A stretch of 64,000 nt of DNA from NCBI RefSeq assembly GCF_001887595.1, contig NZ_CP017480.1, positions 3,748,001 to 3,812,000 on the forward strand. Direction: 5' to 3'. Positions within the stretch are counted from its first letter, which is position 1. Each line of letters begins with the position of its first letter. Under the pieces are notes generated by a model, which ran no database searches, had not been told where the DNA came from, and worked only from the letters and a program-made list of their open reading frames with translations. Both the position numbers and the translations under genes were made by a program. This DNA comes from Luteibacter rhizovicinus DSM 16549. Its GTDB lineage: Bacteria > Pseudomonadota > Gammaproteobacteria > Xanthomonadales > Rhodanobacteraceae. Shown here piece after piece: positions 1 through 64,000 of this stretch.

Positions 1-1534
1 CGACGCCATGGACCTTGCCCTGCGTGTCGACCACACCCTGCGTCGCATCCTCGGCCATGCGCGTCGTGCCCATGTGGTGAGCCGTGCCATGCACATCGGA
101 AGAGGCGTGCGTGTCGACGGTCCATGGAGCGGGTGCGAACTGGCCGGCGCAGGTCTGCGCAAGACGGTTGCCCGCGACCGCGCCGAGGACGCGATGCGTG
201 TGCCGGTCCAGGTCGTTGAGCCGCCAGTCCACGCGCACGCGACGCAGGCCGAGCGCATCCCGTTTGTCGTCGAGCATGATCCGGCTGTCCCGGTTGGGCG
301 CTTGTTCGAAGAATCCGACCAGCTCCACCCGGTTGCTGGCCACGGTGGGTTTGTCGACGACCTTGAGCGCCACGGCGCGGATCACGTCGCCGATATGCAG
401 GCCGAGTCGCAAGGCGCTTATCGCGAGGTTTTGCGGGACGGCAAGCGACATCGCGCCGCCAGGACCGTTCTGCAGGGCTGCCTCCAGGCGTGCCTCGACG
501 AGCGCCGCCTCATCGCGTGTCGGCGGCCGCAAGGCGGCGCGCACGTCCCGCAGGGCGCGAATGCCACGCGGCACCTCGCCTTCGACGGCGAAGGGATGCA
601 CGCGCGCGTTGAGCGTCCGGTACTCGCGTTGTGCCTCGAACGAGAGGCCGATTTCCGATGCGATAGGCGCACGCAGCTTGCCGATGCTCCGCTCGTAGGG
701 CCGGGTCAACCGATCCGCCTGCGGCGAACGAATGCTGCCGATGCTGCCCCTGGGATGATCCATGAAGTAGCGGCCGACCAGGTCGTGGTCGTTGCCTAGC
801 CCGTTCGGCGCCACGCTATCGGACAGGAGCAGGATGCGGGCGTTCTCGATGCCGCCGGCCGCCAGGACGTAATGTCGCGCACGGACGCGACCACGTCGGC
901 CGTCGAGCGAACCGATCGTGGCGTCGGTCACCGCACGGGCGTTGTCGGTGGCCCGCAGTTCCATCACGTTGGCGTGCAAGAGCACGGTGATGTTCGGTGC
1001 CTGGGCGAGCAGGTCACGATAGGCTTCGCCGAAGGTGATCGGGCTGCGGGCGAAGATGAAGTTGACCATCGCCTCGGGATCCAGGTCGAGCGGCGGCCGC
1101 GGCGTGGGGCCTTCGAACGTGCCCTGGCCAAAGCCGTGCGCGGGATCGATACGGCAGAACTCGCGCGCCTTGGCGTACCACGGGGCGAGATCGGCATAGC
1201 GTAGGGGCCAGCCACTGTCGGGTACCCAATCGCGAGGTTCGAGATCGGAATCGGCCAGGGGAATGCAGCCGCCGCCCCAGAGCGTGCAGCTGCCACCGAA
1301 CACGCGCATGCGCGAGGTGCCCGCGTCGAAAGGCGTGCTGCCGGCTGACGTGCCGTCGTACAGCGACTGGCTTCGATCCTCACCCGACAGCCCGCCACCT
1401 TCGATCAGGCAGACGGTGGTGGAGGTGCCGAGGAAGGCGCGCGCGATGGCGATGCCGGCGGGGCCCGCGCCAATGACGCAGAGGTCCGCCTGATAGTCGG
1501 AAGGTGCCGACGGGTCAAGGTAATCGGTGATCAC
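1..1534 (-). CDS. GMC-family FAD-dependent oxidoreductase (3' end outside window)
   Basis: Flavoprotein of the glucose-methanol-choline oxidoreductase family, which oxidises alcohols or sugars. The N-terminus reads as an ADP-binding fold (VIGAGPAGIAIARAF, about residues 19-33) followed by LIEGGG and later the GGSCTLWGGGC flavin-loop region. Near the window edge the GMC C-terminal signature HHMGTTRM is visible, so only the last few dozen residues should be missing. The start is taken as GTG at 1534, preceded by GGGAGA about 7 bases upstream. The stop of the neighbouring epimerase gene lies 27 bases upstream, and the gene runs in the same direction as two nucleotide-sugar genes. That suggests action on a sugar or polyol in the same surface-polysaccharide or glycoconjugate pathway, which is inference. 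The substrate cannot be read from sequence. Confidence 0.85.
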   Translation of the reverse strand, partial: MITDYLDPSAPSDYQADLCVIGAGPAGIAIARAFLGTSTTVCLIEGGGLSGEDRSQSLYDGTSAGSTPFDAGTSRMRVFGGSCTLWGGGCIPLADSDLEPRDWVPDSGWPLRYADLAPWYAKAREFCRIDPAHGFGQGTFEGPTPRPPLDLDPEAMVNFIFARSPITFGEAYRDLLAQAPNITVLLHANVMELRATDNARAVTDATIGSLDGRRGRVRARHYVLAAGGIENARILLLSDSVAPNGLGNDHDLVGRYFMDHPRGSIGSIRSPQADRLTRPYERSIGKLRAPIASEIGLSFEAQREYRTLNARVHPFAVEGEVPRGIRALRDVRAALRPPTRDEAALVEARLEAALQNGPGGAMSLAVPQNLAISALRLGLHIGDVIRAVALKVVDKPTVASNRVELVGFFEQAPNRDSRIMLDDKRDALGLRRVRVDWRLNDLDRHTHRVLGAVAGNRLAQTCAGQFAPAPWTVDTHASSDVHGTAHHMGTTRMAEDATQGVVDTQGKVHGV

Positions 1535-1561
1535 GGGGTATCTCCCAGCGTATTTTTATTG

Positions 1562-2572
1562 TCAGGCCCGGTAGTAGCCGCGGTACCAGTCGACGAACTT
1601 GCCGACGCCTTCGCCGACGTCCACTTTCGGCAGGTAGCCGGTGGCCTGCACCAGCGCGGAGACGTTGGCTTCCGTGTCGGGCACGTCGCCCGCTTGCAGG
1701 GGTAGCATTTCCATCCGCGCCGTCTTCTTCAGGCACTTTTCCAGCACCCGGATGTACTGCATGAGCTCCACCGGCTTTTCGTTGCCGATGTTGTAGATGC
1801 GGTACGGAGCCACGCCGCTGGATCCGGGATCCGGGCGGTCGCCCGACCAGTTCGCGTTCTTTTCCGGGATCTGGTCCAGCGTACGCAAGACGCCTTCGAC
1901 GATGTCGTCGACGTAGGTGAAACTGCGCTTGTGGTGCCCATGGTTGAACACCTGGATCGGCTCGCCGGCAAGGATGGCCTTGGTGAACAGGAACAGGGCC
2001 ATGTCCGGGCGACCCCACGGGCCGTAGACGGTGAAGAAGCGCAGCCCCGTGCAGGGAACGCCGTAGAGATGGGCGTAACTGTGCGCCATCTGTTCGTTGG
2101 CCTTCTTCGAGGCGGCATACAGCGTCAGCGGGTGTTCGGTCGGCTGGTGCTCGGAGAAGGGCATGCGTGTATCCGCGCCATAGACCGAGCTGGTGGAGGC
2201 GAAGACGAGATGTTCGACGCCATGGCGACGGCAGCCTTCGAGCACGTGCAGGAAGCCGGTGACATTGCTGGCGATGTATACGTGCGGGTTCTCGGCGGCG
2301 TAGCGCACGCCAGCCTGCGCCGCCAGGTTGACCACGCGTTGCGGCTTGTGGGTGATGAAGGCGTTCTCGACGGCGTCACGATCGGCAAGATCGGCATGGA
2401 TATGGGTATAGCCTGGCTTGTCGGCAAAACGGGCCAACCGGGCCTTCTTCAGTTCCACGTCGTAATAGTCGGAAAGACTGTCGAAGCCGATTACCTCGTC
2501 GCCACGCTCGAGCAGGCGCATGGCCACGTGGGAGCCGATGAAGCCGGCCGTGCCGGTCACGAGCACTTTCAT
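1562..2572 (-). CDS. NAD-dependent nucleotide-sugar epimerase (UDP-glucuronate 4-epimerase type)
   Basis: Extended short-chain dehydrogenase of 336 residues that interconverts a UDP-sugar at C4, most like UDP-glucuronate 4-epimerase (GAE/LspL group). Visible signatures are the NAD-binding TGTAGFIG at residues 6-13, the STSSVYG stretch at 126-132, and the catalytic YAASK with Y152 and K156. The start is ATG at 2572, because the NAD-binding strand begins at residue 2 as in the family; a longer reading frame upstream has no family match. It lies 16 bases downstream of the UDP-sugar dehydrogenase gene, so the two probably work in sequence: oxidation at C6, then C4 epimerisation. TviC/WbpP-type UDP-GlcNAc epimerases are related, and the dehydrogenase partner resembles WbpO/TviB, so the exact sugar is uncertain. 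Confidence 0.87.
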   Translation of the reverse strand: MKVLVTGTAGFIGSHVAMRLLERGDEVIGFDSLSDYYDVELKKARLARFADKPGYTHIHADLADRDAVENAFITHKPQRVVNLAAQAGVRYAAENPHVYIASNVTGFLHVLEGCRRHGVEHLVFASTSSVYGADTRMPFSEHQPTEHPLTLYAASKKANEQMAHSYAHLYGVPCTGLRFFTVYGPWGRPDMALFLFTKAILAGEPIQVFNHGHHKRSFTYVDDIVEGVLRTLDQIPEKNANWSGDRPDPGSSGVAPYRIYNIGNEKPVELMQYIRVLEKCLKKTARMEMLPLQAGDVPDTEANVSALVQATGYLPKVDVGEGVGKFVDWYRGYYRA

Positions 2573-2588
2573 GCGGGCTGTTCCACGA

Positions 2589-3959
2589 TCAAAGCCGTCC
2601 GTCCACGGCGTCGCGCGGCAGGACGTACTTGACGTCGTAAACCACGGATTCCGGTTTGCCGAAGGCACGGATGCCCGCGGCGCCCAGGCTCACGAACTCG
2701 CGATGACCCACCGCGACGACCACGGCGTCGTAGGCGGCGTGGGCCGGATCGGCCATGGGCGTGATGCCGTATTCGTGCTCGGCCTCGCTCGCGCGCACCC
2801 AGGGGTCGTGCACGTCGACGCCCACGCCATAGGTGTCGAGGGCGTTGATGATGTCGACCACGCGGGTATTGCGCAGGTCCGGGCAGTTTTCCTTGAAGGC
2901 CAGGCCGAGGATGAGCACGCGGGCGCGTACCGGGTTGATGCCCTTGCGCACCATCAGCCGCACTACCTCGGAAGCGATGTACGTGCCCATGCCGTCGTTG
3001 GTGCGTCGTCCGGCGAGGATCACATCGGGATGGTGGCCCACCTGCTGTGCCTTATGGGTCAGGTAGTAGGGATCGACGCTGATGCAATGGCCGCCGACCA
3101 GGCCTGGCCGGAAGGGCAGGAAATTCCACTTGGTGCCGGCGGCTTCGAGCACCTCGAGGGTGTCGATGCCGAGCTTGTTGAAGAGAATGGCGAGATCGTT
3201 GACCAGGGCGATATTGAGGTCGCGCTGGGTGTTCTCGATCACCTTCGCGGCCTCGGCCACCTTGAGTGAACTGGCCCGGTGCGTGCCCGCCGTGATCACC
3301 GAACGGTAGAGCGCGTCGACGAAGTCGGCCGTGGCGGGTGTCGACCCGGAGGTAACCTTGAGTATTCCCGTAACGCGGTGGGCCTTGTCGCCCGGGTTGA
3401 TCCGCTCCGGACTGTAGCCGGCGAAAAAATCTTCGTTGAAGACCAGGCCCGAAACCCTCTCCAGGATCGGCACGCAGACTTCCTCGGTGCAGCCCGGATA
3501 AACCGTCGATTCGTAGACCACGATGTCGCCGCGCTTGAGCACCTTGCCGAGGGTTTCGCTCGCGCGGATCAGGGGTGTGAGGTCAGGGCGGCGCGCGTCG
3601 TCGATCGGCGTCGGCACGGTGACGATGTAGACATCGCATTCGGCGAGGTCCTCAATCCCTGAGGAAAAGCGCAACCGGCGCGAGGCGCCGAGTTCGTCGC
3701 CATCCACTTCCAGGGTGGCGTCGTGGCCTCGGCGGAGCTCATCGATGCGCCCGGAATTGATGTCGAATCCGAGGGTTGCGTAGCGCTTGCCGAATTCGAC
3801 TGCCAGCGGCAGGCCGACGTAGCCCAATCCGACGATTCCGATTCGCACCGTGTCCAATGACAGGGTCGCGGCGCCCTCGGCCGGGTCGTACGGCCGGTCG
3901 GCTGCGACGGGTTCGCGCAAGGCGGCGGTGCCGGCCGGTCTGCGGCTAACTGTATCCAT
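2589..3959 (-). CDS. UDP-N-acetyl-hexosamine / UDP-glucose 6-dehydrogenase family (WbpO/TviB-like)
   Basis: Cytoplasmic NAD-dependent UDP-sugar C6 dehydrogenase of 456 residues making a UDP-uronic acid for surface polysaccharide. The N-terminal Rossmann motif GLGYVG is at residues 44-49, and the family's catalytic cysteine is in GGHCISVDPYYL (C292). ESTVYPG and SPERINPGD are also typical of the WbpO/TviB/WecC branch. The start at 3959 gives about 36 residues before the Rossmann strand, longer than usual, but an AGGAAG ribosome site sits about 8 bases upstream and supports it. First gene of a minus-strand run with the epimerase and GMC oxidoreductase, divergent from the BvgA-like regulator across a 224-base gap with two perfect palindromes. 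Sugar specificity (UDP-GlcNAc, UDP-GalNAc or UDP-Glc) is not resolved. Confidence 0.88.
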   Translation of the reverse strand: MDTVSRRPAGTAALREPVAADRPYDPAEGAATLSLDTVRIGIVGLGYVGLPLAVEFGKRYATLGFDINSGRIDELRRGHDATLEVDGDELGASRRLRFSSGIEDLAECDVYIVTVPTPIDDARRPDLTPLIRASETLGKVLKRGDIVVYESTVYPGCTEEVCVPILERVSGLVFNEDFFAGYSPERINPGDKAHRVTGILKVTSGSTPATADFVDALYRSVITAGTHRASSLKVAEAAKVIENTQRDLNIALVNDLAILFNKLGIDTLEVLEAAGTKWNFLPFRPGLVGGHCISVDPYYLTHKAQQVGHHPDVILAGRRTNDGMGTYIASEVVRLMVRKGINPVRARVLILGLAFKENCPDLRNTRVVDIINALDTYGVGVDVHDPWVRASEAEHEYGITPMADPAHAAYDAVVVAVGHREFVSLGAAGIRAFGKPESVVYDVKYVLPRDAVDGRL

Positions 3960-3990
3960 GACCGCTTCCTACCCCTTAGTGGTCGACAAT

Positions 3991-4037
3991 GCCCGTCTTA
4001 CGGGCGATGAGAGGTTAGCAATCCACTCGGGGATTGC
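3991..4037. promoter_or_regulatory. Two perfect palindromes in the divergent promoter region
   Basis: GCCCGT-ctt-ACGGGC (3991-4005) and GCAATCC-actcgg-GGATTGC (4018-4037) lie between the UDP-sugar dehydrogenase start (3959) and the response-regulator start (4184). Both are perfect inverted repeats. Their position suits operators or a leader hairpin for the divergent transcripts. Which protein binds, if any, is not known. Confidence 0.4.
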
Positions 4038-4183
4038 CTGTACGGCTTACGGAGGTAGCCGAATGGCCGATGGTGTTTTTCGCAGGGCACCAGCGTTTAC
4101 AAGCCTCGATCACCGATATATCGTTCATCCCGCTCCGCTTAAGAAGCAGGGCATATGACTACAAGGGTGTATCTGATCGAGCC

Positions 4184-4840
4184 ATGTCCGCGCGAACCTA
4201 CACCGGCTCAGTGCGCGTGGCCTTGCTGGACGATCATGCGCTCGTCCTCAAAGGGCTCATCGCGCACCTTGAGAAAATTCCTTCGATCCTGATCGTTGGC
4301 AGCCATGGCAGCAGCCAGCCGTTCCGGGCCATGCTGGCAGCCATGCCCGTGGATGTCGCACTGATCGATTACTCGCTGGCTATGGACGACATCGACGGTG
4401 TCGCCCTGATCAAGCTGCTGCGTGCAGCGCATCCAGCGCTGAGGATCCTGGTTGTCTCCGCGCACGGCTCGCGCCTGGTGATCCGCAGTCTCTTGCAGGC
4501 CGGTGCGCACGGTTTCGTCGCGAAAAGCCAGGAGCCCGATGAAGTCATTCGTGCGATCGACGCGGTGATGACCGGTCGCGAATACCTGCCCCCGGGGACG
4601 GTCAGCGGGCTGGCCGACAATCCGATGGCGCGGCTCTCGCCCCGCGAGTGGGAAGTGATCCGTTGCGTGCTCGAAGGCCTGTCGGTCACCCAGATCGCCA
4701 ACAAGTTCAACCGCAGCCTGAAGACCGTGAGCACGCAGAAGACGGCGGCTTACCGAAAGCTGGACATCGGCAAGGACAACGAACTGCACATGCTTCGCGC
4801 CTACCTGCTGGCATCGGACAGCGAGGTGCCATTGAAGTGA
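4184..4840 (+). CDS. NarL/BvgA-family response regulator
   Basis: Two-component response regulator of 218 residues: receiver domain (about 8-125) with acidic pair D16-D17, likely phosphoacceptor D62 in ALIDYS, a switch serine in VVSAHG and the conserved lysine in VAKS; then a LuxR-type helix-turn-helix (about 152-205; LSPREWEVIRCVLEGLS). The start is ATG at 4184 because the receiver strand VRVALLDDH follows; an upstream in-frame ATG adds 50 residues with no match. It overlaps the sensor kinase gene by four bases (GTGA), so the two are translationally coupled. Architecture and pairing match BvgA/EvgA. Target genes are unknown, although the divergent sugar-nucleotide genes are obvious candidates. 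Confidence 0.88.
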   Translation: MSARTYTGSVRVALLDDHALVLKGLIAHLEKIPSILIVGSHGSSQPFRAMLAAMPVDVALIDYSLAMDDIDGVALIKLLRAAHPALRILVVSAHGSRLVIRSLLQAGAHGFVAKSQEPDEVIRAIDAVMTGREYLPPGTVSGLADNPMARLSPREWEVIRCVLEGLSVTQIANKFNRSLKTVSTQKTAAYRKLDIGKDNELHMLRAYLLASDSEVPLK

Positions 4841-7119
4841 GGCGATGGATCGCCCTTTGCCTGGCTGCGTTCGTCGTGACCGCTGCTGCCGCCACCGATT
4901 CGCCAGATCCCGAACGGGAGCGGTGGATCTCGCAGCATCCCGTGTTGCGTATCGCGATCGATCCGCAGCAGGGCGCCGAGATCCGTGGCGGGGAAGCCAA
5001 TCCCCTGGTCAGCCAGTACCTCGCGCTGGTGGCGGAACACACCGGCGTGCGCTTCGAAACCGTGCGTACCGCCTCCTGGGAGGCGTCCGTCAAAGCGTTC
5101 ACGGAGCATCGCGTCGACCTGCTGCCTTCGACCAGCGATCGCATGGTGGTAGCGGATCTGGGTGACCGAGCCCTGCTGTCCAAACCGTTCTACGTGGGCC
5201 GCACCCTGATCGTGACGCGCACCGTGGGGCCGGCCAGGATCGACATGCGCGACCTCGACGGGCACACGGTGGCCTTCAAGGGCGGTGGTGCCTACGAAAG
5301 CTGGCTCAAGCGCGAACATCCGCTGGTCACGCGCCTTCCGTTGGACGACATCCACGAAGTGCTGGCAGCGGTGGAAAGCGGCATCGCGGATGCCGCGATC
5401 GGCATGGACGTGGCGTACCACCCCATCGTGCGTCGCGACTATGCTTCCAGCCTGCGCGTGGCCGGCGACGTGGCGGAAATACCGATTACGGTGAGGGTGG
5501 TCGTCCAACCCGACGAGCCCGAGCTGATCGACATGCTCGACAAGGGCATGCGCCGCATCACGGCCGACGAGAACGAGGCCGTGATCGAGCGCTGGCTCGA
5601 GGCAGCCTACCTGCGTGCGCCGACATTGTCGCAGGTCGTCTCGGTCTACCAGGGGGAGATCGCGCTGGGTGCTGCCCTGGTCCTCGTCCTGATTTTCGCC
5701 CTTTGGCAGATGCGTCGTGCGCAGCTGGCCTCGCAGCGCGGCGAGCAACAGAAGACCATGCTGCTCGCGGTGATGAGCCACGAAGTGCGTAATGCGGTCA
5801 ACGCCGTGGTCTCGTCCATCGACCTGATGGCCCGGCAACCGTTGGAAGGGCCGCAACGCGACCTCATGGCGATCGCGCAGGCGAGTAGCCGCAACCTGCG
5901 CTCCCTGCTCAAGAGTGCACTCGATTACACCCGCTCGGAAGTCCAGGGCTTCACCCCCGATCTGGTGTCCTGCGATGTGCTGGCCGTGGCGCGGCAGGTC
6001 ATCGAGTCGCAGCGTCCGGCGATCGAGGCGAAGGATCTCGCGATTCGGCTCGACCTTCCCATGGGCCCCTTGCCCTGGTTGTTGCTCGACGAGACACGCC
6101 TGCGCCAGGTACTCGAAAACCTGCTCGCGAACGCCGTGAAGTACACGCACGAGGGGCATGTCGGCATCGCCATGTGGCAGGGTACGGAAGAGACACCCGA
6201 TCACATTCGCCGCCTGGTGATCGACGTTTTCGACACAGGCATCGGTGTGCCGGTGGATCGGCAGCGCGAGTTGTTCCGCGCGTTCGCGCAATCGCACGGT
6301 CCCCTCGACACCCGACTCGGTGGCACGGGCCTGGGACTGGCGATCTGTCGGGATATCGTCACCCATCTTGGTGGGCGCCTCGACCTCACCAGTGAGGTCG
6401 GCGTAGGAACGGCCGTCCGCATCGAGCTGCCGACCAGCCTCGTCCCCGCGGTCACGACGGTCGCCGAGGACGACCCGCCGGATGTGGCCAAGGACGAGCC
6501 CTTCGGCACCGTGCTCCTGGTCGAGGATCATCCGGCGAACCGCCAGATCATCGCCGCGCAGCTGAAGTTCATCGGCTACGCGACCCAGGCCGTGGACCAT
6601 GGGCAGGCGGCGATCGATGTGTTCGAAGCCGGACGCTATGTCGGTGTCCTGCTCGATTGCGAGCTACCGGACATGCAGGGCTACGATATCGCCGCCGAGT
6701 TGCGTGCGCGTGAGCGCACGGCCGGCGGACCGCGTACGCGCTTCATCGCCATCTCGGCTAATCACGGCGAAGCACATATCCGTCGGTGCGAAGAGAGTGG
6801 CATCGACACGGTGCTGGGCAAGCCGCTCTCACTGGAAGGCCTCAAGGCAGCCCTCGCGGCGCCGCGCACGGAATCGGAAATCGATGCGACCTTCATCAGG
6901 GAATGCATGAAGGACCTCGCCGCCATCCGCACCTCGCTCGCCGTGGGCGACCTGACCGGTGCCGCTCACTTCGCTCATCGGCTCAAGGGCGGTGCTCTGG
7001 TCTGGGGCGCGACGTCCATCGCCACGGACATCGATCGCATCGAGCAAGCGCTTGCCGGGGAACCCGTCGACGATGCCCTGGTCAGACGTTTGCTCGACGC
7101 GATCGCTGCGCGTCTCTAG
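4837..7119 (+). CDS. BvgS/EvgS-like hybrid sensor histidine kinase
   Basis: Membrane phosphorelay sensor of 760 residues. Order: signal peptide (RRWIALCLAAFVV), one periplasmic solute-binding-protein family 3 domain (about 30-260), one transmembrane helix (about 276-293), HisKA with MSHEVRN (H315), HATPase with an N box (LLANAVKY) and GTGLGLA, a receiver with D607 (LLDCELPDM), and a C-terminal HPt domain with HRLKGG (H714). GTG at 4837 is chosen because the signal peptide follows at once and GAGGTG lies about 8 bases upstream; it overlaps the regulator's stop. BvgS normally has two tandem periplasmic domains, whereas here only one is seen. The ligand is unknown, but the fold suggests a small amino-acid-like or organic-acid effector. 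Confidence 0.9.
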   Translation: MRRWIALCLAAFVVTAAAATDSPDPERERWISQHPVLRIAIDPQQGAEIRGGEANPLVSQYLALVAEHTGVRFETVRTASWEASVKAFTEHRVDLLPSTSDRMVVADLGDRALLSKPFYVGRTLIVTRTVGPARIDMRDLDGHTVAFKGGGAYESWLKREHPLVTRLPLDDIHEVLAAVESGIADAAIGMDVAYHPIVRRDYASSLRVAGDVAEIPITVRVVVQPDEPELIDMLDKGMRRITADENEAVIERWLEAAYLRAPTLSQVVSVYQGEIALGAALVLVLIFALWQMRRAQLASQRGEQQKTMLLAVMSHEVRNAVNAVVSSIDLMARQPLEGPQRDLMAIAQASSRNLRSLLKSALDYTRSEVQGFTPDLVSCDVLAVARQVIESQRPAIEAKDLAIRLDLPMGPLPWLLLDETRLRQVLENLLANAVKYTHEGHVGIAMWQGTEETPDHIRRLVIDVFDTGIGVPVDRQRELFRAFAQSHGPLDTRLGGTGLGLAICRDIVTHLGGRLDLTSEVGVGTAVRIELPTSLVPAVTTVAEDDPPDVAKDEPFGTVLLVEDHPANRQIIAAQLKFIGYATQAVDHGQAAIDVFEAGRYVGVLLDCELPDMQGYDIAAELRARERTAGGPRTRFIAISANHGEAHIRRCEESGIDTVLGKPLSLEGLKAALAAPRTESEIDATFIRECMKDLAAIRTSLAVGDLTGAAHFAHRLKGGALVWGATSIATDIDRIEQALAGEPVDDALVRRLLDAIAARL

Positions 7120-7307
7120 CCCGCGCCGTTCCGGCGGTTTGAAAAAACCAGGCGCGACTTGCGCCGCCTTGCTTCGAGCTTGCTCGAACGCAAACGTTTG
7201 CGAAGCCGATCGTCCTTGCATCGATGTTTCGCGACGCCCTTTAAACGTTCGATGGCGTACCAATGTCTGTCTGACTTTCCTTCGTCCCAACGTAACGGAG
7301 TCTACCG

Positions 7308-8168
7308 ATGGCAAGCATAAACGCATCCGCGAGCGGCACGTTCAAGATCGGCGGCGACCTCGAGGTCAACCGCCTCGGCTTCGGTGCCATGCGCATCACT
7401 GGCAAGGGCATCTGGGGTGAGCCGGCCAACCCCAAGGCAGCGCGCGAGACCCTGGCGAAGCTGCCCGAGCTCGGCGTGAACCTGATCGATACGGCCGATA
7501 GCTACGGTCCGTACGTCAGTGAGGACCTGATTCGCGAAGTGTTGCATCCATACAAGGGCCTGGTCATCGCGACCAAGGGCGGCCTGACCCGCCATGGCCC
7601 GGACATCTGGGCGCCGCTCGGCCGTCCCGAATACCTGCGCCAGTGCGTCCTGATGAGCCTGCGCCGCTTGGGGGTGGAACGCATCGACCTGTGGCAGTTG
7701 CATCGCGTCGATGAGAAGGTGCCGCAGGACGAGCAGTTCGGCGTCATCCGCGACATGCAGAACGAAGGCCTGATTCGTCATGTCGGCCTGTCCGAGGTGA
7801 ATGTCGCGCAGATCGAAGCGGCGTCGAAGTTCTTCAAGGTCGCCACCGTGCAGAACCTCTACAACCTCGGCAACCGCCAGAGCGAGGCCGTGGTCGACTA
7901 TGCGGACAAGCACAACATCGGCTTCATCCCCTGGTTCCCGCTTGCCGCCGGCGAGCTGGCGAAAGAGGGCTCGGTGCTGTCGAAGATCGCCAAGAAACTC
8001 GATGCCACCGACGGCCAGGTCGCCCTGGCGTGGCTGCTCAAGCGTTCACCGGTGATCCTGCCCATCCCGGGCACGGGTAGTCCCGATCACCTCGAGGAGA
8101 ACGTCAAGGGCGCCGCGCTGAAACTGTCGCAGGAAGACTTCGAAGCGCTCGAGCACGCGGTGAAATAA
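7308..8168 (+). CDS. Aldo/keto reductase (YdbC-like)
   Basis: Cytoplasmic NADPH-dependent reductase of 286 residues with a TIM-barrel fold. The catalytic tetrad is visible: D61 and Y66 (DTADSYG), K90 (IATKGG) and H132 (QLHRVD). The C-terminal nucleotide-binding segment [15 protein letters not shown] is typical. Closest in style to E. coli YdbC, whose family includes pyridoxal reductases; the substrate here is not determined. ATG at 7308 has CGGAG about 9 bases upstream. Monocistronic, 188 bases after the sensor kinase. An inverted repeat, CGGACCGC/GCGGTCCG (8181-8210), follows the stop and may terminate it. Confidence 0.9.
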
Positions 8169-8180
8169 CGTCTCGGCTGA

Positions 8181-8210
8181 CGGACCGCCCGCCGCCCGGC
8201 GAGCGGTCCG
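8181..8210 (+). terminator. Possible stem-loop after the aldo/keto reductase
   Basis: An 8-base perfect inverted repeat, CGGACCGC (8181-8188) and GCGGTCCG (8203-8210), with a GC-rich 14-base loop starts 12 bases after the stop codon. No T-run follows, so intrinsic termination is only a possibility. Confidence 0.35.
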
Positions 8211-8242
8211 CAGGGCCGCACTTGCGTGGAGGTCTGAGGCGC

Positions 8243-8333
8243 AGAGCCTTCGGTGCCCACCTTCGCTGGGGGCTTGAGGCAAAGAGTCCTCGGTGTTCAC
8301 CCTCGCTGGGGGGCTTGAGGCAAAGAGCCTTCG
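8243..8333. repeat. Tandem ~40-bp repeats abutting the left 128-bp element
   Basis: Successive near-copies of a unit around GAGGCAAAGAGCCTTCGGTG followed by a CCACCCTCGCTGGGG-like stretch, with the CGGTG core at about 8251, 8291 and 8332 (spacing 40-41 bases). The third runs directly into the terminal repeat of the 128-bp element. The unit is therefore the element's own end sequence repeated. No coding function is seen. Confidence 0.7.
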
Positions 8334-8460
8334 GTGTCCACCCTCGCTGCTCAGACAGGTCCTCCGCGTTCCGTAAAGGAAAGGCCGCTAACGCGGCCCA
8401 TGCATCTATTTGGCCTACGGCCGCTCCACTTGTGCGGAACTCGCCTCGAGGGTGGACACC
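8333..8460 (+). mobile_element. 128-bp MITE-like element, copy A
   Basis: Non-coding element of 128 bases bounded by the 14-base terminal inverted repeat GGTGTCCACCCTCG / CGAGGGTGGACACC. The inverted match continues outward as AGAGCCTTC / GAAGACTCT with one mismatch. The interior is rich in short GC palindromes. No reading frame of note, so if mobile it must be moved in trans. Its 95%-identical partner lies inverted at 8659-8786. I cannot see a target-site duplication. Confidence 0.6.
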
Positions 8461-8658
8461 GAAGACTCTTCCCATCCTTGAGGTTCATGCGGGTCGAGCC
8501 GACGAAGCAACGCCGCTTCGGCTGCTCGCTCGTCGCCATCGCGAAACGCACCAACCTCTGCGCGCTGGTCGCGATTGTCCGCGCGAGGCAGGGCTTCGGC
8601 GGCCACATCCACTCCAACGGCTCGCCTTCGAGCTAACCGTATCGTCGTGAGAGACCTT
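8461..8658. other. Gene-free spacer between the two inverted 128-bp elements
   Basis: About 200 bases of GC-rich sequence between the two element copies. It contains short open frames on both strands, but none has a ribosome site, a recognisable motif or a plausible protein composition. With the flanking repeats it forms a 683-base gene-free interval (8169-8851). It could be a decayed gene or simply DNA trapped between two insertions. Confidence 0.5.
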
Positions 8659-8786
8659 GGTGTCCACCCTCGAGGCGAGTTCCGCACAAGTGGAGCGGCC
8701 GTAGGCCAGATAAGTACACGGGCCGCGTCAGCGGCCTTTCCTTTACGGAACGCGGAGGACCTGTCTGAGCAGCGAGGGTGGGCACC
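8659..8786 (-). mobile_element. 128-bp MITE-like element, copy B (inverted)
   Basis: Same length as copy A and, in reverse complement, about 7 mismatches over 128 bases by hand alignment. Its terminal inverted repeats extend outward as a perfect GAGACCTT / AAGGTCTC. The differences cluster in the middle and lie outside the arms, as expected when the ends and hairpins are under selection. As an inverted pair, copies A and B could fold the whole interval or recombine to invert the spacer. Confidence 0.6.
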
Positions 8787-8851
8787 AAGGTCTCCCCGCG
8801 AGACGCCCAAGTGTAGGGAGCGAAGGCAAAGCCGAGCCGCTGAAGCGTCTC

Positions 8852-10611
8852 CTACAATTTTCGGTGAGCCCGTGCCTCGTAGAGGCGTTCGTCGGCGCGG
8901 CTTAATGCAGCGTCCAGCGGCGTGCCGGCTTCCTTCATCGCGGCGCCCAGGGTGAAGGCGATAGGAGCGGCGTCTGCCTCGTTACGCAAGCGTGCGCACA
9001 CCTCGGCCAGGTGCGCTTCGTTGGCGCTCCGCAACACCAGTAGAAACTCGTCGCCGCCCAGGCGCACGACGGCGTCGTTGTCGCGGACGCGGGCCCGCAG
9101 GAAGCTTGCCATGTCGACCAGCACGTCATCGCCACGCTGGTGGCCGTAGGTATCGTTGATGGCTTTGAAGTGATCGAGGTCCACCGTGATGCAGCCGAGC
9201 GTCTCGTCACGCGTCAGTGCGCCGAGCTGATCCAGGTAGCGCCGGTTGAAGCAATGGGTGAGGGGATCGCTCAACGACCATTCGCGCAGTTGCCGCTCCT
9301 GTCGGTACTGTTCGGTGATGTCCTGCGCGTGGCCGAGCACGTAGCGCTCGTCGTCATCGTCGTCGAGCACGTTGTGATATGCCCAGATGCGCAGGTCGCC
9401 GTTGGCCGCGCGCAATTCGAGCCGGCCCGAATCGCTGCCCGCATCGCCGATACGTCGCAGATACGCATGGAAGGCGGGCACGACTTCCGGCCGCATGAAA
9501 TCGGTAAGTGGCCGCCCCATCAGGCTGTTGACCGGATAGCCCAGCGAATGCGCCGCGGCGGGATTGACCGAGAGCAGGATGCCGTCGAGGTCGTGCGTGC
9601 AGATCAGACCCAGGCTGTAATGAAACAGCTGGCGGAAACGGCGCTCGCTGGCTTCCAGTGAAGCGACTGCGCGTCGGCGATCGGTGGTGTCCTGGATCGC
9701 GCCGACGAGGCGTTTGGCCGGACCGCCCCGTGGCTCGACCTCGCCGACCGAGCGCACCCAGAGCGAACGGTGCCGGGCCGTCAGCAGGGGCAGCTCGACA
9801 TCCCAGCCCGTCCCGCTGGCGATACCTCGCTCGACGGCGGCGCGGATGGTCTCGCGTGCGCTCTCGGGAAAGAACGAGAAAGCCTCGTCGAGGTTGGGCT
9901 CATAGCCTGGTGGCATGTCGTGGATCCGGCAGGTCTGCGCGGACCAGTGCACCTTGTTCGATGCCAGGTCGACTTCGAAACCGCCGCCCCGGCCACGGCA
10001 CCCGTACGGTCGAGGAAGGATTCACTCGCACGCAGCCGGGCCTGCCAATCCTGCGCGGTGCGCCTGAGGTCGCGTTCCAGCGCGATCTCGCGAGCCAGTG
10101 CAGCACTGCGCTCCAGTGCCGTCGCGCGCTGTTCCAGTGCCATGCCGACCAAGCCGGCAAGGGTGGTCAGGATCTGGCGTTGGGTCTCGGTCAGTTCACG
10201 GGGCACGTGGTCGATGACGCAGAGCGTGCCCACGCCGGATCCGCCCTGCATCGCGATGGGCATGCCGGCGTAGAAGCGGATGTTGGGATCGGCTTCGACC
10301 AGCGGGTTGTCGAGAAAGCGCTCGTCGTGGTGGGTGTCGCGCACTTCGAACAGCGTCTGGTCGTGGATCGCGTGGGCACAAAACGAGACGTCGCGCGGTG
10401 TCTCGGTCACCCCCTCCAAGCCGACCTGGGCCTTGAACCACTGACGGTCGTGGTCGATCAGGCTGACCAGGGCGATCGGCGAACCCGTGACCAGGGAGGC
10501 CACCTGCACGATACCGTCGAAAAAAGGCTCCGGCGCCGTGTCCAGCACGGCCAGGCTGCGTAGCCGCTCAAGGCGGCGCGATTCGTCGTCGGGTAAGGGC
10601 GCGGCTCGCAT
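8852..10611 (-). pseudogene. GAF-PAS-PAS-GGDEF diguanylate cyclase with a probable 1-base frameshift
   Basis: Cyclic-di-GMP synthase gene split over two frames. The 5' part (from ATG at 10611, with AGGAG about 6 bases upstream) encodes a GAF domain and linker ending ASESFLDRTGAVAG. The 3' part continues in another frame with a PAS core (VHWSAQTCRIHDMPPGYEP), a second PAS (RRFRQLFHYSLGLICTHDLDG) and a GGDEF domain with intact RLGGDEF. The match switches frame in the GC run at 9981-9992, where one missing base would restore GGFEVDLASNKVHW. The total of 1760 bases is one short of a multiple of three, consistent with a single deletion. It may be a true frameshift, phase variation in a repeat-like run, or a sequencing error. 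The 3' half alone could be made from an internal start and would keep an active site. Confidence 0.8.
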
Positions 10612-10810
10612 CGCGACTCCTGGGCAGGGGACAGCGGAACGTAGCGGCTCGGCAGCCGGCCGGACGTGATCCACGTCACTGTCCTGAGGTGAGGCCGCCT
10701 GGCACACCGCTGGTTATAGCGACATGGGCGGCTTCTTGCGTGAAAGCGGCGGTCGAGGAAATGGGGAGCCGGCGGCCCCAACCTTGCGGTGAACGCCTAC
10801 GCAAACCCAC

Positions 10811-10845
10811 CTAACATAAGTGTTGAAACTAACATTAATGTTAGT
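10811..10845. promoter_or_regulatory. Palindromic operator pair of hicAB
   Basis: A perfect 18-base palindrome, ACTAACATTAATGTTAGT (10828-10845), sits 37 bases before the hicA start. An imperfect copy of the same half-site, CTAACATAAGTGTTGA (10811-10826), lies directly upstream. A TTGAAA (10823-10828) at their junction could be a -35 element. HicB antitoxins carry a DNA-binding domain and repress their own operon, so these are the expected operators. The assignment is inference from position and symmetry. Confidence 0.7.
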
Positions 10846-10881
10846 AAGCTTGTCGCGCACCAGCGAACGGCATGGAAGTCG

Positions 10882-11061
10882 ATGAAGTACAGTGAATTTA
10901 TACGGTGGCTGCGTCAGCAAGGTGTTGTTTTTGAACGACAGCGAGGCAGCCACCAGTTCGTCAGATATAAAGGAAGGACTTCGATCGTGCCCAGTCACGG
11001 GTCCAAGGAGATACCGGAGCTCCTCCGGAAAAGCATCCTGAAAGATCTCGGTCTGAAATGA
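10882..11061 (+). CDS. hicA: HicA-family mRNA interferase toxin
   Basis: Small toxin of 59 residues with the double-stranded-RNA-binding-like HicA fold: MKYSEFIRWLRQQG helix, then the catalytic histidine H24 in RQRGSHQFV, the HGSKEI strand and the C-terminal LLRKSILKDLGL helix. Known HicA proteins cleave mRNA at the ribosome and are neutralised by HicB. ATG at 10882 has GGAAG 5 bases upstream and gives the usual length; an upstream in-frame ATG at 10789 would run through the operator and is rejected. hicB begins 23 bases downstream. The gene and its promoter are noticeably more AT-rich than the surroundings, suggesting recent acquisition. Confidence 0.88.
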   Translation: MKYSEFIRWLRQQGVVFERQRGSHQFVRYKGRTSIVPSHGSKEIPELLRKSILKDLGLK

Positions 11062-11084
11062 GGCCGGGCAGCAATGGAGTGGCT

Positions 11085-11546
11085 ATGCGCTACGCAATTA
11101 AACTTAAGAAATACGGTGACGAGTACGTTGCTTCGTGCCGGGATCTCCAGGGCTTCAACAGCATTGGTGAAAGTATCGAGGACGCGTTGAGCGAGTCGAT
11201 CGATGCGGTGGCGCTCATCCTGCAGGATCACATCGATCGGCGTCAGCCGATCCCCCGCGCCAGCGAAAAAAAGCGAGGCGAATATTGGGTCTCGTTGCCT
11301 GCGCTGGACGTGGCAAAAGTCGGGCTTTACGAGGCTATGCGCGCCAACGGCCTTCGTAAGTCGGATCTCGCACGCAGGCTCGGCATGCATGCCCCGCAGA
11401 TCGACCGTCTGCTGGATTTGACCCACAGTTCCAAGTTGGAGCAGGTTGAGGCCGCCTTGGCTGCGGTGGGTTATCGCGTCAATCTTTCCGTTGAGCGTGT
11501 GGACGTGCGGCGAGCGGTTAGCTCGCCGCGCCTCTGCCTCGCTTAG
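11085..11546 (+). CDS. hicB: HicB-family antitoxin
   Basis: Antitoxin of 153 residues. The N-terminal degenerate RNase-H-like domain (about 1-60) reads YAIKLKKYGDEYVASCRDLQG, close to the HicB consensus. The C-terminal helix-turn-helix is about 85-135 (GLRKSDLARRLGMHAPQIDRLLD), of the type that binds operators. It should bind HicA and autorepress through the palindromes at 10811-10845. Start chosen at ATG 11085 with GGAG about 6 bases upstream; an ATG at 11058 overlapping the hicA stop would add nine residues. The stop overlaps the convergent dehydrogenase gene by three bases. HicB proteins with this long C-terminus are common in Proteobacteria. Confidence 0.88.
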   Translation: MRYAIKLKKYGDEYVASCRDLQGFNSIGESIEDALSESIDAVALILQDHIDRRQPIPRASEKKRGEYWVSLPALDVAKVGLYEAMRANGLRKSDLARRLGMHAPQIDRLLDLTHSSKLEQVEAALAAVGYRVNLSVERVDVRRAVSSPRLCLA

Positions 11547-12847
11547 TGAAGTTTTACCGGCGGCAAGGTCGTGTTGCGCAACCAGTCGGCCAGCCATAAC
11601 GCCGTCGCCCGCGGCCAGCCGTGCAGGGTGGCGCGGTGCAGTTGCTGCAAGGACACGTAGAGCATCTTCGCCACCCATCCGCGCATGGGGATGATCGATC
11701 GGCCCTTGGGCCCGGAAGGCAGTTCGCCCGTGGCCTGGCGCGAGCCGAGGGACACCAGGGTGCCTTTGGAGTGGTAGACGAAAGCGCTGACGTTCTCGCC
11801 CCGAAAGGCCCGGGGCAGGGCGCGGGCGAGGTAGGTGGCCTGCTGGTGTGCCGCCTGGGCGGTGGGCGGCACGCTGGGGCCGCCAGGCGTCGTGGTGGCG
11901 AAGGCGCAGTCGCCCATGGCGTAGATGTCGGCCAGCCCCTGGGCCTTCAGTTGGCCATCGACCAAAATGCGCCGGTCCCTGGAGAGTTCGAAGGGCCCGA
12001 GGCCCTTGACCATGTCGTGGCCGGTGACGCCGGCTGCCCATACCTGGATATCGCAGTGCACGCTCGTGCCATCGGAGAGGTGGAAGGCGCCGTCTTCGAC
12101 CGCGTCGACGCCAACGCCGGTGCGCAGCGTCACGCCCATGCGCCGGAGGATCTTTTCCGCCGACTCCGAGGTGCGTGGATCGACGTTGGGCAGGACGCGC
12201 TTGGCCATGTCCATCAAGGTGATGTCCAGCTTGCTGGCGGGATCGAGGCCACCGTAACGGTGCATGTCGTTGAACGCGTGGTGCAGCTCGGCCGCCAGTT
12301 CCACGCCGGTCGCTCCCGCGCCGACGATGCCGATGCCGATGCGTTTGTCGGGATCGCCCGCGGTGCGTAGCGCCAGCGCCAGGATTTTGCGACGCAGGTC
12401 GATCGCCTGGGCCGGGCTGTCCAGCATGTCGCAATACTCGAGGACGCCGGGCGTGCCGAAGTCGTTCACGCGACTGCCGAAGGCCAGCACCAGCGTGTCG
12501 TAGCTCAGGCTGCGCGCCGGCAGGATGATTTCGTCGGTGAGTGGAAAGCGGACCTCGTCCAGCGCGATGGTTTTCGCCACCGGGTCGACGCGCTGGAGCG
12601 CGCCGGGTTCGAAGCGGTATCCATGCGACTGGGCATGCGCCAGGTAAGGCACCGCTTCTTCGCCATCGCCGAGCAGGCCGACCGCGAGCTCGTGCAGGCG
12701 CGGCTTCCAGAAGTGACTGGCGTCCCGGTCGACCAGGGCGACGTCGAGGTCGCCGCGTTTGCCCAATCGCGCTGCCAGTTCGATACCCGCCGCACCACCA
12801 CCGACGATCACGACGGTGTGCGCACCGGGTCGCTTTGAAGCCGTCAT
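11543..12847 (-). CDS. Type II NADH dehydrogenase-like FAD/NAD oxidoreductase
   Basis: Flavoprotein of 434 residues of the NDH-2 / pyridine nucleotide-disulphide oxidoreductase group, which oxidises NADH and reduces quinone at the inner face of the membrane without pumping protons. Two dinucleotide folds are visible: VIVGGGAAGIE (residues 13-23, FAD) and IGIVGAGATGVE (about 167-178, NADH). AMGDCA near the C-terminal third is the usual FAD contact. ATG at 12847 has GGAG 6 bases upstream; longer in-frame starts are not needed. Monocistronic, divergent from argS. The C-terminal helical part (WVAKMLYVSLQQLHRATLHG) would be the membrane-binding segment. It is likely ndh but could act on another NAD(P)H couple. 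Confidence 0.85.
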   Translation of the reverse strand: MTASKRPGAHTVVIVGGGAAGIELAARLGKRGDLDVALVDRDASHFWKPRLHELAVGLLGDGEEAVPYLAHAQSHGYRFEPGALQRVDPVAKTIALDEVRFPLTDEIILPARSLSYDTLVLAFGSRVNDFGTPGVLEYCDMLDSPAQAIDLRRKILALALRTAGDPDKRIGIGIVGAGATGVELAAELHHAFNDMHRYGGLDPASKLDITLMDMAKRVLPNVDPRTSESAEKILRRMGVTLRTGVGVDAVEDGAFHLSDGTSVHCDIQVWAAGVTGHDMVKGLGPFELSRDRRILVDGQLKAQGLADIYAMGDCAFATTTPGGPSVPPTAQAAHQQATYLARALPRAFRGENVSAFVYHSKGTLVSLGSRQATGELPSGPKGRSIIPMRGWVAKMLYVSLQQLHRATLHGWPRATALWLADWLRNTTLPPVKLH

Positions 12848-13033
12848 ACCCATCTCCTTCAATAACCTGATTTCGAGCATACGCATCGATTCGTTGCTTG
12901 CTTGCGAAGACTGGCCTTTTCCGGCTAAATCGAACCCATGATGCCAACACGGTGGCTCCGACGACGAACGATGCGCTGACGCGACGCCGCGCGCTCATGC
13001 GTGCGCCTGTGCCCATCGTTTACGGAGAAGTCC

Positions 13034-14833
13034 ATGTTCCTGTCCCTGGCGTCGCACGTCGACGCCTCGCTCGCCAGCGTGTTCGCCACCCTTGGCCTGC
13101 CTGCCTCTTTTGCACGCGCCCAGCCCTCGACGCGGCCGGATTTCGGCGATTTCCAATGCAATGCCGCGCTGGCCCTGGCGCGTGAACTCGGCCGGCCGCC
13201 GCGAGAGCTCGCCGGTGATATCGCCGGCCTGCTCAGGCAGCAGCCGATCTTTGCGTCGGTGGAGGTCGCGGGGCCGGGCTTCGTCAACCTGACCCTGGCC
13301 GGGGCCTTCCTGGCAACGTCCGCCCGGGCGATGGCTGCTCAGGTGAACCTCGGCATCCCGGACACCGGGCGGGGGCGCCTGGTCATCCTCGATTTCGGCG
13401 GCCCGAACGTGGCCAAGCCACTTCATGTGGGGCACCTGCGGTCGCTGGTGCTTGGCGAGAGCCTGCGTCGCCTCCATGCGGCGCTCGGTTGGCGCACCCT
13501 CGGCGATGCGCACCTGGGCGACTGGGGGCTGCAGATGGGCATGCTGAGCTCGGCCATCCGGCATCGCGACCCTTCCCTTGTTTTCTTTCAACCGGGCGCG
13601 AAGAGTGGCTTCCCGGCCAACGCACCGGTGAGCCTTGACGAACTGGAGTGCCTGTATCCCGAAGCGGCCGCGGCCTGTCGCAGCGATCCCGCACGCATGG
13701 CCGAGGCGCGTGCGGATACGGCAGCGCTACAGGCCGGCGATCCGGGGCTGCTCGCTTTGTGGCGTGCACTGCGGGAGTTGAGCCTGGCCTCGCAGGTGGC
13801 AGACTTCCGTGAGCTCGGCGTCGTGTTCGACGCGCTCGACGGCGAGAGCGACGTCCGCGATGCGATCACGCCCCTGGTCGAGCGGCTCCGTGCCAGTGGG
13901 ATCGCGCGGGAAAGCGACGGTGCGCTGGTCGTGGACGTTGCCACCCCGGAGGACGCGTTCGAGGTGCCCCCCTTGCTGCTGGCCAAGCGGGATGGCGCCG
14001 CGCTCTATGCGACGACCGACCTGGCGACCCTGGAGGCACGTGCGATGCATGAAGGCCTCGCACGCGTGGTGTATGTCGTCGATCAACGGCAGGCCCTGCA
14101 CTTCGAGCAGGTGTTCCGTGCGGCGGCGAAGGCCGGCATCGTACCGGGCGTGGAGCTGATCCACGCCGGCTTCGGTACCGTGAACGGTGCCGACGGTCGT
14201 CCGTTCAAGACGCGCGATGGCGGCGTCGCGCGGCTTACCGATCTCCTCGAGGACGCCGTGGCCAAGGCCGCCGAGCGTATCGAGGGCTCCGGTTACGGAG
14301 CGGAGCTGAATGACGCGGGCAGGTTCGAGCTGGCCCGGCGCGTCGGTATTGGCGCGGTGAAGTTCGCCGACCTGTCGGGCGATCGGTTGTCGGGCTACGT
14401 GTTCGACGTCGAGCGGCTGGTGGCTTTCGAAGGGCGTACGGGGCCGTACCTGCAATACGCATGTGTGCGCTTGCGATCGTTGTTGGCGAAAGCGGGTGGC
14501 ACGGCCGCAGCGAATGGCCTCGCCGTGGCAAACGGCGCGACCGCAGCGGATCTCGCTGTGCCGGCCGCGGATAGCGAGCGGTCCCTCGTCATCGCCTGCC
14601 TGGGGCTGGGCGATAACGTGGCGGAGTCGGCACGGGTGATGCAGCCGGGCGTACTCGCCGAGTATGCGTTCGGCCTCGCGCAGCGCTTCAGCCGGTTCTA
14701 TGCGGAATGCCCGGTGCTTGCCGAAGCCGATCCGCAGGTTCGCGCGTCGCGGCTGGCGTTGTGTGTGCTGACGTCGCGCGTGTTGGAGAAAGCGTTGTCG
14801 CTACTGGCGATCGACGTACCCGATCGAATGTAA
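13034..14833 (+). CDS. argS: Arginyl-tRNA synthetase
   Basis: Class I aminoacyl-tRNA synthetase of 599 residues that charges tRNA-Arg. N-terminal additional domain with GDFQCNAAL; HIGH signature HVGH at 131-134 in GGPNVAKPLHVGHLRS; KMSKS replaced by the ArgRS-type PFKTRDGG; the DALR anticodon-binding domain occupies the last 130 residues, ending in the typical LLAIDVPDRM. ATG at 13034 is preceded by CGGAGAAG. The FGGPNVAKPLHVGH variant and several shortened insertions differ from the E. coli form and resemble a second ArgRS lineage seen in some Proteobacteria. Whether the genome has another argS cannot be told here. Monocistronic. Confidence 0.9.
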   Translation: MFLSLASHVDASLASVFATLGLPASFARAQPSTRPDFGDFQCNAALALARELGRPPRELAGDIAGLLRQQPIFASVEVAGPGFVNLTLAGAFLATSARAMAAQVNLGIPDTGRGRLVILDFGGPNVAKPLHVGHLRSLVLGESLRRLHAALGWRTLGDAHLGDWGLQMGMLSSAIRHRDPSLVFFQPGAKSGFPANAPVSLDELECLYPEAAAACRSDPARMAEARADTAALQAGDPGLLALWRALRELSLASQVADFRELGVVFDALDGESDVRDAITPLVERLRASGIARESDGALVVDVATPEDAFEVPPLLLAKRDGAALYATTDLATLEARAMHEGLARVVYVVDQRQALHFEQVFRAAAKAGIVPGVELIHAGFGTVNGADGRPFKTRDGGVARLTDLLEDAVAKAAERIEGSGYGAELNDAGRFELARRVGIGAVKFADLSGDRLSGYVFDVERLVAFEGRTGPYLQYACVRLRSLLAKAGGTAAANGLAVANGATAADLAVPAADSERSLVIACLGLGDNVAESARVMQPGVLAEYAFGLAQRFSRFYAECPVLAEADPQVRASRLALCVLTSRVLEKALSLLAIDVPDRM

Positions 14834-14840
14834 AGGTCAT

Positions 14841-15052
14841 GTGGGAGCCGATTCATCGGCGAAAAAGTCATGTGGGAGCCGATTCATCGGCGAAAAGGTC
14901 ATGTGGGAGCCGATTCATCGGCGAAAAGCCAACGGAGCGGAGACGCCGCAACGCTCCATCGCCGATGAATCGGCTCCCACAAAGAGTCGGTCCCCACAAA
15001 GAGTCGGCTCCCACAAAGAGTCGGCTCCCACAAAGAGTCGGTCCCCACAGAG
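14841..15052. repeat. REP palindrome cluster with 31-bp and 17-bp tandem arrays
   Basis: Three direct copies of GTGGGAGCCGATTCATCGGC start at 14841, 14872 and 14903 (period 31), and one inverted copy lies at 14959-14980. Then comes a run of a 17-base unit, AAAGAGTCGGCTCCCAC with CTCC/TCCC variants, from about 14981 to 15049. Each REP can form a GCCGATTCATCGGC hairpin. The array lies downstream of argS and of the convergent ahpD-like gene, a usual REP location. The 17-base run looks like truncated REPs amplified in tandem. Confidence 0.85.
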
Positions 15053-15066
15053 AGCCAGAGGGTCGC

Positions 15067-15408
15067 TCAGGCTTTTGAGTAGGCTGCGGTGGCGTCCATC
15101 ACTCTTGCGGAGTAGACGAGCGCGGCGCCGGCGTTGAGGGCGACGGCCACACCGAGGGCTTCGCCGATCTCTTCGCGCGTGGCGCCGTGCTTGAGCGCTT
15201 CGGCCGTGTGGACGGTGATACAGCCATCGCAACGGGTAGTGACGGAAACCGCCAGGGCGATCAGCTCGCGCGTCTTCGCGTCGAGGTGATTGGTCTTGGC
15301 GCCTGCCCCGGACAAAGTCTGGTAGCCCTTGATGGTGTCCGGGCTGAGCTTGGCGATTTCACCAATACGGGCGCCCAGTTCGTTGCGATATTCAGGCCAG
15401 TCAAGCAT
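15067..15408 (-). CDS. AhpD-like carboxymuconolactone decarboxylase-family protein
   Basis: Cytoplasmic protein of 113 residues of the CMD/alkylhydroperoxidase family. The redox motif CDGC with its following histidine (C60, C63, H67 in RCDGCITVHTAEALKHGAT) matches the AhpD active site, so a peroxidase or thiol-redox role is more likely than ring decarboxylation. ATG at 15408 follows AGGAT 6 bases upstream; longer frames upstream have no match. It points away from the TehA-like gene and toward the REP array. The reductant and substrate are not known. Confidence 0.87.
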   Translation of the reverse strand: MLDWPEYRNELGARIGEIAKLSPDTIKGYQTLSGAGAKTNHLDAKTRELIALAVSVTTRCDGCITVHTAEALKHGATREEIGEALGVAVALNAGAALVYSARVMDATAAYSKA

Positions 15409-15547
15409 GGGATGATCCTCAGGAATGGCCGGCGGCACGGGTTTGCGTCGTCGGTGAGAAGATGATGATCCTGCCCCGTGCGCGGGGAAATACTCGAAAC
15501 GTTCTAGTTCTGGCGCGTCCGTCTCACGGTCACCCAAAGGGGGTTCC

Positions 15548-16525
15548 ATGGCTCTTCCTCGTCCCATTCCCGCGTCGTTCTTCGGCATGGTCCTTGGCCT
15601 TGTCGGGCTGGGTGCCAACTGGCGAACTGCGTCGCGTCTGTGGGGACTGCCATCGGCGATCGGCGAAAGCATCATGGCCGTCGCCTTCGTGGTCTGCGCG
15701 GTGCTCACCCTTGCCTATGCCTACAAGTGGCTCGTGCATCGAGCTGCCGCGATCGAAGAAGCGCGGCATCCGGTGCAATGCTGCTTCATTGGTCTGGTGC
15801 CGTCGTCGGGTGCCCTGATGGGCATCGTGCTGGCGCCGCATGCGCACGGCCTGGCCGTCGCCGCGCTGCTTACCGGTGGCGTGGGGCAGGTCGTCTTCGC
15901 GCTGTGGCGCTTCGGCGCCATGTTGCAGGGCGATCGCGACATCTCCACGACCACGCCGGTGATCTACCTGCCTTCGGTGGCCGGCAACCTGATCATCGCC
16001 GCGTCGGCGGGCATCCTCGGCTTCCCGTCATGGGGAATCCTTTTCTTCGGGGTCGGCGTGTTCAGCTGGCTCGCGCTCGAATCGGTCATCGTCAACCGCT
16101 TGCTCAATGCGCCGCCCTTGCCGCCGCCCCTGCGACCGACGCTCGGTATCCAGCTCGCACCGCCGGCCGTTGCCGCCGTCGCGTGGCTGGCCAACACACA
16201 GGGCGTACCGGAGCTCATGGTGCAGGCGGCGTGGGGTTATGGCCTCGTGCAGCTGCTGCTGATGATCCGCCTGTTCCCGTGGATCGCGAAGCAACCGTTC
16301 GCGTCGAGCTACTGGGCTTTCAGCTTCGGCATCACGGCGCTATCGGGTAGTGCCCTGACCATGAGTCTGCGCGGGCTGACCGGTGCGATCGCCGAGCTGG
16401 CGCCGGTGCTGTTCGTCTTCACCAACGCGGTGATGCTGCTGTTGACCGTCGGCACGATCGTCCGTCTTGCACAGAACAAATTCCTGCCGCCGTCCGTGGT
16501 TGCCGCACCGCCGGCGACGTCGTAG
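15548..16525 (+). CDS. TehA/SLAC1-type (TDT family) transporter
   Basis: Integral inner-membrane protein of 325 residues with about ten hydrophobic helices, starting FFGMVLGLVGLGANWR, a pattern typical of TehA (tellurite-resistance/dicarboxylate transporter family). Relatives act as anion channels or weak-acid exporters; the tellurite phenotype of TehA is incidental. ATG at 15548 has an AAGGGGG site 5 bases upstream. It is divergent from the AhpD-like gene with a 139-base gap. No TehB methyltransferase partner lies nearby. The transported anion is unknown. Confidence 0.85.
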   Translation: MALPRPIPASFFGMVLGLVGLGANWRTASRLWGLPSAIGESIMAVAFVVCAVLTLAYAYKWLVHRAAAIEEARHPVQCCFIGLVPSSGALMGIVLAPHAHGLAVAALLTGGVGQVVFALWRFGAMLQGDRDISTTTPVIYLPSVAGNLIIAASAGILGFPSWGILFFGVGVFSWLALESVIVNRLLNAPPLPPPLRPTLGIQLAPPAVAAVAWLANTQGVPELMVQAAWGYGLVQLLLMIRLFPWIAKQPFASSYWAFSFGITALSGSALTMSLRGLTGAIAELAPVLFVFTNAVMLLLTVGTIVRLAQNKFLPPSVVAAPPATS

Positions 16526-16658
16526 CAGCGACTTCGCAGCCGCCGCGCGATGCCGGGCAGATTGTCGCGCCAGAACGACATTCCGCATCTTTCGCACGTT
16601 GACTTCCTAACCTGTCGGCATCCGGTCATGACCGATGCAAGCAGGCAAGGAGTTCGAC

Positions 16659-17276
16659 GTGTCACACCTCAAACATCTCATCATCGCCGGCGTACTTTGC
16701 GCCGCGCCCCTCGGCAACGCGGTGGCGCAAAGCGTGGAATCACCGTGGATCGTGCACGTCGGGGCGCACGTGGTCGACCCGAAGTCGAACACAGGGGACC
16801 TCGCGGGCCTGTCGTCGAGCACCACGCGAAGCCTGCGCCCTTCGGTCAGCGTCGAATACCTCCTGACACCGTCGTGGAGCGTCGAACTGCTCGCGGCGTT
16901 GCCGTTCCAGCATGATGTTCGCCTCGACGGGCAGCGCGCGGTTGGCGTGAAGCAGTTGCCACCCGTGGTCGGGGTGAACTATCGCTTTCTCGCCGGGCAG
17001 ACCGTGTCGCCGTTCCTCGGTGTCGGCGTCAACTACACGCACTTCTTCGATACGAAGGGGCATAACGCCCTGGATGGAACGAACGTGAGCCTCGGTGACA
17101 CGTGGGGCATCGCATGGCACGGCGGCGTCGATATCGCTTTGAATGCGCGCTGGACATTCACCGTCGACGCGCGCTGGATCGACATCGACTCCAAAGTGAA
17201 GGTGGACGGTGCCCGTGTCGGCACCGCCCACCTCGATCCCTGGGTGTATGGGGTGAGCGTCGGTTATCGCTTCTGA
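16659..17276 (+). CDS. OmpW-family outer-membrane protein
   Basis: Outer-membrane beta-barrel of 205 residues. Signal peptide HLIIAGVLCAAPLGNAVAQS, then a barrel with the OmpW hallmarks LRPSVSVEYLLTPSWSVELLAALPF, PPVVGVNYRF and a terminal aromatic in VYGVSVGYRF. OmpW forms a narrow hydrophobic channel and is often induced by stress. The start is GTG at 16659, with AAGGAG 7 bases upstream and the signal peptide immediately following; an upstream ATG at 16635 overlaps the ribosome site and is rejected. Its 3' end overlaps the convergent RclC-like gene by 13 bases. Confidence 0.88.
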   Translation: MSHLKHLIIAGVLCAAPLGNAVAQSVESPWIVHVGAHVVDPKSNTGDLAGLSSSTTRSLRPSVSVEYLLTPSWSVELLAALPFQHDVRLDGQRAVGVKQLPPVVGVNYRFLAGQTVSPFLGVGVNYTHFFDTKGHNALDGTNVSLGDTWGIAWHGGVDIALNARWTFTVDARWIDIDSKVKVDGARVGTAHLDPWVYGVSVGYRF

Positions 17277-17842
17277 TCGCCGGCGAGGATCGCCTTGGCC
17301 GCATCGATGCCGATGATCCACGAACCCGCCAGCATCATCGTGTCCTTGAGGACGAGGCGTCCGGCGCCGGAGAGATAGGGAAAGCCGTGTTGTGCATCGC
17401 CCAGCGCGGGCACCCATGCTTCGGGTGTGGTGAAGAGGAAGGACAGGGTGACCAGGGTCGTCGCGAAGGAGAGGAAGGCCCCCAGCAGTCCGAGTTTCTT
17501 CGACAGGGGATAGGAGAGCACGAGCAGGGCGATGGTCCATTCGACGATACCCAGGCCGGTGGAGAAGCCGTAGGTGTTGTTGGCGGTCTGCCATTCACGC
17601 TGTTCGGGGACGAGTTGGCCTTCGTGTGTCAGGTGCGCCTTGTACTCGTCCGGATGGTTGTAGAAGAACGACATGACCGGGCTGTTGGCGACAAAGGGCG
17701 TGATGCTGTCGGCCTCGAAGGGGACGAACTTCAGCGCACCGATCCACAGGAAGACGATGGCGATGGCGATGCGCATGAGGTTCGGGCCGAGACGTTCGGT
17801 GCGAACGAAGGTGGTGAGGGCGTGGCGGGCAGTGGCGTTCAT
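17264..17842 (-). CDS. RclC/YkgB-like DUF417 inner-membrane protein
   Basis: Inner-membrane protein of 192 residues with about four helices: LMRIAIAIVFLWIGALKF, IVEWTIALLVLSYP, LGLLGAFLSFATTLVTLSFLF and a C-terminal MMLAGSWIIGIDAA. This pattern and the FVPFEADSITPFVANSP segment are typical of DUF417 (E. coli YkgB/RclC), a membrane component of reactive-chlorine resistance. ATG at 17842 places the first helix near residue 25; GGAG lies about 11 bases upstream. It is divergent from an RclR-like regulator, the same partnership as in E. coli. The flavoprotein RclA is not in this window. Confidence 0.83.
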   Translation of the reverse strand: MNATARHALTTFVRTERLGPNLMRIAIAIVFLWIGALKFVPFEADSITPFVANSPVMSFFYNHPDEYKAHLTHEGQLVPEQREWQTANNTYGFSTGLGIVEWTIALLVLSYPLSKKLGLLGAFLSFATTLVTLSFLFTTPEAWVPALGDAQHGFPYLSGAGRLVLKDTMMLAGSWIIGIDAAKAILAGDQKR

Positions 17843-17936
17843 GGGACGAGGTTCTCCGTAAGGGGCGGAGAAAGTGTTGCTCGCCGGGCTGAGAGGATGA
17901 ATACTCATATCACTCAATCAATGGCGCGAACGTCTC

Positions 17937-18857
17937 ATGGATGCCTTGACCCGCGTGCTCGAGCTGGCCCAGGTGCAGGGCGCCCTGGATCTTCGTTGCC
18001 AACTGGCCGGCGGCTTCAGCCTCGATCATGTCGATGCGGAACCGGGCGAGGCGCCGTTTCATCTCGTGCTTGGCGGCAGTGCGGCGATGGAACTGCCCGG
18101 ACATACGGTGGTGATGGAAGCGGGCGATCTGCTCGTCCTGCCGCAGGGCACCCGCCATCGCGTGCACGACCTGCGCGGGCGCGACGTCCAGACCGCTGTC
18201 TCGCTCGATCACGCCGGCCCCTTCCGGGTCAAACGCAACACCGAAGGCGACACCGACCTCGACCTGCTGTGTGGTCGCTTCACCTTCGCGCCGGACGCGG
18301 GCCGCTTGCTCTTCAGCGCCTTGCCCGAGGTCCTGCACATCCGCCTGGGTCGCGAACACGGCATCGACGCGCTGTCCGGCATCGTCACGATGTTTCGCGA
18401 TGAAGTGGCGCGGATGGAACCGGGCGCGCTGGCGGTGGTCACCGCGTTGACCCAGGCGCTGTTCGTTTTCGCGGTGCGCGCCCAGCTGCGCGACGGCGTG
18501 ATGCCGCCGTCCCTGCTCGGGCTGATGGTCGATCCCCGGCTCAGTCGCGCCTTGCTCGCCATGTTGCGCGAGCCCGAGCGTGAGTGGACGGTGGCGTCGC
18601 TGGCGGATCAGGCGGCGATGTCGCGTGCCACGTTCGCGCGCCATTTCGAGGCGCGCGGCAACGTCGCACCGCACGAGGTGCTGACGCTCCTGCGCATGCA
18701 CCTGGCTGCCGACCTGTTGCGTCGCGGCGAGCTCACGGCGGGCGCCGTGGCCGATCGCGTCGGCTATCGCTCCGAGTCGGCGTTTGGCAAGGCGTTCGCA
18801 CGGGTGATGGGGACGACACCGGCGCGGTTCCGTCGCGACGGCAAAGCGGCGCCGTGA
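17937..18857 (+). CDS. RclR-like AraC-family redox regulator
   Basis: Transcription activator of 306 residues: N-terminal cupin sensor (about 1-190) and C-terminal AraC double helix-turn-helix (about 200-300; WTVASLADQAAMSRATFARHF and VADRVGYRSESAFGKAF). It begins MDALTRVLELAQVQG, close to E. coli RclR, and keeps cysteines at C21 and at C112 in LLCGRF. In RclR the corresponding cysteines (C21 and C89) sense hypochlorous acid by disulphide formation. C21 and C112 are the natural redox pair here. ATG at 17937 matches the family start although no strong ribosome site is seen. It likely controls the divergent rclC-like gene across the 94-base gap. Confidence 0.85.
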   Translation: MDALTRVLELAQVQGALDLRCQLAGGFSLDHVDAEPGEAPFHLVLGGSAAMELPGHTVVMEAGDLLVLPQGTRHRVHDLRGRDVQTAVSLDHAGPFRVKRNTEGDTDLDLLCGRFTFAPDAGRLLFSALPEVLHIRLGREHGIDALSGIVTMFRDEVARMEPGALAVVTALTQALFVFAVRAQLRDGVMPPSLLGLMVDPRLSRALLAMLREPEREWTVASLADQAAMSRATFARHFEARGNVAPHEVLTLLRMHLAADLLRRGELTAGAVADRVGYRSESAFGKAFARVMGTTPARFRRDGKAAP

Positions 18858-18927
18858 CGCAAGATCCGGATGGTGGGCAACAGTGGGTCAGCGGAACATG
18901 GCTTCGTCCCCACCACGGAGCCACGTC

Positions 18928-19395
18928 ATGTCCTTCCGCATCACCGGTATCGATCCGAAGCCCTTCCTGTCGCTGTACGGCCTGGATGAAGCGCAGCTCG
19001 ACAAGCGCGGCGTGATCCGCGTCGTCGCGTCGAACGACACGGGTTATCCCGAGCGCATCGAGTTACGCAACGCGCGCCGCGGCGAAGCCTTGCTCCTTCT
19101 CAATCACACGCATCAGCCTGCGCAGTCGCCGTATCGCTCGAGCCACGCCATCTTCATTCGCGAAGGGGCGACCGAGGCCTGCGAAGTGAGCGACGAGGTA
19201 CCCGAGGTCCTGCGCACGCGTACGCTTTCACTCCGCGGATTCGACGAGCGCGAACACATCGCCAGCGCGGTGCTCGTCGAAGGCAGCGTGCTGGACGACG
19301 CGATCGAGCGCATGTTCGCGATGTCGTCGGTGCGCTATGCGCACGTCCATTACGCGGCCTACGGTTGCTACGCGGCGCGCATCGATCGCAGCTGA
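18928..19395 (+). CDS. DUF1203 domain protein
   Basis: Cytoplasmic protein of 155 residues with the whole-length DUF1203 pattern: FRITGIDPKPFLSLYGLDEAQL at the start, the arginine-rich ERIELRNARRGEALLLLNHTHQP centre, SSHAIFIREGA, and the C-terminal VRYAHVHYAAYGCYAARI. The function of the family is not known. ATG at 18928 has GGAG about 9 bases upstream and matches the family start. It follows the RclR-like gene by 70 bases in the same direction, so co-transcription is possible. The 3' end overlaps the convergent MFS gene by 28 bases. Confidence 0.85.
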   Translation: MSFRITGIDPKPFLSLYGLDEAQLDKRGVIRVVASNDTGYPERIELRNARRGEALLLLNHTHQPAQSPYRSSHAIFIREGATEACEVSDEVPEVLRTRTLSLRGFDEREHIASAVLVEGSVLDDAIERMFAMSSVRYAHVHYAAYGCYAARIDRS

Positions 19396-20555
19396 TGGGC
19401 GTGCTTGCGGGCGGCGAGGCGGGAGATCGTCAGCGCCGTCAGGGCAAGGGCGGTCAACAGCAGGGAGATCACCGGTAGCGTGGCGACGCCACTGGCCTGG
19501 GCGACGCGGCCGCCAAGGAACGAGCCGAGCGCGATGCCGGCAAACAGGCCCGACGAATTGAGGGCGAGGACGAGGCCACGAATCTCCGGCTCCAGCTCGA
19601 CCACGCGGCGCTGCTGCGAGGGATAGAACACATCCTGCGCCAGGGCCCACGCGAGCAGCGGGAGCACCGGAGCCCACCAATAGGCCGGGACGACGGCCAG
19701 GGCCAGGAACACCGGCAGCATCGTGCCCATCGCGGCATAGAGCAGGCGGTTGGCGCCGAAGCGCAGTGCCAGGCGCTGCGCGAGCCAGTTGCCGGCCACG
19801 CCAAGGATGCCGAAGCCGAACATGATCCCCGACGCTGTCGCCGTGTCGGCACCGAAGCGATCGCGAAGCAGGGCGGTGATCAGCGTATAGGTGACGAAGT
19901 ACGCGGAGACCTGGAAGAAGATCACGGCCAGTCCCGTACCGGTCGCCGGATGGGTCAAGGCCTTCAACAGCCGGCGCAGGTCCAGCCGGATGCCGCGCGA
20001 CTGGTCGTCCACGGTGAGCCAGACGAGCAGGGCGGCCGCACCGGCAAGCACGGCCAGGCCCACGAACACGACACGCCAGCCCAAGGCGGCGGAGGCCGAG
20101 ATGGCCAGGGGAACCGAAAGCACGCTGGCGATGGCGATGCCGCTGAAAACGACGGCCAGCGCGTGGCCCTGCCGTTCGGGCGGGACGATGCCGGCGCCGA
20201 TCGAGGACGCCATCGGGCCGACCACGGTCGCCCCGAGACCGGCCAGCACGCGCGCCGCCAGTAGCCATCCGTAGCTGGGCGCCACGGCGCACAACACCGA
20301 GCCGAGGGCGAGGATCAGCAGGCCACCGATCAGTACGTCGCGTCGCCGCCGGTGGCCGACGAAGACCTGGGCCAGGGGCGCGCCGAGTGAGAACGTCAGG
20401 GCGAAGACAGCGACCAGCTCGGCGGCCTGGGCGACGGTCATGCCGCCGCTGACCATCGAGGCCTGGGCGCCGACGATGGCCAGCGACGCGCTGCCGAGCG
20501 CGAAGTTGCACATGCTGAGCACGCGCAGCACCAGGGGAGGAGATAAACGGGCCAT
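19368..20555 (-). CDS. MFS transporter
   Basis: Inner-membrane permease of 395 residues with twelve predicted helices. The loop 2-3 motif is GHRRRRDVLIGG, and GLGATVVGP and ERQGHALAVVFSGIAIASVLSVPLA resemble the drug/arabinose-efflux group of the major facilitator superfamily. It probably exports a small molecule by proton antiport. ATG at 20555 has GGAG 6 bases upstream; a longer frame adds ten residues without support. It is divergent from a LysR regulator 90 bases away, the classic arrangement for a substrate-induced exporter. The substrate is unknown. Confidence 0.87.
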   Translation of the reverse strand: MARLSPPLVLRVLSMCNFALGSASLAIVGAQASMVSGGMTVAQAAELVAVFALTFSLGAPLAQVFVGHRRRRDVLIGGLLILALGSVLCAVAPSYGWLLAARVLAGLGATVVGPMASSIGAGIVPPERQGHALAVVFSGIAIASVLSVPLAISASAALGWRVVFVGLAVLAGAAALLVWLTVDDQSRGIRLDLRRLLKALTHPATGTGLAVIFFQVSAYFVTYTLITALLRDRFGADTATASGIMFGFGILGVAGNWLAQRLALRFGANRLLYAAMGTMLPVFLALAVVPAYWWAPVLPLLAWALAQDVFYPSQQRRVVELEPEIRGLVLALNSSGLFAGIALGSFLGGRVAQASGVATLPVISLLLTALALTALTISRLAARKHAHQLRSMRAA

Positions 20556-20645
20556 GGGGGGCTCCGCAGCGGTAAGGGAGCGCACTACGTCGGGCCGCCA
20601 GACCTATAATCAACGTCGATGCCAGACATACGAGCTATCCAAGCC

Positions 20646-21563
20646 ATGGATATCACCCGGATCGACCTGAACCTCCTCGCCTCACTGGACGTGCTGCTCG
20701 ACGAAGCCAACGTCACGCGGGCGGCTCGCCGCCTCAAGCTCAGCCAGCCTGCGCTGTCCGCCCAGCTCGCACGCCTTCGCGAGCTGTTCGGCGATCCGTT
20801 GCTGCTGCCGGCGGAAGGCGGGCGCGGCATGACCCTGACGGCCCGCGCCGTCGGCCTGCGCGATCCGCTGCGGGGCGCACTCCGCGACCTCGATCGCGTG
20901 GTCACCCACGCGCCCGACTTCGATCCCGCGCAGAGCAGCCGCGCCTTCCAGATCGCGATGAGCGACAACGGCGTGGCGATTCTCGGTGTCGACCTGGTGG
21001 CGTGGGTCGCCGCGCACGTCGGACCCGGCATCCGCGTCGCGTTCCGGCCGGTGGATCCCGCGCGGATCGGCACGCTGATGGTCAACGGCGATGTGGACCT
21101 GCTCATCAGCATCAAGAGTCTGATCCCGCCAGCGATGAAGGCCCGTGTGCTGCTGGAGGACCGATATCTCATGGCCCAGCGCAAGGGCCACCCGCGCGGT
21201 GCGACGCCGCCGGACCTGGACACCTATTGCGCCTTGCGCCACGTCCTCGTCTCGCTGGACGGCGGTGGCTTCCACGGCTTCATGGACGACTATCTTCAGA
21301 AGGTCGGTCGCCGTCGCCAGGTGGCTGTGTCCGTGCCGCAATATCACCTGATGCCCGACATCCTCGAGGCGACCGACTATGTCGGGGTCATGCCGTCGCG
21401 GCTCGTCCAGCGTTTCGCCGGGCGACTGGATGCCTTCGAGCTCCCTGTCCCCACGCACGATATTTCCCTCTACGCCTCGTGGCATCCACGCATGCAGACC
21501 GATGCAGGCCATCGGTGGTTGCGCGAGCGCGTCGCTGCCCTTGCCGGGAAGTCGTCCGCCTAG
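20646..21563 (+). CDS. LysR-family transcriptional regulator
   Basis: DNA-binding regulator of 305 residues. The winged helix-turn-helix occupies residues 5-65 (DLNLLASLDVLLDEANVTRAARRLKLSQPALSAQLARLR), and the effector-binding domain follows (about 90-300), with DVDLLI and YVGVMPSRL typical of the NodD/SyrM-like subgroup. ATG at 20646 matches the family start (MDITRIDLNLL); an ATG 27 bases upstream is also in frame. Divergent from the MFS exporter, so that gene is its likely target. Its stop overlaps the convergent TIGR02117 gene by four bases. Confidence 0.88.
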   Translation: MDITRIDLNLLASLDVLLDEANVTRAARRLKLSQPALSAQLARLRELFGDPLLLPAEGGRGMTLTARAVGLRDPLRGALRDLDRVVTHAPDFDPAQSSRAFQIAMSDNGVAILGVDLVAWVAAHVGPGIRVAFRPVDPARIGTLMVNGDVDLLISIKSLIPPAMKARVLLEDRYLMAQRKGHPRGATPPDLDTYCALRHVLVSLDGGGFHGFMDDYLQKVGRRRQVAVSVPQYHLMPDILEATDYVGVMPSRLVQRFAGRLDAFELPVPTHDISLYASWHPRMQTDAGHRWLRERVAALAGKSSA

Positions 21564-22294
21564 TGGGTGGCCTGGTCGCGTAGCTGCCAGAACAGCGCCG
21601 TGTCGAACGGCGACCAGACCGGCGCACGCACACCGCTTTCCGCGAGGGCGTCGCGTGTCCACTGGTTACATGTGACGAACAGGCTGTAGCGGCCGTTGGC
21701 TTCGTAGAAGGCATCGTTCACGTCATAGCGGTGGCCCGGGATCCACACCGACGCGCCCGCCTCGTCAGTGGCGACGCTGCGACGCACATACGCGACAAGT
21801 CGTGCATAGGCCTCGGGCGTCACGACCAGCCTCACCGCCGTGGCATCGTTCGTCGGTGCGGGACCGTACTCCACATGCATCGCGGCGCTATCGCGGCCGG
21901 TGATCGCCTTGAGCGCGGTCGATGTCGTGAGATCGCGCCAGCGGGGCACGTCGAGGAAGAAGGTGCGGTCGCCCCAGCCCACGGTGACGTATTCATCGGC
22001 ATCCGCCTCGCTCCGCTGCGCGTTGTGCACCGGCGGAAACAGCGTGGTCCAGTCCATCAGCGGATGCCGGGCCGGCATCGCCAGTCCGGCGTGCACGCCA
22101 TTGGTCGTGAGCCATACGGTGACGCCATCGCCGGCAGGCCGCCAGTCGCGATTGACCGGAATGGCGCCGAGGACGATCGCGGAGGCCATGTAGACGAGCG
22201 GCGCGAGAATCAGTACGCCCGCGATCGTCCAGATGATGCGACGGGCAATCGAGGGTCGTGTCGTGGGCCGGTCAGATGGATACTGCCTGAGCAT
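21560..22294 (-). CDS. TIGR02117/DUF2459 family protein
   Basis: Membrane-anchored protein of 244 residues: one N-terminal helix (RIIWTIAGVLILAPLVYMAS) and a periplasmic domain. VTVWLTTNGVHAGLAMPA, YVTVGWGDRTFFLDVP and FVTCNQWTRDALAESGV are hallmarks of the TIGR02117 family, first noted beside urease genes. The cysteine and histidines in these motifs recall NlpC/P60-like hydrolases, but the activity is unproven. ATG at 22294 has AGGTG 4 bases upstream. No urease genes are seen here. Confidence 0.83.
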   Translation of the reverse strand: MLRQYPSDRPTTRPSIARRIIWTIAGVLILAPLVYMASAIVLGAIPVNRDWRPAGDGVTVWLTTNGVHAGLAMPARHPLMDWTTLFPPVHNAQRSEADADEYVTVGWGDRTFFLDVPRWRDLTTSTALKAITGRDSAAMHVEYGPAPTNDATAVRLVVTPEAYARLVAYVRRSVATDEAGASVWIPGHRYDVNDAFYEANGRYSLFVTCNQWTRDALAESGVRAPVWSPFDTALFWQLRDQATH

Positions 22295-22373
22295 GCTGCA
22301 CCTCTGGTGACGACGCGCCTGTGATGGCAAGAGCGTATAACGAGACATCGAAGACCGCATGAGGCTCGCCGCC

Positions 22374-22556
22374 ATGCCTATCGCCCGTCACGCGGAACCC
22401 GGCGACCCGCCATGCCCGATCTGCCAGGGTGTGGGTGAGCTGACTTACATCGACGAAGACGTTGGATGCCAGATCGGCGTCCCTTGCTGGGCCTGCGCCG
22501 GACCGGCCGAGGAACACCTCGGCCAGCCCGCATCGGATACCCCGTGGCCTGGATGA
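22374..22556 (+). CDS. Small cysteine-rich zinc-ribbon-like protein (uncertain)
   Basis: A 60-residue frame with PCPICQGVGELTYIDEDVG followed by a second cysteine cluster, CQIGVPCWACAG. The CxxCxGxG spacing recalls the zinc-binding modules of DnaJ, so a tiny zinc-ribbon protein is plausible. Translation could begin at ATG 22374 or 22359; neither has a strong ribosome site. It ends 8 bases before the TonB receptor stop on the other strand. The conserved-looking cysteine pattern is the only argument; it is not assigned to a family. Confidence 0.45.
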   Translation: MPIARHAEPGDPPCPICQGVGELTYIDEDVGCQIGVPCWACAGPAEEHLGQPASDTPWPG

Positions 22557-22563
22557 GCCAGGT

Positions 22564-25482
22564 TCAGAGCTTGTAGTTGATGCCGAACATCAGGGTGCGA
22601 CCGTAGGTGTCGTACTCGAGCGGCCGGGCGATCTTCAGGTTGTTAGGTAACGAGGCAATCTGCTGGGTCTTCATCGGCGAGTTGCTCAGGTTGTTCACCT
22701 GCAGCAGCAGCGAAAACCCGTTGTATCGACCCTCGGTAAAGGCATAGCCGAGCTGGAAGTCGGTCTGTTTGTCCGCCAGGACCTTGGTGTAACCGAGCTG
22801 GTCGAACAAGGCCACCGCCTCGCCGGTGAACGACGAGCGGTAGCGCTCGGCGATACGCACCGACCAGCCGTACTTCTCGTAATAGAAGGCGAGGTTGGCG
22901 ACCTTGCGTGACAAGCCGGGCAGGGTGGACGGACTGCCGGGAATGGTCGACACCGCGCTCACGGGCAGCGAACTGTTGGTCAGCGAGAAATTCGCCTGCA
23001 TGCCGAAGCCGTCCAGGGCGTGAGTCAGCAGGCCACCCTCGAACGATCCGGACAACTCCAGGCCTTGCATCCTTCCGCCGGTGCCATTCTCCGGTCGGGT
23101 GAACGAGCCGATCGTGCTGGTCGGGGTGAGCGTCGGCGTGTCGTTGGTGTAGCGTGAGAAATCGTAGTCGAGGGTGGTTTCGTTGTAGATGTAGTTCAAC
23201 AGGTTCTTGTTGAACACCGCGGCAGCGACATAGCTCGCCGTGCCGAAATACTTCTCCCACGAAAGGTCCGCTCCGACAGCGATATACGGTTTGAGCTTCG
23301 GGTTGCCGCCGCTACCCGACCACAGCACCTGGCCGGCGGCGGGACCATCGGTGACCAGTGCAACGTCGGCCGAGGTGGCGACCTTCTCGTCGTCGATGCG
23401 GCCGCGGGCCATGGTCTTGGCCAGGCCGAAGCGCAGGTACTGCTTGTCCGATAGTTCGGCGACCAGGTTCAGGCTGGGCAAGACCTTGTTGTAGTTCGTG
23501 CCATCGGCGATGCGGCCGACCAGGGTATCGCCGTTGGTCTGCAGCGCGTCGGACGACTGGATCGTGCGTACGGCCTGCACGCCCATGTTCCCGCGCAGCG
23601 GGATGTCGCCCAGCATCGTATCGATGTTCAGCTTGAGGTAGACGACGGGTACCTTCTCGCGCACCGTGTAATTGCGACTCCAGTCGCCCTGGGTGTTGCG
23701 CTCGGTGAGGTAGTACTGGGTGTCGAGCGCCTGCAGGACGTCGTAGTTGACGATGGCGGGGATGCCGCCATAGCCGAGATTCGTGATGCCGCTGAGCGCG
23801 CCCGGATCGATCGGCGTGGCGAAACCGGGCAGGTAATCCCCCGATGTCGAACCGTTGCCGTTGAGCCAGGCGAAGAGGACATCGGCTTGCTTGGTCTTCT
23901 TGCGATCGGAGTAGTTCACGCCGAAGTTGAAGTCGCTGAAGATCCAGCCCACGGGATGGCTGATCTCCAGTCGGATCGCCTTGATCGTATCGTGTTGCTT
24001 GTCGTATTCCTCGCGGCCGTCGTACCCGTAGTTGTTGGGATCGGTCAGGTTCACCGCCGAGGTGTTGGACCAGTCGGTGCCCGGCGAGAAGTCCGGAAAA
24101 CCTTCGTCGCGCCGTATCTGGAAATCCGTCGACGAGGTTGCCTGGTCCGGCAGGCCGGCGAACAGGTAAGCATCGTGCAAGCGCTTCTTCGCACTGGAAT
24201 AAGACAGGTCCGCCGTAGCGTTCCAGCCGTTGCCGAAGTCGTACTGGTTGTTCCAGCCGACGGAGAACAGCTTGTCGCGTTCCTTGGTGTATTCGTTCTG
24301 CAGGACCGTTTTCAACCCATCGATATGGCCCGAGGTGACGATCGGGTAGGGCTGGGACGGCACCGTGCCGATGTTGGAATACGAAACGTTGTCATACGGG
24401 CTGCTCGACCACTGGGCGCCGTTGAGATACGTCTTCTGGTCGAACGTGGAGTAGTACAGATCGAGGGTCGAGTGGTAATGATCGTCGGGTGCCCACTCGA
24501 GCACGGTCATCAAGCCGTTGCGCAGCTGGTTTTCGGACTTGGCGCGCAACTGGGCGCCTTCCTGCGAAAGCACGTCGTCGGGGAGGCCGGGTGTATGCGC
24601 CGCGCCCCACTGTCCTTCGGCGCCATTGGGGCCGTTGTTGTTGCTCCACCACCAGGCCTGGTACTGCTTCTCCTGCACCGGTGAATCCAGCTGCGCAAAA
24701 CCCACTGCCAGGCCCAGGGTGTGATCGAAGAACTGGTCGATATACGAGAAGCTGGCGCGGTGGCCGGCATCACCGACGCCACTGCCGTGGTTGAGGCTGC
24801 CATTGGTCGTGCTCTCGCCACGCAGGTTGGCGGCGAAGGTACGGTTGGCCAGGTCCAGTGGCTTGATCGTGTGCAAGTCCACGGTGCCGGACAGGCCCTG
24901 GCCGATCAGGCTGGCATTCGGTGTCTTGTAGACCGCCGCGCCGCTGATGAGCTCGGAGGGGTATTGATCGAAGTCCACGCCACGGTTCTCGCCGATCGTG
25001 GCCTGCTCGCGACCGTTCAACGTGGTTCCGGCGAAATCGGGCGAGAGGCCGCGAATGGAAATCTGGTTGGCCCGGCCGTCCACGCGTTGCGTGGCCAGGC
25101 CCGAAAGGCGCGAGAGACTCTCGGCGATGCTGCTATCGGGCAGCTTGCCGATATCCTCGGCCGAAATCGCTTCGATGATGTTGTCGGAGCTCTGTTTAGC
25201 CTTCAGCGAGTTCTGGATGCTGCCCTGGATGCCGGTGACCACGATGGCATCGAGATTGCTCGCGGCATCCGGGTTGACCGCGCGCTTGTCCTGCTCCTTG
25301 GCGCTTTTTGCCGGTTTTGTGGACGGCGTCTCATTTTTCGGTGCCGCCGGCGACGGCGTCTGTTCCTGGGCGAAGGCGTTGCTGCCGGAGAACAGCAGCA
25401 GGGCCGCGGCGCAGGCCAGGGCGAGAGGGCGGGGCTGGAGAGCGGGCACGCTCGTACACGGCGTCATGCGTCGGCGATTCAT
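22564..25482 (-). CDS. TonB-dependent receptor (Xanthomonas/Caulobacter type)
   Basis: Outer-membrane active transporter of 972 residues. Signal peptide (about 17-39, ending SNAFAQ), a Pro/Lys/Ala-rich linker, the TonB-box-like DAIVVTG, a plug domain (SSDNIIEAISAEDIGKLPD, then RVDGRANQISIRGL and TTLNGREQATIGENRG), and a 22-strand barrel ending in YGRTLMFGINYKL. The plug motifs are those of the TonB-Xanth-Caul family (TIGR01782), often used for plant-derived glycans or oligosaccharides. ATG at 25482 is chosen from the signal peptide; an upstream extension of 95 residues is not membrane-targeted. Divergent from the marC-like gene. No glycoside hydrolase or SusD neighbour is present, so the ligand is unknown. 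Confidence 0.88.
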   Translation of the reverse strand: MNRRRMTPCTSVPALQPRPLALACAAALLLFSGSNAFAQEQTPSPAAPKNETPSTKPAKSAKEQDKRAVNPDAASNLDAIVVTGIQGSIQNSLKAKQSSDNIIEAISAEDIGKLPDSSIAESLSRLSGLATQRVDGRANQISIRGLSPDFAGTTLNGREQATIGENRGVDFDQYPSELISGAAVYKTPNASLIGQGLSGTVDLHTIKPLDLANRTFAANLRGESTTNGSLNHGSGVGDAGHRASFSYIDQFFDHTLGLAVGFAQLDSPVQEKQYQAWWWSNNNGPNGAEGQWGAAHTPGLPDDVLSQEGAQLRAKSENQLRNGLMTVLEWAPDDHYHSTLDLYYSTFDQKTYLNGAQWSSSPYDNVSYSNIGTVPSQPYPIVTSGHIDGLKTVLQNEYTKERDKLFSVGWNNQYDFGNGWNATADLSYSSAKKRLHDAYLFAGLPDQATSSTDFQIRRDEGFPDFSPGTDWSNTSAVNLTDPNNYGYDGREEYDKQHDTIKAIRLEISHPVGWIFSDFNFGVNYSDRKKTKQADVLFAWLNGNGSTSGDYLPGFATPIDPGALSGITNLGYGGIPAIVNYDVLQALDTQYYLTERNTQGDWSRNYTVREKVPVVYLKLNIDTMLGDIPLRGNMGVQAVRTIQSSDALQTNGDTLVGRIADGTNYNKVLPSLNLVAELSDKQYLRFGLAKTMARGRIDDEKVATSADVALVTDGPAAGQVLWSGSGGNPKLKPYIAVGADLSWEKYFGTASYVAAAVFNKNLLNYIYNETTLDYDFSRYTNDTPTLTPTSTIGSFTRPENGTGGRMQGLELSGSFEGGLLTHALDGFGMQANFSLTNSSLPVSAVSTIPGSPSTLPGLSRKVANLAFYYEKYGWSVRIAERYRSSFTGEAVALFDQLGYTKVLADKQTDFQLGYAFTEGRYNGFSLLLQVNNLSNSPMKTQQIASLPNNLKIARPLEYDTYGRTLMFGINYKL

Positions 25483-25662
25483 CGATATCCCTGCATTGAA
25501 TGAATGAGCGATGCGCCCCCTGACACACCGGCGGCGAGGATGATCGAAGTGCCACGAATCTGTCATCCTGCGTCGCAGCACGCGTATACGATCCAATTCG
25601 ACACGCCGGTAACACGGGATACTGTGCCCGCCCCTTCGTCTGCCACTCTCCCGGAGCGCCCC

Positions 25663-26352
25663 ATGTGGGAAGAACTGACCAAGACCGTGCTGCTGATCGT
25701 GGCGAGTCTTTTTCCCATCGTGAATCCGCCGGCGTCCGCGTTCATGGCGATCAGCATCGTGCCCCATGCGACGGATGCCGAACGCGCGGACATGGCACGC
25801 CGGGTGGCCGTGAACAGCTTTGCGCTGCTACTGGCGTCGTTACTCGTCGGTGCCTACGTGCTCGGCTTCTTCGGCATCTCGATTCCGGTGCTGCGCGTCG
25901 CCGGCGGCCTGGTCGTCGCGATGGCGGGCTGGCGCCTGCTCGATGCACCCGACGATGTCGAAGAGGAGCAGGACAATGAGGCCGCCGCCGTCGATCATCA
26001 TCACGGGCGGCGCGATCCCACGTTCTATCCCTTGACGCTGCCGCTCACCGTGGGGCCGGGCTCGATCGCCGTCGCGATCGCCCTGGGCACGGGATCGCCG
26101 CGCCAGGGGCCCACGATCATCCATTTCGCCGCGGTGTTCATCGCCCTGGTGATCATCACCGCGAGCATCTATCTGTGCATGCGCTATGCCGAACGCATCG
26201 AGCGCGGCTTGGGTACCGCGGGCACGCAGGTGGTGATGCGCTTGTTTGCGTTCTTCATTTTCTGCATTGGTTTGCAGATCTTGTGGCTGGGCGTGTCGGA
26301 GTTGATCGGTTTGGTGTCGGCAGCGCCGGGGCTGGCGCATCCGTCGTCCTGA
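25663..26352 (+). CDS. MarC-family (UPF0056) membrane protein
   Basis: Inner-membrane protein of 229 residues with six helices. FPIVNPPASAFMAISIVPHAT and the charged loop between helices 3 and 4 (DDVEEEQDNEAAAVDHHHGRRDPTFYPLTLPLTVGPG) match MarC/UPF0056, of which E. coli MarC is no longer thought to confer antibiotic resistance. The role is unknown. ATG at 25663 has GGAG about 8 bases upstream and gives the family start; an upstream frame adds 53 residues without a match. A REP cluster follows the stop. Confidence 0.87.
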   Translation: MWEELTKTVLLIVASLFPIVNPPASAFMAISIVPHATDAERADMARRVAVNSFALLLASLLVGAYVLGFFGISIPVLRVAGGLVVAMAGWRLLDAPDDVEEEQDNEAAAVDHHHGRRDPTFYPLTLPLTVGPGSIAVAIALGTGSPRQGPTIIHFAAVFIALVIITASIYLCMRYAERIERGLGTAGTQVVMRLFAFFIFCIGLQILWLGVSELIGLVSAAPGLAHPSS

Positions 26353-26360
26353 CGCTGTGT

Positions 26361-26515
26361 GTAGGAGCCGATTCATCGGCGATTGTGGGAGCCGATTCAT
26401 CGGCGATCCCGCGGCAGCGGGCAAGGTTACGGCCAGCACCCATTCGCCGATGAATCGGCTCCCACAGAGAGCAGGGTTACGGCTAGCACCCATTCGCCGA
26501 TGAATCGGCTCCCAC
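26361..26515. repeat. REP cluster, two direct and two inverted copies
   Basis: Copies at 26361-26382 and 26385-26406 read GTRGGAGCCGATTCATCGGC; inverted copies lie at 26444-26465 and 26494-26515. The inverted copies sit in a 50-base tandem unit that includes GGTTACGGCYAGCACCCAT. The cluster separates the convergent marC-like and AraC genes and could form a bidirectional terminator. The last copy overlaps the end of the AraC reading frame. Confidence 0.85.
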
Positions 26516-27454
26516 AGAAGAGCTGCCTGCAGCGGTGCCTACCAGGGCGTGTTCGCGGCGCCAGGCGCAGGGGGTGGCGCCGGTGAAACGTTTGAAGATG
26601 GTGGTGAAGTGCGCTTGCGTGCGAAAGCCGGTGTCGCCGGCCACCTCCACGACGGGCCGTTCCGAGGATGCCAGCAAAGCCTTCGCGTGTTCGATGCGCG
26701 CACGCAGGATGTAGTGATGCGGCCGCTGTCCGGTGGCGATGCGGAAGCGGGCGGCGAAATGCATGGGTGAGAGTCCCGCTGCGGCAGCGATGGCGGCGAG
26801 GCTGATCGGATCGCCGAGGTGCTCGCGGATGTACGCGTCCACGCGCTGCATTCGCCAGCGTGGTATCGCCAGCTTCACCGGATCGAGCGCCGTGACCGCC
26901 GGTGCGCTGGCGAGCTGGAAGAGGCGACTGAGCACCGCGGTGGCGAAATGCCCGGCGGTGCCCGGCATGCACGATCCCGTATTGGCGGCGAGCAGGGCGA
27001 ACGCCAGTTGTTCGATCGCGCCGTCACGGTACATGCCGCCGAAGCCCAGCCCATCGAGCAGCGCGACGCAGTCCATGCCCCTGGCGGCTTCGTGGACGAA
27101 GGGCGCGGGCAGGTACCACTGGAGGGTGTCGCCGGGTCCATCGAGCGACATCGTCAGCGCCTGTCCCGGCAGGCTGACGTGCACGCTCCCTGCGGCCAGC
27201 GCGCCACTGACGACGGGCCGACCGTCCGCATCCAGCCGCATCGAGGTGGCGCTCAGGAAGACGCGCACCACATAGCGATCCAACGGGGTGATTGCTGTCT
27301 GCGTGCCCGAGCCGCGCCGGTCTATCCAGCGTGTGGCAACCACGTCCGATGCGGTCCGGGCGAGGGTGGGTGGAACATGCCAGGAGGCTTCGAGGTGGAC
27401 AGCGGTCGTGGTCAGGTCACGAGCGAGCGCATATGAGGTCTCGTCCAGGCGCAC
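26483..27454 (-). CDS. AraC-family transcriptional regulator with REP-derived C-terminus
   Basis: Regulator of 323 residues: N-terminal effector domain (about 1-190) and C-terminal AraC DNA-binding domain (about 210-305) with LAAIAAAAGLSPMHFAARFRIATG and VAGDTGFRTQAHFTTIFKRFTGATP. GTG at 27454 is preceded by GAGGAG 7 bases upstream. After the usual end (WRREHALVG) the frame runs into a REP copy that encodes VGADSSANGC before the stop at 26483, so the original stop has been lost. It is divergent, at 256 bases, from the small exported protein that heads the multicopper-oxidase operon and may regulate it. The effector is unknown. Confidence 0.85.
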   Translation of the reverse strand: MRLDETSYALARDLTTTAVHLEASWHVPPTLARTASDVVATRWIDRRGSGTQTAITPLDRYVVRVFLSATSMRLDADGRPVVSGALAAGSVHVSLPGQALTMSLDGPGDTLQWYLPAPFVHEAARGMDCVALLDGLGFGGMYRDGAIEQLAFALLAANTGSCMPGTAGHFATAVLSRLFQLASAPAVTALDPVKLAIPRWRMQRVDAYIREHLGDPISLAAIAAAAGLSPMHFAARFRIATGQRPHHYILRARIEHAKALLASSERPVVEVAGDTGFRTQAHFTTIFKRFTGATPCAWRREHALVGTAAGSSSVGADSSANGC

Positions 27455-27710
27455 GTTGCCGTCCTCCTCTTTGGGACCCCCCGGTCTCGCCGATGCATAA
27501 GACGTTACGCCTGTCGCGTCCTGCGGTGAGCCGAAGATTTACTTAGGACGAAAGGACGGTATAGAACGAATGCCGAGGTATGCCTTCCGTTCGAATCGGA
27601 TAACCGTCATGCATATCCGAAAGACCGTCATCGCCCTGAACGACACCATGCAGGGAAGGGGAACCGACGTATCCTGCGTCGGCGTCTGCCAGGGCATGGG
27701 GAGTTCCGCG

Positions 27711-27995
27711 ATGAGAAAGGTGATTCTGTGGAGTGTCGCCCTCGGCGGCGCGCTGGCCTTCGGCTGTGCGACGCAGGCCCAGCAGGGGCCCATGGTCGAT
27801 ATAGGAAACCGGCACGGCAATCTGCGCCAGGCCCAGGAAAACATCGTGCAGGCGTGGCACCTGGTGAGCAATGCGCAGGAGATGAACGACTCACGTCTTG
27901 GCGGACATGCGGCGAACGCGAAGCGCTTGCTGGAACAGGCCAACGATGAGCTGCGTCTGGCCGCGGATGTCGCCAACGAGAACGAGCGGCGCTGA
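27711..27995 (+). CDS. Small exported helical protein
   Basis: Exported protein of 94 residues: signal peptide (RKVILWSVALGGALAFG), then an amphipathic two-helix segment GNLRQAQENIVQAWHLVSNAQEM and GGHAANAKRLLEQANDELRLAADVA. This histidine-containing helical pattern occurs in a family of small uncharacterised periplasmic proteins in Proteobacteria. ATG at 27711 has GGGGAG 7 bases upstream. Its stop is four bases before the multicopper oxidase start, so it is the first gene of that operon. A role as a metal or partner-binding accessory of the oxidase is inference. Confidence 0.75.
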   Translation: MRKVILWSVALGGALAFGCATQAQQGPMVDIGNRHGNLRQAQENIVQAWHLVSNAQEMNDSRLGGHAANAKRLLEQANDELRLAADVANENERR

Positions 27996-27999
27996 ACGG

Positions 28000-29544
28000 A
28001 TGATCAGGCGAAGGCCCCTCCGCGCGGTCGCCCTGGCCGCGCTGGCCTGTCTTGCCGGCGCGGCGTTGGCTGACCCGCCGTCGGACGATTTGCGCCCGCC
28101 ACATGAGTTCACCTACGACGTCAACGGCGTGACCACGGTCACCCTCATGGCCGCAAAGTCGAAGATCCTGGTCGGCAACACGCCTTACACCTCATTGGTC
28201 TTCAACGACGACTACGACGCGCCATTGATTCGCACGCGTCCCGGCGGAACGATCCGGCTCACGCTAGACAATCGCATGGACGAGATGACCAACCTGCATT
28301 TCCACGGCATGCAGGTGTCGCCGCTCGACGACGGTGACAGCATCTTCCGCACCACCGGTCCGCACGAGAAGGGGCAGTATGTCCTGCGCCTGCCCGACGA
28401 TCATTCGCCGGGCCCGTACTGGTACCACAGCCATTTCCACGATGGCGCCGAGCACCAGGTCTCTGGTGGCCTGGCCGGCCCGATCCTGGTTGACGGCATC
28501 ACCGACCAGTTCCCCGAGCTGAAGGCCGTGCGTGAGCGCGCACTGGTCCTGCGCAACTTCCAGAAAACCTTCACCGGGGCGTTGGCCAGCGAAATCGTCA
28601 CCGGTGCGCCGTCCATCCGCACCATCAACGGCCAGTTCCAGCCGATCATCCGCATCCACCCAGGCGAGACCCAGCTCTGGCATCTGTTCAACATCGCGGC
28701 GAACCAGTATTTCCGCATCCGTATCGATGGCGTGCACATGCAGCTGATCTCCCAGGACGCCGATACGGTGGTCAAGCCGATCGGCGTCGACGAGATGCTG
28801 ATCGGACCTTCCGCGCGGGTAAGCATCCTGGTGACCGGCCCCGCCCCTGGCTCCTATCCGCTGAAGCTGGGGTCGGCCAATACCGGCCCGGCCGGCGATA
28901 CCTATGCCGCGGCCGTGCTGGGCACGCTCGTCTCATCCGGCGAGCCGATGAAGACGGTCGCGATCACCAGTCCTTACCCCGCCGTTGCCGACCTGCGCAA
29001 GGTGGCGCCAGCCCATCGGCGTCGCTTCGTCTTCCAGGATTCCGACTCCGATCCGAATGCCTTTTTTATCAACGGCCGCCAGTTCGACATCGGCCGCGTC
29101 GACACGACGGTGATGCTGGGCGATGTCGAAGAATGGACCCTGGTCAATCCCAGCCAGGAGCTTCATCAGTTTCACATCCATCAGCTCGATTTCCAGGTGA
29201 CGAAGATCAACGGCAAGGACGTCGACTTCATCGGCTATCGCGACAACGTGTTCATTCCCGCGCTGGGCTCGACCACGGTGCTGATTCCCTTCACCGACCC
29301 GGTGATCCTGGGCAAGTTCGTCTATCACTGCCACATCATGGAGCACGAAGACGGCGGCATGATGCAGGTGATCCAGGTCGTGCGTCCCGAGGAATACGAG
29401 CAGGCGGTCAAGCTCGAGCCGCTGGGCGGCATCTACGGCGACAACCAGATGTGCGTCTACCTGCGGAACACCGGCGGAGCCGCGCTAACGCCGCCGGCGA
29501 ACGCGAGCCGTCCGCTTGGCTCGACACCCGAGGGCAAGCCATGA
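28000..29544 (+). CDS. Multicopper oxidase (laccase/CumA type)
   Basis: Exported copper oxidase of 514 residues with three cupredoxin domains. All four copper-binding segments are present: NLHFHGMQ (H100, H102), WYHSHFHDG (H143, H145), LHQFHIHQLD, and near the C-terminus YHCHIMEHEDGGMM with the T1 cysteine. The signal peptide is IRRRPLRAVALAALACLAGAALA. Such enzymes oxidise Cu(I), Mn(II), Fe(II) or phenolics in the periplasm or on the surface. ATG at 28000 follows the preceding gene by four bases, and the stop overlaps the next start (ATGA). No methionine-rich loop like that of CueO is apparent, so a laccase or metal-oxidase role is equally open. Confidence 0.92.
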   Translation: MIRRRPLRAVALAALACLAGAALADPPSDDLRPPHEFTYDVNGVTTVTLMAAKSKILVGNTPYTSLVFNDDYDAPLIRTRPGGTIRLTLDNRMDEMTNLHFHGMQVSPLDDGDSIFRTTGPHEKGQYVLRLPDDHSPGPYWYHSHFHDGAEHQVSGGLAGPILVDGITDQFPELKAVRERALVLRNFQKTFTGALASEIVTGAPSIRTINGQFQPIIRIHPGETQLWHLFNIAANQYFRIRIDGVHMQLISQDADTVVKPIGVDEMLIGPSARVSILVTGPAPGSYPLKLGSANTGPAGDTYAAAVLGTLVSSGEPMKTVAITSPYPAVADLRKVAPAHRRRFVFQDSDSDPNAFFINGRQFDIGRVDTTVMLGDVEEWTLVNPSQELHQFHIHQLDFQVTKINGKDVDFIGYRDNVFIPALGSTTVLIPFTDPVILGKFVYHCHIMEHEDGGMMQVIQVVRPEEYEQAVKLEPLGGIYGDNQMCVYLRNTGGAALTPPANASRPLGSTPEGKP

Positions 29545-30671
29545 GCCGGCGCGCCACCGCCACGGGGATCCTCGTCGCCCTCGCGATCGTGGGCCCGGCG
29601 CAGGCCAGCAATGGCCGTTATCCCGGGCTCGGCATGGATTACAGCACGGCGATCCAGTACGACTTCAGCAGCCTCGATGTCCCACATCAACCACATACGG
29701 TCACCACCAACGGCTACTTCGATATCACCACCGCGGTGCACTTCCGGCTGACGACGATCGACGAAATCTGGGTGGGTAGCGAGATCAGTCCGGTGACCGA
29801 TACGCGTCCCGGCGAGCGCCGTTGGCTCGGTGGCACCGGCCTCAACATCACCGATGTGAACTGGTATCACCAAGGCTATGTCTCGTCGTTTCGCCTGGGC
29901 AAGTTCGACGTGCCGTTCGGTCGCGCGCAGGACGCCGCGCCTGGCCTGTACACGTCGGATTTCGTCGCTCCCTATGCGCTGGGTGGGATGAATGGCGGTA
30001 CCTACGAGTACCGTTTCTACACGGACAACTGGGGCACGATCGCGCCAAGCCTCAGTGCGTATGCCGCCGATACCTCGGTGCTCAGCCGTTCCTTCCTGCG
30101 CCCATCGCAACAGGCGCGCCGCTCCGACGGCGGTGCGACCAACACGGGCAAGCTCAACAACGCCGCCGTGGTGGTCAACTGGCGCTCGCCCGCCGCCATC
30201 CCCTTCCTCGAGTTGCAGGTGGGTTACATGAGCAACCACAAGGGCGATGTCTCCGCGGCATCGCCTGCTGCGGCCAACGAGCAGATGCGCGTCGCCTCCG
30301 TGCGTTACATGATTCCCTTCGTGGCGACGACCGAGCTCGGCCCGACACTCGCCGGCCGCTACATGGACCTGGTGCCCTTTGTCGAATACGTGAAAGTGCA
30401 CAACGAGAACGGCGTGCCGGGTTTCGATACGAAGTACCTGACCACCTCGCTTACCTTCGATGCCGGCCGCTTTGCCTATGGCCTCACGCATACGAACAAG
30501 AGGATATCGCCCAGCGGCGGAGCGGAAAGCAACGAATACCTCACCGAGGCCAGCATGGTCTATCACGTGACCGGCCTGGTGGACGTCGCCGTGTCGGGCG
30601 GAAGGTCACGCCAGGGCGGCCAGACCTCGGGCCTGCTCGGTGTATCGATCACCTTGAACGGATCGTTCTGA
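29541..30671 (+). CDS. Putative outer-membrane beta-barrel protein in the oxidase operon
   Basis: Exported protein of 376 residues: signal peptide (TGILVALAIVGPAQAS), then alternating amphipathic strands (AVHFRLTTIDEIWVGSEIS, VSSFRLGKFDVPFGRAQ, GTYEYRFYTDNWGTIAPSLSAY) and a final strand GVSITLNGSF ending in phenylalanine, the outer-membrane assembly signal. It resembles a porin-like barrel but I cannot assign a family. It overlaps the multicopper oxidase stop by four bases and the SCO gene by one, so the three are coupled. It may carry the oxidase or its substrate across the outer membrane (inference). Confidence 0.72.
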   Translation: MSRRATATGILVALAIVGPAQASNGRYPGLGMDYSTAIQYDFSSLDVPHQPHTVTTNGYFDITTAVHFRLTTIDEIWVGSEISPVTDTRPGERRWLGGTGLNITDVNWYHQGYVSSFRLGKFDVPFGRAQDAAPGLYTSDFVAPYALGGMNGGTYEYRFYTDNWGTIAPSLSAYAADTSVLSRSFLRPSQQARRSDGGATNTGKLNNAAVVVNWRSPAAIPFLELQVGYMSNHKGDVSAASPAAANEQMRVASVRYMIPFVATTELGPTLAGRYMDLVPFVEYVKVHNENGVPGFDTKYLTTSLTFDAGRFAYGLTHTNKRISPSGGAESNEYLTEASMVYHVTGLVDVAVSGGRSRQGGQTSGLLGVSITLNGSF

Positions 30672-31228
30672 TGCGACCACTCGCCATCCTTCTCACGGCT
30701 TTCGTGCTGTTACCGGCGTCGAGCCACGGCGCCGCACCGGCCGTGGGTGGGCCTTTTCAGCTGACCGATCAGGATGGCCGTGCCGTGACGCAGGCATCGT
30801 TCGCCGGGCGGCCGCTGCTTCTTTATTTCGGCTACACCTCGTGCCCGGACGTGTGTCCTGTGGACCTGGCGAAAATGGTGAAGATCGCGGCCGCGGTGCG
30901 TCAGTCCAGCGGGAAGGCCGTCACGCCGGTCTTCGTCACCATCGACCCTGAACGCGATACCCCCGCGCGACTCCAGGCGTATGTCAGGGCCTTCGGCAAG
31001 GACGTGGTCGGCTTGACCGGCACGAGGACGCAGATCGACGCGGTCACCGAGGAATACCACGTCTATTTCAAGAAAGTGCCGGTCGATGGCGGATACCTGA
31101 TGGACCATTCGACGGTGCTGTTCCTCGTCGGCGCCAACGGCGTCTACCTCGACCACTATGGACGGAAGCTACCCGAGGAGGATGTCGCCCGGCGCGTCGT
31201 CACCGCACTGCAGGCTTCGGGCACCTGA
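30671..31228 (+). CDS. SCO1/SenC family copper chaperone
   Basis: Periplasmic thioredoxin-fold protein of 185 residues. The copper-binding motif CPDVC (C58, C62) and H146 in LMDHSTVLF are in place, with GYTSCPDVCPVDLAKM and FVTIDPERDTP typical of SCO1/SenC. These proteins deliver copper to, or reduce cysteines of, copper enzymes such as cytochrome oxidase CuA. Here the neighbour is a multicopper oxidase, so it may supply that enzyme. The signal peptide is RPLAILLTAFVLLPASSHG. ATG overlaps the previous stop (TGATG). Confidence 0.9.
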   Translation: MRPLAILLTAFVLLPASSHGAAPAVGGPFQLTDQDGRAVTQASFAGRPLLLYFGYTSCPDVCPVDLAKMVKIAAAVRQSSGKAVTPVFVTIDPERDTPARLQAYVRAFGKDVVGLTGTRTQIDAVTEEYHVYFKKVPVDGGYLMDHSTVLFLVGANGVYLDHYGRKLPEEDVARRVVTALQASGT

Positions 31229-31266
31229 GGCCACGCAGTGTCCTTTCGCATCTGTACGGAGGTCCC

Positions 31267-31545
31267 ATGAAACACACTCGCACACTCCTGCTCGCCGCGG
31301 CCGTCGCGACCGCGGGCATGTTCACCCAGGCATCCATGGCCGATGGCAGTCCGACGTATCCGTCGTTTGCCACGATCGCGCACGGCAAGAAGATGCTGAG
31401 CCGTGACGACATCGACAAACTCGACGAGAAGAAATATCCGGCGCTGGCTGGCCTGAAGTCGCATTTCGACGATGCCGACCTGGACCACGATCACAACCTG
31501 AATCAGTACGAGTACGACCATTACATGAGCAATACGCCGCACTGA
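31267..31545 (+). CDS. Exported EF-hand protein
   Basis: Exported protein of 92 residues: signal peptide (about 1-25, ending ASMA) and one complete EF-hand loop with D71, D73, D75, N77, N79 and E82 in DLDHDHNLNQYE, preceded by a helix. It should bind calcium (or another divalent cation) in the periplasm. ATG at 31267 has CGGAG 6 bases upstream. Last gene of the multicopper-oxidase operon, 38 bases after the SCO gene; it is followed by a pair of inverted REPs. Its partner is not known. Confidence 0.8.
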   Translation: MKHTRTLLLAAAVATAGMFTQASMADGSPTYPSFATIAHGKKMLSRDDIDKLDEKKYPALAGLKSHFDDADLDHDHNLNQYEYDHYMSNTPH

Positions 31546-31554
31546 GGCGGCGTG

Positions 31555-31647
31555 ATCGCCGCTGAAGCGGCTCCCACAGGAAACGAAGGGGCCGTGGCCG
31601 GGAGACCGCAGCCCCCCGCTCCATGTGGGAGCCGCTTCAGCGGCGAT
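31555..31647. repeat. Inverted pair of REP palindromes between two convergent operons
   Basis: ATCGCCGCTGAAGCGGCTCC (from 31555, ending in CACA) and its reverse complement (31624-31647) are near-identical and inverted, separated by about 45 bases. This REP variant has the loop CTTCAG in place of ATTCAT. Together they could form a long stem that terminates the oxidase operon on plus and the Grr operon on minus. Confidence 0.8.
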
Positions 31648-31659
31648 GCTCTCCGCCAG

Positions 31660-32370
31660 TCAATCCCAGAACGCCTGCACGATCCGGTCGTTCGGCCCGA
31701 GGATCAGGGTCAGGCGGTTCGGATCGGTGTCCAGCGTCCGGATGCCGTCGTTCTCGTGCAGCACGCGCGTGCTGGCCGGAAGGTCTTCTTCACGTACCGC
31801 CTCCTTGCCGCTGGCCGAGCCGCCCTTGGGTACATAGGTCTTGCCTACGCAACTGGAGCAATCCACCTCGCGTCCCTGTGCTTCGGCGTAGCCCGGAAGC
31901 TGCGTGAGCTTGACCGTATTCGTCGCACTGCGCACGCGGATGCCCTTGTAGGGATGGCCCGGTTCGATGACGAAGATGGCTTCCATCGGCCCGAACTTCG
32001 TCGCGTTGGAGGCATCGTCCGGTGCCCGGGCGACGAAGAGCAGGTCGAGCATGCCGTCGGCCGAGGGGCCGCGCGACATGGCGACGAGCTGCGGGTCGCT
32101 CCAGTTCTCGGTACTGCTCAGGCCGCGGACGCGCACGATATCGAGCTCCGGGGAGTGGCTGCTGCGCATCAGTTCGACGCTGCTGACCTTGAACAGGGGT
32201 TTGACGGCCTCGTCGGCGGCCTCCTCGTCGGACGCCGGCGGTTCCGTCGACGGGGCGGACGTTTCCCTCGACGTCGCGGCGGTAGCACTCTGGCCGAGGG
32301 CCAGGCCGTGTGGTGCGAGCAAGAGGCCACCCACGGCCATGAAAAACACGAGCTGAGTCTTAGTATTCAT
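31660..32370 (-). CDS. Exported protein of unknown family, third gene of the Grr operon
   Basis: Exported protein of 236 residues; I do not recognise its family. It has a signal peptide (VFFMAVGGLLLAPHGLALGQ), an acidic low-complexity linker (about 28-58), then a folded domain with beta-strand-like segments (DIVRVRGL, LDLLFVARAP, MEAIFVIEP), a CSSC dithiol motif at about residues 170-173 (VDCSSCVGKTY), and a C-terminal LTLILGPNDRIVQAFWD. Start at ATG 32370 with GGAG 4 bases upstream; it overlaps the radical SAM stop by four bases. It is not the solute-binding-like protein (GrrP) I know from other Grr loci. The redox-type CSSC suggests a periplasmic partner of the matured peptide. Confidence 0.72.
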   Translation of the reverse strand: MNTKTQLVFFMAVGGLLLAPHGLALGQSATAATSRETSAPSTEPPASDEEAADEAVKPLFKVSSVELMRSSHSPELDIVRVRGLSSTENWSDPQLVAMSRGPSADGMLDLLFVARAPDDASNATKFGPMEAIFVIEPGHPYKGIRVRSATNTVKLTQLPGYAEAQGREVDCSSCVGKTYVPKGGSASGKEAVREEDLPASTRVLHENDGIRTLDTDPNRLTLILGPNDRIVQAFWD

Positions 32371-33545
32371 GACGCGCTCCTCACCAGCATGTCGTCGTCG
32401 AGGACTGTCTCGAGCCGGTCCAGCGCGTCGAGGATCAGGTCCGTGGGTACCTTCTGGACCAGGTCGCAGAACGAGGTCCGGGTCGTGGCAAAGCTGCCGT
32501 TCTCGGTCAGCTTGTTGATCGGCGAACCGCCGCCGCAGACGGAAAAATACGCACACTCCGCTCGACAGGCGGCGACGCCGGCGGCGATATCGCGATGCAT
32601 GGCACGCATGGCGTCGCTCCGGCGCATGTCGTCGAGCGAGTCGGTGTGGATGTTGCCGACGATGAAGTCGCCGTAGTCGGCGTTCTTCAGTCCCAGCAGC
32701 TCGGGCGAGAAGCTCGACACGTTGCCGTGGCAGTCGACATTGATCATGCCGAAGGGCTGCACCTGCGAGTTCTCGCCTGCGGCTTCGTCGGGGCGAAGGA
32801 TGCGCGTGAGCATGCCGTCGATCTCGCGCAGGAAACGAATGCCTGCGGCCTCCCGGGATTTTCGCCAGAAGTGTCCGAGGAACTGGCGGAACCGGGCTTC
32901 GGCGCCGCCATCGGCGAAGAGTTCGGAGATATGGTCGCCTTCGGATTCCTCGACGTTGAAGCACACATCGGTGATCCCGGCGTCCCGATAGAACGCGAGC
33001 ATCTCGTCCGGCGCCTGCAGTGCCCGGGTCGACAGCACTGAAATGACGTGGAAGGGAATGTCTTCCTCGATCAGGCAGCGGATGCCGGCAGCCGTTTTGT
33101 CGAAGGTGCCACGGCCTTGCCGGGTCACCCGGTTGGCATCGTGAATCTCGCGCGGACCGTCGATGCTCACGCCGACGCCGACCTGCCAGCGACGGAAGAG
33201 GGCGCACCAGGTGGCATCGATCAGCATGCCGTTGGTCTGGATGGCGTGGCGTACCTCGATACCTGGCGGGGTCAACGCGGCGACGAGGGCAAATGCCTCT
33301 TCGTAGTACGTCACGGGCATCACCAGTGGCTCGCCGGCATGCCAGATCACGGTGAGCCAGGGATGGGACCAGCCGGAGGCGAACAGGGCGGTAAACACGG
33401 CGCGCACCGTATCGAGCGACATCTTCGAGGTGTCGCTGCGGCTTGGCAGGTAGCAGTAGCGACACGCGATATTGCAGAACGGCGTGGGCTGCAGCACGAC
33501 GGTATCGACACAGGGGCGGCCCTCAGCCGCTGTGTCGGCGCTCAC
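32367..33545 (-). CDS. grrM: GrrM/OscB-like radical SAM/SPASM peptide maturase
   Basis: Radical SAM enzyme of 392 residues. The iron-sulphur motif CxxxCxxC is C24, C28 and C31 (TPFCNIACRYCYLPSRSD), and VIWHAGEPL, AIQTNGMLI and VGVSIDGPREIHD follow in the usual order. The C-terminal SPASM domain has further cysteines (DCHGNVSSFSPEL, CRAECAYFSVCGGGSPINKL, TSFCDL). The pattern matches the GrrM family, which installs three-residue cyclophanes by joining an aromatic side chain to a residue two positions on. It starts at GTG 33545, overlapping the precursor stop (GTGA), and ends overlapping the third gene. The substrate is therefore very likely the W-x-N-rich precursor upstream. Confidence 0.9.
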   Translation of the reverse strand: MSADTAAEGRPCVDTVVLQPTPFCNIACRYCYLPSRSDTSKMSLDTVRAVFTALFASGWSHPWLTVIWHAGEPLVMPVTYYEEAFALVAALTPPGIEVRHAIQTNGMLIDATWCALFRRWQVGVGVSIDGPREIHDANRVTRQGRGTFDKTAAGIRCLIEEDIPFHVISVLSTRALQAPDEMLAFYRDAGITDVCFNVEESEGDHISELFADGGAEARFRQFLGHFWRKSREAAGIRFLREIDGMLTRILRPDEAAGENSQVQPFGMINVDCHGNVSSFSPELLGLKNADYGDFIVGNIHTDSLDDMRRSDAMRAMHRDIAAGVAACRAECAYFSVCGGGSPINKLTENGSFATTRTSFCDLVQKVPTDLILDALDRLETVLDDDMLVRSAS

Positions 33546-33928
33546 CAGTTGTGCCAGAAGTTGTGCCAGCCGCCATTGCCCCAGTTATGCCAGCCGTTAC
33601 CCCAGTTGTGCCAACCGTTGCCCCAGTTCCGCCAGCCACCGTTCCGCCAGCCGCCATTGCGCCAGCCGAAACCCCCGAAGTTCATCCAGGCGAGAAGCGG
33701 ATAGGCGGTGCCGCGCACCGGACTCGCGCCTTCGGCTTCGCTGGCGACTCCCTCGCGAATGGCAGCAAGGCGATCGGCTACGTTGAGCGTGACGTCGGCG
33801 GGATCCGAGGCGACGCGCGAGGCCGGCAGGACGGTCGCCTGCGCCGATCCGAGCAGGGTGGAGGCGCCGAGGATGCCCGCGGGAAGCAGCACGGCGAGGG
33901 CTCGGCGGGTACGGTTCCAGTCGGACAT
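33542..33928 (-). CDS. grrA: GrrA-like cyclophane RiPP precursor with eleven W-x-N motifs
   Basis: Precursor peptide of 128 residues. An N-terminal hydrophobic, signal-like segment (RRALAVLLPAGILGASTLLG) is followed by a leader with DVTLNVADRLAAIREGV (residues 45-61), resembling the leader helix of GrrA precursors. The C-terminal 48 residues (81-128) are only W, N, G, R, H, M and F and hold eleven W-x-N motifs: WMN once, WRN three times, WGN three times and WHN four times, plus a final W. ATG at 33928 has GGAG 7 bases upstream. The stop overlaps the maturase start. A glycine-tryptophan-asparagine structural protein is the alternative, but coupling to a GrrM-like enzyme makes a modified peptide far more likely. 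Confidence 0.88.
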   Translation of the reverse strand: MSDWNRTRRALAVLLPAGILGASTLLGSAQATVLPASRVASDPADVTLNVADRLAAIREGVASEAEGASPVRGTAYPLLAWMNFGGFGWRNGGWRNGGWRNWGNGWHNWGNGWHNWGNGGWHNFWHNW

Positions 33929-33994
33929 GGGGAACTCCATGGCGGATGAGCGGACGTCCTGCAGACGTTAGGCATTCGCCCCGTGGCGGGCATG

Positions 33995-34010
33995 CGTAGA
34001 ACTACGTAGT
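33995..34010. promoter_or_regulatory. GTAGAACTACGTAG site upstream of grrA and alkB
   Basis: GTAGAACTACGTAG contains the perfect palindrome ACTACGTAGT and lies 67-82 bases upstream of the grrA-like start and 23 bases upstream of alkB. A 14-base copy with one mismatch (GTAGAACTACCTAG) occurs on the minus strand upstream of the exported-protein gene at 58909. LuxR/NarL-type regulators bind similar dyads. The function is inferred only from position and repetition. Confidence 0.4.
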
Positions 34011-34032
34011 ACGAAACGCGGATAATGGCCGC

Positions 34033-34686
34033 ATGACTGCGGACCTTTTCGCCGATGCCCCTGCCACCGAGCGTCGCAACGAGCCTCTCGGCCCGGGCGC
34101 GGTGGTCCTGCGGGCCTTTGCCCTCGACGACGGCGCGCGACTGGTCGAAGCGATCCATGCGCTCGCGGCGGTGTCGCCGTTCCGGCACCTGATCACACCT
34201 GGTGGCCACACCATGAGCGTGGCGATGACCAACTGCGGCAGCGTCGGCTGGGTGAGCGACCGGCGCGGTTATCGCTACGACGCGATCGATCCCGAAACCG
34301 GCCAGCCCTGGCCGCCGATGCCTGCCTTGTTCATGCGCCTGGCCGCGGAAGCGGCGGCCGAGGCCGGGTTTCCCGGTTTCGTGCCGGACGCGTGCCTGGT
34401 CAACCGCTACGACACCGGATCGCGGCTGACCATGCACCAGGACCGCAACGAAAAGCGCGATTCCGAGCCCATCGTGTCCGTGTCCCTGGGTGTGCCCGCC
34501 GTGTTCCAGTTCGGCGGGCAGGGTAAGGGTGTCACGCCGCTGAAGATTCCCCTGGTCCATGGCGACGTCGTCGTCTGGGGCGGTCCGTCGCGTATGAACT
34601 ACCACGGCGTGATGCCGTTGAAAGCGTCGCATCATCCGTTGACCGGCATGCTTCGCCTGAACCTCACCTTCCGTACGGCACGCTAG
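34033..34686 (+). CDS. alkB: DNA oxidative demethylase AlkB
   Basis: Fe(II)/2-oxoglutarate dioxygenase of 217 residues that reverses 1-methyladenine and 3-methylcytosine lesions. The iron ligands are H135 and D137 (MHQDRNE) and H191 (NYHGVMPL), and the 2-oxoglutarate arginines are R208 and R214 (RLNLTFR), each four residues later than in E. coli AlkB. ATG at 34033 is 104 bases from the divergent grrA-like start. Length matches the family. A frame open for the glucan synthase begins within its 3' end. Confidence 0.93.
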   Translation: MTADLFADAPATERRNEPLGPGAVVLRAFALDDGARLVEAIHALAAVSPFRHLITPGGHTMSVAMTNCGSVGWVSDRRGYRYDAIDPETGQPWPPMPALFMRLAAEAAAEAGFPGFVPDACLVNRYDTGSRLTMHQDRNEKRDSEPIVSVSLGVPAVFQFGGQGKGVTPLKIPLVHGDVVVWGGPSRMNYHGVMPLKASHHPLTGMLRLNLTFRTAR

Positions 34687-34834
34687 CGGAGAGCGTAGAC
34701 TCGGCCGGTGCGAAACGAATCCCATCACCCCCAAGGGGCAGGATATAGAGCTGTTCAGGCGCGCACGACTTCATGACGCTCCGGGTCCGGAGCGTGAGCC
34801 CGCACTGCGGGCGGAACTTTTTAACGCAGACCAG

Positions 34835-37800
34835 ATGGAAGCGCACGGGCTGGTGCTCGCGAGGCGCCACGACGTGGCCACGCGGCCCTCGGCGGACTGG
34901 CTGCTGCCCAGGCTGGCCGACAACGAACGGGTCATCCTCGAGGCTTGCCGTGCGCTGATGGCGGCCGGCCGGCGAGGCGCCGGCACGACGCCGGCCGGGG
35001 AGTGGTTGCTCGATAACCTCTACCTGATCGAAGAACACATCCGTATCGCCAACAAGGACTTCCCCAAGGGCTACAGCCGCGAGTTGGTGCAACTGGAAGA
35101 CGGGCCGTCGCGTGGCCTTCCACGCGTGTACGACATCGCCCTCGAAGTGATCTCGCACGGCGACGGTCGCATCGATGCCGCCGGACTGGCGAGATTCCTC
35201 CAGGCCTATCAGTCCATCGTGCCGTTGAAACTGGGCGAGCTGTGGGCGATACCGATCATGCTGCGTCTCGCACTGATCGAGAACCTCCGGCGCATCGCCG
35301 CGCGCGTGATGCTCGACAAGTCCAGGCGTCGTCGCGCAACGCGCTGGGCCGACGCGATGACGCGAATGGCAGCGGACGATCCGAAGAACGTGGTGCTGGT
35401 CGTCGCCGACATGGCGCGCTCCTCACCGGTGATGAGCGCACCTTTCGTCGCCGAACTGGTGCGGCGTCTACAGGGGCAGGGTCCTGCGCTCGCCATGCCG
35501 CTGGGCTGGATCGAGCAGCGTCTTGCCGAATCCGGCCGAAGCATCGACTACCTCGTGCAGATGGAGTCGCAGCAGCAGGCCGCTCAACAGGTGTCCGTCG
35601 GTAACAGCATCGGCAGCCTGCGCGCGCTGGTCACCGTCGACTGGCGCGACTTCGTCGAACACGCCAGCCTGGTCGAAGCCTGCCTGCGTGAGGATCCGGC
35701 GGGGATTTATGCGGCGATGGACTTCGCCAGCCGCGATCGCTACCGGCATGCCGTCGAGCGTCTCGCGCGCGCCGGGCAACTGGGCGAAGTGGCTACCGCA
35801 CGCGCCGCCCTTGCCGCGAGCTGCCCGGAGCCTGGGGAACCCAGGGACGGCGCGATCACGCACATCGGCTATCACCTGGTCGGCCCGGGCCTGCCTGCGC
35901 TCGAGCGCCGCTTACGCACACGGCGATCGTTCTCCTCCCGTTGTCGTCGTGTGTTCGACCGGGCGCCTTTCGCCTTTTCTTTCACCGCGTTCCTCCTGGT
36001 ACTGGCCGGCCTGACCACTGGCCTGGCCGAAAGCGCGACGCTCGCCCCTGCCTCGGGCTGGGCCCGGGCAGCGCTGGCCTTCGGTGCCATGATCGTGGCC
36101 AGCCAGTTGACCCTGAGCCTGCTCAACCTGGTCGCGGTGCTGGTCACCCGGCCGGATCACCTGCCGCGCATGGATTACGCCAAGGGCATCCCGGCCGAGG
36201 CGCGGACCATGGTGGCGGTGCCGACCCTGCTCGGCAGTACCGACGATGTGGACGACGTGGCCGAAGCGCTCGAAGTGCGCTTTCTCGCCAATCGCGACGA
36301 GGCGCTGCACTTCGCACTGCTGACCGACTTCATGGACGCGGATGCGGCTTCCATGCCGGGTGACGACGCCATCGTCTCGCGTGCGCGGGAACGTATCGAT
36401 GCGCTCAACGCGAAATATCCCTCGCCGGCCATCGATCGCTTTTACCTGTTCCATCGTCCGCGCGAGTGGAGCGAGACCGAACGGCGCTGGATCGGTACGG
36501 ATCGCAAGCGCGGTAAGCTTGCCGCGCTGAACGGCTTGCTTCGGGGCGAGGGCGCGGAACGCTTTGCGCTGATCGTCGGCCGCATCGGTAGCCTGCCACC
36601 CGTGCGCTACGTCATCACGCTGGACACCGATACGCAGTTGCCGCGCGACACGGCGCACCTGTTGGTCGCCGCGATGGATCATCCGTTGAACCGTCCGGTG
36701 TTCGACGAGGCGCGAGGCCTGGTGGTGGCCGGCTACGGCATCATGCAGCCACGCGTCGGCATCGGCCTGCCTGCGCAGGCGCGTTCGGATTATGCGCGTC
36801 TCTACGGTGCCGATGCGGGCATCGATCCGTATACCCGCGCCGTGTCCGATGTGTACCAGGATCTCTTCCACGAAGGGTCGTTCATCGGCAAGGGTATCTA
36901 TGACGTCGATGCCTTCGAACATGCGCTGGCCGGTCGCCTGCGCGACGAACGCGTGCTCAGCCATGACCTGATCGAAGGCTGCTTTGCACGGACCGCGCTG
37001 CTCACCGATGTGCTCGTGTTCGAGGAGAACCCCGAACGCTATGTGGACGACAGCATCCGGCGGCATCGCTGGATGCGCGGCGACTGGCAGCTTCTGCCCT
37101 GGCTCCTGCCCACGGTGCCGACGCGCGACGGCTGGCGGCGCAACGACCTCAGCCCGTTGTCGCGCTGGAAGATCTTCGACAACCTGCGCCGCAGTGTCGT
37201 CGCCCCCGCCGCGCTCGCCTTGCTGGCGGCCGGCTGGTTGTGGGTCGATCCGGTACTGACCTGGACGCTCGCCGTGTTGTCGATGGCCTTCGTGCCGGTG
37301 TTGCTGCAAGCCCTCATGGAAGCCGCACGCAAGCCGCGTGACATCGGTTGGCGACAACATGCCCAGGCCTCGCTCGTCGCGACGGTGCAGCACGCGATAC
37401 GGTTGGTGTTCTCCATGGCCTGGCTGCCCCACGAAGCCTGGGTGAGTATCGACGCCATCACCCGTTCGTTGTGGCGCATCGTGGTCAGTCACCGACATCT
37501 GCTGCAGTGGCGCTCGTCCAGCGAAGTGGAGCGCAGTGGACGGGGCAAGCACGCCGTACCCTGGCGTGCGCTCTGGGCCGGGCCCGCCGTCGCGATCGTT
37601 CTGTGCGTGCTGCTTGCGATCGACCGGCCGATGGTGCTCGCCATCGCCATGCCGGTGCTCTTCCTGTGGTTCGTCTCGCCTGTCTTCGCCTGGTGGGTGA
37701 GCCGTCCCGATATCAGTCACGTGTTCGTGCCCAGTACCGCCGACCGAAGCTTTCTCCGCCAGCTGGCACGTCGCACCTGGGCGTTCTTCGAGACCCATGT

Positions 37801-40800
37801 CGGTCCGGACGACCACTGGTTGGCGCCGGACAACGTACAGATGACCCCCGAGCTTCGTGTCGCACGGCGCACGTCGCCGACGAACATGGGCCTGGGTCTG
37901 CTGGCCAGCGTAGCGGCCTACGACTTCGGCTACCTCGGCCTTGGCGGCGTCATCACGCGCACCGCCGCCACGCTGGCGACGATGCATTCGCTCGAGCGCT
38001 ACCGCGGTCATTTCTACAACTGGTACGACACCGAAACGCTCGCACCATTGCGTCCGCTCTACGTATCCAGCGTGGACAGCGGCAACCTCGCCGGCCATCT
38101 GCTGACGCTGCAGCGCGGTTTGCTGGCGATGCCGGCCGAACCGGTGTTCCGCGCGGCGACGATCGAAGGCCTGCGCGATACGCTCGGCGTCCTCATCGAG
38201 CACGTCGGCAGCGGTGAGCGTGCAGGCCTGACGGCGTGGTCCAGCGAACTGCTTGCCTCGATGGATTCGCCACCCCGTTCCATGGATGCCGTGCTCGCCT
38301 TCGCCACCCGCCAGGCCGATCGCCTGCACGCGGTGGCGCCGGCACTCACGCACGAGGCGTCCGACGACACGGCGTTCTGGCTCGCACTGCTCACGGCGCA
38401 GTGCGAGGACCTGATGTCGGAGGCGACGCAGTGGCAGGGCGGGGAAGGGCAGGTGGACGGCATTCCCACCCTGCTGCAGATCGGCGGCGCCACGGCCATC
38501 GCCCGTATCGAGGCGCTCGGCCGTCTCGCCGCGCTGGCCGGCGAGCTGGCCGTGATGGATCACGCGTTCCTGTATGACGACAACCGGCATCTGATGTCGA
38601 TCGGCTACGACATCGAGCGTCGCACGCTCGATGCCTCGTTCTACGATCTGCTTGCTTCCGAAGCGCGCCTCACCACCTTCGTCGCCATCGCCCAGGGCCA
38701 GATTCCCCAGGAAAGCTGGTTCTCCCTCGGTCGCCTGCTGACCACGACGGGGGGATCGCCCGTGTTGCTGTCGTGGACGGGCTCGATGTTCGAGTACCTG
38801 ATGCCCATGCTGGTGATGCCGACCTACGAGGGCAGCCTGCTCGACCAGACCTGCCGTGCCGCCGTCGCCAGGCAGATCGAATACGGCAAGCAGCGCGGCT
38901 TGCCGTGGGGTGTGTCGGAGTCCGGTTACAACGCCGTCGATGCGCACCTGACGTACCAATACCGTGCCTTCGGCGTGCCCGGGCTTGGTCTCAAGCGCGG
39001 CCTCGGCGACGATCTTGTCGTCGCGCCGTATGCGACCGTGCTCGCGTTGATGGTCGCGCCTGCTGCCGCCACCAGTAACCTGCGCCGACTCGCGGAAGCC
39101 GGATTGGCCGGTCGCTTCGGTCTGTACGAAGCGGTCGACTACACACCATCGCGCCTGCCGCCGGGACAGGATGCCGTGGTGGTGCAGTCGTTCATGGCCC
39201 ATCACCAGGGTATGTCGCTGTTGTCGATCGACCACCTGCTACTCGGCCAGCCGATGCAACGGCGGTTCGAGTCGGATCCACACGTCATGGCCACGACGCT
39301 GCTGTTGCAGGAGCGCATTCCGCGTAGTGCGACGGAGTATCTGCATACTGCCGGTCTGGGTGACGACGCGACCGCACCGTCGACACCGGAGGCGCGCCTG
39401 CGCCTGTTCACCGACCCGGATCGCCCGCGTCCCGCCGTCCAGCTGCTCTCCAATGGTCGCTATCACGTCATGGTGAGCAGTGCCGGTGGCGGCTACAGTC
39501 GCCGCGATGCGATGGCGGTGACCCGCTGGCGCGAAGACATCACGCGCGATAACCACGGCATGTTCTGCTACCTGCGCGATCCGGAGTCGGGCGATGTGTG
39601 GAGCACGGCCTACCAGCCTGTCGCGCGCCGGACGGAGCTGTTCGAAGCGATCTTCTCCGAATCCCGGGCGGAGTTTCGTGTGCGCCAACGTGGCTTTGAG
39701 ACCCACACCGAAATCGTGGTGTCACCCGAGGACGATATCGAACTGCGCCGCACCCGTGTCACCAATCGCGGGCGCACGCGACGGACCATCGAGCTGACCA
39801 GTTACGCGGAGGTGGTGCTGACCGATCCGAACGGCGACATGGCGCACCCCGCTTTCAGCAAACTCTTTGTCACGACGGAGATCGTGGCTTCGATGCAGGC
39901 GCTCCTGTGTGCCCGCCGTCCACGTTCCGCCGACGAGCAACCGCCGTGGATGTGCCACCTGGTCGCCGTCCACGATGTCGACGTGGACGCGATTTCCTAT
40001 GAAACCGACCGCTCCCGTTTTCTCGGGCGCGGACGCAGTACGGCCCAACCGGAGGCGCTCGATGCCGGCGTCGAGCGGTTGTCGGATACGGCAGGCGCGG
40101 TGCTCGATCCCATCGTGGCGATCCGGGTGCGCATCACGCTGGATCCGGAGCAGACGGCGACGCTGGACTTCGTTACCGGCGTGGCGGACACCCGCGATGG
40201 CTGTATGCGCCTTATCGAAAAGTATCGGGATCGTCACCTGTCCGACCGTGTGTTCGATCTGGCATGGACGCATAGCCAGGTGTCCCTGCGCCAGGCCAAC
40301 AACACGCTGGCGGACGCCCAGCTCTACGAGCACATGGCCACCTCGGTGGTCTATCCGAACCTCGCCCTTCGTGCCGAACCCTCGCTCATCGCGGCGAACA
40401 CGCGTGGTCAATCGGGACTTTGGGGGCAGGCCGTCTCCGGCGACCTGCCGATCGTGTTGCTGCGCATCGGCGATATCGCGCGTCTCGACGTCGCGCGCGA
40501 TCTGGTTCGCGCGGCCGCTTACTGGCGGTTGCGCGGCCTCGCCGTGGACCTGGTCATCTGGAACGAGGACAGCACCGGTTACCGGCAGGTGCTGCACGAT
40601 GCGCTCACCGGCTTGCTGGCGTCCGGGACAGAGTCGAACCTGCTCGACCGTCCGGGTGGCGTCTTCATCCGCGCTGCGCAACCGCTGTCCTACGAGGACC
40701 GCCTGGTGATGGAGGCCAGCGCGCGCATCGTGGTGGTCGATAGCCTGGGCTCGCTGGCCGAGCAGATGGAGCGTCATCGCCTGGAGTCGCGTCCGGCTGC

Positions 40801-43243
40801 GGCGGAACCGGCGGCGTGGCCGCGCCTGCCGCGCCCTGCGATGGCCGCCGCGAGACCACCGACCGGGGCCTTCTCGGCCGACGGCAGCGAGTACGTCATC
40901 GTGCTTGAACCGGGCGCCGAGACGCCCGCACCCTGGTGCAATGTGCTGGCCAATCCGTCCTTCGGTAGCGTGATTTCGGAAAGCGGTGGCGCCTATACCT
41001 GGGCCGAGAACGCGCACGGTTGTCGGCTCACTCCGTGGCAGAACGACCCGGTCGAGGACGCCAGCGGCGAAGCCCTCTACGTGCGCGACGAAGCCACGGG
41101 TCGCACCTGGTCGCCAACGCCACTGCCCATGCGCGGTAGCGGTACGTATACGACGCGGCATGGCTTCGGCTACAGCAGTTTCGAGCACGACGAGGACAGC
41201 GTGCACTCGCGGCTGGAAGCCTTCGTCGCGCTGGATGCGCCGGTGAAGTTCCAGGTCGTCACCCTGACCAACAGGGGCAGCGAGGCGCGTCGCCTCTCGC
41301 TGACGGCTTACGTGGAGTGGCTGCTGGGCGACGTCCGCGAGAAGAGCGCCATGCACGTGGTCACCGAGGTCGATCCGAGCACCGGTGCGTTGTTCGCCCG
41401 CAATGCCTACAACAGCGACTTCCCGGGTCGCGTCGCCTTCTTCGACGTGAACGATCGGGAACGTTCGGTCGGCGGCGATCGCACCGAGTTCCTCGGCCGA
41501 AACGGCAGGATGGATTCACCGCTGGCGATGCGTCGCCACGCCTGGAGCAACCGCGTCGGCGCCGGCCTGGATCCCTGCGGCGCGTTGCGTGTCGTCTTCC
41601 AGCTCGAACCGGGCGAATCGCGCGAGGTGGTCATCCGCCTGGGCATGGGTGGCAACGAAGGCGAGGCGCGCAACCTGGTGCAGCGCTTCCGCCAGGACGG
41701 CGCAGCGGCCAAGGTGCTGGATGCGGTCCGCTCGCACTGGCGCGATGTTCTCGGTGTGGTGCAGGCGAGGACGCCGGAGCCGGCGATGGACACCATGGCG
41801 AACGGCTGGCTCCTGTACCAGACGATCGCCAGTCGCCTGTGGGCGCGTAGCGGCTACTACCAGTCCGGCGGTGCCGTCGGTTTCCGCGACCAGTTGCAGG
41901 ATTCCATGGCCACGCAACATGCGGCGCCGGCCATGGCACGGGCACAGCTGTTGCTCTGCGCGGCGCATCAGTTCGTCGAAGGCGATGTACTGCACTGGTG
42001 GCACCCGCCCATCGAGCGCGGCGTGCGTACAGGCTGCTCGGACGACTACCTGTGGCTACCGCTTGCTACTAGCCGCTACGTGCATGCGAGCATGGATAGC
42101 GCGGTGCTGGACGAATCGATCGAGTATCTCGAAGGCCGTCCCCTGCGCCCCGGGGAAGAGTCGTACTACGATCTGCCACGCCCTTCGGGCATCCGTGCCA
42201 GCCTCTACGACCACTGCGTCCGTGCCATCGAACATTCCATGCCGCGTGGTCGCTACGGCTTGCCGCTCATGGGCAGCGGCGACTGGAACGATGGCATGAA
42301 CAAGGTGGGCGAGGAGGGCCGTGGCGAGAGCGTATGGCTCGGCTTCTTCCTCGTCCATGTGCTGCGCGAGTTCTCGGTGACGGCGCGTGCGCGTGGCGAC
42401 GTCGCGTTCGCCGAGCGCTGCATGGCGGAAGTGGCCAAGCTCTCCCTCGCGCTGGAAGCCCACGCCTGGGATGGCAGCTGGTACCGACGCGCCTGGTTCG
42501 ACGACGGTACGCCACTGGGTTCATCGAGCAACGACGAATGCCGGATCGACGCGATCGCGCAGAGCTGGTCGGTGCTCTCGGACGTTGCCGGCGACGAACG
42601 CCGGACACAGGCGATGGCGTCGCTGGACGCTCATCTCGTGCAGGAAGACGCCGGCCTGATCCGCCTGCTCGATCCACCGTTCGATCGCTCGTCCATGGAT
42701 CCGGGATACATCAAGGGATACGTGCCGGGCGTGCGCGAGAACGGCGGCCAGTACACCCACGCCGCGGTCTGGGCAGCGATGGCCTTCGCACACATGGGCA
42801 AGCACGATCGGGCCTGGGAACTGGCCAGGATGATCAACCCGGGCAGCCATACCGGCGACGCGGAGGCCATCCAGCGTTACAAGATCGAGCCTTACGTGCT
42901 CGCCGCGGACGTGTATTCCGTACCGCCGCACGTCGGCCGTGGAGGCTGGAGCTGGTACACGGGCTCGGCGGGCTGGATGTATCGCTTGCTGATCGAGGCG
43001 CTGCTTGGCCTCAGTCTTGAGGAAGGGCGGCTACGCATCCGCCCATGTGTCCCGGCCTCGTGGGCGGGCTACAGCCTGCGCTACCGATTTGGCGGATCGA
43101 CCTATGCGATCGATCTCCGTCCTGCGCGAGACGGGGAGTTGCCGGGTCTGTTGCTCGATGGGGTGTCGGTCGATGGCGACAGCCTGCCACTGCGCGATGA
43201 GGGCAAGGAATACATCGTGCACGCCGTGTACCCACGCGGCTAA
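34835..43243 (+). CDS. ndvB: Cyclic beta-1,2-glucan synthase (NdvB/ChvB type)
   Basis: Very large inner-membrane enzyme (2802 residues from the first ATG) that builds and cyclises periplasmic beta-1,2-glucan. Order: N-terminal domain (LADNERVILEACR, GEWLLDNLYLIEEHIR, SRGLPRVYDIALEVISHGDGR); membrane helices about 385-440; glycosyltransferase family 84 domain with LDTDTQLPRD (about 595) and RRHRWMRGDWQLLPWL (about 745); further helix clusters near 785-830 and 910-955; glucoamylase-like and two carbohydrate-binding modules; and a C-terminal GH94 phosphorylase domain with GSGDWNDGMNKVGEEGRGESVWLG (about 2482) for chain-length control. The frame is open upstream to LRAELFNADQ, which fits the family N-terminus; a CTG at 34751 would give 2830 residues, like ChvB. 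No adjacent exporter (NdvA/ChvA) is seen. Confidence 0.92.
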   Translation: MEAHGLVLARRHDVATRPSADWLLPRLADNERVILEACRALMAAGRRGAGTTPAGEWLLDNLYLIEEHIRIANKDFPKGYSRELVQLEDGPSRGLPRVYDIALEVISHGDGRIDAAGLARFLQAYQSIVPLKLGELWAIPIMLRLALIENLRRIAARVMLDKSRRRRATRWADAMTRMAADDPKNVVLVVADMARSSPVMSAPFVAELVRRLQGQGPALAMPLGWIEQRLAESGRSIDYLVQMESQQQAAQQVSVGNSIGSLRALVTVDWRDFVEHASLVEACLREDPAGIYAAMDFASRDRYRHAVERLARAGQLGEVATARAALAASCPEPGEPRDGAITHIGYHLVGPGLPALERRLRTRRSFSSRCRRVFDRAPFAFSFTAFLLVLAGLTTGLAESATLAPASGWARAALAFGAMIVASQLTLSLLNLVAVLVTRPDHLPRMDYAKGIPAEARTMVAVPTLLGSTDDVDDVAEALEVRFLANRDEALHFALLTDFMDADAASMPGDDAIVSRARERIDALNAKYPSPAIDRFYLFHRPREWSETERRWIGTDRKRGKLAALNGLLRGEGAERFALIVGRIGSLPPVRYVITLDTDTQLPRDTAHLLVAAMDHPLNRPVFDEARGLVVAGYGIMQPRVGIGLPAQARSDYARLYGADAGIDPYTRAVSDVYQDLFHEGSFIGKGIYDVDAFEHALAGRLRDERVLSHDLIEGCFARTALLTDVLVFEENPERYVDDSIRRHRWMRGDWQLLPWLLPTVPTRDGWRRNDLSPLSRWKIFDNLRRSVVAPAALALLAAGWLWVDPVLTWTLAVLSMAFVPVLLQALMEAARKPRDIGWRQHAQASLVATVQHAIRLVFSMAWLPHEAWVSIDAITRSLWRIVVSHRHLLQWRSSSEVERSGRGKHAVPWRALWAGPAVAIVLCVLLAIDRPMVLAIAMPVLFLWFVSPVFAWWVSRPDISHVFVPSTADRSFLRQLARRTWAFFETHVGPDDHWLAPDNVQMTPELRVARRTSPTNMGLGLLASVAAYDFGYLGLGGVITRTAATLATMHSLERYRGHFYNWYDTETLAPLRPLYVSSVDSGNLAGHLLTLQRGLLAMPAEPVFRAATIEGLRDTLGVLIEHVGSGERAGLTAWSSELLASMDSPPRSMDAVLAFATRQADRLHAVAPALTHEASDDTAFWLALLTAQCEDLMSEATQWQGGEGQVDGIPTLLQIGGATAIARIEALGRLAALAGELAVMDHAFLYDDNRHLMSIGYDIERRTLDASFYDLLASEARLTTFVAIAQGQIPQESWFSLGRLLTTTGGSPVLLSWTGSMFEYLMPMLVMPTYEGSLLDQTCRAAVARQIEYGKQRGLPWGVSESGYNAVDAHLTYQYRAFGVPGLGLKRGLGDDLVVAPYATVLALMVAPAAATSNLRRLAEAGLAGRFGLYEAVDYTPSRLPPGQDAVVVQSFMAHHQGMSLLSIDHLLLGQPMQRRFESDPHVMATTLLLQERIPRSATEYLHTAGLGDDATAPSTPEARLRLFTDPDRPRPAVQLLSNGRYHVMVSSAGGGYSRRDAMAVTRWREDITRDNHGMFCYLRDPESGDVWSTAYQPVARRTELFEAIFSESRAEFRVRQRGFETHTEIVVSPEDDIELRRTRVTNRGRTRRTIELTSYAEVVLTDPNGDMAHPAFSKLFVTTEIVASMQALLCARRPRSADEQPPWMCHLVAVHDVDVDAISYETDRSRFLGRGRSTAQPEALDAGVERLSDTAGAVLDPIVAIRVRITLDPEQTATLDFVTGVADTRDGCMRLIEKYRDRHLSDRVFDLAWTHSQVSLRQANNTLADAQLYEHMATSVVYPNLALRAEPSLIAANTRGQSGLWGQAVSGDLPIVLLRIGDIARLDVARDLVRAAAYWRLRGLAVDLVIWNEDSTGYRQVLHDALTGLLASGTESNLLDRPGGVFIRAAQPLSYEDRLVMEASARIVVVDSLGSLAEQMERHRLESRPAAAEPAAWPRLPRPAMAAARPPTGAFSADGSEYVIVLEPGAETPAPWCNVLANPSFGSVISESGGAYTWAENAHGCRLTPWQNDPVEDASGEALYVRDEATGRTWSPTPLPMRGSGTYTTRHGFGYSSFEHDEDSVHSRLEAFVALDAPVKFQVVTLTNRGSEARRLSLTAYVEWLLGDVREKSAMHVVTEVDPSTGALFARNAYNSDFPGRVAFFDVNDRERSVGGDRTEFLGRNGRMDSPLAMRRHAWSNRVGAGLDPCGALRVVFQLEPGESREVVIRLGMGGNEGEARNLVQRFRQDGAAAKVLDAVRSHWRDVLGVVQARTPEPAMDTMANGWLLYQTIASRLWARSGYYQSGGAVGFRDQLQDSMATQHAAPAMARAQLLLCAAHQFVEGDVLHWWHPPIERGVRTGCSDDYLWLPLATSRYVHASMDSAVLDESIEYLEGRPLRPGEESYYDLPRPSGIRASLYDHCVRAIEHSMPRGRYGLPLMGSGDWNDGMNKVGEEGRGESVWLGFFLVHVLREFSVTARARGDVAFAERCMAEVAKLSLALEAHAWDGSWYRRAWFDDGTPLGSSSNDECRIDAIAQSWSVLSDVAGDERRTQAMASLDAHLVQEDAGLIRLLDPPFDRSSMDPGYIKGYVPGVRENGGQYTHAAVWAAMAFAHMGKHDRAWELARMINPGSHTGDAEAIQRYKIEPYVLAADVYSVPPHVGRGGWSWYTGSAGWMYRLLIEALLGLSLEEGRLRIRPCVPASWAGYSLRYRFGGSTYAIDLRPARDGELPGLLLDGVSVDGDSLPLRDEGKEYIVHAVYPRG

Positions 43244-43259
43244 CGGGGAGGTAACGGCC

Positions 43260-43291
43260 ACGGGCGCAGCCTCGCGCTTGGCGGCGCCCGT
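43260..43291 (+). terminator. Possible stem-loop after ndvB
   Basis: ACGGGCGC (43260-43267) and GCGCCCGT (43284-43291) form an 8-base perfect inverted repeat, 16 bases after the ndvB stop and 27 bases before the next start. No T-run follows, so it is a weak terminator or a message-stabilising hairpin. Confidence 0.4.
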
Positions 43292-43317
43292 CGTTGCCGT
43301 CCGGGGAGTAGCGAGCC

Positions 43318-43554
43318 ATGTCCACGATTTCCAAGGATCGACCGTCCTACCTCGAGGCCAGGCGCTCGATCCTCGAGGCGTACGACGTCGCCGCGGCCGA
43401 GCATCCGGCCGCCTGTGCGATTCGCGAGATCAACGAGAAAGGCGAATGCCTGCCACTTACCGCCAGGCAGTTGCGCGGGCGCAAGGCTGTCGCCGCGCCG
43501 GATTCGGTGATCGCTGAGACCGAGCACATCCCGCCGCGAACACCGCGACATTGA
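43318..43554 (+). CDS. Small hypothetical protein downstream of ndvB
   Basis: Protein of 78 residues with no family I recognise, mostly helical in the first 45 residues (SYLEARRSILEAYDVAAAEHPAACAIREINEKGE), then basic (QLRGRKAVAAPDS). No signal peptide or membrane segment. ATG at 43318 has GGGGAG about 10 bases upstream, and codon usage resembles the neighbouring genes. It is the first of two small genes after ndvB in the same direction, 75 bases from its stop. Confidence 0.6.
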   Translation: MSTISKDRPSYLEARRSILEAYDVAAAEHPAACAIREINEKGECLPLTARQLRGRKAVAAPDSVIAETEHIPPRTPRH

Positions 43555-43576
43555 TGAAACGCCTTAGAGGCCGACG

Positions 43577-43777
43577 ATGACCAGCCCGTTCCAGAGCATC
43601 AACCAACGCATCATCGACGACCTGCGCAAGAGCCGTGGCGAGACGCCCATGGAATATGTGCCCAAGCCGGCGTCGCCTAAACGCGACGCCGACGACGAAG
43701 CGGGCGACGAGACCTATTCCAGCGACGGTGCACGCGATGACGACGTGCCTTTCGAGGCCCCCGACGACGATGCCTGA
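43577..43777 (+). CDS. Small acidic hypothetical protein
   Basis: Protein of 66 residues. The N-terminal part (SPFQSINQRIIDDLRKSRGETPMEYVP) is amphipathic and the C-terminal half is strongly acidic and disordered (about 35-66, DADDEAGDETYSSDGARDDD). No known family is recognised. ATG at 43577 follows AGAGGCCGACG. It begins 23 bases after the previous small gene and is followed by a single REP copy. Confidence 0.55.
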   Translation: MTSPFQSINQRIIDDLRKSRGETPMEYVPKPASPKRDADDEAGDETYSSDGARDDDVPFEAPDDDA

Positions 43778-43789
43778 TACCGGCTCTGT

Positions 43790-43811
43790 GTAGGAGCCGA
43801 CTCATCGGCGA
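43790..43811 (+). repeat. Single REP copy
   Basis: GTAGGAGCCGACTCATCGGC (43790 onward), a variant of the REP seen at 14841 and 26361, sits 13 bases after the small acidic gene's stop and just before the convergent TonB receptor stop. A single copy still forms a GCCGACTCATCGGC hairpin. Confidence 0.75.
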
Positions 43812-43824
43812 CAGGGTGCTCGCC

Positions 43825-46800
43825 TCAGAAATCGTAATTCGCACTCAACCGCAGATACCGCGGCAACTGCCGAGCCGTCGGTGTGCCGTAAAGCGGATTG
43901 GCCAGATTCGGGCTCGACTCGCCGTTTGGATAAATCCCCACCACACGCTGTTCGTTGAAGACGTTGAAGATGTTCGCGTTGAAGGCGAGCTTCGAATCGG
44001 CGAACGCCGGACGATAGGTCGCGCCCAGGTCGATCTGGCGCACCCAGGGCAGGCGACCGTGGCTTCCCGGCGGTGACGGCAGGCCGTTGCAGAAGTGGTA
44101 GCTGTTGCCGTAGCCGGCCGGATCTTCCCGATCCGGTCCGAAGTAGCCGAGGCAGGGCTTGGGTGCGCCGGAGATCACGCTGAGATTGCCGCTGACCAGC
44201 CACTCGGGGGTGATCTGGTAGTAGCCGAAGATCTTCAGCTGATGCTTGTGGTCATTGTTCTGCGGACCATTGGTGTTGACCATGATGTACGAGTTATCCC
44301 AGTCCTGGGTGGTCGACACGGCCGTCTGGCCTGTACCGCGCGATTCGCGGTACAAGTCCGAGCGCAGCTGGCCCTCGGTGTTGCCGTAACTCCGCGAGAA
44401 GACGTACGTAGCCCGCGCATACCAGGTGCCGTCGAAGGGATGTTCCAGGAACGATTCGAGCGCGTAATAACGACGCTTCAGCCGGTCGAAGCCGAATTCC
44501 TGGTTGGTCAGCGGCACGCTGACGTGATTGCCCGACGTGTCGACGAGGTTGAACGTGTTCGCCTTGCCCGGATTGAACAACCAGCAGCTGACCGGGTTGC
44601 TCGAGGTGGTCACGTCGTAGCCGAGCGACTGCGCCTTGGCCAGCACGAGGTCGATATCGCAATAGTCATCGATGGCATTGCGCAGGATGCGTTGCGTCGC
44701 CTTCGCACCGTAGACCCACTTCGTGCCGAGGGTCTTGGTGAAGCCGAGGATGAACTCGTCCTGGTATTCGGACTTAAGGCCCTTGGTGGTCACGGTGGAC
44801 GGATCGGGTAGCTGGCCGAAGGTGTTGTTGGCAGCGACTGGCGGGGAAATGGCGAGCAATCCGGTCGGGGTGCCATCGCCGGCGATACCGCCATAGGTGA
44901 AGTACTGCGAGGTGGTCAGCGCGCCGCCGGCCGCATTGAGCGCCGGGTTCAAGGGCAGGCCGAGGTAGTAGCGACCGGCATTCGCATAGACCTTGAAGGT
45001 CGCATCGCCGTTCACATCCCAGCTTGCGCCCAGGCGCGGTGCCCACTGCGGCTTGTGCTGGGTGACGAAGGGATCGCCATCGCTGTTGAAGTTCTCGAAC
45101 TGGTCGTTCCGCACGCCGACCGAGAGCAGCCAGCGATCGTTGATCTGCCACTTGTCTTCGATGTACTGCGCGCGCTGGGTCGAGCGCACGGTGGCCAGGC
45201 TGCTGTTGATGTTCTGGATGACGTAGTAGCCCTGTGCGCCATTCGGAAAGCCGCCGGTGGCGGGCACACCCAGGCCGGTTGAGATCGGCGTATTCGGGTC
45301 ACCCTGGCCATACGTCCACGAATACCCGCCGGGACCCGAGGTGATCGTGCCCTGGTCGATCGCTTTCGCCGTCTGGTTGTCCATGCCCGCCGTGATCGTG
45401 TGGTCGCCGATCTTGTAGGTGATGTCGATGCGGGTATTGGTAGTGCGGTTGCCACGCCCGGCCGGACTGAGGCTGGCGACGGTCTGGTTGTTGCCGCGCG
45501 GCGCACCGTTGTTCAACGCCGGATTCTGGTTGGTCAGTCCATCCACATAGGTGATGTCGGGCGCGTAGCCGGCCGGTGCGTCGTAGTCGTCGCTTTTCAG
45601 CTTGCCGTACTGCGCGGTGACCGTGAGGTCGTCGGTGATGTAACCGGTGTACTTGGCCGTCCACAGATCGCCACCGGTCTTGATGTTGTCGTCGCCACCG
45701 ATGCGGTCCGTGCGCGTGCGTGCCTGGTAGTCATAACCATAAACGGTGCCCGAGGTTTCGTACTTGTCGGAGGCGCCCGTGACCTCGAGGATGTTGCTGT
45801 CGGTGATGTTCCAGTCGAGTTTGCCGTACCAGCGCGGCTCGTTGTAACGGTAGTCGACATACGGCTTCGTGCTGGTGAATCCACTCACCGGGTTCACGGT
45901 ATTGCCTTGCTGCCGCTCGTATTCGCCGGCGAGGAAGATGAAGAGTTTGTCCTTGATCAACGGGCCGCCCGCGTAAGCGCTGACCGTCGTGCTGCTGAAC
46001 GAGTCCTTCGAGTCCGGCGAATACAGCTGGCCCGCCTTCGGCGACGCCGGCAGACCGTTTTCGAAATAGCGGTTGCGCTGATCGGCGCGGGCGAAGCTCG
46101 GCTCCCAGAGCACCTGGGTGCCGAAGTGCCATTCGTTGGTGCCACGCTTGCCCACCACGTTGATCACGCCGCCATCGGAACGGCCGTACTGTGCGCTGTA
46201 ACCGCCGGTATAGACCTCCTGCTGGTCGATCGCACCGTAGGGCAGGGACAGGCCGCCGAAGCCGCGCAGCGGATCGGTCGTGGAGAAGCCGTTGACGCAA
46301 TACGCGTTCTCGCTCGCGGCGGAGCCACCGAAGCTCACCAGGGAATTTCCGGTCGGGCCCTTGAAACTGCCGCCGTTGTTCACGACACCGGGCGCAAGCA
46401 GCGCGATGGCTTCGGAATTTCGACCCAACGGCAAGCGCGCCAGCTGCTCGGAAGTGACCACCGTGCGCGAGTCCACGGTGGAGACGTCGATGCCCGGCAA
46501 CGCCGCCGCGGACACGGTGATTCCTTCCATCGCTTGCGCGGAGGACGCGACGAACGATACCTCGGTGCCGGCGCCGACCTTGAGCGTGATGTTCTGCCGG
46601 GTGTCCACGACCTTGCCGCCGACCTTCAGGCTGACGGTATACGTGCCCAGAGGGAGCTGGCCTGCCGAGTAACGACCGCGCTCGTCGACCGGGACATCCC
46701 GGCTCAGACCGGTGTCACTGGTCACCGTGACCGTCTCACCCGCCGCGGCGGGTGCCTGCCCGAACAGGCTACCGGTGGTGGACTGCGCCAGGGCGCCGGA

Positions 46801-46863
46801 ACTGAGGGCCAGGGCGAGAGCGGCTGCGAGGGCATGCTGGATACGGGGTGTCTTGCTGGACAT
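43825..46863 (-). CDS. Oar-like TonB-dependent receptor with CarboxypepD-like N-terminal domain
   Basis: Outer-membrane transporter of 1012 residues. The signal peptide (residues 9-26) is followed by a carboxypeptidase-regulatory-like beta-sandwich (SRDVPVDERGRYSAGQLPLGTYTVSLKVGGKVVDT), a plug region (LARLPLGRNSEAIALLAPGVV, GGSAASENAYCVNGFSTTDP, YGAIDQQEVYTGGYSAQYGRSDGGVINVVGKRGTN) and a barrel ending PRYLRLSANYDF. These features match the Oar family (OmpA-related TonB receptors of Myxococcus and Xanthomonads), whose substrates include peptides or adhesion-related proteins. ATG at 46863 follows GGAGAG about 10 bases upstream. Two palindromes lie in its upstream region (47044-47092). Confidence 0.88.
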   Translation of the reverse strand: MSSKTPRIQHALAAALALALSSGALAQSTTGSLFGQAPAAAGETVTVTSDTGLSRDVPVDERGRYSAGQLPLGTYTVSLKVGGKVVDTRQNITLKVGAGTEVSFVASSAQAMEGITVSAAALPGIDVSTVDSRTVVTSEQLARLPLGRNSEAIALLAPGVVNNGGSFKGPTGNSLVSFGGSAASENAYCVNGFSTTDPLRGFGGLSLPYGAIDQQEVYTGGYSAQYGRSDGGVINVVGKRGTNEWHFGTQVLWEPSFARADQRNRYFENGLPASPKAGQLYSPDSKDSFSSTTVSAYAGGPLIKDKLFIFLAGEYERQQGNTVNPVSGFTSTKPYVDYRYNEPRWYGKLDWNITDSNILEVTGASDKYETSGTVYGYDYQARTRTDRIGGDDNIKTGGDLWTAKYTGYITDDLTVTAQYGKLKSDDYDAPAGYAPDITYVDGLTNQNPALNNGAPRGNNQTVASLSPAGRGNRTTNTRIDITYKIGDHTITAGMDNQTAKAIDQGTITSGPGGYSWTYGQGDPNTPISTGLGVPATGGFPNGAQGYYVIQNINSSLATVRSTQRAQYIEDKWQINDRWLLSVGVRNDQFENFNSDGDPFVTQHKPQWAPRLGASWDVNGDATFKVYANAGRYYLGLPLNPALNAAGGALTTSQYFTYGGIAGDGTPTGLLAISPPVAANNTFGQLPDPSTVTTKGLKSEYQDEFILGFTKTLGTKWVYGAKATQRILRNAIDDYCDIDLVLAKAQSLGYDVTTSSNPVSCWLFNPGKANTFNLVDTSGNHVSVPLTNQEFGFDRLKRRYYALESFLEHPFDGTWYARATYVFSRSYGNTEGQLRSDLYRESRGTGQTAVSTTQDWDNSYIMVNTNGPQNNDHKHQLKIFGYYQITPEWLVSGNLSVISGAPKPCLGYFGPDREDPAGYGNSYHFCNGLPSPPGSHGRLPWVRQIDLGATYRPAFADSKLAFNANIFNVFNEQRVVGIYPNGESSPNLANPLYGTPTARQLPRYLRLSANYDF

Positions 46864-47043
46864 GAACGACGCTCTCCTCGAACTTTTTCAGGCGTAAGCG
46901 CGCACGGTCGCTGCTGCCGCAGGGCCGGGCATGACATGAAAACGAAGGTAGATCCCCCAAAGGCGCGACCCTGACGCCGGCGGGAGCCGGGTCGTGGGTG
47001 CCGGTAGCCGGTCTAGCGCCGGCTACATCCCTGATGTGACAAA

Positions 47044-47092
47044 ACGTGCTGCGTCGCAGCACGTGAGCCAGTTATATCGAAACTAATTTCGA
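47044..47092. promoter_or_regulatory. Two perfect palindromes upstream of the Oar-like receptor
   Basis: ACGTGCTGCG (47044-47053) and CGCAGCACGT (47055-47064) form a perfect inverted repeat around one central base. TCGAAA-ctaa-TTTCGA lies at 47077-47092 in an AT-rich stretch that would hold the promoter of the minus-strand receptor. They sit about 180-230 bases from the receptor start. They may be operators or a 5'-UTR hairpin; the unknown gene at 48519 ends at 47137, so a terminator for that gene is also possible. Confidence 0.4.
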
Positions 47093-47136
47093 ATGTATAG
47101 CCCTCTAGACATCTCTTTTTAGATGCCTCGCGCGGG

Positions 47137-48519
47137 CTAGGCCAGGGAGACCGGGTCGGTCCGCAGCAGGACGCTGTCGTGCAGGCTGGCGAGATCGCGG
47201 GTGCGCGCGTCGCGCTCCCGGGCCGTTTGTGGCGGGTGCCGTTCCATCTCCTGCAGCAGGGGCAGCAGGTCGCGCTGTTGCGACTTCCGCAGTGGCGTGG
47301 TCACGTCTTCGACCTTCTGGCCCATGACGTACTTCAAACGGTCGGTGCTCTGGTTCGCCGTTTGGGTGAGGCTGGCTTTGACGAGCTGGCCCTTCCGGTA
47401 GCCGATGCTGAGGTTGCTCTGCGCGTCATCGGCGATCTGCGTGAAGTAGTAGTTCTGCGACTTGGGATCGTCGGTCAGGTTGAGCGGGGCATCGGGCGAC
47501 AGCGCCGAGTGGAAGCTCGCGTGCAGCTGTGTCGTCGTGATCTGGGAGATACCGCGCTCGGTGGCATTCCGGCCCGTTACCTGGGTGCGCTGCGATGTCT
47601 GGAACGAGAAAGCATCGTGCTCGTTCGATCGATAAGGATTCGGTGCGGTGGCCGTCTGCGTGATCGACGCCGTGAAATCCGCCAGGCCGCTCAATAATGC
47701 GTGGTCGGTGTCGTCGAGCCAGGACGACGATCGCGTGAGGCCCGGTGTGTCGAGGCCACCCGGCGCGCTCATCTGAGTGAACGCATCCTTGAACATCGAC
47801 ATCAAGGCGGGATTCGCGTGACCGCGCGAGGCGGCCTGGTCGAACTGCTTCAGGACATTGGCGATCGCCGACGCCTGCTGCGTCTTGCTTCCGGCGATGG
47901 CTGGTGAGCTCAAGTCCACGCTCACGTCGATCTTTCCGGCCAGCCCCTCGATCTTCACGGCACGGGTCGTCGCGTCGCCGCGGAAGTCGATCGTCTGGAT
48001 GGCCTGGTTGTCGCTCACGGCCTGCGCCGCGAGATGTACTGACGAGAGGATGCGGGTGTCGACCTGCGCGAGTCCGTCCAGGTCCAGGCGAGGCGGCGCG
48101 GAGGCCATGCCATCCAGCGCGCTCTTGAATGCCGTCGACAGCTTCGCGGTGGCTGCCGTCTCGGCATCGCTCAGGGGCGCGTCTCCGTCGGTGGCGATGG
48201 CGATGCTGCCGTCATCTTGCAGGGAGAGCGTGATGCTACGTCCGCTCGCCGTGGTGATGGCGATGCCCGCATCCTGCCAGACCGGCGCTGCCTTGATCGG
48301 TGGCAGGCCGTAGACGGCTGGCGCTGCGGCGGCGGTCGTACCGCTCAGCGTGACGGTGACCGAGGGTGCGGGTGCGGCGACGGATGCGGCCGAGACGGGG
48401 GGCAACGAGCCAGCCGACGTCGTCGATGCCATCGCCGTCGTGCTGTTGTGCAGCGGGGACGCGGTGACGGCCAGACCCGCCGCACTCAATGAAGCTGCAC
48501 TCAATGAAGATATTGTCAT
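47137..48519 (-). CDS. Large uncharacterised protein, Ala/Ser/Thr-rich
   Basis: Protein of 460 residues with no family I recognise. The N-terminal 70 residues are Ala/Ser/Thr/Val-rich and disordered (SSLSAASLSAAGLAVTASPL and similar), followed by a mixed beta/helical body (GIAITTASGRSITLSLQDDGSIAIATDGD, then SAFKSALDGMA and LKQFDQAASRGHANPALMSMFKDAFTQMSAPGG) and a polar C-terminal part (SFHSALSPDAPLNLTDDPKSQNYYFTQIADDAQ). No Sec signal or membrane helix is seen. The amino-acid style recalls secreted or flagellar-type proteins. ATG at 48519 has AGG about 7 bases upstream. Monocistronic. Confidence 0.7.
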   Translation of the reverse strand: MTISSLSAASLSAAGLAVTASPLHNSTTAMASTTSAGSLPPVSAASVAAPAPSVTVTLSGTTAAAAPAVYGLPPIKAAPVWQDAGIAITTASGRSITLSLQDDGSIAIATDGDAPLSDAETAATAKLSTAFKSALDGMASAPPRLDLDGLAQVDTRILSSVHLAAQAVSDNQAIQTIDFRGDATTRAVKIEGLAGKIDVSVDLSSPAIAGSKTQQASAIANVLKQFDQAASRGHANPALMSMFKDAFTQMSAPGGLDTPGLTRSSSWLDDTDHALLSGLADFTASITQTATAPNPYRSNEHDAFSFQTSQRTQVTGRNATERGISQITTTQLHASFHSALSPDAPLNLTDDPKSQNYYFTQIADDAQSNLSIGYRKGQLVKASLTQTANQSTDRLKYVMGQKVEDVTTPLRKSQQRDLLPLLQEMERHPPQTARERDARTRDLASLHDSVLLRTDPVSLA

Positions 48520-48599
48520 CCTTCCGCCTCGCATCCCTGTTCAACCCCCTCGATAACGGCGGGAATCGCAGGAACTTGAGGCGGAAGACCGGTCAGGCG

Positions 48600-49031
48600 T
48601 CAGTGACGACCGTCACCATGATCGCCACCGCGCTCGGCGCCACCACGCCCGTCGTGCCACTCGTCGCCATGGAAGTCGGGGATGCGGTCGAAGCGCGTGC
48701 CCGGCGCCGGGCGTTCGTGCGCCTGGGGCAGGGGACGGGCGTAGCCGCGACGCGGATCGAAGCGTGGATCGACGTGACCGCGGAAGCCGCGTGGGCCACG
48801 GAACCAGGGGCCCGCACCGATGAAGATGCCGCCGGCGAACCATTCGGCCCCGTAATAGCCGTAGGGCGCACAAGGATAAGGCGCGTAGTCGTAATAACCA
48901 TAGGGACAGCCGGGCTCCGGACCGATGTCGACGCCTTCATCGACGTAGACCTGAGCGGAGGCGCTGGATGTGCCGGCGGCGGCGCCGACGGTCATGAGCA
49001 GGGCGAGGGAGATCGAGCGCAGCGTGTTCAT
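48600..49031 (-). CDS. Small exported Tyr/Gly/Pro-rich protein
   Basis: Exported protein of 143 residues: signal peptide (about 8-27, ending SSASAQ), then a repetitive aromatic segment (GCPYGYYDYAPYPCAPYGYYGAEWFAGGIFIGAGPWFRG) with two cysteines, and a basic, His/Asp/Gly-rich tail ending GGDHGDGRH. The central pattern is widespread in small uncharacterised proteobacterial exported proteins; the function is not known. ATG at 49031. It is divergent from the mdtABC operon (185-base gap), so the two may share a promoter region. The His-rich tail could bind metal. Confidence 0.68.
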   Translation of the reverse strand: MNTLRSISLALLMTVGAAAGTSSASAQVYVDEGVDIGPEPGCPYGYYDYAPYPCAPYGYYGAEWFAGGIFIGAGPWFRGPRGFRGHVDPRFDPRRGYARPLPQAHERPAPGTRFDRIPDFHGDEWHDGRGGAERGGDHGDGRH

Positions 49032-49128
49032 CACGACACCGTATGGAAGGAGGGCTGATGATGAAAACGGTTGGGCGGCGCAGGGGTTTACGTCGTGAAA
49101 TCCTGCGAAGTCGCAGGGATGAGCGTAG

Positions 49129-49156
49129 GTTAAACGGTTCACGGAATCGTTAAACG
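49129..49156 (+). promoter_or_regulatory. GTTAAACG direct repeat before the efflux operon
   Basis: GTTAAACG occurs at 49129-49136 and 49149-49156, exactly 20 bases (two helix turns) apart, 60-88 bases before mdtA. Direct repeats with this spacing are typical of OmpR-family response-regulator sites. A hairpin TCCTGCGA-ag-TCGCAGGG lies just upstream (49101-49118). Regulation is inferred; the mdtABC operon of E. coli is under BaeSR, which is not encoded in this window. Confidence 0.4.
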
Positions 49157-49216
49157 TAATCGGACCTCGCGCGTTCCTGTTGCCTAGCCGCAACGGATAA
49201 CCCAGGAGATCGATTC

Positions 49217-50422
49217 ATGAGTGATGCGACACAAGCCCAGCACCCGCCTCACAAGGGACGGCGTCTGCTGATCGTCTCGCTTGTCGCCATCGTGATCATC
49301 GCCCTGGTGTTGTTTCACGTCATAAGCGGTTCCGGCAAGAAGAAGCCCGTCACGCCGCCGCAGTTGGTAAGCGCGGCGAAGGCCACCCTCGGCGACATGC
49401 CCGAGATACTCAATGAATTGGGCACGGTCACCCCGGTGGCCACGGTCAACGTGCTTCCGCAGCTCAGCGGCTACCTCACCGACGTCGGCTACAAGGAAGG
49501 CCAGGATGTCGTGAAAGGCCAGTTCCTCGCCCAGATCGATCCGCGCCAGTACGAGATCGACAAGCGCCAGGCCGAAGCACAGATGGCGAAAGACAAAGCG
49601 GCACTCGCGCAGGCACGCTCCGACCTCGCACGCTTCACCACCTTGAACGAACAGAAGTCGATCGCCGAGCAGACGTTCGCCGACCAGAAGTTCACCGTGC
49701 AGCAGGACGAAGCCGCCGTGAAGGCGGACGAGGCGAACATCGCCCAGTTCGACCTCGACCTTGCTTACTGCCATATCGTCGCGCCGGTATCCGGGCGCGT
49801 TGGCCTGCGCCTGGTCGACCCGGGCAACTACGTCACGCAGTCCACCTCGCCGGGCATCGTCACCATCACCACCATGAAGCCGACCACGGTGCAGTTCACG
49901 GTGCCGCAGAACTCGCTGGCCAACGTGCTCAAGCGCTTCGGTACGGCGGATACGACGCTCGCCGTCACCGCCTTCAGCAGCGACAACAGCCGTCAGATCG
50001 CCACCGGCAAGCTCTATGCGCTGGGCAACCAGATGGCCACGGCGACCGGCACGGTGACGCTGCGTGCCACCTTCGACAACGATGACGAAGCGCTGTATCC
50101 GAACGAGTTCGTCAACGTGCGCCTGCTGGTCGATACGCTGAAGCAGGCCGTGCTCGTGCCGACACCGGCCGTGCAGAGCGGTGCCCCCGGCGATTTCGTC
50201 TACCTGGTCAATGCCGACCAGTCCGTGTCGGTGCACAAGGTGATCCTGGGTCCCAGCGACGGTAAGTTCACCGTGATCGCCACCGGCCTGACGGCCGGGC
50301 AGACCGTGGTGACCGACGGCATGGATCGCCTGACCGATGGGGCGAAGGTGAAGCTCGCCGGTGCCAAGCCGGCCGCCGGATCGTCCACGGCTGACGCGCC
50401 CCGCCGACGCCACGCGTCGTAA
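49217..50422 (+). CDS. mdtA: RND efflux periplasmic adaptor, MdtA-like
   Basis: Membrane-fusion protein of 401 residues linking the inner-membrane pump to the outer-membrane channel. One N-terminal helix (RRLLIVSLVAIVIIALVLFHVI), lipoyl halves around residues 70-105 and 190-215 (VLPQLSGYLTDVGYKEGQDVVKGQFLAQIDPRQY; CHIVAPVSGRVGLRLVDPGN), an alpha hairpin between them, beta-barrel and membrane-proximal domains. This is the MdtA order. ATG at 49217 has AGGAG 7 bases upstream. The next gene starts 18 bases later. Ends with a basic tail, PRRRHAS. Confidence 0.9.
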   Translation: MSDATQAQHPPHKGRRLLIVSLVAIVIIALVLFHVISGSGKKKPVTPPQLVSAAKATLGDMPEILNELGTVTPVATVNVLPQLSGYLTDVGYKEGQDVVKGQFLAQIDPRQYEIDKRQAEAQMAKDKAALAQARSDLARFTTLNEQKSIAEQTFADQKFTVQQDEAAVKADEANIAQFDLDLAYCHIVAPVSGRVGLRLVDPGNYVTQSTSPGIVTITTMKPTTVQFTVPQNSLANVLKRFGTADTTLAVTAFSSDNSRQIATGKLYALGNQMATATGTVTLRATFDNDDEALYPNEFVNVRLLVDTLKQAVLVPTPAVQSGAPGDFVYLVNADQSVSVHKVILGPSDGKFTVIATGLTAGQTVVTDGMDRLTDGAKVKLAGAKPAAGSSTADAPRRRHAS

Positions 50423-50440
50423 AGGCGGGCACGCGATCCG

Positions 50441-53400
50441 ATGAATATTTCCCGTTTGTTCGTACTCAGGCCGGTAGCCACCGCGCTCCTGATGCTCGCG
50501 CTCGTCCTCGTCGGCCTCGTGGCCGTGCGTTTCTTGCCGGTGTCCTCGCTGCCCGCGGTCGACTACCCGGTGATCCAGGTGCAGACGTTCTACCCCGGTG
50601 CCAGCCCATCGGTGATGGCGAATACGGTGACGGCGCCGCTGGAAGTGCAGCTGGGTGAAATTCCGGGCCTCCAGCAGATGACCTCGAACAGCTCTGCCGG
50701 GGCATCGGTCATCACCCTGCAGTTCGATCTCTCGCTCAGCCTCGACGTGGCGGAGCAGAACGTGCAGGAGGCGATCAACGCCGCGAACAGCCTGCTGCCT
50801 GCCGGCCTTCCCGCGCCACCGACCTACGCCAAGGTCAACCCCGCCGACCTGCCGATCCTCACCCTGGCCGTGACTTCGGCATCGATGTCGCTGCCGCAGC
50901 TGGAGGATGTCGCCAATAACCGCCTCGGCTCGAAGATCGCCGAAGTGCCGGGTGTGGGTCTGGTCGTGCCCGCCGGCGGCAACGTCCCGGCCATTCGTGT
51001 CGAAGCGGATCCGAAGAAGCTGGCAGCGTACGGCCTCAACATCGATGACCTGCGCTCGCTGCTGGCCAACGTCAACGTGAGCCAGCCCAAGGGTAATTTC
51101 GACGGTCCCGAACTCGACTACACCATCAACGGTAACGACCAGATCCGTGATCCAAAGGATTACCTGGCCACCGTGGTGTCGTACCAGAACGGTGCACCGG
51201 TCTACCTGCGCGATATCGCCCGGGTCACGCAATCGGCGCAGAACACGGAGCAGGGCGCCTGGTTCGGCAAGACCCAGGCCATCGTGCTGAACGTCCAGCG
51301 ACAGCCGGGTGCAAACGTGATCGCCACGGTCGACCAGATCAAGGCGAAGCTGCCGCAGCTGGAGTCCACCCTGCCGGCCGGCATGAAGGTCGAGATCGTC
51401 GCCGACAGCACGGGTGTGATCCGTTCGTCCGTCTCGGACGCGGCGTTCGAACTCGGTCTCGCCATCGTGCTCGTCGTGCTGGTGATCTTCGTCTTCCTGC
51501 GCAACATTCCGGCGACGATCATCCCCAGCATCTCGGTGCCGGTCTCGCTGATCGGCACGCTGGCCGCGATGTACGAACTGGGTTACTCCATCGACAACCT
51601 CTCGCTGATGGCCCTTATCATCGCCACCGGCTTCGTGGTCGACGACTCCATCGTCATGATCGAGAACATCGTGCGTTACCTCGAGGAAGGCATGCCGCCA
51701 CTCGAGGCAGCGCTCGAGGGCGCGGGCCAGATCGGCTTCACCATCGTCTCGCTGACCGTCTCGCTGATCGCCGTGCTGATCCCGTTGCTCTTCATGGGTG
51801 GCGTCATCGGCCGGCTGTTCAACGAATTCGCGGTGACCCTGGCGGTGACCATCGTCATCTCGGGCATCGTCTCGCTCACCCTCGTACCCATGCTGTGTGC
51901 GCGCATTCTGCGTGCCCAGGCGGAGCGGCACCCGAGTCGCTTCGAACGGATCAGTGAGGGCCTGTTCGACAAGACGCTGGCGGCTTATGAGCGTGGCCTG
52001 CGCTTCGTCATGGCCAGGCAGACGCTCACCCTGATCGTCTTCCTGGTCACGGTCGCGCTGACCGTCGTGCTCTACGTCGTCATTCCCAAGGGCCTGTTCC
52101 CGACCCAGGACGTGGGCGCGGTCGAGGGTATCAGCGTGGCGGACAACTCGGTGTCCTATAGCGCCATGGTCAAGCGGCAGGCCGAACTGGCCGATGCGAT
52201 CCTGAAGGATCCCGACGTGACCGGCCTGACCTCGTACGTCGGCATCGACGGTACCAACAAGACGCTCAACAACGGCCGCTTCCTTATCGGCCTCAAGGCC
52301 AAGCACGATCGTTCCTCCAGCGCCGCCGAGATCGCCCGCAACCTGCAACGCGAGACCGCGAACGTGTCCGGCATCCGCCTTTTCGTCCAACCGGAGCAAG
52401 ACCTGACGCTGGATACGACGGTATCGCCGAACCAGTACCAGTTCGTCCTGCGCGGATCCTCCGTGCAGGAACTAGGCAAGTACGTGCCCGCCCTGATCGA
52501 GCGCATGCACACGATCGACTCGATCACCGATGTCACCAGCGATCTCAATAACGACGGTCTCGCGGTGAACGTCGAGGTGAATCGCCAGCTCGCCGCGCGC
52601 TACGGCATCACGCCGGCGACGATCGACAACGCCCTTTATGACGCGCTGGGACAACGCATCGTCTCGACCATCTTCGAGCAGTCGGGTCAGTACCGCGTGA
52701 TCCTGGTGGCCAAGCCGGAAAGCCTGCCGACGGTAGCATCGCTGGGCGACATCTACCTTCCCAGCCAGACGGGGAGCAGCGGGCAGGTACCGTTGAAAGG
52801 TATCGCCGCGATCCAGATCGTGAAGTCGCCGCTGGTGGTCAGCCATCTTGCGCAGTTCCCGGCGGTGACGGTGTCGTTCAACCTGACCGCGGGCGCCTCG
52901 TTGAGTTCGGCGGTGAAGGAAATCACGGCAGCGGAGCAGGCGGTGCACCTGCCGGCGTCGGTCACCTCGTCGTTCCAGGGTGCGGCACAGGCTTTCCAGG
53001 ATTCGCTGTCCAGCGAGGTGTATCTGCTGATCGCCGCGCTCGTCGCGGTCTATATCGTGCTCGGCGTGCTCTACGAGAGTTTCGTCCATCCATTGACCAT
53101 TCTCTCGACCCTGCCGTCGGCCGGCATCGGCGCCTTGCTGGCCCTGATGGTGGCTGGTCACGACCTGGATGTGATCGGCATCATCGGTATCGTGTTGCTC
53201 ATCGGTATCGTGAAGAAGAACGCGATCATGATCGTGGACTTCGCGCTGGAGGCCGAGCGTGTGCATGGCAAGCCGCCAGCGGAAGCCATTTTCGAGGCCT
53301 CGCTGCTGCGCTTCCGCCCCATCCTGATGACGACGCTGGCGGCCATGCTCGGTGCCTTGCCGATGCTGGTGGGTAACGGCACGGGTTCCGAGCTGCGCCG

Positions 53401-53548
53401 GCCGCTCGGTCTGGCGATCATCGGCGGCCTGGCATTGAGCCAGTTGTTGACGCTGTTCACTACGCCGGTGATCTACCTGTTCTTCGACAGGCTGGCCTTG
53501 CGCTTCCGGCCGAAACCCGAGCAGAAGCTGATCGGTCACGAGTCATGA
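50441..53548 (+). CDS. mdtB: RND efflux pump, MdtB-like
   Basis: Inner-membrane proton/drug antiporter of 1035 residues. It begins NISRLFVLRPVATALLMLALVLVGL, close to MdtB; has twelve helices in two halves and two large periplasmic loops; proton-relay aspartates lie in GFVVDDSIVMIENIVRYLEEG (helix 4), with PLLFMGGVIGRLFNEFAVTL and the second-half GIVKKNAIMIVDFA. In E. coli, MdtB and MdtC form a heterotrimer for bile salts and novobiocin. The ribosome site is weak (AGGCGGGCACGCGATCC), and the stop overlaps the next gene by four bases. Normal length. Confidence 0.92.
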   Translation: MNISRLFVLRPVATALLMLALVLVGLVAVRFLPVSSLPAVDYPVIQVQTFYPGASPSVMANTVTAPLEVQLGEIPGLQQMTSNSSAGASVITLQFDLSLSLDVAEQNVQEAINAANSLLPAGLPAPPTYAKVNPADLPILTLAVTSASMSLPQLEDVANNRLGSKIAEVPGVGLVVPAGGNVPAIRVEADPKKLAAYGLNIDDLRSLLANVNVSQPKGNFDGPELDYTINGNDQIRDPKDYLATVVSYQNGAPVYLRDIARVTQSAQNTEQGAWFGKTQAIVLNVQRQPGANVIATVDQIKAKLPQLESTLPAGMKVEIVADSTGVIRSSVSDAAFELGLAIVLVVLVIFVFLRNIPATIIPSISVPVSLIGTLAAMYELGYSIDNLSLMALIIATGFVVDDSIVMIENIVRYLEEGMPPLEAALEGAGQIGFTIVSLTVSLIAVLIPLLFMGGVIGRLFNEFAVTLAVTIVISGIVSLTLVPMLCARILRAQAERHPSRFERISEGLFDKTLAAYERGLRFVMARQTLTLIVFLVTVALTVVLYVVIPKGLFPTQDVGAVEGISVADNSVSYSAMVKRQAELADAILKDPDVTGLTSYVGIDGTNKTLNNGRFLIGLKAKHDRSSSAAEIARNLQRETANVSGIRLFVQPEQDLTLDTTVSPNQYQFVLRGSSVQELGKYVPALIERMHTIDSITDVTSDLNNDGLAVNVEVNRQLAARYGITPATIDNALYDALGQRIVSTIFEQSGQYRVILVAKPESLPTVASLGDIYLPSQTGSSGQVPLKGIAAIQIVKSPLVVSHLAQFPAVTVSFNLTAGASLSSAVKEITAAEQAVHLPASVTSSFQGAAQAFQDSLSSEVYLLIAALVAVYIVLGVLYESFVHPLTILSTLPSAGIGALLALMVAGHDLDVIGIIGIVLLIGIVKKNAIMIVDFALEAERVHGKPPAEAIFEASLLRFRPILMTTLAAMLGALPMLVGNGTGSELRRPLGLAIIGGLALSQLLTLFTTPVIYLFFDRLALRFRPKPEQKLIGHES

Positions 53549-56500
53549 GTATCCCGGGCCTGTTCATCCGGCGACCGGTGGCGACCACCTTGCTGGCCGT
53601 TGCCATCCTGCTGTCCGGTGCGCTGGGTTACTTCAACCTGCCCGTGGCGCCGCTGCCCAACGTGACCTTCCCGGTCATCGTGGTGCAGGCGAGCATGGCG
53701 GGTGCGAGCCCGGACATCATGGCCTCGACCGTGGCGGCGCCGCTGGAACGGCGGTTGAGCGCGATCGCCGATGTCTCCGAGCTGACCTCGTCCAGTTCGG
53801 TCGGCTCGGCCCAGGTGGTGATCCAGTTCGGTCTCGGCCGCGATATCAACGGCGCCGCACGCGATGTCCAGGCGGCGATCCAGGCGGCGCGCGCCGACCT
53901 GCCAAGCACCCTGCGCAACAACCCCACGTACCGGCAGTACAACCCATCCGATGCGCCGATCATGGTGCTCGCGCTCACCTCGGCCACACTGACGCGCGCC
54001 CAGCTCTACGACTCGGCCAACTCCATCCTCCAGCAGCAGCTGTCGCAGGTGGATGGCGTCGGCCAGATCACCCTGGGTGGCAGCGCCTTGCCCTCGGTGC
54101 GCGTCGAACTCCAGCCCGATCAGCTCAACAGCTACGGCATCGGCCTGGAGGACGTGCGCGCCGCGCTCAGCTCGGCGAACGCCAACAGCGCCAAAGGCCA
54201 CATCGACCAGGGCGACCAGCGTTTCGAGGTGCTCTCCAACGACCAGATCAGCAAGGCGGCGCCGTACCGCGACATCGTGGTGGCGTATCGCCAGGGCTCC
54301 CCGGTGTTCCTGCGCGATGTCGCCGAGGTCAAGGACTCGGCGGAGAACCTGCGCAACGCCGGCCTCTACAACGGCAAGGACGCGGTGCTCGTCATCGTCT
54401 ACCCGCTGCCGGGCAGCAACATCGTCAGGACCGTCGGGCAGATCCGCAAGGTGCTGCCCAATGTCGAAGCGACCTTGCCGCACGATGTGCATGTCGGTAT
54501 CGCGGTGGATCGCTCGCAGTCGGTCAACGCGGCCGTGGACGATACGGAGCGGACGCTGTTCATCGCCGTGCTCCTGGTCATCGGCGTGGTCTTCGTCTTC
54601 CTGCAATCGCCTCGGGCGGTGCTGGTCCCGGCGGTGGCTTTGCCGCTGTCCATCATCGGCACGTTCGGTCCGATGTACCTGCTCGGTTACAGCCTCGACA
54701 ACCTGTCGTTGATGGCCCTCACGATCGGTACCGGCTTCGTCGTCGACGATGCCGTGGTGGTGCTCGAGAATATCGTGCGCCACGTGGACGAAGGCATGGA
54801 TGTGCGCGAGGCGGCCTTGCTCGGCAGCGCCGAAGTCAGCTTCACTGTGATCTCCATGAGCCTGTCGCTGATCGCGGTCTTCCTGCCCATCCTGCTGATG
54901 CCCGGCATCGTCGGCCTGCTGTTCCACGAGTTCGCCGTGACGTTGTCGATCGCGATCCTGCTCTCGCTGGTGATTTCGCTGACCGTCACGCCGACCATGG
55001 CGGCCTTCGTGCTGCGCTCGCGCGGGACGGCCAGGCAGCCGGGTCGGGTGGCCGCCTGGTCGGAGCGTCAGTTCGAGCGCTTCAAGCAGGGCTACGATCG
55101 CTCGCTGGCGACGGCACTGGATCATCGCTTGCTGGTCGCGCTTGTCCTGATCGGCCTGATCGTGCTCAACGTGTTCCTCATCCGCTTCGTGCCGTCGACC
55201 TTCTTCCCCGAACAGGACAACGGCATCCTGCAGGGGCAGATCATCGCGGACCAGAGCATCTCCTTTCAGGCGATGGAGAAGAAACTCGCCCAGTTGCAGG
55301 CGATCGTCCAGAAGGACCCGGCCGTAGCATCCGTCGCCGGTTTCACCGGCGGCCGTGCCCTGAATACCGCGAACGTCTTCATCGAGCTGAAGCCGCTGGC
55401 GGAGCGCAAGATATCCGCGGCCCAGGTGGTCGACCGGCTGCGACCGAAGCTCAACGCGGTATCGGGCGCCCGGCTGCTCCTGCAGGCCGCGCAGGACCTG
55501 CGCATCGGCGGCCGCCAGTCGGCCGCGGAATACCAGTACACGCTCACCAGCGACGACCCCGACACCTTGTTCACCTGGGTGCCGAAGCTGGTTGCGGCCT
55601 TGAGCAAGGAGCGGTTGTCCGACGTCAACTCGGATCTGCAGCAGCATGGCCTGCAGATCTACGTGAACTTCGACCGCGCGACAGCGGCGCGCTACGGCTT
55701 CGCGCCCAATCAGATCGATACCGGCCTGTACGACGCGTTCGGCCAGCGCACGGTGTCCACGGTCTACAACGAGCTCAACCAGTACTACGTCGTGATGGAA
55801 GTCGCGCCATCGTACTGGCAGTACCCGCAGATGCTCGAACGCATGCGTTTCAGTACCTCGGCGGGTAACGCGAGCGGTACACAACAGACGCAGATGTCGA
55901 GTTCGTTGGTGAAGGGTGTCACGGCGACGACCGTGGCCAGTACGACATCAGGCGCCTCGACGTCGACCAATGCGAAGAACGCCGATGCCGAGGCGAACCT
56001 GTTGACCAACGCGATCTCCAACGCCAAGGGCGGCGGTTCCAGTGGCAGCGCGGACAGCACGGCGGCGGAGACCCTGGTGCCATTCCCGGCCATCGCCAGC
56101 TACGTGAGCAACCACACGGCCACCCAGGTCAGCCATCAGGACGGGCTGGTCGCGGCGACGATCTCGTTCAACCTGCCACCCGGCGGATCGCTGAGCCAGG
56201 CCTCGAGCATCATCGGCCAGGTATCGCAGCAGATCGGCCTGCCGGCATCGGTGCACGGCAGCTTCGCCGGCGCGGCGCAGGTGTACGGGCAGTCGATGTC
56301 GACGATGCCCTTGCTGGTCGTCGCCGCGCTGGTCGCGGTGTATATCGTGCTCGGCGTCCTCTACGAAAACACCGTGCATCCGTTGACGATCCTGTCGACC
56401 CTGCCATCGGCGGGCATCGGTGCGACGCTTGCGCTGCTGATCTTCGGCACGCCGTTCTCGGTCATCGCGATGATCGGCATCATCCTGCTGATCGGCATCG

Positions 56501-56853
56501 TGAAGAAGAACGCGATCATGATGATCGACGTGGCGATCCACTTGCAGCGCGACGAGGGACTCGACGCGCGCGAAGCGATCCACAACGCGGCGGTGATCCG
56601 CTTGCGCCCGATCATGATGACTACGGCAGCTGCCGTGCTCGGCGCCGTGCCCCTGGCCATCGGCATCGGGCAGGGCGCCTCGTTGCGCCAGCCACTAGGC
56701 ATTACCGTGATGGGCGGGCTCATCCTCAGCCAGGTCGTCACGCTCTACACCACACCGGTGATCTATCTCTACCTGGACGGTTTCCGCGCCAGGCTGGCAC
56801 GGTGGAACGACCGCCTGCCATGGAACCACGTCGACGCGAGCACCCCCCTATGA
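53545..56853 (+). CDS. mdtC: RND efflux pump, MdtC-like, with an extra low-complexity insert
   Basis: Inner-membrane RND subunit of 1102 residues, 60-70 longer than MdtC. The family features are complete: SIPGLFIRRPVATTLLAVAILL start, GFVVDDAVVVLENIVRHVDEG in helix 4, GIVKKNAIMMIDVA in the second half. The extra length lies at about residues 768-845, a Ser/Thr/Ala/Asn/Gly-rich stretch (FSTSAGNASGTQQTQMSSS through NAKGGGSSGSADSTAAETL) in the second periplasmic loop, between NQYYVVMEV and the conserved PFPAIASYV. Start overlaps the mdtB stop. It should pair with MdtB in a heterotrimer; the insert may alter adaptor contacts. Confidence 0.9.
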   Translation: MSIPGLFIRRPVATTLLAVAILLSGALGYFNLPVAPLPNVTFPVIVVQASMAGASPDIMASTVAAPLERRLSAIADVSELTSSSSVGSAQVVIQFGLGRDINGAARDVQAAIQAARADLPSTLRNNPTYRQYNPSDAPIMVLALTSATLTRAQLYDSANSILQQQLSQVDGVGQITLGGSALPSVRVELQPDQLNSYGIGLEDVRAALSSANANSAKGHIDQGDQRFEVLSNDQISKAAPYRDIVVAYRQGSPVFLRDVAEVKDSAENLRNAGLYNGKDAVLVIVYPLPGSNIVRTVGQIRKVLPNVEATLPHDVHVGIAVDRSQSVNAAVDDTERTLFIAVLLVIGVVFVFLQSPRAVLVPAVALPLSIIGTFGPMYLLGYSLDNLSLMALTIGTGFVVDDAVVVLENIVRHVDEGMDVREAALLGSAEVSFTVISMSLSLIAVFLPILLMPGIVGLLFHEFAVTLSIAILLSLVISLTVTPTMAAFVLRSRGTARQPGRVAAWSERQFERFKQGYDRSLATALDHRLLVALVLIGLIVLNVFLIRFVPSTFFPEQDNGILQGQIIADQSISFQAMEKKLAQLQAIVQKDPAVASVAGFTGGRALNTANVFIELKPLAERKISAAQVVDRLRPKLNAVSGARLLLQAAQDLRIGGRQSAAEYQYTLTSDDPDTLFTWVPKLVAALSKERLSDVNSDLQQHGLQIYVNFDRATAARYGFAPNQIDTGLYDAFGQRTVSTVYNELNQYYVVMEVAPSYWQYPQMLERMRFSTSAGNASGTQQTQMSSSLVKGVTATTVASTTSGASTSTNAKNADAEANLLTNAISNAKGGGSSGSADSTAAETLVPFPAIASYVSNHTATQVSHQDGLVAATISFNLPPGGSLSQASSIIGQVSQQIGLPASVHGSFAGAAQVYGQSMSTMPLLVVAALVAVYIVLGVLYENTVHPLTILSTLPSAGIGATLALLIFGTPFSVIAMIGIILLIGIVKKNAIMMIDVAIHLQRDEGLDAREAIHNAAVIRLRPIMMTTAAAVLGAVPLAIGIGQGASLRQPLGITVMGGLILSQVVTLYTTPVIYLYLDGFRARLARWNDRLPWNHVDASTPL

Positions 56854-58277
56854 AGACTTCCCGAACCCTACTCGTCGCCTCGATCGCCTGGTTGTTGCAC
56901 GGTTGCATGGTCGGCCCCGATTACAAAAAGCCGGAGATGGCGCTGCCTGTCGCCTATAAGGAAACGCCGGGCTGGCTCAAGGCCCAGCCGGACGATGCGG
57001 CGCCGAAGGGCGACTGGTGGGCCGTGTTCCACGACCCGCTGCTCGACCAGCTCGAACCCATGGTGTCGGTGTCCAACCAGACGGTGAAGCAGAGCGATGC
57101 GAATTACCAGGAGGCGCTGGCCGAGGTGCAGATCGCGCGTAGTGCCTTGTTCCCGACTATCGGCATCACCGGTTCCGCGACGAAGCAGCGCAGCGCGAGC
57201 AACGGCACGGGCAACACCGTGTCGGTCAATCCAGGCATACGCACGGCGGGTTCGCTGGAAGGCAATGTGAGCTGGGCACCGGACTTCTGGGGCAAGACGC
57301 GCCGCACGGTCGAGGAGAACAAGGCCACCGCCGAGGCCAGTGCGGCGACGCTCGCCAATGCCACGCTGACCGAACAGGTGGCCCTGGCCACGGCGGTGAT
57401 CGACCTGCGCGTGACCGATGCCAATATCGATCTGCTCTCTCGCACGGTCGATGCGTACAAGGAATTCCTGCGCGTGGTCGGCAACCAGGGCAAGGCCGGG
57501 ATCACACCGCCGTCGGACGTCATCACGGCGCGCACGCAGCTGGAGAACGCGCAGTCGAGCCTGATCGCGCTGGGCGTGTCGCGGGCCCGGTATGCGCATG
57601 CGATCGCCGTCCTGGTTGGCAAGACACCGGAGGAACTGGATATCCCGCATAGCACTGCTTTGCCGACCTTGCCGTCCGTCCCGGTCGGCATGCCCGCTAC
57701 GCTGTTGCAGCGGCGTCCGGACATCGCCGTGGCCGAGCGCGAGATGGCTGCGCAGAACGCCGCGATCGGCGTCGCGATAGCGGCCTACTATCCGGATATC
57801 ACGCTGTCCGGCGCAGATGGTTTTTCGCAGTCACCGCTTGCCGGGCTGCTGCACGTGGCCAACCACGTCTGGTCGCTCGGTGCCGACGTGAGCGAGACGA
57901 TCTTCGATGCCGGCGCACGCCATGGCCAGGTCGCCGCGGCACGCGCATCGTATGAGTCAGCTGTTGCGAACTACCGCGGCACGGTGCTCACCGCGCTGCA
58001 GAACGTCGAGGATGATCTGGCTGGTATCCGGATACTTGCGCAGCAGGCCGAGGTCCTGGACGCCGCTGTGAGCGACGCGACGCGGGGTTCCGAGATCGCT
58101 TTCAATGAATACAAGGCCGGCACGGTCGACTACACCACGGCCGTTACCGCGCAGACCACGCTGTACAGCACCCAGCAGAACGCGCTCGATGTTCGCGAGC
58201 AGCGCCTGCTCGATGCCGTGTCGCTGATTGGCGACACGGGCGGCCCGGTCCCCGTCAACACACCGGAAGCACGCTGA
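56850..58277 (+). CDS. RND outer-membrane lipoprotein channel (NodT/OprM family)
   Basis: Outer-membrane factor of 475 residues completing the tripartite pump. Lipoprotein signal with lipobox LLHGC (acylated Cys near residue 19), then MVGPDYKKPE and the repeated TolC-fold helices and strands, with LLQRRPDIAVAEREMAAQNAAIGVAIAAYYPDITLSG in the second half, typical of NodT/OprM-type factors. ATG at 56850 overlaps the mdtC stop. The operon ends with a near-perfect stem-loop at 58273-58296. E. coli uses TolC instead, so a dedicated lipoprotein channel is a lineage feature. Confidence 0.92.
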   Translation: MKTSRTLLVASIAWLLHGCMVGPDYKKPEMALPVAYKETPGWLKAQPDDAAPKGDWWAVFHDPLLDQLEPMVSVSNQTVKQSDANYQEALAEVQIARSALFPTIGITGSATKQRSASNGTGNTVSVNPGIRTAGSLEGNVSWAPDFWGKTRRTVEENKATAEASAATLANATLTEQVALATAVIDLRVTDANIDLLSRTVDAYKEFLRVVGNQGKAGITPPSDVITARTQLENAQSSLIALGVSRARYAHAIAVLVGKTPEELDIPHSTALPTLPSVPVGMPATLLQRRPDIAVAEREMAAQNAAIGVAIAAYYPDITLSGADGFSQSPLAGLLHVANHVWSLGADVSETIFDAGARHGQVAAARASYESAVANYRGTVLTALQNVEDDLAGIRILAQQAEVLDAAVSDATRGSEIAFNEYKAGTVDYTTAVTAQTTLYSTQQNALDVREQRLLDAVSLIGDTGGPVPVNTPEAR

Positions 58278-58296
58278 GGCCCGTCACGGGCTCAGC
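58273..58296. terminator. Bidirectional stem-loop between convergent genes
   Basis: GCTGAGGCCCG and CGGGCTCAGC form a ten-base stem with one bulged base around a TCA loop. Both convergent stop codons (TGA at 58275-58277 on plus; 58292-58294 on minus) lie inside the hairpin, so one structure could end both transcripts. No T-run follows. Confidence 0.55.
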
Positions 58297-58909
58297 GAGG
58301 TTTCGGTGTCACGTCGATCGCGACTGCTTCCACGTACGTGATACGGACCAGGTCGCCGACCCGCAGCTTCGTCATGCGGGCCTGGCGTTCCGGGTCCTTC
58401 ACTTCGATCAGGCGCTGCTTGCCATCGGGACCCTGCAACGTCACCGTGTGTTTCTTCAGGTCGATCGCAGTGAGCTTGCTGGTGATCGAGATCGATTGCT
58501 GCGCGGCAGCGCCCGGTAGCGTGCCCTTGGGTGCACGGGCCGCGTCGCTGCTCGTCACGACGCCGGTCGAGGCGCTTCCCGCAGGGAGCAGCTCCAGTGC
58601 GGCGGCCGCCTGGTAGGTGGCGATCACCACATCGCCGACTTTCAGCTGATCGAAGTTGCGTACTTCAGGGCCTGCCTCGATGGTGAACTCGTGCTTGTCG
58701 CCCTTGCCCTCACGCAAGGTGACGAAGCGGCTCTGCCTGTCGATGGCGACCACGGTGGCTGTCTGGACTTCCTGCTCGCGCACCAGCTCGAGTGCTCCCG
58801 CAGGGGCGCTGGACGCGGGCGCCGGTGTCTGTGGCTGCGCATGGACAGCGAGTGGCACGGTCAGGGCGAGGCCGAGGGCCGGGATCAGGAAGAAGGTCGG
58901 CTTGCGCAT
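58292..58909 (-). CDS. Periplasmic protein with two tandem repeats of one beta domain
   Basis: Exported protein of 205 residues: signal peptide (about 6-25, ending AVHAQ), then two copies of one domain, each of the form vvAIDrqsrfVTLr...fti/evk...klkVGDvVritY. The first is about 46-110 (TATVVAIDRQSRFVTL, DQLKVGDVVIATY) and the second about 144-203 (SKLTAIDLKKHTVTLQ, TKLRVGDLVRITY). These OB-like modules resemble DUF5666-type small periplasmic domains, whose role is unknown. ATG at 58909 has GGAG 7 bases upstream. Confidence 0.75.
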   Translation of the reverse strand: MRKPTFFLIPALGLALTVPLAVHAQPQTPAPASSAPAGALELVREQEVQTATVVAIDRQSRFVTLREGKGDKHEFTIEAGPEVRNFDQLKVGDVVIATYQAAAALELLPAGSASTGVVTSSDAARAPKGTLPGAAAQQSISITSKLTAIDLKKHTVTLQGPDGKQRLIEVKDPERQARMTKLRVGDLVRITYVEAVAIDVTPKPR

Positions 58910-59073
58910 GGGAAGGCTCCTGTTGGAGCCTGCATCGTCGTCCAGGCGGCGTGCGCCCGACGAGCGTAGGACCACTATCCGTGGCTAGGTAGTTCTACTG
59001 GGCGTGCTTGCCAACCGGCGCGACGTCGGGCACGTTAGGGCACAGTCCGCCTGCCGTCCTTCGTGGAGCATGC

Positions 59074-60183
59074 ATGAGCACACCGGTCGCGTTTGCGCGA
59101 GAGGAGTGGTTCCTGGTCGTCACCGTGGCGACCTGCGCCGTGTTCCTGGGCATGCACGACACGCTCCTTGCCGGTCTCGAGTCCCGGTCCTGGCTGATCG
59201 TGGTCTTCATCTGGCTGTTCGTCGTCATCCTGGGTTCCGCGCTCGCCGTGCTGAGGCATGCGGAGCGTCTCGCACGCTATCTGGGTGAACCGATCGGCAC
59301 GCTCGTGCTCACCATCGCGGTGACCTCGATCGAGATCATGAGCATCTCGGCGGTCATGCTGCACGGCGCGAACAATCCGACGCTGGCCCGGGACACCTTG
59401 TTCTCGGTGACCATGATCGTGCTCAACGGCATGGTTGGCCTGTCACTGCTGTGGGGTGGCTGGAAGCACCGCGAGCAGGCTTACAACCTGCAGGGTGCGA
59501 ACGCCTACCTCGGGCTGATCATCCCGCTGGGCGTGCTCGGCCTGGTGCTGCCGAGGTTTACTCATGTAGCGGAGGGCGCGCCGTTGCCGCTCGCCCACCA
59601 GATGTTTCTCGTGGTCGTCATGCTCACCCTGTATGCCACCTTCCTTGGCCTGCAGGCAAAACGCCTGAAGGGCTACTTCACGACGGATGCGTCCACGGCC
59701 CGCCATGGCGACCCGGAAAAGAGGGCCCGCCATGGGCCCGTTGCCTCGGCGGTGCTGCTCATCGCGTACATGATTCCCGTGGTCTTTCTCGTCGACCAGC
59801 TCGCTATCCCCGTCGATTACGTCGTCGAGACGCTGAATGCACCGGCCGCCATGGGCGGCCTCGCGATGGCGATCCTCGTCGCCTTGCCCGAAGGCATGGG
59901 GGCGATTCGCGCGGCAAGCCGTAACGACCTGCAGCGCGCGGTGAACATCTTCCTCGGCTCGGTGCTTTCCACGATCGGGCTGACCATCCCGGGCATCCTG
60001 TTGATCGGCCAGATGACCCATCATCCGGTGATCCTCGGGCTCGAACACACGGATCTGATCCTCTTCGTGCTGACGCTGGTGCTTTCCTTGCTGACCTTTT
60101 CGAGTGCCAGGACGCACCTGTTGCAAGGGGCGGTGCATCTGACGGTCTTCGTCTGCTTCGTCTATTTCCTGTTTTCGCCCTGA
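59074..60183 (+). CDS. chaA: ChaA-like calcium(sodium)/proton antiporter
   Basis: Inner-membrane cation/proton exchanger of 369 residues with about eleven helices in two inverted repeats. Alpha-repeat motifs are present: GTLVLTIAVTSIEIMSISAVML in the first half and MGGLAMAILVALPEGMGAIRAASRNDLQRAVNIFLGSVLSTIG in the second, each with the essential acidic residue (E in SIEIM and LPEGM). ATG at 59074 has GGAG 6 bases upstream. The 3' end overlaps the convergent phosphatase gene by 22 bases. ChaA removes Ca2+ and Na+ at alkaline pH; the preferred ion here is not determined. Confidence 0.9.
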   Translation: MSTPVAFAREEWFLVVTVATCAVFLGMHDTLLAGLESRSWLIVVFIWLFVVILGSALAVLRHAERLARYLGEPIGTLVLTIAVTSIEIMSISAVMLHGANNPTLARDTLFSVTMIVLNGMVGLSLLWGGWKHREQAYNLQGANAYLGLIIPLGVLGLVLPRFTHVAEGAPLPLAHQMFLVVVMLTLYATFLGLQAKRLKGYFTTDASTARHGDPEKRARHGPVASAVLLIAYMIPVVFLVDQLAIPVDYVVETLNAPAAMGGLAMAILVALPEGMGAIRAASRNDLQRAVNIFLGSVLSTIGLTIPGILLIGQMTHHPVILGLEHTDLILFVLTLVLSLLTFSSARTHLLQGAVHLTVFVCFVYFLFSP

Positions 60184-61430
60184 GTGGCGACCATGGTCGG
60201 CAACGCGGACGCCACACGCGTGGGGTCGATGGCCTTGCGTGCCAGGGCGTCGAACTCGTCGATGGTGCATTCGCCGATGATCCGGCAGCCCTGCACGCGA
60301 ACGGGCTTCGCGACGACGTCATCGAAACGATTGGCGCGGAGCGCTTCCATCGATGGCATCAGGCTGCGAATACGGATGACGTACGCGTCGCCACGCTGCA
60401 CCAGGCTGAAGACGAGGGCGCCGCCGGGCGGGTAATCGTCGGGCACCCGCGGATCGTGCCAGTCCAGGCCGAGAACGCCGGCTACGTTGGCGAGATTGGT
60501 GTCATGGCCGACCAGCAGGACGGCGCCGCGGTGGGACGTCGAGAGCGGCGTGACGTCGGGCGTTGCGCCGCGCGCGGCGTCCAGACTCGCAACGATATGC
60601 GCGACGAGGTTGGAACCCGCATTGGCCGCGGCAGGCATGGCCTTCTTCGTTGTCGCGAACTGCGCGTTGTGCAGCGTGATCAGGCGACCGAGCACGCCGG
60701 CATCCGCGCGGCCGAAGGCGACCGCCTTCATCGGCATCCCTTCCACGTAGGCGAGCATGAGGTTCTCGCTGAGCGTGCCGGCGAGCTTCATGGCTTTCGC
60801 CACGTGGGCGGGATCATCGAGAAGCCGCTTCTTGTGCTCCCTGGTCGCGATGCCTTCGCACGTTGCCGGCGTGCATCCGAGCAGGACGTCCTGCAGCTCG
60901 GCCAGCGCCGGGGGCGCTGACGGAGCCGCCGGAACGCCATCGTCGTCCTCGTCGTCGGGCTTGCCCGAGGTGGTGTCCTTCGCGAAATGGAACAGCGGGT
61001 TGTTGGCGTCGCCTTCGGTCGAAAGGAACGATCCGCGGCAGCCCGGGGTGACCCCCTGGAGGAGCGCGCCGGCGCTTTCGCGATTGCGTGGCGTGGTGTC
61101 GCCGATCACCACGAGTGCGTCGGGTTCGGGGCAGGCCCTGGTCATCACGCCATCGTCGAGCAGCAGGCGCCGGAGGCGACCGCCCAGGGCGGTCATGCCT
61201 TCGTGGCCATGTGGCGTGAGCATGCCCGGGGCGACCGGCCACACCGGCCAGTCGCCGATGGCGTAGGCGGCATACGAGGTCGCGGGCTTGGTCGGTGAGC
61301 GCACGCCGTGACGCATCAGCACGATGTCGAGTTGCGTGGTCACGGCCGGCGCCGTGGACGCGGCGGCCGCCGGATAGGGCGCTGCCGCCGCGGCGACGAG
61401 CGAAACGAACAGGGCGATCGCGGTCTTCAT
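60162..61430 (-). CDS. Periplasmic histidine acid phosphatase (AppA/Agp-like)
   Basis: Exported phosphatase of 422 residues of the histidine-acid branch (phytase or glucose-1-phosphatase). Catalytic RHGVRSP at residues 40-46 (nucleophile H41) and the second-half proton donor in VLLVGHDTN. The signal peptide ends around AAAA (about residue 24). Six or more cysteines are present (for example TRACPEPD, PGCRGS, GCTPATCEGI), as expected for a disulphide-stabilised periplasmic enzyme. ATG at 61430 overlaps the stop of the TonB receptor gene by four bases, so the two are coupled: the receptor would import an organic phosphate and this enzyme remove the phosphate. Phytate versus sugar phosphate is not resolved. 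Confidence 0.9.
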   Translation of the reverse strand: MKTAIALFVSLVAAAAAPYPAAAASTAPAVTTQLDIVLMRHGVRSPTKPATSYAAYAIGDWPVWPVAPGMLTPHGHEGMTALGGRLRRLLLDDGVMTRACPEPDALVVIGDTTPRNRESAGALLQGVTPGCRGSFLSTEGDANNPLFHFAKDTTSGKPDDEDDDGVPAAPSAPPALAELQDVLLGCTPATCEGIATREHKKRLLDDPAHVAKAMKLAGTLSENLMLAYVEGMPMKAVAFGRADAGVLGRLITLHNAQFATTKKAMPAAANAGSNLVAHIVASLDAARGATPDVTPLSTSHRGAVLLVGHDTNLANVAGVLGLDWHDPRVPDDYPPGGALVFSLVQRGDAYVIRIRSLMPSMEALRANRFDDVVAKPVRVQGCRIIGECTIDEFDALARKAIDPTRVASALPTMVATQGENRK

Positions 61431-63898
61431 AGCTTCACCGAAAGATCGAGGAAGATGCCGCGGCCCGGCAGGCCGAAGTAGAGCGGATCGCCGCTCACCG
61501 ACTGGGTGCCGGCATAGCCGGTGAACTTGTGCACGTTGAAGACGTTGTTCATGTCCACGCTGATCGAATAGCCCTTCGTTCCCGCCGGCCCCTTGTCGGT
61601 GCGGTAGCCCGCGGCGGCGTCGACGCTCATGTAGCCGGCGATGCGCTGGTCGTTGAGGAACTGGATGTTGCCGGCGGCATCGGTCGTGTTGTCGAGGCCG
61701 TACTGGTGACCGAGGAACTTGCCCATCAATGAGCCGAAGTAGCCGTTGGTGTTGCTATACAGCAAGCCCAGGGCCGCCGTGACCTTGGGCGTGCCTGCCA
61801 CCTGCACGCTGCTGTTCTTGTAGGTCGCCTTGTTGTAGCTGGCATTGCCGTACACGCTCAACGCGCGTGTCAGGGCGAACGTCGCTTCGACTTCGGCGCC
61901 CTTGTAGATGGCTCCGCCGCCATTGATGAAGGTGTTCTCGTTGCCGTTGTCGGTGGCGACCTGGGTCTCGGTGATGAAGTTCGAGAAGTCGATGTAGTAG
62001 ACGTCGGCGCCGAAGGTGAGCTTGCTTGACGCATAGGCCGTGCCCAACTGGAAGTTCCTGGTCTTTTCCGGCTGCAGGCTGTGCGAGCCGTTGACCTGGA
62101 TCACGTCGATGGGCGGGGCGAGGAATCCCTCAGCCGCCTGGGCATAGGCGCTCCACGTGTCGCTGAGGCGGTCGTGTACGCTGATCGATGGCAGGGCGGC
62201 ATGGTAGGTGGCTTCGGCGCTGAGCGGTACCGGCGGCGAGACCTTGTTGAGCGGCGCATCGATGCTGCGCGTGACTTCCGAATAGCGTACGCCCGGGCTC
62301 ACGGTGATCGCGTCCGTGACCTTCCAGTCGTACTGCAGGTAGGGCTGTACGGTATCGGTGCGGTCGTCGAGCAGGTAGTTGTCGACCGGTCCGTACTTCG
62401 TGCCTGTCTTCGCTCCGGTCGTCAGGTCGACCGGATACTGGTAGCGCGCATCCAGGCTGCGTTCGAGCCAGATGCCGGTGAGCAAGGTGCCGTCGCCGAG
62501 GTCGCGACCGAGCCGCAGCACATTGCCGAAGGCGTGGAAGCCGGAGTCGGAGAGCTTGCCCGGCAGGTCGGTCTTCGCGGTCGAGACCTTCTTGCCCTTG
62601 TCGTTGTAGAAGGTCACGCCGTTATCGGCTGGATCGATATCCGAGGCGTCCGAGGTCTTGCGCGCCCAATGGTCGAAGGTATTGAGGTAGACCTTGTCGT
62701 CGACGTCCCAGCCGGCGACCTGGCTGGTCAATCCGACATACGTGAAGCTGGAATAGTAGGCTGCGTTGTTGGCACCCTTATAGTTCTGCACGGTGGGATC
62801 GTCGCCGAGCCCGAAACGCCAGCCGTAACGGTCGATCTCGTCCTTGGTCGCGCCCTGCACGGTGTTCTGGTGCTCCCGGTTATAGCTGGTCACGAAGGTC
62901 AGGCTGGTGACGTCGCCCAGTTGGCTGATCGTCTTGACGAAAACATGGTCGCGCTTGTCGTCGGTCCCTTGCAGGTAGGTATCGCTCGACTCCTTGGAGA
63001 TATCGGCGAAGATGCGCGTGTTGCCCACCGTTTCATCGGCGGTCACGCCACCGGCGCGCGTGTTCCAGCTTCCCAGCGTGAGGTAGGGCGTGATGCCGGA
63101 TTCATCCGACGGCTCGCGCGAACGCAGCGCCACCGTACCGCCGAAAGTGGCATTGCCCAGCGTGCTGCCACCGCCCGGGCCGCGGTCGATCTCCGCCTGG
63201 CCGAGCACGTGGTTGTTGAAGTACGCCGAGGTCGTGTGGTGGAGGTCGCTGGCGTCGCCGAACGGAATGCCGTCGAAGGTGATGTTGAACTGGCCATCCT
63301 GGAAGCCGCGGATGCTGATGCCTTCGTTCTTGCCAAGGCCGGGACCTTCGGGCGAGGTCACCGTCACGCTGGGTGCGTACTTGATGATGTCGTCGAAATT
63401 GGCGTTGAAGCGCAGGCCGTCGCGAATGAAACGCTCGTCGATCACCGAGGTCGGCTGGGTCGCGTCCAGCGGCGCGGCGCTCGGCGCGAGTGTATCCACG
63501 GCGTTGGCGTGTACGCTGACCGGGGCCAGCTTCTGTGCCTCGTCACGGGTGTCGATCGACGGGAGCGGCGCGGCTGCCGGCGTCGGGCCGGCCCCGACGT
63601 TTCCCGGCACGATGGTCACCGTGGTCGGCGTCACGAAGCGGTAGGTCATGCCCGTGCCGGCCAGCAAGGCAGTCAGCTGCGCGGCCGCCGGCATGCCGCC
63701 GGGCGCGGCGTGGCTGCGCAGGCCGTCAGGCACGTCGGTGCCGTAGACCACCTGCCAGCCGGCATCGTGCGCGAAGCGATCGAGCGCCTGTGCCAGTGGC
63801 ATGGCGTCGATGGGCTGTGTAGCGGCGTGGGCGTCCATGGGCACGAAGGTGGTGCCCGCGATGGCGAGGGCGATGCAGAGGGCGAGCGAAGATCGCAT
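61427..63898 (-). CDS. TonB-dependent receptor with N-terminal STN domain
   Basis: Outer-membrane transporter of 823 residues. Signal peptide (about 4-25), an STN/secretin-TonB signalling domain (about 30-97, IDAMPLAQALDRFAHDAGWQVVYGTDVPDGL and TYRFVTPTTVTIVPGN), a plug (TQPTSVIDERFIRDGLRFNANFDDIIKYAPSV, ISIRGFQDGQFNITFDGIPFGDAS) and a barrel ending RGIFLDLSVKL. STN domains normally talk to a FecR-type anti-sigma factor to switch on the operon; no FecI/FecR pair lies in the window, but it could be just upstream. ATG at 63898 is chosen from the signal peptide. Coupled to the histidine phosphatase. Confidence 0.9.
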   Translation of the reverse strand: MRSSLALCIALAIAGTTFVPMDAHAATQPIDAMPLAQALDRFAHDAGWQVVYGTDVPDGLRSHAAPGGMPAAAQLTALLAGTGMTYRFVTPTTVTIVPGNVGAGPTPAAAPLPSIDTRDEAQKLAPVSVHANAVDTLAPSAAPLDATQPTSVIDERFIRDGLRFNANFDDIIKYAPSVTVTSPEGPGLGKNEGISIRGFQDGQFNITFDGIPFGDASDLHHTTSAYFNNHVLGQAEIDRGPGGGSTLGNATFGGTVALRSREPSDESGITPYLTLGSWNTRAGGVTADETVGNTRIFADISKESSDTYLQGTDDKRDHVFVKTISQLGDVTSLTFVTSYNREHQNTVQGATKDEIDRYGWRFGLGDDPTVQNYKGANNAAYYSSFTYVGLTSQVAGWDVDDKVYLNTFDHWARKTSDASDIDPADNGVTFYNDKGKKVSTAKTDLPGKLSDSGFHAFGNVLRLGRDLGDGTLLTGIWLERSLDARYQYPVDLTTGAKTGTKYGPVDNYLLDDRTDTVQPYLQYDWKVTDAITVSPGVRYSEVTRSIDAPLNKVSPPVPLSAEATYHAALPSISVHDRLSDTWSAYAQAAEGFLAPPIDVIQVNGSHSLQPEKTRNFQLGTAYASSKLTFGADVYYIDFSNFITETQVATDNGNENTFINGGGAIYKGAEVEATFALTRALSVYGNASYNKATYKNSSVQVAGTPKVTAALGLLYSNTNGYFGSLMGKFLGHQYGLDNTTDAAGNIQFLNDQRIAGYMSVDAAAGYRTDKGPAGTKGYSISVDMNNVFNVHKFTGYAGTQSVSGDPLYFGLPGRGIFLDLSVKL

Positions 63899-64000
63899 GG
63901 CGTCACATACCTTGGAGGGGGGATCACGGAGGACAGTCATCGCTGTCCGACCCCATCTAAGAGTCCCGGCGCCGCCGGTCGGGTACCGCTCATTCGATGA
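63899..64000. other. Leader region of the receptor-phosphatase operon, cut by the window edge
   Basis: The last 102 bases hold the upstream region of the minus-strand TonB receptor. An in-frame ATG at 63940 would add 14 residues before the signal peptide but has no ribosome site. No promoter boxes are clear. The regulator expected for an STN receptor, if any, would lie outside. Confidence 0.4.

Follow-up and report, generated by a model that had tools for sequence, protein, structure and literature searches.

The window, a 64,000-nucleotide stretch of the Luteibacter rhizovicinus DSM 16549 genome, carries on its minus strand, between positions 33928 and 31660, three consecutive open reading frames that encode, from 5' to 3', a precursor peptide, a radical SAM enzyme, and a third protein with features of export. 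The precursor and enzyme genes meet in GTGA and the enzyme and third genes in ATGA, both four-base overlaps, and in this respect the locus is just as the original prediction had described it. The genes and their recognizable parts are as follows.

33542..33928, minus strand: precursor of the GrrA/OscA1 family, 128 amino acids (TIGR04260; GGAG before the ATG)
33836..33928, minus strand: export-signal-like segment of the precursor, residues 1-31, ending A-Q-A (putative; hydrophobic stretch and loose A-x-A-like site)
33743..33781, minus strand: precursor leader motif VADRLAAIREGVA, residues 50-62, possible GrrM recognition element (conserved motif; role putative)
33545..33688, minus strand: precursor core, W81-W128, with 11 W-x-N triplets (shuffle test)
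32367..33545, minus strand: GrrM/OscB radical SAM/SPASM maturase, 392 amino acids, GTG start, CX3CX2C at C24/C28/C31 (TIGR04261, PF04055, cysteine conservation)
31660..32370, minus strand: third gene, exported two-domain Grr partner, 236 amino acids (homologues, alignment A1, structure model)
32287..32370, minus strand: signal-peptide-like N terminus of the third protein, residues 1-28 (putative; by eye, low model confidence)
31882..32211, minus strand: beta-sandwich domain of the third protein, residues 54-163
31663..31875, minus strand: I78/potato-inhibitor-I-like domain of the third protein, residues 166-236, CxxC at 171-174
31708..31746, minus strand: putative reactive loop, residues 209-221, presumed P1 Leu213 (column counts in 61 members, AFUEI alignment)

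The ATGA junction recurs in two further Luteibacter loci, L003 (Luteibacter sp. dw_328, the same copy as the third gene of genome G644) and L004, where the first junction is a 6-base gap if the first possible GrrM start is taken. The genome contains a single copy of such an enzyme. A perfect 10-base palindrome, ACTACGTAGT, was observed at 34001-34010, some 70 bases before the start of the precursor gene, and L003 and L004 have a counterpart that is similar, not identical.

We compared the precursor with the curated model for GrrA/OscA1 (TIGR04260), which it matched at 41.1 bits (cut-off, 31) over residues 12-129 of a 132-residue version starting at an alternative in-frame ATG at 33940; GGAG lies directly before the ATG at 33928. 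Among five further precursors tried, those of L060 (88.4 bits) and L006 (31.8 bits) passed the same model, and those of L012, L066, and L067 gave no match. The last 62 residues of the window's precursor include 12 Trp, 11 of which stand in W-x-N triplets, four of these being W-H-N. When the same residues were shuffled, the mean count was 2.63 and none of 2,000 shuffles reached 11, bearing out the earlier description of a core rich in Trp and Asn. Aro-x-Asn triplets were found in all 16 precursors examined, a set that leaves out L005 (its contig starts in GrrM) and L069, and 15 of them have 6 to 12 W-x-N triplets; the weakest core, that of L012, has 6, a count reached by 8 of 2,000 shuffles. 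Owing to the starts chosen, L009 was dropped from the precursor alignment and L061 shortened, although the core counts of both are valid. At L015:1123-1452 (plus strand; genome G277), a GrrA-like precursor has a core of eight F-x-N triplets, mostly FPN, with no Trp, and it adjoins a GrrM gene with no third gene, near a frame that looks transposase-like by eye.

According to a review, OscB forms crosslinks from residue i to residue i+2, in which the C7 atom of Trp is bonded to Cbeta of Asn or Asp, or the C4 atom of Phe to Cbeta of Asn (PMC11002830), and another paper names Aro-Xaa-Asn as the motif of the strained cyclophanes (PMC9062424). Judged from the sequence, the product of this operon would be ribbon-shaped and carry as many as 11 small rings, and we consider it very probable that W-x-N cyclophanes are formed.

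Upstream of the core, a leader motif of the ADRLxxIR type was matched as a pattern in 14 of the 16 precursors and was read by eye in the other two (SERLAAIR in L012 and SERLESIR in L059). The window's version, VADRLAAIREGVA, might be the element by which GrrM recognizes its substrate. Besides, 15 of the 16 precursors, when scanned by script, showed a hydrophobic stretch and a loose A-x-A-like site preceding this motif; in L012 the best hydrophobic window of the script lies behind the motif, and the export signal was read by eye. A precursor candidate in the Nostoc GrrM locus has, by eye, no export-signal-like segment. A signal peptide directs a protein to the Sec route, where signal peptidase cuts it off. 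Since the precursor seems to bring such a segment and an A-x-A site of its own, the absence of a transporter and a protease from the operon may need no special explanation. It is very likely that the precursor and the third protein are both exported.

The enzyme scored 404.2 bits against the GrrM/OscB model (TIGR04261; cut-off, 310) and remained below the cut-offs of the sister families AmcB (297.2 versus 425), YhhB (135.2 versus 445), and XyeB (87 versus 450). Considering the best 25 of 63 matching NCBIfam families, GrrM/OscB is the sole one whose cut-off it passes, and thus the enzyme does not group with unrelated SPASM maturases. It also matches Pfam PF04055. The CX3CX2C motif (C24, C28, and C31) is present in all 20 aligned GrrMs. 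The best 120 of 4,500 GrrM homologues from a separate search, which come without locus context, were left out of the neighborhood comparison. Four cysteines of the C-terminal half (C327, C331, C337, and C360) do not vary among the 20 aligned enzymes, and C272 is Cys in 11; the Pfam SPASM domain (PF13186) gave 17.7 bits, below the gathering cut-off of 21.5. A full SPASM domain carries more conserved cysteines than this C-terminal part. The radical SAM cysteines and GrrM identity proposed earlier hold. With precursor and enzyme both above the cut-offs of curated models, as expected of the known group to which they had been assigned, the operon is almost certainly of the Grr type.

The third protein matched no Pfam or NCBIfam family. 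A search gave 187 homologues at an E value of ≤0.01, and among the best 120 of these the source name is hypothetical protein. We aligned 60 of those 120, taken without gene context, with the window protein (alignment A1; 61 members) and found 21 columns invariant across all members. The structure model has a mean pLDDT of 80.8, with residues 1-47 below 50. From sequence and model, the protein, which is predicted to be exported, is built of a beta-sandwich followed by a domain related to I78 inhibitors. In structure comparison, the N-terminal half is a beta-sandwich with perhaps a weak resemblance to the NigD-like lipoproteins of Bacteroides (4pqx, 3qwn, and 3nqi), which likewise have an exported beta-sandwich and may have a similar arrangement. 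We rejected a GrrP-type partner, a transporter, and a peptidase as identities, given the lack of NCBIfam and Pfam matches.

The C-terminal half is related to the I78 (AFUEI-type) serine protease inhibitors by profile and, modestly, by fold, as judged from sequence and model. In hhalign it matched an I78 profile, made from 28 of 30 fetched I78 loci (L041 and the partial L045 left out), with a probability of 90% and an E value of 1.5e-6 for one comparison; the N-terminal half gave 0.13% and the best of 40 column shuffles 5.8%. The Pfam I78 family (PF11720) matched 17 of the 61 members at an E value of ≤0.1 (best, 3.6e-5), the window protein not being one of them, and two members, P0099 (23.1 bits) and P0034 (17.5 bits), fell below its cut-off of 23.6. 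Pairwise, the window protein scored 46 against AFUEI of Aspergillus fumigatus, the highest of 1,000 shuffles scoring 45, and some other members gave weak scores. Comparison of the structure model yielded a modest match to the AFUEI structure (PDB 3w0d). Besides, the putative reactive loop aligns with T-M-E-Y-I-A-S-R-L of AFUEI, in agreement with the inhibitor pattern T-[LM]-[DE]-x(4)-R-L. The presumed P1 column reads L48 F5 A4 I2 M1 Q1 in the 61 members and is hydrophobic in 60, P1' is Asp or Glu in 60, and R219 is present in all 61.

Unlike the I78 inhibitors, the domain stands behind a beta-sandwich, has CxxC at its start, and lies below Pfam detection, and the paired first and last cysteines of the I78 type are not present in the window protein, which ends in W-D. 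That the third protein inhibits a serine protease is a reasoned guess that we put forward tentatively, as somewhat less probable than its opposite. The main rival holds that the third protein serves as an immunity factor, an escort, or a scaffold, its beta-sandwich binding the cyclophane peptide outside the cytoplasm and its I78-like domain being a structural module without inhibition; we regard this as possible, while leaning against it.

The third gene follows GrrM directly and on the same strand in all 13 loci where this could be tested (the window, L003-L009, L011, L012, and L057-L059), which span Luteibacter, another gammaproteobacterium, Alphaproteobacteria, and Acidobacteriaceae. Twelve third-gene loci had come from a search of named bacterial and archaeal genomes, and nine of them have GrrM directly upstream (L003-L009, L011, and L012). 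L010 and L013 were not counted because they start too near the third gene to show its upstream neighbor, and the match in L014 (Pseudomonas) was discarded as a spurious frame antisense to a gene that by eye resembles a sigma-54-type regulator. Loci repeating ones already counted (L001, L002, L016-L018, L023-L025, and L062-L064) were set aside.

Starting from GrrM alone, we found the third gene at five of nine genomic loci (G000, G140, G656, G692, and G722) and not at the other four (G277, G681, G714, and, within 1.5 kb on either side of GrrM, G805), nor was it recognizable by tblastn in six plasmid GrrM records (four Phaeobacter, one Streptomyces, and one Nostoc). Such absences would suit the view that the third gene is a passenger of an ordinary Grr operon with no role in the pathway. 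That view is very improbable, however, given the invariable position directly after GrrM in two phyla, the 21 invariant columns, and the restriction of full-length copies to GrrM genomes within the samples searched. Three of 149 genomes of one family have the third gene, all among six GrrM carriers, and 398 genomes across the phylum gave one full-length match, that of the window itself, besides a partial first-domain match in G542; in many of these genomes a part of the first-look candidates was scored (at most 18 and at most 6 per genome, in the results shown), so that absence here is not absolute. The third gene occurs in 3 of 23 genomes of the genus, and GrrM, at an E value of ≤1e-70, in 2 of 250 genomes of the order.

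When mapped onto a 20-row GrrM tree, presence of the third gene needs two changes, and none of 500 label shuffles was as low, a result that near-copies favor. L060 and L061, which have no third gene, are placed inside the carriers, and their state therefore looks like loss. Luteibacter enzymes fall beside those of Acidobacteriaceae (support, 89/92, below the starred level), a placement suggestive of transfer of the pathway between phyla. We have little doubt that the third protein is a functional partner of the Grr pair. The gene had been described as one that could not be placed; it indeed belongs to no named family, but it can now be assigned to a conserved family of Grr partners with an I78/potato-inhibitor-I-like C terminus in two phyla. 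At L065:850-1890 (minus strand; G542), a protein begins with a beta-sandwich of the third-protein type (42 bits) and continues with many GEEGP-x-T repeats in place of the inhibitor-like domain.

Beside the operon, on the plus strand at 27702-31545 of the window, lie five genes for a small protein, a multicopper oxidase, a porin-like barrel (by eye), an SCO1/SenC protein, and an EF-hand-like protein (by eye). Another explanation would have the third protein act on the peptide through CxxC or a metal, for instance, in a copper- or redox-linked envelope role, with the rings lying within a metal-binding surface protein. The CxxC (C171 and C174) is invariant in all 61 members, the core has its W-H-N triplets, the oxidase, porin-like, and SCO1 genes adjoin the operon in Luteibacter, and a multicopper oxidase likewise lies downstream in one Acidobacteriaceae locus (L006). 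Nevertheless, the same module occurs in three Luteibacter genomes with no third gene (G640, G645, and G194; loci L070-L072), so we leave it out of the Grr system; in the stretches fetched for L007 and L008, nothing matched the oxidase of the window, and no catalytic family was recognized in Pfam or NCBIfam. A phmmer match of the CxxC region to the LIM protein CRP1, which would imply zinc binding, was rejected as a local look-alike, since it rests on a short segment of Cys, Lys, and Gly (C-x-x-C-x-G-K-x-Y-x-P-K-G). Taken together, we judge the metal or redox explanation improbable.

The first gene of that module, at 27702-27995 (plus strand), encodes a small exported protein with the motifs RHGNLxxAQ ... 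LGGHAxxAKxLL. Relatives stand directly after the third gene in three Acidobacteriaceae Grr loci that were fetched whole (L006:6756-7391, L007:6788-7111, and L008:6730-7023), and in Luteibacter the gene is some 3.7 kb away from the Grr operon. The family has 287 homologues at an E value of ≤0.001 and matched no Pfam or NCBIfam family above cut-off. In Acidobacteriaceae, this family may supply a fourth component of the system.

We prefer to read the locus as a triceptide operon of the Grr type whose third gene encodes a dedicated, exported, protease-inhibiting partner, and as a whole we place this reading just short of an even chance. GrrM would bind the VADRLxxIR leader motif of the precursor in the cytoplasm and crosslink Trp with Cbeta of Asn in as many as 11 W-x-N triplets, with a loss of 2 Da each, to give a rigid cyclophane ribbon. 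The precursor would then exit by its own Sec-type signal, its front being cut off by signal peptidase, and on this proposal the pathway could do without a transporter or protease of its own. The third protein would be exported separately and would join the crosslinked peptide outside the cytoplasm. There, its C-terminal domain would block a serine protease of subtilisin, chymotrypsin, or elastase preference (P1 Leu), guarding the crosslinked product or delaying its cleavage, and its beta-sandwich would probably hold the peptide or anchor the pair. In its widest form the proposal is doubtful: a triceptide pathway common to Pseudomonadota and Acidobacteriota would release the crosslinked polypeptide along with a dedicated two-domain protein, a beta-sandwich serving as holder and a serine protease inhibitor as guard, and peptide and inhibitor would act as one extracellular unit.

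In its precursor and enzyme, with both families above cut-off and a core of W-x-N triplets, the operon resembles the OscA/OscB triceptide systems (GrrA/GrrM). This pair being of a known kind, the earlier suggestion of an undescribed system is too strong, and what looks new is the third-protein partner. A literature search on triceptides, the Grr names, I78/AFUEI, RiPPs with protease inhibitors, Luteibacter, and NigD, its coverage lying mostly outside subscription journals, found no paper on this protein. We know of no earlier type of RiPP operon with a built-in proteinaceous protease inhibitor; if the peptide and inhibitor do form a unit, this would be, to our knowledge, the first. A conserved partner with a recognizable fold and a predicted reactive-site residue turns the role of Grr/Osc triceptides into a question for the bench, namely, whether a protease is inhibited, whether the rings are bound, and whether the peptide stays outside the cell. 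Besides, the third gene can be used as a marker for finding this Grr subtype in genomes.

Among other GrrM loci, that of a Phaeobacter plasmid (NZ_CP010716.1; L067) comes near the window in having GrrM, a precursor that by eye resembles GrrA, and an exported protein with similarity to the beta-sandwich of the third protein (12.3 bits; hhalign probability, 23%; E value, 9e-4), although its partner gene lies upstream of the precursor and an inhibitor-like C-terminal part is not recognizable. Unlike the window with its exported third protein, the Nostoc and Streptomyces plasmid loci, from two further phyla, have a different neighbor of 262 to 282 amino acids (L066:3593-4441 and L068:3092-3880, respectively), with no NCBIfam match and with a common C-terminal motif, YVAPTE...HDGSTL, seen by eye.
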